This document shows, piece after piece, positions 1 through 14,473 of a stretch of 14,473 nucleotides of DNA. Made by a program: the position numbers and the translations under genes. Positions within the stretch are counted from its first letter, which is position 1. Every line of letters begins with the position of its first letter. Under the pieces are notes generated by a model. It ran no database searches. It had not been told where the DNA came from and saw only the letters and a list, made by a program, of their open reading frames with translations. The stretch comes from Chloroflexota bacterium (GTDB lineage Bacteria > Chloroflexota > Anaerolineae > UBA7937 > JACPPX01), in contig JACPWV010000135.1 of the NCBI GenBank assembly GCA_016196905.1, positions 1 to 14,473 on the forward strand. The letters run 5' to 3'.

Positions 1-2
1 AG

Positions 3-410
3 CGCACCCCCATGCAGTGGGACGCCTCCTCCTATGCCGGCTTCAGCACGGTGGAGTCCTGGCTCCCGGTAAATCCCGACCACTGGGAACGAAACGTCAA
101 AAGGCAAGCCCAGGATCCCCACTCCATGCTAAACCTGGTCAAGAGTCTCCTGCGCCTCAGGCGAGAGAGCCCGGCCCTGGTGGCCGGGGCATACGAGACC
201 GTCGCTGCTCCCGAGGGGGTTTATGCCTACTTCCGTGCCACCGCGGAGGAGCGGATTCTGGTCGCACTCAATTTCACCCCCAAGCCTCGGATCTTGAGGG
301 CGACGGGGGGTAGGGTGCTCGTTTCCACTCATCTCGATCGGAACGGTTCGGAAGTGGGACCCCTGTTGCTCAGGGAGAACGAAGGGATTGTCTTGCGGCT
401 GTCGAGGTAG
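3..410 (+). CDS. GH13 alpha-glucosidase-type enzyme, C-terminal fragment
   Basis: This is the 3' end of a glycoside hydrolase family 13 gene; the start lies outside the window. The frame opens with RTPMQWD, followed by AGFS and WLPVN. Family knowledge places this block near the end of the catalytic barrel in oligo-1,6-glucosidases, alpha-glucosidases and trehalose synthases. A helix with LLRLRRESPAL follows, then a beta-rich C-terminal domain ending NEGIVLRLSR and a TAG stop. The likely role is hydrolysis or isomerisation of short alpha-glucans or disaccharides. The catalytic residues are upstream of the window, so substrate and subfamily cannot be settled. The gene converges on the minus-strand export operon, and no terminator of its own is evident. 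Confidence 0.85.
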   Translation, partial: RTPMQWDASSYAGFSTVESWLPVNPDHWERNVKRQAQDPHSMLNLVKSLLRLRRESPALVAGAYETVAAPEGVYAYFRATAEERILVALNFTPKPRILRATGGRVLVSTHLDRNGSEVGPLLLRENEGIVLRLSR

Positions 411-561
411 GACTGCCAAGAGCCATCGGTGCGTTGAATTGTAGCAGATTGCCAGCGATCACCTTTACAGCAATTCTAACAGATATATCAACCAGGGACC
501 ATTTCTCCAGAATAGGACTATGTTTTACTCACCATTGACAACCTTTGTAGATGTTTTCTTC
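411..561. other. AT-rich convergent intergenic region
   Basis: About 150 bases separate the GH13 stop from the export-operon terminator. The stretch is visibly richer in A and T than its surroundings. It contains a TTGACA at 535-540 on the plus strand with no matching -10 box at normal spacing, and a 6-base inverted repeat (436-441 with 471-476) whose loop is too long to be convincing. I see no gene here. Confidence 0.5.
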
Positions 562-596
562 AAAAACAGCGGGCCGGACGTTCCGACCGGCCCGCT
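562..596 (-). terminator. Rho-independent terminator of the export operon
   Basis: A perfect 10-base stem (568-577 with 587-596) encloses a 9-base loop. On the minus strand it is followed by five T residues (566-562). It lies 27 bases downstream of the last permease stop and closes the minus-strand operon. On the plus strand no T-run follows, so it probably does not terminate the GH13 transcript efficiently. Confidence 0.88.
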
Positions 597-622
597 CGAT
601 TTCTCGTCGATCGAAGATCGAT

Positions 623-1423
623 CTACATCGCCTCCAGCCGGCCGCGGCGCTTGGCGAAGTACTCGAAGCTCTTGAACAGCGAGTAGCCCAGCGCCAAATA
701 CAGTGCGCCGATGAATGCCTCGCCCAAGAGCGAGGGCGCCACCTCGGCTAGCGAGGCGCCAGCCACGATCTGGCGAGTCGCCAGGATGCCCCTCGTGAGC
801 GGCAGCATATAGGAGAAGGTGCGCACGGCTTCGGGGAAATTTTGCAGGGGCACATTGGCCCCACTAAAAACCAACAAGAGAAAATAGACCATGTTGTTGA
901 CAAAGAAGGTATCCAGGGCCACCAGGCTGACCGCCCCCATCAGCAGGCCCAGGCCGCAGGTGCTGGCGGTGGTGATCAAGATCACCAGTGCCATAGCCAG
1001 CGGATCGGCTTGAGAGAGGTCCACGCCCAGGAGCAGCGCTGCCCAGGCCAGCCCCATCACCACGCCCAGGATACCGTCCACGATATGGACAAAGGCGCGC
1101 CCAAAAAAGAGGAAGAAGCGATTGGCCGGCGAACCGAAAAGGTAAATCAACGTCCCCTCCCAGCGTTCGCCCCCTACGCTCATGGTCACCCCGTAGATGC
1201 CGCTGATGGCCGCCACCTGGAGCGCGTTCCCGATGGCGTAGAAAGAGGCCGTCTGAGGTCCCGTGGCGAAAGTCCCTAGCAGGGTGAAAAAGAGGATCTG
1301 GTTGAGGGGCAGGATAATCTTGGAGGCCACGTAGCGGATGGGCTCGAACCAGCGGAAGAGCGCCACATAGGAGAGAACCGCCCCGCTCAAGAAAATGCGC
1401 AGATTGGCGATCAGTCCCTGCAT
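623..1423 (-). CDS. ABC-2 type transporter permease
   Basis: A membrane-spanning subunit of about 266 residues with roughly six hydrophobic segments, matching the DrrB-like ABC-2 permease family. Near the first third it carries GGERWEGTL, the cytoplasmic motif typical of this family, which also appears as RGERWYGTLEM in the neighbouring permease. The C-terminal half holds the polar-hydrophobic run LVFSGANVPLQNFPEAVRTF and PLTRGI, also typical. The ATG at 1423 is preferred because GAGG (1429-1432) lies 5 bases upstream. A GTG at 1444 in the same frame is possible, but its nearest GGAGG is 14 bases away. It is the last gene of the export operon and probably forms the channel with the other permease and the ATPase at 4937-5926. 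The substrate is unknown. Confidence 0.88.
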   Translation of the reverse strand: MQGLIANLRIFLSGAVLSYVALFRWFEPIRYVASKIILPLNQILFFTLLGTFATGPQTASFYAIGNALQVAAISGIYGVTMSVGGERWEGTLIYLFGSPANRFFLFFGRAFVHIVDGILGVVMGLAWAALLLGVDLSQADPLAMALVILITTASTCGLGLLMGAVSLVALDTFFVNNMVYFLLLVFSGANVPLQNFPEAVRTFSYMLPLTRGILATRQIVAGASLAEVAPSLLGEAFIGALYLALGYSLFKSFEYFAKRRGRLEAM

Positions 1424-1626
1424 CAGTGCCTCACGAATCGCCACTCGCGAACCGCCATCCTCCGTATCGAAAAAGACTTACTCGATGACGCCCCATGCGC
1501 ATATCCGTGCCCTCTCCGTCGAACACTTACAGGATGCGATCAAGGATCGTGTTCAGGGGGCCACAGCTGCTTGGGTTGATCGACAGGGAGACCGCGACTC
1601 GGATCGCACATCCCCTTTGGACTTTG
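1424..1626. other. Gap of about 200 bases between the two permeases
   Basis: This is the only sizeable gap in an otherwise tightly spaced operon. On the minus strand it contains a short frame starting with ATG at about 1497 (beginning MRMGRHRVSLFRYGGWRF, 22 codons), which ends at a TGA overlapping the Shine-Dalgarno of the downstream permease. GAGAGG lies about 8 bases before that ATG. There is no homology I recognise, so this is only a possible leader or small protein. No terminator or clear promoter is visible. Confidence 0.3.
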
Positions 1627-2433
1627 CTATTGAAGGCCGAGCGTCGCGTCAATTTTGGCGCGCCTCAGAACCATGCCAAACAGGCGTCCCGATAGAAAGA
1701 TGTAGATCGCGCTGAACAATAAGAGCATGGCCCAATCAAGGGCCACCGGAAAGTTAGGATAGACGCTCCCAGAGCCAGAGCTGGTGGCGTGGAGCGCCTG
1801 GGCCGCCCAATAGGGCGAAAGCATATAACTCAGTGGAGTGGACCAGCCAGGCAGCATCAGGATGGGAAACAGAAAGCCCCCCAGCACGTAAACGGGGAAC
1901 TCCAAGGCGTTCACCCAGCCTTCCACGGCCGGGCTCAGCGCAAAGAAGGGCGCGATCACCAGCCCGAAGGTGACGAAAGCCAGCAGGGTTAAAGCCAGTG
2001 AGATCAAGAAGCCGGGTAGATCCATGATGTAGAGGGTAAATCGAAAGAGGGCTGCGGCCATGAGATAACCCACGACCATCGAGCTGAGGGAGAGCAGGAC
2101 GCTGGCCAGCACCTTGCCGATCATCACCACCCCTAGCGGCGTGGGCGTCCCCACCAGCATCTCCAGGGTGCCATACCAGCGCTCGCCGCGGATAGCGAAG
2201 GAACTGGTGAAGAGCAACCCGCTCCACAGCCCGGTCATCCCACTGCCCACGATGAGGTAGATGGCGATGTCGGGCGCTTTGTCCCGCTGGATATAAATGG
2301 CTAGGAGGGCGATGAGCAGCGGCTGGATGAGCACGGTGAAGACGACGAACAGATCCACCGCCTGCATCTTCAAGTGGAGCAGGAACACGGTGGCCACCAC
2401 GCGGAGATACGCTCTCAAGGTCGATCGGTTCAT
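1627..2433 (-). CDS. ABC-2 type transporter permease
   Basis: An ABC-2 family membrane subunit of about 268 residues, beginning MNRSTLRAYLRVVATVFLLH. The motif RGERWYGTLEMLVGTPT marks the conserved cytoplasmic loop, and the C-terminal half has GGFLFPILMLPGW followed by SYMLSPYWAAQAL. Six or so hydrophobic segments are evident. The ATG at 2433 overlaps the stop of the upstream MFS gene as ATGA, implying translational coupling. An ATG at 2439 is the alternative and would add two residues. The frame stays open further upstream, but that part is shadow sequence of the MFS gene. It is likely one half of a heterodimeric export channel with the 623-1423 permease. Confidence 0.88.
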   Translation of the reverse strand: MNRSTLRAYLRVVATVFLLHLKMQAVDLFVVFTVLIQPLLIALLAIYIQRDKAPDIAIYLIVGSGMTGLWSGLLFTSSFAIRGERWYGTLEMLVGTPTPLGVVMIGKVLASVLLSLSSMVVGYLMAAALFRFTLYIMDLPGFLISLALTLLAFVTFGLVIAPFFALSPAVEGWVNALEFPVYVLGGFLFPILMLPGWSTPLSYMLSPYWAAQALHATSSGSGSVYPNFPVALDWAMLLLFSAIYIFLSGRLFGMVLRRAKIDATLGLQ

Positions 2434-3668
2434 GGCCATCGATCCCCGCCACCGATGGCCGGCAGCGGCTCCACCGGGCGCGGCTTCGCCCGCAGGCCCA
2501 GCACCCAGAACACCCCCGCCGCCAGGAGGCCCAAGAGCAGGGTTCCTTGCCACAAAGCGGCCGGGCTGATGGTATCGTTAACATAGCCCAAGGCCACCGG
2601 ACCCAGACCCCGCGCCACTCCCCCGCTCAGGCTGTGCACCGCCATGTAGCGGCCGCGCAGCTCGGGCGCGGCCAGGTCGGCGACGACCGCCAGCGAGGTG
2701 GGGGCCCACAGCAGCTCGCCGATGGTGTAAACCACCGCAGCCAGCCACAACAAGGCAAAGCTGGATAGATAGGCCACGCTGCCCGAACCCAGCGCCACCA
2801 GCAGGCTGCCCACGGCCATGACGCTCATGCGAGGGTAGCGTTTGATGAAGCGGGCTACCGGCAGTTGGAAGAGGACGATCATCGCCCCGTTGGTGGTCAT
2901 CAACAGCCCGAAGCCGCTCTCGGGGATGCCGCGCACCTCTTTCAGGAAGATAGCCAGCAAGGTCAGCATGGGCATGTAGGCCATTTGAAGGAGGGTATTC
3001 CCCACATTGAAGGCCAGAAACGGAAGATCGCGCGCCACCTGCCGATATCCACCCTCGCCTCTCTCTTCTCGCTGAGCGCTGCGCGCGGGCAGCGTCTCGC
3101 CTACCCAGAAAAGAAAGAGGAAGAAGATCAGTGCTGAGAGGGCGGCCGCAGTGCCAAAGGAGAGGGTGAAAGATCGCACAGCCATGAACCCGCCGATGCC
3201 GGGGCCCAGGGCGAAGCCGACATTTTGAGCTACCCGTAATAGAGCATAAGCTTCCGGCCGCTGTGCGGGTGGCACCAGGTCGGCCACCATGGCATTGGTG
3301 GCGATCATCCCCACCGGCCAGATGGCGCCGCTGAGGGTGCTCAAGATGACGAAGCTCTCTAGCGACGGAAACAGGATGAAACCGATGTTCACCACCGCCA
3401 GCCCGGCCATGCTGAAAAGCATGCCCCAGCGCCGGCCGAAGCGATCCACGAGTGTACCCGCCGCCGGCTGGGTGACGATCCCCGCCACGGCGCTCAAGCC
3501 CAAGAGCAACCCGACCGTGGTCAAGGAGAGACCCGACACCTGACGCACGTAGAGGCTGAGGAAAGGCCACACCATGGCGCCCCCGGTGGAGCTGACCAGC
3601 CCTCCCAGGAAAAGGATCCAGAATTGGCGGGGCTGTGATCGATACAGCGATGCAATTCGAGCGATCAA
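2430..3668 (-). CDS. MFS transporter, DHA1-like drug-efflux type (second copy)
   Basis: A major facilitator superfamily protein of about 412 residues with around 12 hydrophobic segments. The signature motif A is clear between helices 2 and 3 (GTLVDRFGRR, residues 71-80). Later blocks such as GELLWAPTSLAVVADLAAPE, RGRYMAVHSL and GPVALGYVNDT match the tandem neighbour at 3689-4933, so the two are paralogues. Start choice: no ATG or GTG fits before the first helix, but TTG at 3668 has GGTGAGG 8 bases upstream and gives a length close to the neighbour's 414. Longer frames to 3836 overlap the upstream gene by about 150 bases and look like noise. The gene ends in an ATGA overlap with the following permease. 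Function inferred: proton-driven efflux of an unknown small molecule. Confidence 0.87.
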   Translation of the reverse strand: MIARIASLYRSQPRQFWILFLGGLVSSTGGAMVWPFLSLYVRQVSGLSLTTVGLLLGLSAVAGIVTQPAAGTLVDRFGRRWGMLFSMAGLAVVNIGFILFPSLESFVILSTLSGAIWPVGMIATNAMVADLVPPAQRPEAYALLRVAQNVGFALGPGIGGFMAVRSFTLSFGTAAALSALIFFLFLFWVGETLPARSAQREERGEGGYRQVARDLPFLAFNVGNTLLQMAYMPMLTLLAIFLKEVRGIPESGFGLLMTTNGAMIVLFQLPVARFIKRYPRMSVMAVGSLLVALGSGSVAYLSSFALLWLAAVVYTIGELLWAPTSLAVVADLAAPELRGRYMAVHSLSGGVARGLGPVALGYVNDTISPAALWQGTLLLGLLAAGVFWVLGLRAKPRPVEPLPAIGGGDRWP

Positions 3669-3676
3669 GGCGGCAT

Positions 3677-3683
3677 CCTCACC
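3677..3683 (-). promoter_or_regulatory. Ribosome binding site fixing the TTG start of the second MFS gene
   Basis: GGTGAGG lies 8 bases before TTG at 3668. It is the reason for choosing this non-ATG start over the long upstream extension. The TTG also overlaps an out-of-phase TGA as TTGA; that TGA is the next in-frame stop of the upstream MFS gene beyond its TAG. Confidence 0.6.
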
Positions 3684-3688
3684 ACGAA

Positions 3689-4933
3689 CTATTCGATCGG
3701 CTCCGAGGCAGCTGGCGCCGATGGTTGGATGGCGCGCACCAGGCCTCCCAGCGCCAGAAAGGCCAGCGCGGACACTAGGCCGAAGGCCATGGCCCCTTGC
3801 CACATCGCCGCGGGCCCGAAGGTGTCGTTGAGCCATCCTCCCAGGACCGGCCCCACCCCGAAGGCGATACCCCAGGTCAGGAAGAAGGCGGCCATATAGC
3901 GGCCCCGCATGTCCAGAGGGGCTACATCGGCCACGTAGGCCGAGGCGGTAGGGCTGGCCAAAAGCTCTCCGACCGTGATCACCACCATGCTCAGGACGAA
4001 CAGGAGATAACGGTCGAAAAAGGCGATGCTCCCTGCGCCCAGCGCGTAGAAAAGCGCCGCGGCGACCATCACCGGCATCTTGGGGAAGCGCGCCAGCCAG
4101 CGAGCGATAGGGAACTGGAAGAAGACGACCATCAGGGCGTTGATCGTCACCAAAAATCCGAACATGTTCTCAGGAATCCGGTAGTTGGTTTTTAGATGGA
4201 CGGAAAGGAGCACCCAGGGGATGGCGTAGGCCAGGCTCATGAGGATGGAGGCCCCGCAGAAGGCCAGAAAGGGGCCATCGCGAAGCAAATGGCCATAGCC
4301 GAGAGATGCTTGATCCCCTTCCAAGGTGGCTTCGACCAGGGGACGTGTCTCAGTGGTGCGAAAGATGATGAGGAGCAGATACACCAGGGTGGCGGTGGCC
4401 GCGATGATAAAAGCCCAGAAGTAGGAGACCCCCGCCACGAAACCCCCTACGGCCGGGCCCACCGCCGCCCCCGCGTTGGTGGCGATGCGCAGTAGGCCAT
4501 AGGCCTCCTGGCGCCGCGGGGAGGGGGTCACGTCGGCGACCATGGTCCCGATGGCCAAGGAGGGGATGCCCCCCACCAGCCCGAAGACGAGCATGAGGAC
4601 AGCCATCATGGCCAAGCTATTGGCGAAGGCGAAGGCCACCAAGCCGGCGATGTCCAGAGCTAGCGTCACAACCAATACGCCCCGGCGCCCGAAGCGATCC
4701 ACCAAGGGGCCGGCCACGCTCTGGGCTAACAGCCCGGTGAGGGAGGAGCCTGCGATGAGCAGCCCCACCGTGGTCAGGGAGGCGCCCAGCCGCTCGTGAA
4801 CATAAATGGCGAAAAAGGGGTAAACCATGAAACGGCCGGTGGAGGCGATCAACTCCCCCGTGAAGAGCACCCAGAAAAGGGGGCGGTGTGCCTCTCGCAG
4901 GCTGGCCAGGCGGAAACGGATGGCAGGGATCAC
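3689..4933 (-). CDS. MFS transporter, DHA1-like drug-efflux type (first copy)
   Basis: A 414-residue major facilitator superfamily protein with about 12 hydrophobic segments. Motif A appears as GPLVDRFGRR at residues 75-84. The second half carries GELLASPTASAYVADVAP and RGRYMAAFFLTWGIAFGVGP, closely parallel to the downstream MFS gene, which points to a tandem duplication. The start is GTG at 4933, three bases after the ATPase stop, with AGGTGG 8 bases upstream inside the ATPase gene. The stop is TAG at 3691-3689. If that TAG were read through, the protein would gain eight residues and end in a TGA overlapping the next start. The likely role is export of small hydrophobic compounds or drugs; the substrate is unknown. 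Confidence 0.88.
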   Translation of the reverse strand: MIPAIRFRLASLREAHRPLFWVLFTGELIASTGRFMVYPFFAIYVHERLGASLTTVGLLIAGSSLTGLLAQSVAGPLVDRFGRRGVLVVTLALDIAGLVAFAFANSLAMMAVLMLVFGLVGGIPSLAIGTMVADVTPSPRRQEAYGLLRIATNAGAAVGPAVGGFVAGVSYFWAFIIAATATLVYLLLIIFRTTETRPLVEATLEGDQASLGYGHLLRDGPFLAFCGASILMSLAYAIPWVLLSVHLKTNYRIPENMFGFLVTINALMVVFFQFPIARWLARFPKMPVMVAAALFYALGAGSIAFFDRYLLFVLSMVVITVGELLASPTASAYVADVAPLDMRGRYMAAFFLTWGIAFGVGPVLGGWLNDTFGPAAMWQGAMAFGLVSALAFLALGGLVRAIQPSAPAASEPIE

Positions 4934-4936
4934 CGA

Positions 4937-5926
4937 TCAGTCCACCTGGGCCAAGCCCCGGTCTCCGCCCACCAGCCGCACGTAGGCGTCCTCCAGGGTC
5001 GGCTCGCGGACCACCACCTTGCCCACCCGGGCGGTGTCCAGGAGGCGCAGGATCTCCGGGATCAGCTCCGACCCCTGGGGCGACTGGACCAGAAGGATCT
5101 GTTTTTGTTCAAAGTCTTCAACCGAGACGGCATCCACGGTCGGCAGCGCCCGCACCTGATCGATCACCGGGGGAGCGATGCCGAAGACCTCCAGCTCGAT
5201 GACCCGCAGGTCCCGGACGTATCCCTTCAAGCGTTCCGGGGTGTCCAGGGCGACGATCCTCCCGTGGTTGATCACCGCGATGCGATCGCACAACGCATCG
5301 GCCTCGAACATATAATGGGTGGTTAAGAAGATCGTCTTGCCCTGCCCCTTGAGGTCGCGGATGACCTGGCGCAGTTCGCGCGCCCCGACGGGATCCAGGC
5401 CCATGGTCGGCTCGTCCAGGAAAAGCACCTCTGGGTCGTGGAGCAGGGCCCGTGCCACATGCAGCCTCTGCCGCATCCCCCGGGAATATCCCTCCACCTT
5501 TTCGTCTTCTCGACCGAGCAGGCCCACCAGTTCCAGCAGTTCGTCGATCCGCCTTCGCGAACGATCGGGATCCATATGGTATAAGTCGGCGAAGTAGCGC
5601 AGGTTGTCGCACGCAGAGAGGCGCCAGTACAGGCCCCGCTCGCCGCCGAAGATGAAACCGATGCGTGGCCGCACCCGATCCGCCTGGCCCACCACATCGA
5701 ACCCCAGGATGCTGGCCTGCCCGCCGGTGGGGATTAGAAGAGTGGTCAATATTTTGACCGTGGTGGTCTTCCCAGCGCCGTTGGGCCCCAATAGACCGAA
5801 AAGCTCCCCGGGGCGCACCTCCAAGGAGATGCCATCCAGAGCCACTACCTCGCGGATGTGCCGCCGCAAGGTTCCGATGGTGGCACGGTACACGCGCCGT
5901 AAGTTGCGAATCTCTATGGCGTTCAA
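4937..5926 (-). CDS. ABC transporter ATP-binding protein, DrrA/NatA type
   Basis: A 329-residue ABC ATPase. Walker A is GPNGAGKT at residues 47-54. The signature is degenerate as YSRGMRQR (147-154), where LSGGQ is usual, as is common in this family. Walker B and the catalytic glutamate are VLFLDEP (167-173), and the H-loop is H204 in LTTHYMFEA. The segment RIGFIFGGERGLYW has Glu where the Q-loop glutamine normally sits. A C-terminal domain of about 90 residues follows, as in DrrA-type subunits. The start is TTG at 5926, with GAGAG 6 bases upstream and an in-frame stop just before it. This protein should energise the two ABC-2 permeases at the far end of the operon, with two MFS genes lying between them. 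Confidence 0.93.
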   Translation of the reverse strand: MNAIEIRNLRRVYRATIGTLRRHIREVVALDGISLEVRPGELFGLLGPNGAGKTTTVKILTTLLIPTGGQASILGFDVVGQADRVRPRIGFIFGGERGLYWRLSACDNLRYFADLYHMDPDRSRRRIDELLELVGLLGREDEKVEGYSRGMRQRLHVARALLHDPEVLFLDEPTMGLDPVGARELRQVIRDLKGQGKTIFLTTHYMFEADALCDRIAVINHGRIVALDTPERLKGYVRDLRVIELEVFGIAPPVIDQVRALPTVDAVSVEDFEQKQILLVQSPQGSELIPEILRLLDTARVGKVVVREPTLEDAYVRLVGGDRGLAQVD

Positions 5927-5935
5927 GGTCTACTC

Positions 5936-6061
5936 TCAGGAGGCCAGGTACTCTTTCAGGTGTTGGCTCAACTATTCGATGTCAGTCCAGCGCACGGCGT
6001 AAGTGATCCGATTGTTGACCGGGCGCTCCTCGGTGAGTTGGGTATCGTATAGGATGGCCAT
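5936..6061 (-). pseudogene. Small ORF interrupted by an in-frame TAG, head of the export operon
   Basis: A 41-codon frame starts at ATG 6061 and ends at TGA 5936, nine bases before the ATPase start. Codon 30 is TAG (5974-5972). Before it the frame reads MAILYDTQLTEERPVNNRIT and then YAVRWTDIE; after it, LSQHLKEYLAS. Both halves look coding: third positions are mostly G or C, and the tail is a good amphipathic helix. A single C-to-T or G-to-T change from a CAG or GAG codon would explain the interruption. I recognise no family. No Shine-Dalgarno is evident before the ATG. It could be a broken small gene, a 29-residue leader peptide, or a readthrough product. Confidence 0.4.
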
Positions 6062-6105
6062 CAATCTATGACCAAAAAGAGGGAGGCATGCCGACGGAAG
6101 CAAAA

Positions 6106-6134
6106 ATTCTATTAGAAAAATTGGCCTTTGTCAA
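6106..6134 (-). promoter_or_regulatory. Sigma-70-type promoter of the export operon
   Basis: On the minus strand TTGACA (6134-6129) is followed by exactly 17 bases and TAGAAT (6111-6106). The -35 is perfect and the -10 matches five of six. The predicted start is near 6099, giving a leader of roughly 40 bases before the small ORF at 6061. The promoter lies in an AT-rich gap just past the CPBP gene stop at 6162. Confidence 0.8.
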
Positions 6135-6161
6135 TATGAACTTGATCTGGATGGCATTCTA

Positions 6162-7091
6162 TTAAGTCGATATTTCTTGCTGAGCAGCAGATTTGGCGCT
6201 ACCTCGGCCCCAGGCCCACAGGATCGCGCCGCCTAATGTGACTGCGAGCAAGCCCAGCAAGCCGCCCTCGGGGCCGAAGGCGCCGCCAGTGAGGAGCGAA
6301 TCCCCACCCACGGGACGCACCTCCAGTAGGCCGCTGGTATTTAGTCCGCTCACGGGGAATGAGAACAGCGGGCCCTCGGCGAAGTTCCAGGCCAAGTGGA
6401 AAGCCATAGGCAGCCACAAAGCGCGAGTGAGCAAGTAGCTGTAGGCTAATAGCAGCCCCGCCGCGATCAGGCCCACCCAACCGAGAAACCCGAAGCCCGG
6501 ATTGAGCGCGTGGAACACGGCAAAAGACACCGACGAGCCCAGAGCAGCCACGAGGGGTCCCCAGGCGTATTCCAGGTTCTGAAGAACGTAGCCGCGGAAC
6601 ACCAACTCCTCATAGATCGCCACGCACACAAAAAGGATGAACCAGCCTGCTAAGCTTGTAACCAGGCTCGAGATCGCCCGCGACTCCCAGGCAAAGCCGT
6701 CGAAGGCTAGCCAGCCGGCTCCCAACTCGATGAAGAAAACACCAGCGATGAGCACCAGGCCCAGAGCCAGGCCGATGATGACCTCGCTGGCCAACCCTTT
6801 CGTTATCCGCAAGCCGAGATCTAAAAAGGGGCGCCGATCAACGAATCGACGGAAAGCGAAAGTAATTCCCAGAGCAGCGACCAAGCTGGCCCCAGCCGAC
6901 AGGACCTGAACAATTAGTGGGATGTCCTCGAGCCGCGCTGGGGGCGTCTGGCCACTAAGAGCCAAAACGATAACCCAAGCGACGAACAACGGAATTTGAA
7001 TAACCAAGGATGCGAAGAAATAAGCGGGCAGATAGAGGACGACGCGCCACGTGGGCCGCAGTCGGCCCACGGCTGCGGAGACGCCAGTCAT
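6162..7091 (-). CDS. CPBP family intramembrane metalloprotease
   Basis: A 309-residue multi-pass membrane protein of the CPBP (Abi, CAAX protease and bacteriocin-processing) family. The three family motifs are all present: EELVFRGYV (E161, E162, R166), FAVFHALNP (H194) and FHLAWNFAEG (H232, N236). These are the metal-binding and catalytic residues of Rce1-like proteases, so the enzyme should be active in the membrane. Start ATG at 7091 overlaps the upstream CPBP stop as ATGA, so the pair is translationally coupled. Family members process prenylated or signal-type peptides, confer bacteriocin self-immunity, or have unknown roles; nothing here names the substrate. Confidence 0.9.
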   Translation of the reverse strand: MTGVSAAVGRLRPTWRVVLYLPAYFFASLVIQIPLFVAWVIVLALSGQTPPARLEDIPLIVQVLSAGASLVAALGITFAFRRFVDRRPFLDLGLRITKGLASEVIIGLALGLVLIAGVFFIELGAGWLAFDGFAWESRAISSLVTSLAGWFILFVCVAIYEELVFRGYVLQNLEYAWGPLVAALGSSVSFAVFHALNPGFGFLGWVGLIAAGLLLAYSYLLTRALWLPMAFHLAWNFAEGPLFSFPVSGLNTSGLLEVRPVGGDSLLTGGAFGPEGGLLGLLAVTLGGAILWAWGRGSAKSAAQQEIST

Positions 7092-8026
7092 AGAGGATTC
7101 TCACCCCCTGACCGAGGAGAGCCCAGAACCCCCAGCCGGGCCAGGGCCCACAGGATGAGCAGAGCCACCAGAGGCAGGCCCAAATCGAAAAGGCCCACGT
7201 GGGGTCCCATAACCCCGCCCGTGCTCCACACATTAAACTCCAGTATCTCTATTCGTATCAGCCCTCCCGAGGGCACGCCCCGCCCCGGGATGTCGAAGAG
7301 GCCCAAGCCCACGAAATCGGCCGCGAAATGCATAGCGATGGGCAGCCAGAGCTGGCGGGTAATGAGGTAGGCGTATGCAAGCAAAGCGCCGACCATGGCT
7401 AGATAGATAAAATCCAGTCCCGTGAAGCCAGGGTTTAGGATATGAAAGCCCGCAAAGACAAGCGAGGAGATGGTCACGCCCCATAAGGGCCGTCCAACAC
7501 GGAGTAGGTTCTGAAGGATGTATCCCCGGAAGGCCAGCTCCTCCCCGACCGCCACCGCTGCAGCAAACACTGCAAACCCCAGTGTAGAGAGGGCTAGGTA
7601 GAGCCCGGAGGCGCGTTCCCAGGCGGAGCCGACAATCCCCATCCATCCCACCCCGAGTGAGAAGAGAGTCCATAACAAGGTGAGCGCGCTGAAAAGAAGA
7701 AGCCCTAAAGCACTGTGCTTGAGCCAACCCGGTCTCGGAAGTAGCCCGAGGCTCAACAGCGGCTCACGGTCGAGCAGGGCGCGAAAGCCCCAGGTCACCA
7801 CCCAGGTCCATCCCAAAGCGAGGACGGAATAGGCGATCCAAATCGGTAGGGGGATCTCCTCCGGGATGCTGGAGGAGGGAGCCTGACCTCCGCTCCACAC
7901 TAGTATGAAGATGAGGTAGGCAAGAAAGAGAAGAGTTCCCCACACAAGGACGAGGCCATAGGCTGGGATGTACAGGATCACGCGCCAAGCGGGGCGCAAT
8001 CGGCCTTCTCTGAAGAACAGACCCAT
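7088..8026 (-). CDS. CPBP family intramembrane metalloprotease (paralogue)
   Basis: A 312-residue membrane protein with the same architecture as its downstream neighbour. The motifs are EELAFRGYI (E162, E163, R167), FAGFHILNP (H195) and AMHFAADFV (H233, D237). The N-termini match too (GRLRPAWRVILYIPAYG here against GRLRPTWRVVLYLPAYF there), so this is a tandem duplication. The frame is open up to 8248, but ATG 8026 is chosen because AGGAGG (8031-8036) sits 4 bases upstream and the extra residues overlap tdk. Between tdk and this gene lie two hairpins and no clear promoter, so expression may be by readthrough from tdk. Confidence 0.9.
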   Translation of the reverse strand: MGLFFREGRLRPAWRVILYIPAYGLVLVWGTLLFLAYLIFILVWSGGQAPSSSIPEEIPLPIWIAYSVLALGWTWVVTWGFRALLDREPLLSLGLLPRPGWLKHSALGLLLFSALTLLWTLFSLGVGWMGIVGSAWERASGLYLALSTLGFAVFAAAVAVGEELAFRGYILQNLLRVGRPLWGVTISSLVFAGFHILNPGFTGLDFIYLAMVGALLAYAYLITRQLWLPIAMHFAADFVGLGLFDIPGRGVPSGGLIRIEILEFNVWSTGGVMGPHVGLFDLGLPLVALLILWALARLGVLGSPRSGGENPL

Positions 8027-8030
8027 GGTT

Positions 8031-8036
8031 CCTCCT
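8031..8036 (-). promoter_or_regulatory. Ribosome binding site fixing the CPBP start at 8026
   Basis: A full AGGAGG lies 4 bases before ATG 8026. It rules out the 74-codon upstream extension of the frame. Confidence 0.75.
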
Positions 8037-8040
8037 AAAG

Positions 8041-8100
8041 AAAATCGCCTTTCGACCGAATGAGATCGAAAGGCCCTTGCCTCGCGCCTGATGGCGAGGT
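8041..8100 (-). terminator. Tandem hairpins between tdk and the CPBP pair (possible attenuator)
   Basis: Two inverted repeats fill the gap after the tdk stop. The first has a 6-base stem, 8080-8085 with 8094-8099, and no T-run. The second has a perfect 9-base stem, 8047-8055 with 8066-8074 and a 10-base loop. On the minus strand it is followed by GATTTTCTTT, a weak, interrupted T-run, and then at once by the AGGAGG of the CPBP gene. It looks like a leaky terminator or attenuator. Confidence 0.5.
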
Positions 8101-8688
8101 TCAATCCTGAGGACGGCCGGGCACTTCGTGGTGGGCACGGCAGCGTGCTTCGTACATCTCGCTGGCCCCCACTACAATCACTGGATCGTCGTAGGAGGCG
8201 GGCCGGCCATCGATGAGTCGCTGGGTGCGGCTGGCCATCGACCCGCACACCACGCAGATGGCCTGCACTTTATCCGTCATCTCCGCCTGGGCCATCAAGC
8301 GGGGCAGGGGCCCAAAGGGTTCACCCCGAAAGTCGAGATCCAGCCCGGCTACGATCACACGCAGCCCGGCCTCGGCCAGTTGTCGGCACACATCAGGCAG
8401 CTGCTCATCGAAGAACTGAGCCTCATCGATGGCCACCACCGTGGTGTCGGGATGTAGTCGCTCCAGGATCTCCGCCGCACGCTGGACGTTTTGGGCGGCG
8501 TGGTTGGCCCCACTGTGCGAGGTCACCCGCTCCACTGTGTAGCGCGTGTCCAGGGCGGGTTTGAAGACTTGGGCCTTCTGCTTGGCGATCTGAGCCCGCT
8601 TGACGCGGCGGATCAACTCCTCGGTCTTCCCGCTGAACATGCTCCCGCAGATGACCTCGATCCAGCCGCCCTCCTGAGCCTGGCGCAT
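8101..8688 (-). CDS. tdk: Thymidine kinase, type II
   Basis: A 195-residue thymidine kinase that phosphorylates thymidine with ATP in the dTTP salvage pathway, acting in the cytoplasm. The P-loop is [11 protein letters not shown] at residues 15-25. The DEAQFF block (88-93) contains the catalytic Glu89. The substrate lasso appears as [13 protein letters not shown]. The zinc site is C145-x2-C148 plus C183-x2-H186, a Cys3-His variant common in this family. Start ATG 8688 has GGGGGGAG only 3 bases upstream, a short spacing. The gene follows rpmE, a common arrangement, but the T-run of the rpmE terminator ends just 13 bases before the start. prfA, which often comes next in other bacteria, is not here. 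Confidence 0.95.
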
Positions 8689-8701
8689 CTACTCCCCCCA
8701 T

Positions 8702-8735
8702 TAAAAAATAAAAAGGGGCAGGCTCTCCCGCCCCT
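8702..8735 (-). terminator. Rho-independent terminator after rpmE
   Basis: Six-base stem AGGGGC/GCCCCT (8714-8719 with 8730-8735), enclosing a 10-base loop. On the minus strand it is followed by TTTTT-A-TTTTTT (8713-8702). The stem overlaps the rpmE stop codon, and the T-run ends just before the tdk Shine-Dalgarno at 8692-8699. Confidence 0.85.
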
Positions 8736-9021
8736 AACTAGTGGGCTTTCCCTTCTTGGCCGGGGCCTTCTGGGGCTTCGCCGACTGGCTGGGGGCCTCC
8801 TGCGGGGCGACCATCCCCTTGCCCCGCTCCACGCGTCGCATGAAACGCTCCACCTGCCCGGCGGTGTCCACGATGCGCTGCTCGCCAGTGAAGAAAGGAT
8901 GGCAGTTGGAGCAGATATCGGTGCGAATCACGGGCACGGTGGCGCCTGTGGTGAAGGTGTTGCCGCAGCCGCAGATCACCTGGGCCTGCGGATACCATTG
9001 CGGATGGATGCCCGCCTTCAT
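8734..9021 (-). CDS. rpmE: 50S ribosomal protein L31, zinc-binding, with basic C-terminal tail
   Basis: A 95-residue L31. The zinc-binding cysteines C17, C19, C37 and C40 identify the Zn-containing type, and [10 protein letters not shown] at the N-terminus is typical. Usual L31 length is about 66-75 residues; here a further tail rich in Lys, Ala, Pro and Gln ([20 protein letters not shown]) is added. The start ATG at 9021 is one base after the rpmA stop, with AAGGTGG 6 bases upstream inside rpmA. The TAG stop lies in the stem of the terminator, which shows that TAG is used as a genuine stop in this genome. Confidence 0.95.
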
Positions 9022-9022
9022 C

Positions 9023-9286
9023 TCAGCCCACCTTCTCCGGGTGTACGCTGACCCGTTTCCGCTCCCGGGTCACATTCTCGAATTTTACCAGCCCCTCGAT
9101 GGTGGCAAATAGGGTGAAATCTCTGCCCAGCTTGACGTTGACGCCGGGGCGGAACTTGGTCCCGTGCTGGCGGACCAGGATCGATCCGGCGCTGACCCAC
9201 TGCCCATCGTAGGCTTTCACGCCTAGGCGCTGGCCCTGGCTATCTCGCCCGTTGCGGCTGGAGCCGCCACCTTTCTTGTGTGCCAT
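9023..9286 (-). CDS. rpmA: 50S ribosomal protein L27
   Basis: An 87-residue L27, near the usual length of about 85. It begins [20 protein letters not shown], the strongly conserved N-terminus that reaches toward the peptidyl-transferase centre, and continues with [13 protein letters not shown] and GRDFTLFA. Start ATG 9286 has GGGAGG 6 bases upstream; the frame is open further, but that part belongs to the tail of rplU. There is no N-terminal leader of the Firmicute type that would need Prp cleavage. It sits between rplU and rpmE in the usual order. Confidence 0.96.
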
Positions 9287-9308
9287 TTCTAGCCTCCCAA
9301 AGTTCCGT

Positions 9309-9524
9309 TCATTTCTTGGTTGAGCTCTTGCCACCCTTGGAGGTCGGCTTCTCCGCAACCCTCTTGGCGGGGACTTTACCCGCAGGCTTCCGGGGGGCGG
9401 CCTTCCTGACCGAGGCGCGCTTGGGACTGGGCTTGGCCGCCTCCTCCGCCTCGGCTTTGCGTCCCCCCACCAGGATGCGCTCGATCGAGAGTTGGGTGTA
9501 GGCCTGGCGATGGCCGCGCTTGCG
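9309..9524 (-). other. rplU: Continuation of L21 beyond the in-frame TAG
   Basis: Directly after the TAG at 9527-9525 the same frame reads [20 protein letters not shown], matching the conserved C-terminal core of L21 (E. coli has RKQQGHRQ). It then continues as a Lys/Ala/Pro/Arg-rich tail for a total of 71 codons, ending KSSTKK and TGA at 9309. No good internal start with a Shine-Dalgarno is seen, so this part can be made only if the TAG is read as an amino acid, or if the TAG is a sequence error. The rpmA Shine-Dalgarno follows within 15 bases of the TGA. Confidence 0.8.
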
Positions 9525-9776
9525 CTAATAGTGGCCGGAGCGCCGGAATTTGAAGACGGTCACTTTGCGCTCTCGGCCGTGACCCATCACCGTGGCCCGC
9601 ACCCGGGCACCCTTGACCCAGGGAGCCCCCACCTCGACCTGGCCATCGCCTCCCACGAGGAGCACGTGATTGATCTCGTAGGGCTGCCCCTCGTTCAACG
9701 GCAGGCGCTCCACCCGGACGCGCTCGCCCTCCGCCACTCGATATTGTTTTCCGCCAACCTCTACGATCGCGTACAT
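9525..9776 (-). CDS. rplU: 50S ribosomal protein L21, cut by an in-frame TAG
   Basis: The first 83 residues of L21, beginning [20 protein letters not shown], with the family blocks [19 protein letters not shown] and [14 protein letters not shown]21 is a primary 23S rRNA binding protein, normally about 100-105 residues. Codon 84 is TAG, placed where E. coli has Arg in HYRKQQGHRQ, so an intact reading of only this part would lack the final core strand and about 20 conserved residues. The same frame continues as L21 after the TAG (9309-9524). The full product would be 155 residues. Start ATG 9776 has GAAGG 4 bases upstream. It is the first gene of the rplU-rpmA-rpmE operon, behind a strong promoter. 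Confidence 0.9.
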
Positions 9777-9815
9777 CGAACCTTCACGCCTTGGTTTTTG
9801 CAATGCAACTCAATA

Positions 9816-9844
9816 ATTATAACCAAAATTGTTCCAATCGTCAA
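9816..9844 (-). promoter_or_regulatory. Sigma-70-type promoter of the rplU-rpmA-rpmE operon
   Basis: On the minus strand TTGACG (9844-9839), 17 bases, then a perfect TATAAT (9821-9816). The expected start is near 9809, leaving a leader of only about 30 bases before rplU, too short for a large r-protein leader structure. Confidence 0.85.
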
Positions 9845-9854
9845 AGCATGCTTG

Positions 9855-10250
9855 TCACTCGCCGATTACCCCCACCACCAGCCTGCGCTGGCGGGGGCCA
9901 TCGAACTCGCACAGGAAAATGCCTTGCCAAGTCCCTAGGGCCAGCTTGCCGGCCTGGACGGGAATAAAGGCCGAGTTGCTCAGCAGGCTCACCTTCAGGT
10001 GGGCGTCGGCGTTCCCCTCGGTGTGGCGGTAGCGACCATCCCGGGGGGATAGGCGCTCCAACAGAGCCATTATATCCTCGACCACGGTAGGATCGTAGTT
10101 CTCGTTGATTAGCAGGCCGGCGGTGGTGTGAGGCACGAAGAGATAACAGATGCCCTCGCGAACGCCTGAATTACTCACCGCCCGCTGGATGCGCTCGGTC
10201 ACATCCAGGAGCTGGGTGCGCGATCGCGATTTTATTTCCAGCTGGCTCAT
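9855..10250 (-). CDS. YjbQ family protein (UPF0047)
   Basis: A 131-residue protein of the YjbQ/UPF0047 family. Conserved features are FVPHTTAGLLINENYDP (H41), YRHTEGNADAHLKVSLL (H76, H84) and LGTWQGIFLCEFDGPRQRR. The histidines form the putative metal or active site of this small beta-barrel. Family members have been linked to weak thiamine phosphate synthase activity, but the true role is unsettled. Start ATG 10250 is chosen over 10274 because GGAGGAGG (10256-10263) lies 5 bases upstream. It is a single gene between the rplU promoter and the tRNA-Glu promoter, divergent from the tRNA. Confidence 0.92.
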   Translation of the reverse strand: MSQLEIKSRSRTQLLDVTERIQRAVSNSGVREGICYLFVPHTTAGLLINENYDPTVVEDIMALLERLSPRDGRYRHTEGNADAHLKVSLLSNSAFIPVQAGKLALGTWQGIFLCEFDGPRQRRLVVGVIGE

Positions 10251-10272
10251 GATCGCCTCCTCCACGAATCGC

Positions 10273-10301
10273 ACAATACTTTACCGATCGCAGCGTGCCT
10301 A
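10273..10301 (-). promoter_or_regulatory. Candidate promoter of the YjbQ gene
   Basis: On the minus strand TAGGCA (10301-10296), 17 bases, then TATTGT (10278-10273). Matches are four and five of six. Position is suitable, giving a start about 15 bases before the Shine-Dalgarno. It is weaker than the other promoters in the window. Confidence 0.4.
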
Positions 10302-10314
10302 AGGGGGATCGTGC

Positions 10315-10344
10315 TTGACAGGTTTATCGTCTCTGACATAGAAT
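10315..10344 (+). promoter_or_regulatory. Promoter of tRNA-Glu
   Basis: TTGACA (10315-10320), 18 bases, then TAGAAT (10339-10344). Transcription would begin a few bases before the mature tRNA at 10355. The -10 is identical to that of the export operon promoter. Confidence 0.75.
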
Positions 10345-10354
10345 AACATCTCGA

Positions 10355-10427
10355 GGCGCATTCGTCTAGGGGCCAAGGACGCTGCCCTCTCAAGGCAGAA
10401 ACAGGGGTTCGATTCCCCTATGCGCCA
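10355..10427 (+). tRNA. tRNA-Glu, anticodon CTC
   Basis: A 73-base cloverleaf with a perfect 7-base acceptor stem GGCGCAT/ATGCGCC, D-arm GTCT...GGAC, anticodon stem CTGCC/GGCAG, loop CTCTCAA and T-arm AGGGG/CCCCT around TTCGATT. Bases 34-36 (10389-10391) are CTC, reading GAG codons. The discriminator is A and no CCA is encoded, so CCA must be added afterwards. The body closely resembles bacterial tRNA-Glu (TTCGTCTAG start of the D region). It is not an amber suppressor. Confidence 0.95.
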
Positions 10428-10428
10428 T

Positions 10429-10450
10429 AGGTCGCGCGGCGACCTTTTTT
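10429..10450 (+). terminator. Rho-independent terminator of tRNA-Glu
   Basis: Stem AGGTCGC/GCGACCT (10429-10435 with 10439-10445), 3-base loop, then a run of T to 10450. It starts 2 bases after the tRNA and ends 4 bases before the pncC Shine-Dalgarno. Confidence 0.88.
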
Positions 10451-10463
10451 GATGGAGGGGGCC

Positions 10464-10952
10464 ATGCCTAACCTGGAAGACATTGTCGGGCAACGGTTGA
10501 GCGAGCGGGGCCTGACCCTGGCCGTGGCTGAGTCCTGCACCGGGGGCCTGCTGGGGCACCGCCTCACCAACGTGTCGGGCAGCTCGCGTTACTTTCTGGG
10601 CGGCGTGGTGAGCTATGCCAACCCAGCCAAGGAGAGCCTGCTGAGCGTACCCAAGGAGACGATGGTGAAGCACGGGGCGGTGAGCCCAGAGACGGCAGTG
10701 GCCATGGCTGCAGGGGTTCGCCGTCTCCTCGCCGCCGACCTGGCCCTATCGGTTACCGGCATCTCCGGCCCCACCGGCGGGACGCCCGAAAAGCCGGTGG
10801 GCCTCACTTACATCGCCCTGGCCACGCCGGAAGGGGCCCGCGTCGAGCGATATCTCTTTGCCGGCGATCGCTTGGCCAACAAAACCCTGGCAGCGGAGGC
10901 TGCCCTCCGGCTGCTGATCGAGCATCTCGAGGCAGCATCCCAGAAGGGTTAA
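10464..10952 (+). CDS. pncC: Nicotinamide-nucleotide amidohydrolase (CinA C-terminal type)
   Basis: A 162-residue stand-alone CinA C-terminal domain, which deamidates nicotinamide mononucleotide to nicotinate mononucleotide in pyridine nucleotide recycling. Motifs in order: AESCTGG (22-28, containing the presumed catalytic serine), GGVVSYAN (46-53), HGAVS (70-74), TGISGPTGG (98-106) and KPVGLTYIA (110-118). Length fits single-domain PncC. ATG 10464 is chosen because GGAGG (10454-10458) lies 5 bases upstream; a TTG at 10449 in frame falls in the T-run of the tRNA terminator. No promoter fits between that terminator and the gene, so expression probably depends on readthrough from tRNA-Glu. Confidence 0.94.
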   Translation: MPNLEDIVGQRLSERGLTLAVAESCTGGLLGHRLTNVSGSSRYFLGGVVSYANPAKESLLSVPKETMVKHGAVSPETAVAMAAGVRRLLAADLALSVTGISGPTGGTPEKPVGLTYIALATPEGARVERYLFAGDRLANKTLAAEAALRLLIEHLEAASQKG

Positions 10953-11051
10953 CCTGCTCCGCTGGTTCGATGCCGACCATCAGAAAGTTCTCGTCGTTGT
11001 GCGGGCAAACGAGGGTGTGAGTCGCCTGTCGCTCGCGACCATATAAAACTC

Positions 11052-11101
11052 CCGGCGAGGCTAGAACCTCGCCGCGCCTTTTTTCGAAAATCCCTCGCCG
11101 G
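11052..11101. terminator. Terminator between convergent pncC and nicO-type genes, with a third matching arm
   Basis: Stem CGGCGAGG/CCTCGCCG (11053-11060 with 11067-11074), 6-base loop, then CGCC and six T (11079-11084) on the plus strand: a good terminator for pncC about 100 bases after its stop. A second copy of the right arm, CCTCGCCGG at 11093-11101, can pair with 11052-11060 instead, over 9 bases. On the minus strand the hairpin is followed by only a short TTTT. Confidence 0.75.
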
Positions 11102-11103
11102 AC

Positions 11104-12531
11104 CTAAGGGAGCAAGCCCGCCTGCACTAGCGACTGGGCGGTGACCACCAGCCCCGCCCCGACGACCACCCAGGCGCTGACCATAGGCAGGACCCTCACA
11201 AGGCTATCCGTGCGAGGCATCCGCTCCAACCGTCGTCCGGCATATACCAAAAGCAGGCCAATCCCGGTGAGCACCGCGGCCATTCCCGCCCCAAAGGCCA
11301 AAATGAGCACCAATCCGAAGCCGATTCGCTGCAGCGAGATAGCGCTGATCAGCAACACCAAAGCTGAGGCCGAGGGCACCAAGCCGCCCGAGATGCCCAG
11401 TGCCACCAGGCTTCGCCACGTGACTGTGGATCCTTGTGTTGAGGGCAGCGCGGGGTGGCTGTGGGAGTGACCATGAGGGTGCCTGTGCGGCGCGTGCGAG
11501 TGCTGCCCCGCTTCCCGCAGCCTGCCTACCGAGAGCGCCAACCCGATGCCGATGACGATCAGCCCGGAGGCCAGGCCGAGCCAAGGATAGAGGCGCTCAG
11601 GGGAAACGACTTTTGAGGCATATAGGGTTAAGACTCCCAGGCCCAGCACGCCCAGGGTGTGGGCGCCGGTGACAGTCAGCCCCAGAAATAGCGCCTGCGC
11701 TGGCGTTCCCCGCGTTCCCACCAAATAGGCGGCCATGATAGTCTTTCCGTGGCCGGGGGTGAGGGCATGCAATGCGCCTAAGCTGAGCGCGACCAGCAGC
11801 GAGAATAGGATAACCGGGAAACTCAATTCGTTGGTTGTCACCAAAGAGGCAAAGGTGTCCACCGAGCGCTCTGGGACCGGCTGCTCAACGGGTTGAGCCT
11901 CGACCCCGCGCAGCCCCCCGCCAAGCCGGAAGCTGAAGGTCGCCTCAGTCTGTGCCAGAGGGCTGTTAAGAAGGTCAGCGGGGTAGCTGGTCAGCCGCGC
12001 GCTGAGGCCAGTGGTGGGAGCGGTTGAGTCCAGGATGGTGGTGCCATCGCCCCGGACGATGATCTCCCTCCAACCGATGCGCGCGGCAAAGTTGTCGTCG
12101 CGATATGTTACCTGGTTGAGCTCTTCCAGCACACCCAGAGACGCGCGCAAGGCACAGGTAAGCCTCAGCGTGGGCAGCCCCCCTACTCCGGGTGGAAACT
12201 CGAGCTCACCCGCCTCGGTTACCAGCTCTAGCCTTCGACTGTTGAGGATCAGCGTGAGCCTTTGGCGTAGTTCCTCGCATCGGCGCGTACGATAAGCGAT
12301 TCGCTCCGACTCATCCGTGAGTTTATTCCCATTCGAGTCGATCTCGAGGATTTCCTGATAAGCGGGAATCTCGGCCATATCGATCACATAATCCACGAGG
12401 ATCGAAGTGGACTGGACCAACAGTCCGGAGTAGTGGTTAATGGTGAAGTTCCCCAGCGGATGCGCCGCGACTGGCACGACGAAGATGAGCGTGCCCACCA
12501 ATCCAATTACGGCCGCTGTAGACTTACGCAT
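11104..12531 (-). CDS. NicO/RcnA-type nickel/cobalt transporter with extracytoplasmic N-terminal domain
   Basis: A membrane protein of about 475 residues. An N-terminal signal-like helix (VIGLVGTLIFVVPVAA) leads into an extracytoplasmic domain starting HPLGNFTINHYSGL, about 210 residues. The transporter part follows: HALTPGHGKT (255-264) is the hallmark of NicO proteins, then TGAHTLGVLGLG, a cytoplasmic His-rich loop HSHAPHRHPHGHSHSHP (344-360), and GISGGLVPSASALVLL. The His loop and motif point to binding and moving Ni2+ or Co2+. ATG 12531 has AGGA 5 bases upstream; an ATG at 12552, two bases after the TPR stop, is the alternative, adding seven residues but without a good Shine-Dalgarno. It is the last gene of the DUF4331-TPR-NicO unit. 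Import or export direction is not resolved. Confidence 0.88.
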   Translation of the reverse strand: MRKSTAAVIGLVGTLIFVVPVAAHPLGNFTINHYSGLLVQSTSILVDYVIDMAEIPAYQEILEIDSNGNKLTDESERIAYRTRRCEELRQRLTLILNSRRLELVTEAGELEFPPGVGGLPTLRLTCALRASLGVLEELNQVTYRDDNFAARIGWREIIVRGDGTTILDSTAPTTGLSARLTSYPADLLNSPLAQTEATFSFRLGGGLRGVEAQPVEQPVPERSVDTFASLVTTNELSFPVILFSLLVALSLGALHALTPGHGKTIMAAYLVGTRGTPAQALFLGLTVTGAHTLGVLGLGVLTLYASKVVSPERLYPWLGLASGLIVIGIGLALSVGRLREAGQHSHAPHRHPHGHSHSHPALPSTQGSTVTWRSLVALGISGGLVPSASALVLLISAISLQRIGFGLVLILAFGAGMAAVLTGIGLLLVYAGRRLERMPRTDSLVRVLPMVSAWVVVGAGLVVTAQSLVQAGLLP

Positions 12532-12554
12532 CAACTTCCTACGTCGAGACATCT

Positions 12555-13955
12555 TTATTTCAACCAGCGAGGGTTACCGCTCCACTTATCAAGCGCTATT
12601 CGAGATGAGGACAACGATCTCGGAAGGGCAGCATTAATTTGCTGGAGCGTCAGGGCGGCGATCCGGCTTTGCAGGGGATCGAAGCGCGGGTTGATCGACA
12701 ACGCTTCAGTGAGCATCCTTCGGGCCCCTTGATGATCGCCTAAGCCCGCATAGATCATCCCTGCATGGTAGTAAAGCAGCGCGTCACGGGTGCCAAGCTG
12801 CATGGCTTCGGCGATAGCCTCCGCAGCTTGTGCATAGCGCCCATTCTTGTAGAGGGCCCAGGCCAGGGCATCGTATCCGTAGATATCCTGGCGAACCTCT
12901 AGTTCGCGCGCGGCTAGTTCGAGAGCCTCCTCGAGTTTGACGTCGTGATCCGCGTAAAACAGGGCTAGTCGTCGGTTGTAGATGATTTGATTGATGGCCG
13001 CTAGCTTCCCGATGTACTCGACCAATCGGTACTCTTGTTGGGCTTGGGACGCTTGACCGGTGATCGCATAGATATCGCCCAGCGCAGCGACGAACTCCGG
13101 CTGGGGGATGATGGCAATAGTCTGTCGATAAAAGGCGATGGCTTCGGCGTAATGGCCTTGAGCGGCGCGCACCTTGCCCAGTCCGGCCAGGGCCAGGTAG
13201 TAGTTGTCGAAGGCACCCAGCGCTGCGGCGTAATACTCGGCGGCTTCTGGATACCGGCCGGTGGTGAAGTAAAGCTCACCCAATTGGACCTGGTACCACG
13301 CTGTGTTTTCCCCCGAAAGCCCCGATTCCTTCGCCTCGTCGGCCGCCTGCTGCATCAGGTCTAGGGCCTCTTCAGGGCGGCCCCTTAACCAGGCTAAGCG
13401 GGCGAGCCGGCTGTAGACCGGCGAGCTGGGGCTCCGATCCAGGAGTTGCCGGTAGGCGGCTTCGGCTTCAAGGTAATTTCCCAACTCCAAATGGGCATCG
13501 CCGAGGGTGGCCAGGGCCTGGAGGGCTCGCGGGTCGAAGGAGTAGACCCGGTCGGCCAGATCGAGCGCGCCTTGGAAATCGTGCTTGGCGAAGAGGACTG
13601 TGGCCAGGTAGGCCAGGGTGGACTCGTAGTTGGGGTTCAGATCCAGGGCCCTACGCAGTGCAGCTTCGGCTCTCTCATAGGCGCTGATGTCACCGGTCTC
13701 CCGCGCCTTGCGAATAAAAGCTTGCCCGAGGAAGGTGAGGCTGATGAAGTCTCGCGGGTCCCGTTCGAACCGGCCTCGCCAGAATTCGATCAGCTCCTCA
13801 GCAGTTTTAACGCGTGGCCCAGGCAGCGAGTCTTCGAGCCCAATCGAGAGGCTCCCCGGTCTCAGAAAATTTGGTGCCCCCCTACTGATCAAGTGAGACC
13901 CGCCGACGATGGTTAAGGATACGCCGACCAAGAGGATTACCTTGCGATGAATCAC
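12555..13955 (-). CDS. Tetratricopeptide repeat protein with N-terminal signal anchor
   Basis: A 466-residue protein. Residues about 5-24 (VILLVGVSLTIVGGSHLI) are hydrophobic and should act as a signal peptide or anchor, placing the rest outside the cytoplasm. From about residue 90 to 430 there are successive TPR helices, for example AEAALRRALDLNPNYESTLA, LGDAHLELGNYLEAEAAYRQ, ALAGLGKVRAAQGHYAEAIA and ALAWALYKNGRYAQAAEAIA. TPR arrays serve as protein-binding scaffolds; the partner is unknown, with the upstream DUF4331 protein an obvious candidate. Start GTG 13955 has AGGA 7 bases upstream. TAA stop lies 2 bases before the longer possible start of the NicO gene, so these two are one operon. 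Confidence 0.87.
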   Translation of the reverse strand: MIHRKVILLVGVSLTIVGGSHLISRGAPNFLRPGSLSIGLEDSLPGPRVKTAEELIEFWRGRFERDPRDFISLTFLGQAFIRKARETGDISAYERAEAALRRALDLNPNYESTLAYLATVLFAKHDFQGALDLADRVYSFDPRALQALATLGDAHLELGNYLEAEAAYRQLLDRSPSSPVYSRLARLAWLRGRPEEALDLMQQAADEAKESGLSGENTAWYQVQLGELYFTTGRYPEAAEYYAAALGAFDNYYLALAGLGKVRAAQGHYAEAIAFYRQTIAIIPQPEFVAALGDIYAITGQASQAQQEYRLVEYIGKLAAINQIIYNRRLALFYADHDVKLEEALELAARELEVRQDIYGYDALAWALYKNGRYAQAAEAIAEAMQLGTRDALLYYHAGMIYAGLGDHQGARRMLTEALSINPRFDPLQSRIAALTLQQINAALPRSLSSSRIALDKWSGNPRWLK

Positions 13956-13992
13956 GCTTCTTTCCTTTGAGCTGCTATAGCCTTCTAGGGGC

Positions 13993-14025
13993 CCCGTGGG
14001 GGCGGCGGGTTGTCGCCCCCACGGG
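13993..14025 (-). repeat. Very stable GC-rich hairpin between DUF4331 and TPR genes
   Basis: A perfect 12-base inverted repeat (13993-14004 with 14014-14025) around a 9-base loop, 22 bases after the DUF4331 stop. No T-run follows on the minus strand, so it is not a classic terminator there. It may stabilise the 3' end of the upstream message or reduce downstream expression. Confidence 0.65.
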
Positions 14026-14047
14026 TTTGGCGTGCCGGAGGACCCCC

Positions 14048-14473
14048 CTATGGGTTGGCTGCAGCCAGATACGGAAAAGTCGGCGTGAAGGCCGAGTCAC
14101 TCCCGACGCAGTCGGTGGTTATCGCCCCACCGCTGATCAGGCCCAGTTCGATGTCGATCACATCGTCAGGCGGGTGCCGTCCGTTGGGGAAACCGGCTGC
14201 AGCGGAGGTGTCGATGGTCAGGATGTCCGGCAGCAGAAAGTCAGCCAGAGCGTTGGCGATGCCTTCCGGATTGCCCAAAGCCACGAGAGTGGCCACAACC
14301 TCATCGCGGAAATCCCGCCGGTCGTGCTTTGGCATGCCAGCGTTGAAGGCATCCTTCATGGCCGAGGGGATGAAGACGGTGTTGATAGCCGGCCTGCCCA
14401 TTCGGTCGATCTGGTGATCGTTGAGATAGGTCCGGGCCCAGACGCCGATATTGGCCTCGAGCATCGAGCTGGG
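14048..14473 (-). CDS. DUF4331 family protein, C-terminal part
   Basis: The last 141 codons of a gene whose start lies beyond the right edge; the frame is open to 14473. It contains IGVWART, DRMGRPAINTVFIPS, LLPDILTIDTS, ADFLLP, the run GFPNGRHPPDDVIDIELGL and DSAFTPTFPYLAAANP. These blocks match the C-terminal region of the DUF4331 family, which are usually secreted proteins of unknown function. The association with a TPR protein and a NicO transporter downstream suggests a shared envelope or metal-related job, but that is inference. The stop is TAG. Confidence 0.85.
   Translation of the reverse strand, partial: PSSMLEANIGVWARTYLNDHQIDRMGRPAINTVFIPSAMKDAFNAGMPKHDRRDFRDEVVATLVALGNPEGIANALADFLLPDILTIDTSAAAGFPNGRHPPDDVIDIELGLISGGAITTDCVGSDSAFTPTFPYLAAANP

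Follow-up and report, generated by a model that had tools for sequence, protein, structure and literature searches.

The window, by which we mean the whole stretch of 14,473 nucleotides analysed here (contig C22 of the source draft genome), carries on its minus strand the ribosomal protein genes rplU, rpmA and rpmE, and the assembled rplU sequence is interrupted by an in-frame TAG. The features of this region are as follows:

9528–9776, minus strand: 5′ part of rplU, codons 1–83 of bL21 (PF00829, 94.7 bits, profile positions 1–81 of 99)
9525–9527, minus strand: in-frame TAG, codon 84 of rplU (read in the sequence; reported as "1 TAG" within the whole-genome L21 match)
9312–9524, minus strand: 3′ part of rplU, 71 codons, with 17 residues that complete the L21 domain and then a Lys/Ala-rich tail (read-through PF00829 match; alignment with relative G001)
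9023–9286, minus strand: rpmA (bL27), intact, with a TGA stop (PF01016, 122.7 bits)
8734–9021, minus strand: rpmE (bL31), intact, with an ordinary TAG stop (PF01197, 97.1 bits)

The rplU reading frame begins with ATG at 9776–9774, meets TAG at 9527–9525 and, 71 sense codons later, ends with TGA at 9311–9309. This confirms on the minus-strand sequence what the original prediction, made from the letters alone, had claimed: that codon 84 of rplU is TAG in the assembled sequence and that 71 open codons follow it in frame before a TGA. The prediction had also recognized L21 on both sides of the stop, and profile searches agree with it. The 83 residues up to the TAG score 94.7 bits against PF00829 and reach profile positions 1–81 of 99; when the TAG is read through the score rises to 124.3 bits and residues 1–101 of the protein span positions 1–99, and only with the TAG read through is a full-length bL21 match obtained. 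Eighteen of the 99 profile positions (that of the TAG itself and 17 downstream, the GHRQ motif among them) depend on the TAG, bearing out the claim that L21 would lose its final conserved residues without the second part. The 3′ part by itself has no Pfam match, and the read-through product matches solved bL21 chains across approximately 100 residues.

An open frame of 71 codons is unremarkable alone (23.8% of 20,000 single-base shuffles were also open), and a chance open frame 3′ of the TAG is ruled out by the gain in PF00829 score on read-through: since read-through completes the profile, this frame is L21. The frame is also undegraded, retaining the last profile positions and the GHRQ motif, and its first 20 codons retain the codon-position GC pattern; the TAG is therefore either recent or not real. 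A profile search of the whole draft returned a single match to L21, which scores 123.3 bits and includes "1 TAG". An intact second rplU, which the original prediction had named as refuting, was not found by this search of a draft that is 64.9% complete.

The sample of the order comprised nine genomes including the source draft, no congener being among them, and six gave an L21 match. The five relatives among these six contain no stop in L21, either at the column of codon 84 or elsewhere. As the prediction had proposed checking, we read the residue that these relatives carry at this column: Lys (AAG) in G001, His (CAT) in both G002 and G008, Gln (CAA) in G003 and His (CAC) in G004. The column is variable, and the TAG could plausibly have arisen in one step from a codon for Gln or Lys; the Gln in G003 fits the proposal that the TAG lies one change from a Gln codon. 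Among further class members, 26 L21 sequences were fetched, four were missed by the search patterns, and the remaining 22, read by eye, have Arg in 21 cases and Lys in one. A wider search of 60 genomes found L21 at 55 places in 54 genomes, and the source draft's rplU alone held an in-frame stop. In one class member (G037:C1:954257-954558) L21 is split into two overlapping partial matches, consistent with a frameshift. Across the class sample L21 is nearly universal, with a match in 365 of 396 genomes and in 228 of the 234 with completeness of 90% or more and contamination of 5% or less. Database searching gave 46 hits spanning several phyla, the best named hit by E-value being a Chloroflexi draft at 46% identity.

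Behind the L21 domain the read-through frame encodes a Lys/Ala-rich tail, and alignment reveals a similar tail in G001, a relative from the same family. In these two genes the tail stands in place of an RNA polymerase alpha-subunit C-terminal domain. Such an alpha-CTD-like domain (PF03118, 44.0 to 56.0 bits against a cut-off of 23.8) is fused C-terminal of L21 in four of the five L21-bearing order relatives:

L006:1501-2040: L21 and alpha-CTD-like (PF03118) fusion in G003
L012:1219-1803: L21 and alpha-CTD-like (PF03118) fusion in G002
L017:1501-2085: L21 and alpha-CTD-like (PF03118) fusion in G008
L098:1501-2082: L21 and alpha-CTD-like (PF03118) fusion in G004

The joining of a ribosomal protein to an alpha-CTD-like domain is possibly worth separate study.

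Internal stops were surveyed in 81 of the 227 contigs of the draft, including the window (475,689 bases, 18,966 of them masked), with open frames of the relatives G001 (40 contigs) and G003 (20 contigs) as queries. Seven contigs (L092, L134, L144, L145, L150, L157 and L237) consist wholly of N and add nothing to the survey. The raw set was dominated by wrong-frame matches, and keeping the best-scoring match per place retained 162 of 414. We counted an internal stop as clean when the 25 residues to either side of it each contained 8 or more identities and the nearest 5 were free of gaps. Over 39,283 aligned codons the 162 matches contained 11 stops, and only the rplU TAG is clean by this rule, the other ten lying near match ends or in gaps. 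Under the same rule the control surveys gave three clean stops in G001 (28,566 codons) and one in G003 (27,996 codons), so a single clean stop in the draft is not unusual per se. All four control stops fall outside Pfam domains: three precede the matched domain of their gene, the genes being a TldD-like one and an ABC-transporter ATPase, and the fourth lies between methyltransferase and NUDIX domains. The rplU TAG, by contrast, falls inside a domain. Frame changes in the same surveys numbered two in 162 matches for the draft, none in 118 for G001 and one in 110 for G003.

The source draft amounts to 1,413,671 bases in 227 contigs, is 64.9% complete and 1.57% contaminated, and several of its conserved genes are broken. 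Its only release factor 2 (RF2) match, on C36 (L132), is normal as far as the GGQ region, beyond which it jumps, frame-shifted, to an apparent C-terminal RF2 segment, the result of an internal frame-breaking deletion at approximately 1244–1327 of the minus strand. At the 5′ end of this gene an in-frame TGA is followed by continuation in a different frame, an arrangement that we take to resemble the known prfB autoregulatory frameshift. In the only glycyl-tRNA synthetase (GlyRS) found in the draft (L090, G000:C13:1638-2776) an internal stretch is missing and the frame changes, and an epimerase-like gene (L091, G000:C14, minus strand, approximately 9009–9030) shows a frame change when compared with its relative in G001, itself a PF01370 match. 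Bacteria with TGA stops and Gly codons depend on both RF2 and GlyRS. Since TGA is the commonest stop in our sample of gene ends, a cell without RF2 is not credible, nor is one without GlyRS, unless intact copies are encoded in the third of the genome that the draft lacks; more likely the breaks in these two genes and in the epimerase-like gene are assembly faults or mixtures of variants. Because the only RF2 and GlyRS copies found carry internal frame-breaking deletions, the draft consensus is doubtful in conserved genes. The known breaks are deletions and frame changes, not substitutions, and thus they make the assembly doubtful and leave a base error in rplU unproven. Since no other clean stop was seen, the survey does not show a high base-level error rate.

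What speaks for reassignment of TAG to an amino acid, or for its genome-wide suppression, is the single TAG in frame within a conserved gene, which is also what this case shares with known bacterial stop-codon reassignments. It differs from them in that the sampled codons of the draft hold no further case (a single clean internal stop over 39,283 codons from 81 of 227 contigs, with no TAG seen recurring at conserved positions), that TAG still ends genes and that release factor 1 (RF1) is present. The original prediction had called reassignment unlikely because TAG serves as an ordinary stop elsewhere in the window, and TAG does terminate seven of the 16 genes listed by eye there. Of 94 gene ends sampled in the draft, 23 are TAG, 48 TGA and 23 TAA, in a set that may include some wrong-frame matches. 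RF1 is intact on C60 as a 359-codon open frame with PAT and GGQ, which we take to be its release factor motifs. The search for a tRNA with a CTA anticodon that the prediction had suggested gave none among the 17 tRNAs found, weak evidence in a draft 64.9% complete. The single clean stop, the TAG gene ends and the intact RF1 contradict genome-wide reassignment, which is very unlikely on these observations and to which we assign a negligible probability. Programmed readthrough of the TAG, giving a short L21 and a long one with the basic tail, had been put forward in the prediction as one of several possibilities and fares little better. An open, homologous frame flanks the stop on either side, as in known cases, but the five L21-bearing order relatives all lack the TAG, and no stimulatory structure beyond chance was found around or behind it: the 91 bases at 9530–9440 fold with z = +0.96, and 165 of 200 shuffles were at least as stable. 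Downstream structure is not required in every known case of readthrough. The TAG also lies inside the L21 domain and not at the border between domain and tail, so termination there would give a broken domain, not a complete L21 lacking its tail, which argues against two functional forms. Other conserved genes in the draft are broken as well, none of the 17 tRNAs found has a CTA anticodon, and a literature search on L21 readthrough found no report. Overall, programmed readthrough has a very slim chance of being correct.

A true, recent nonsense mutation fixed in the strain would leave the cell with a truncated L21, or with a full-length protein made by leaky near-cognate decoding of UAG by Gln-tRNA. 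A single base separates TAG from a Gln codon, the residue of G003 at this column is Gln, a tRNA-Gln is present in the draft, and the downstream frame is intact as expected after a recent change. We nonetheless consider this unlikely: truncation would remove 18 of 99 profile positions, GHRQ included, from a protein kept in 228 of 234 good class genomes, RF1 is intact, and the further essential genes broken in the draft fit assembly trouble better. Our search of the literature on the dispensability or absence of L21, at the level of listings and the starts of abstracts, found nothing usable. That this is a bacterium with a fixed nonsense codon in its only L21 gene, in which full-length L21 is made through leaky UAG decoding and its supply is tuned by the efficiency of termination, seems to us highly improbable. 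We favor instead, with a probability of about 0.78, that the rplU TAG stems from a poor draft, whose consensus is wrong at this base or carries a nonsense variant of a minority strain, and that the gene is otherwise normal. An isolated one-base nonsense change would have entered the assembled sequence, either as a consensus error or as a minority-strain allele taken up by the assembler, and the living population would make full-length L21 from a sense codon at position 84, for which Gln is the simplest guess. We infer an erroneous base or a minority allele from a 227-contig, 64.9% complete draft, a lone clean stop shared by none of five relatives, an undegraded frame behind it and the deletions in RF2 and GlyRS. 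Against an error stands the number of frame changes in the draft, which is near that of the controls; RF2 lay outside that survey. The third of the genome absent from the draft could also contain intact second copies of rplU, RF2 or GlyRS.

Screens of the genetic code meet in-frame stops that are spurious or belong to pseudogenes, as one such report describes (PMC8629427). The rplU case resembles the stops described there in being a lone stop in an otherwise intact conserved gene, one base from a sense codon and with no supporting tRNA found; it differs from them in that the gene encodes a ribosomal protein and was found once. For such a gene an artefact of assembly or at the strain level is likelier than a true pseudogene.

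Taken together, the signs point to an ordinary one-letter defect of sequencing, assembly or strain mixture over a new mode of reading a gene. If the TAG were real and fixed, this organism would have a rare ribosomal protein gene dependent on readthrough. Mainly, the case is a warning that lone in-frame stops in drafts of low completeness need to be checked against the reads and against other broken housekeeping genes.
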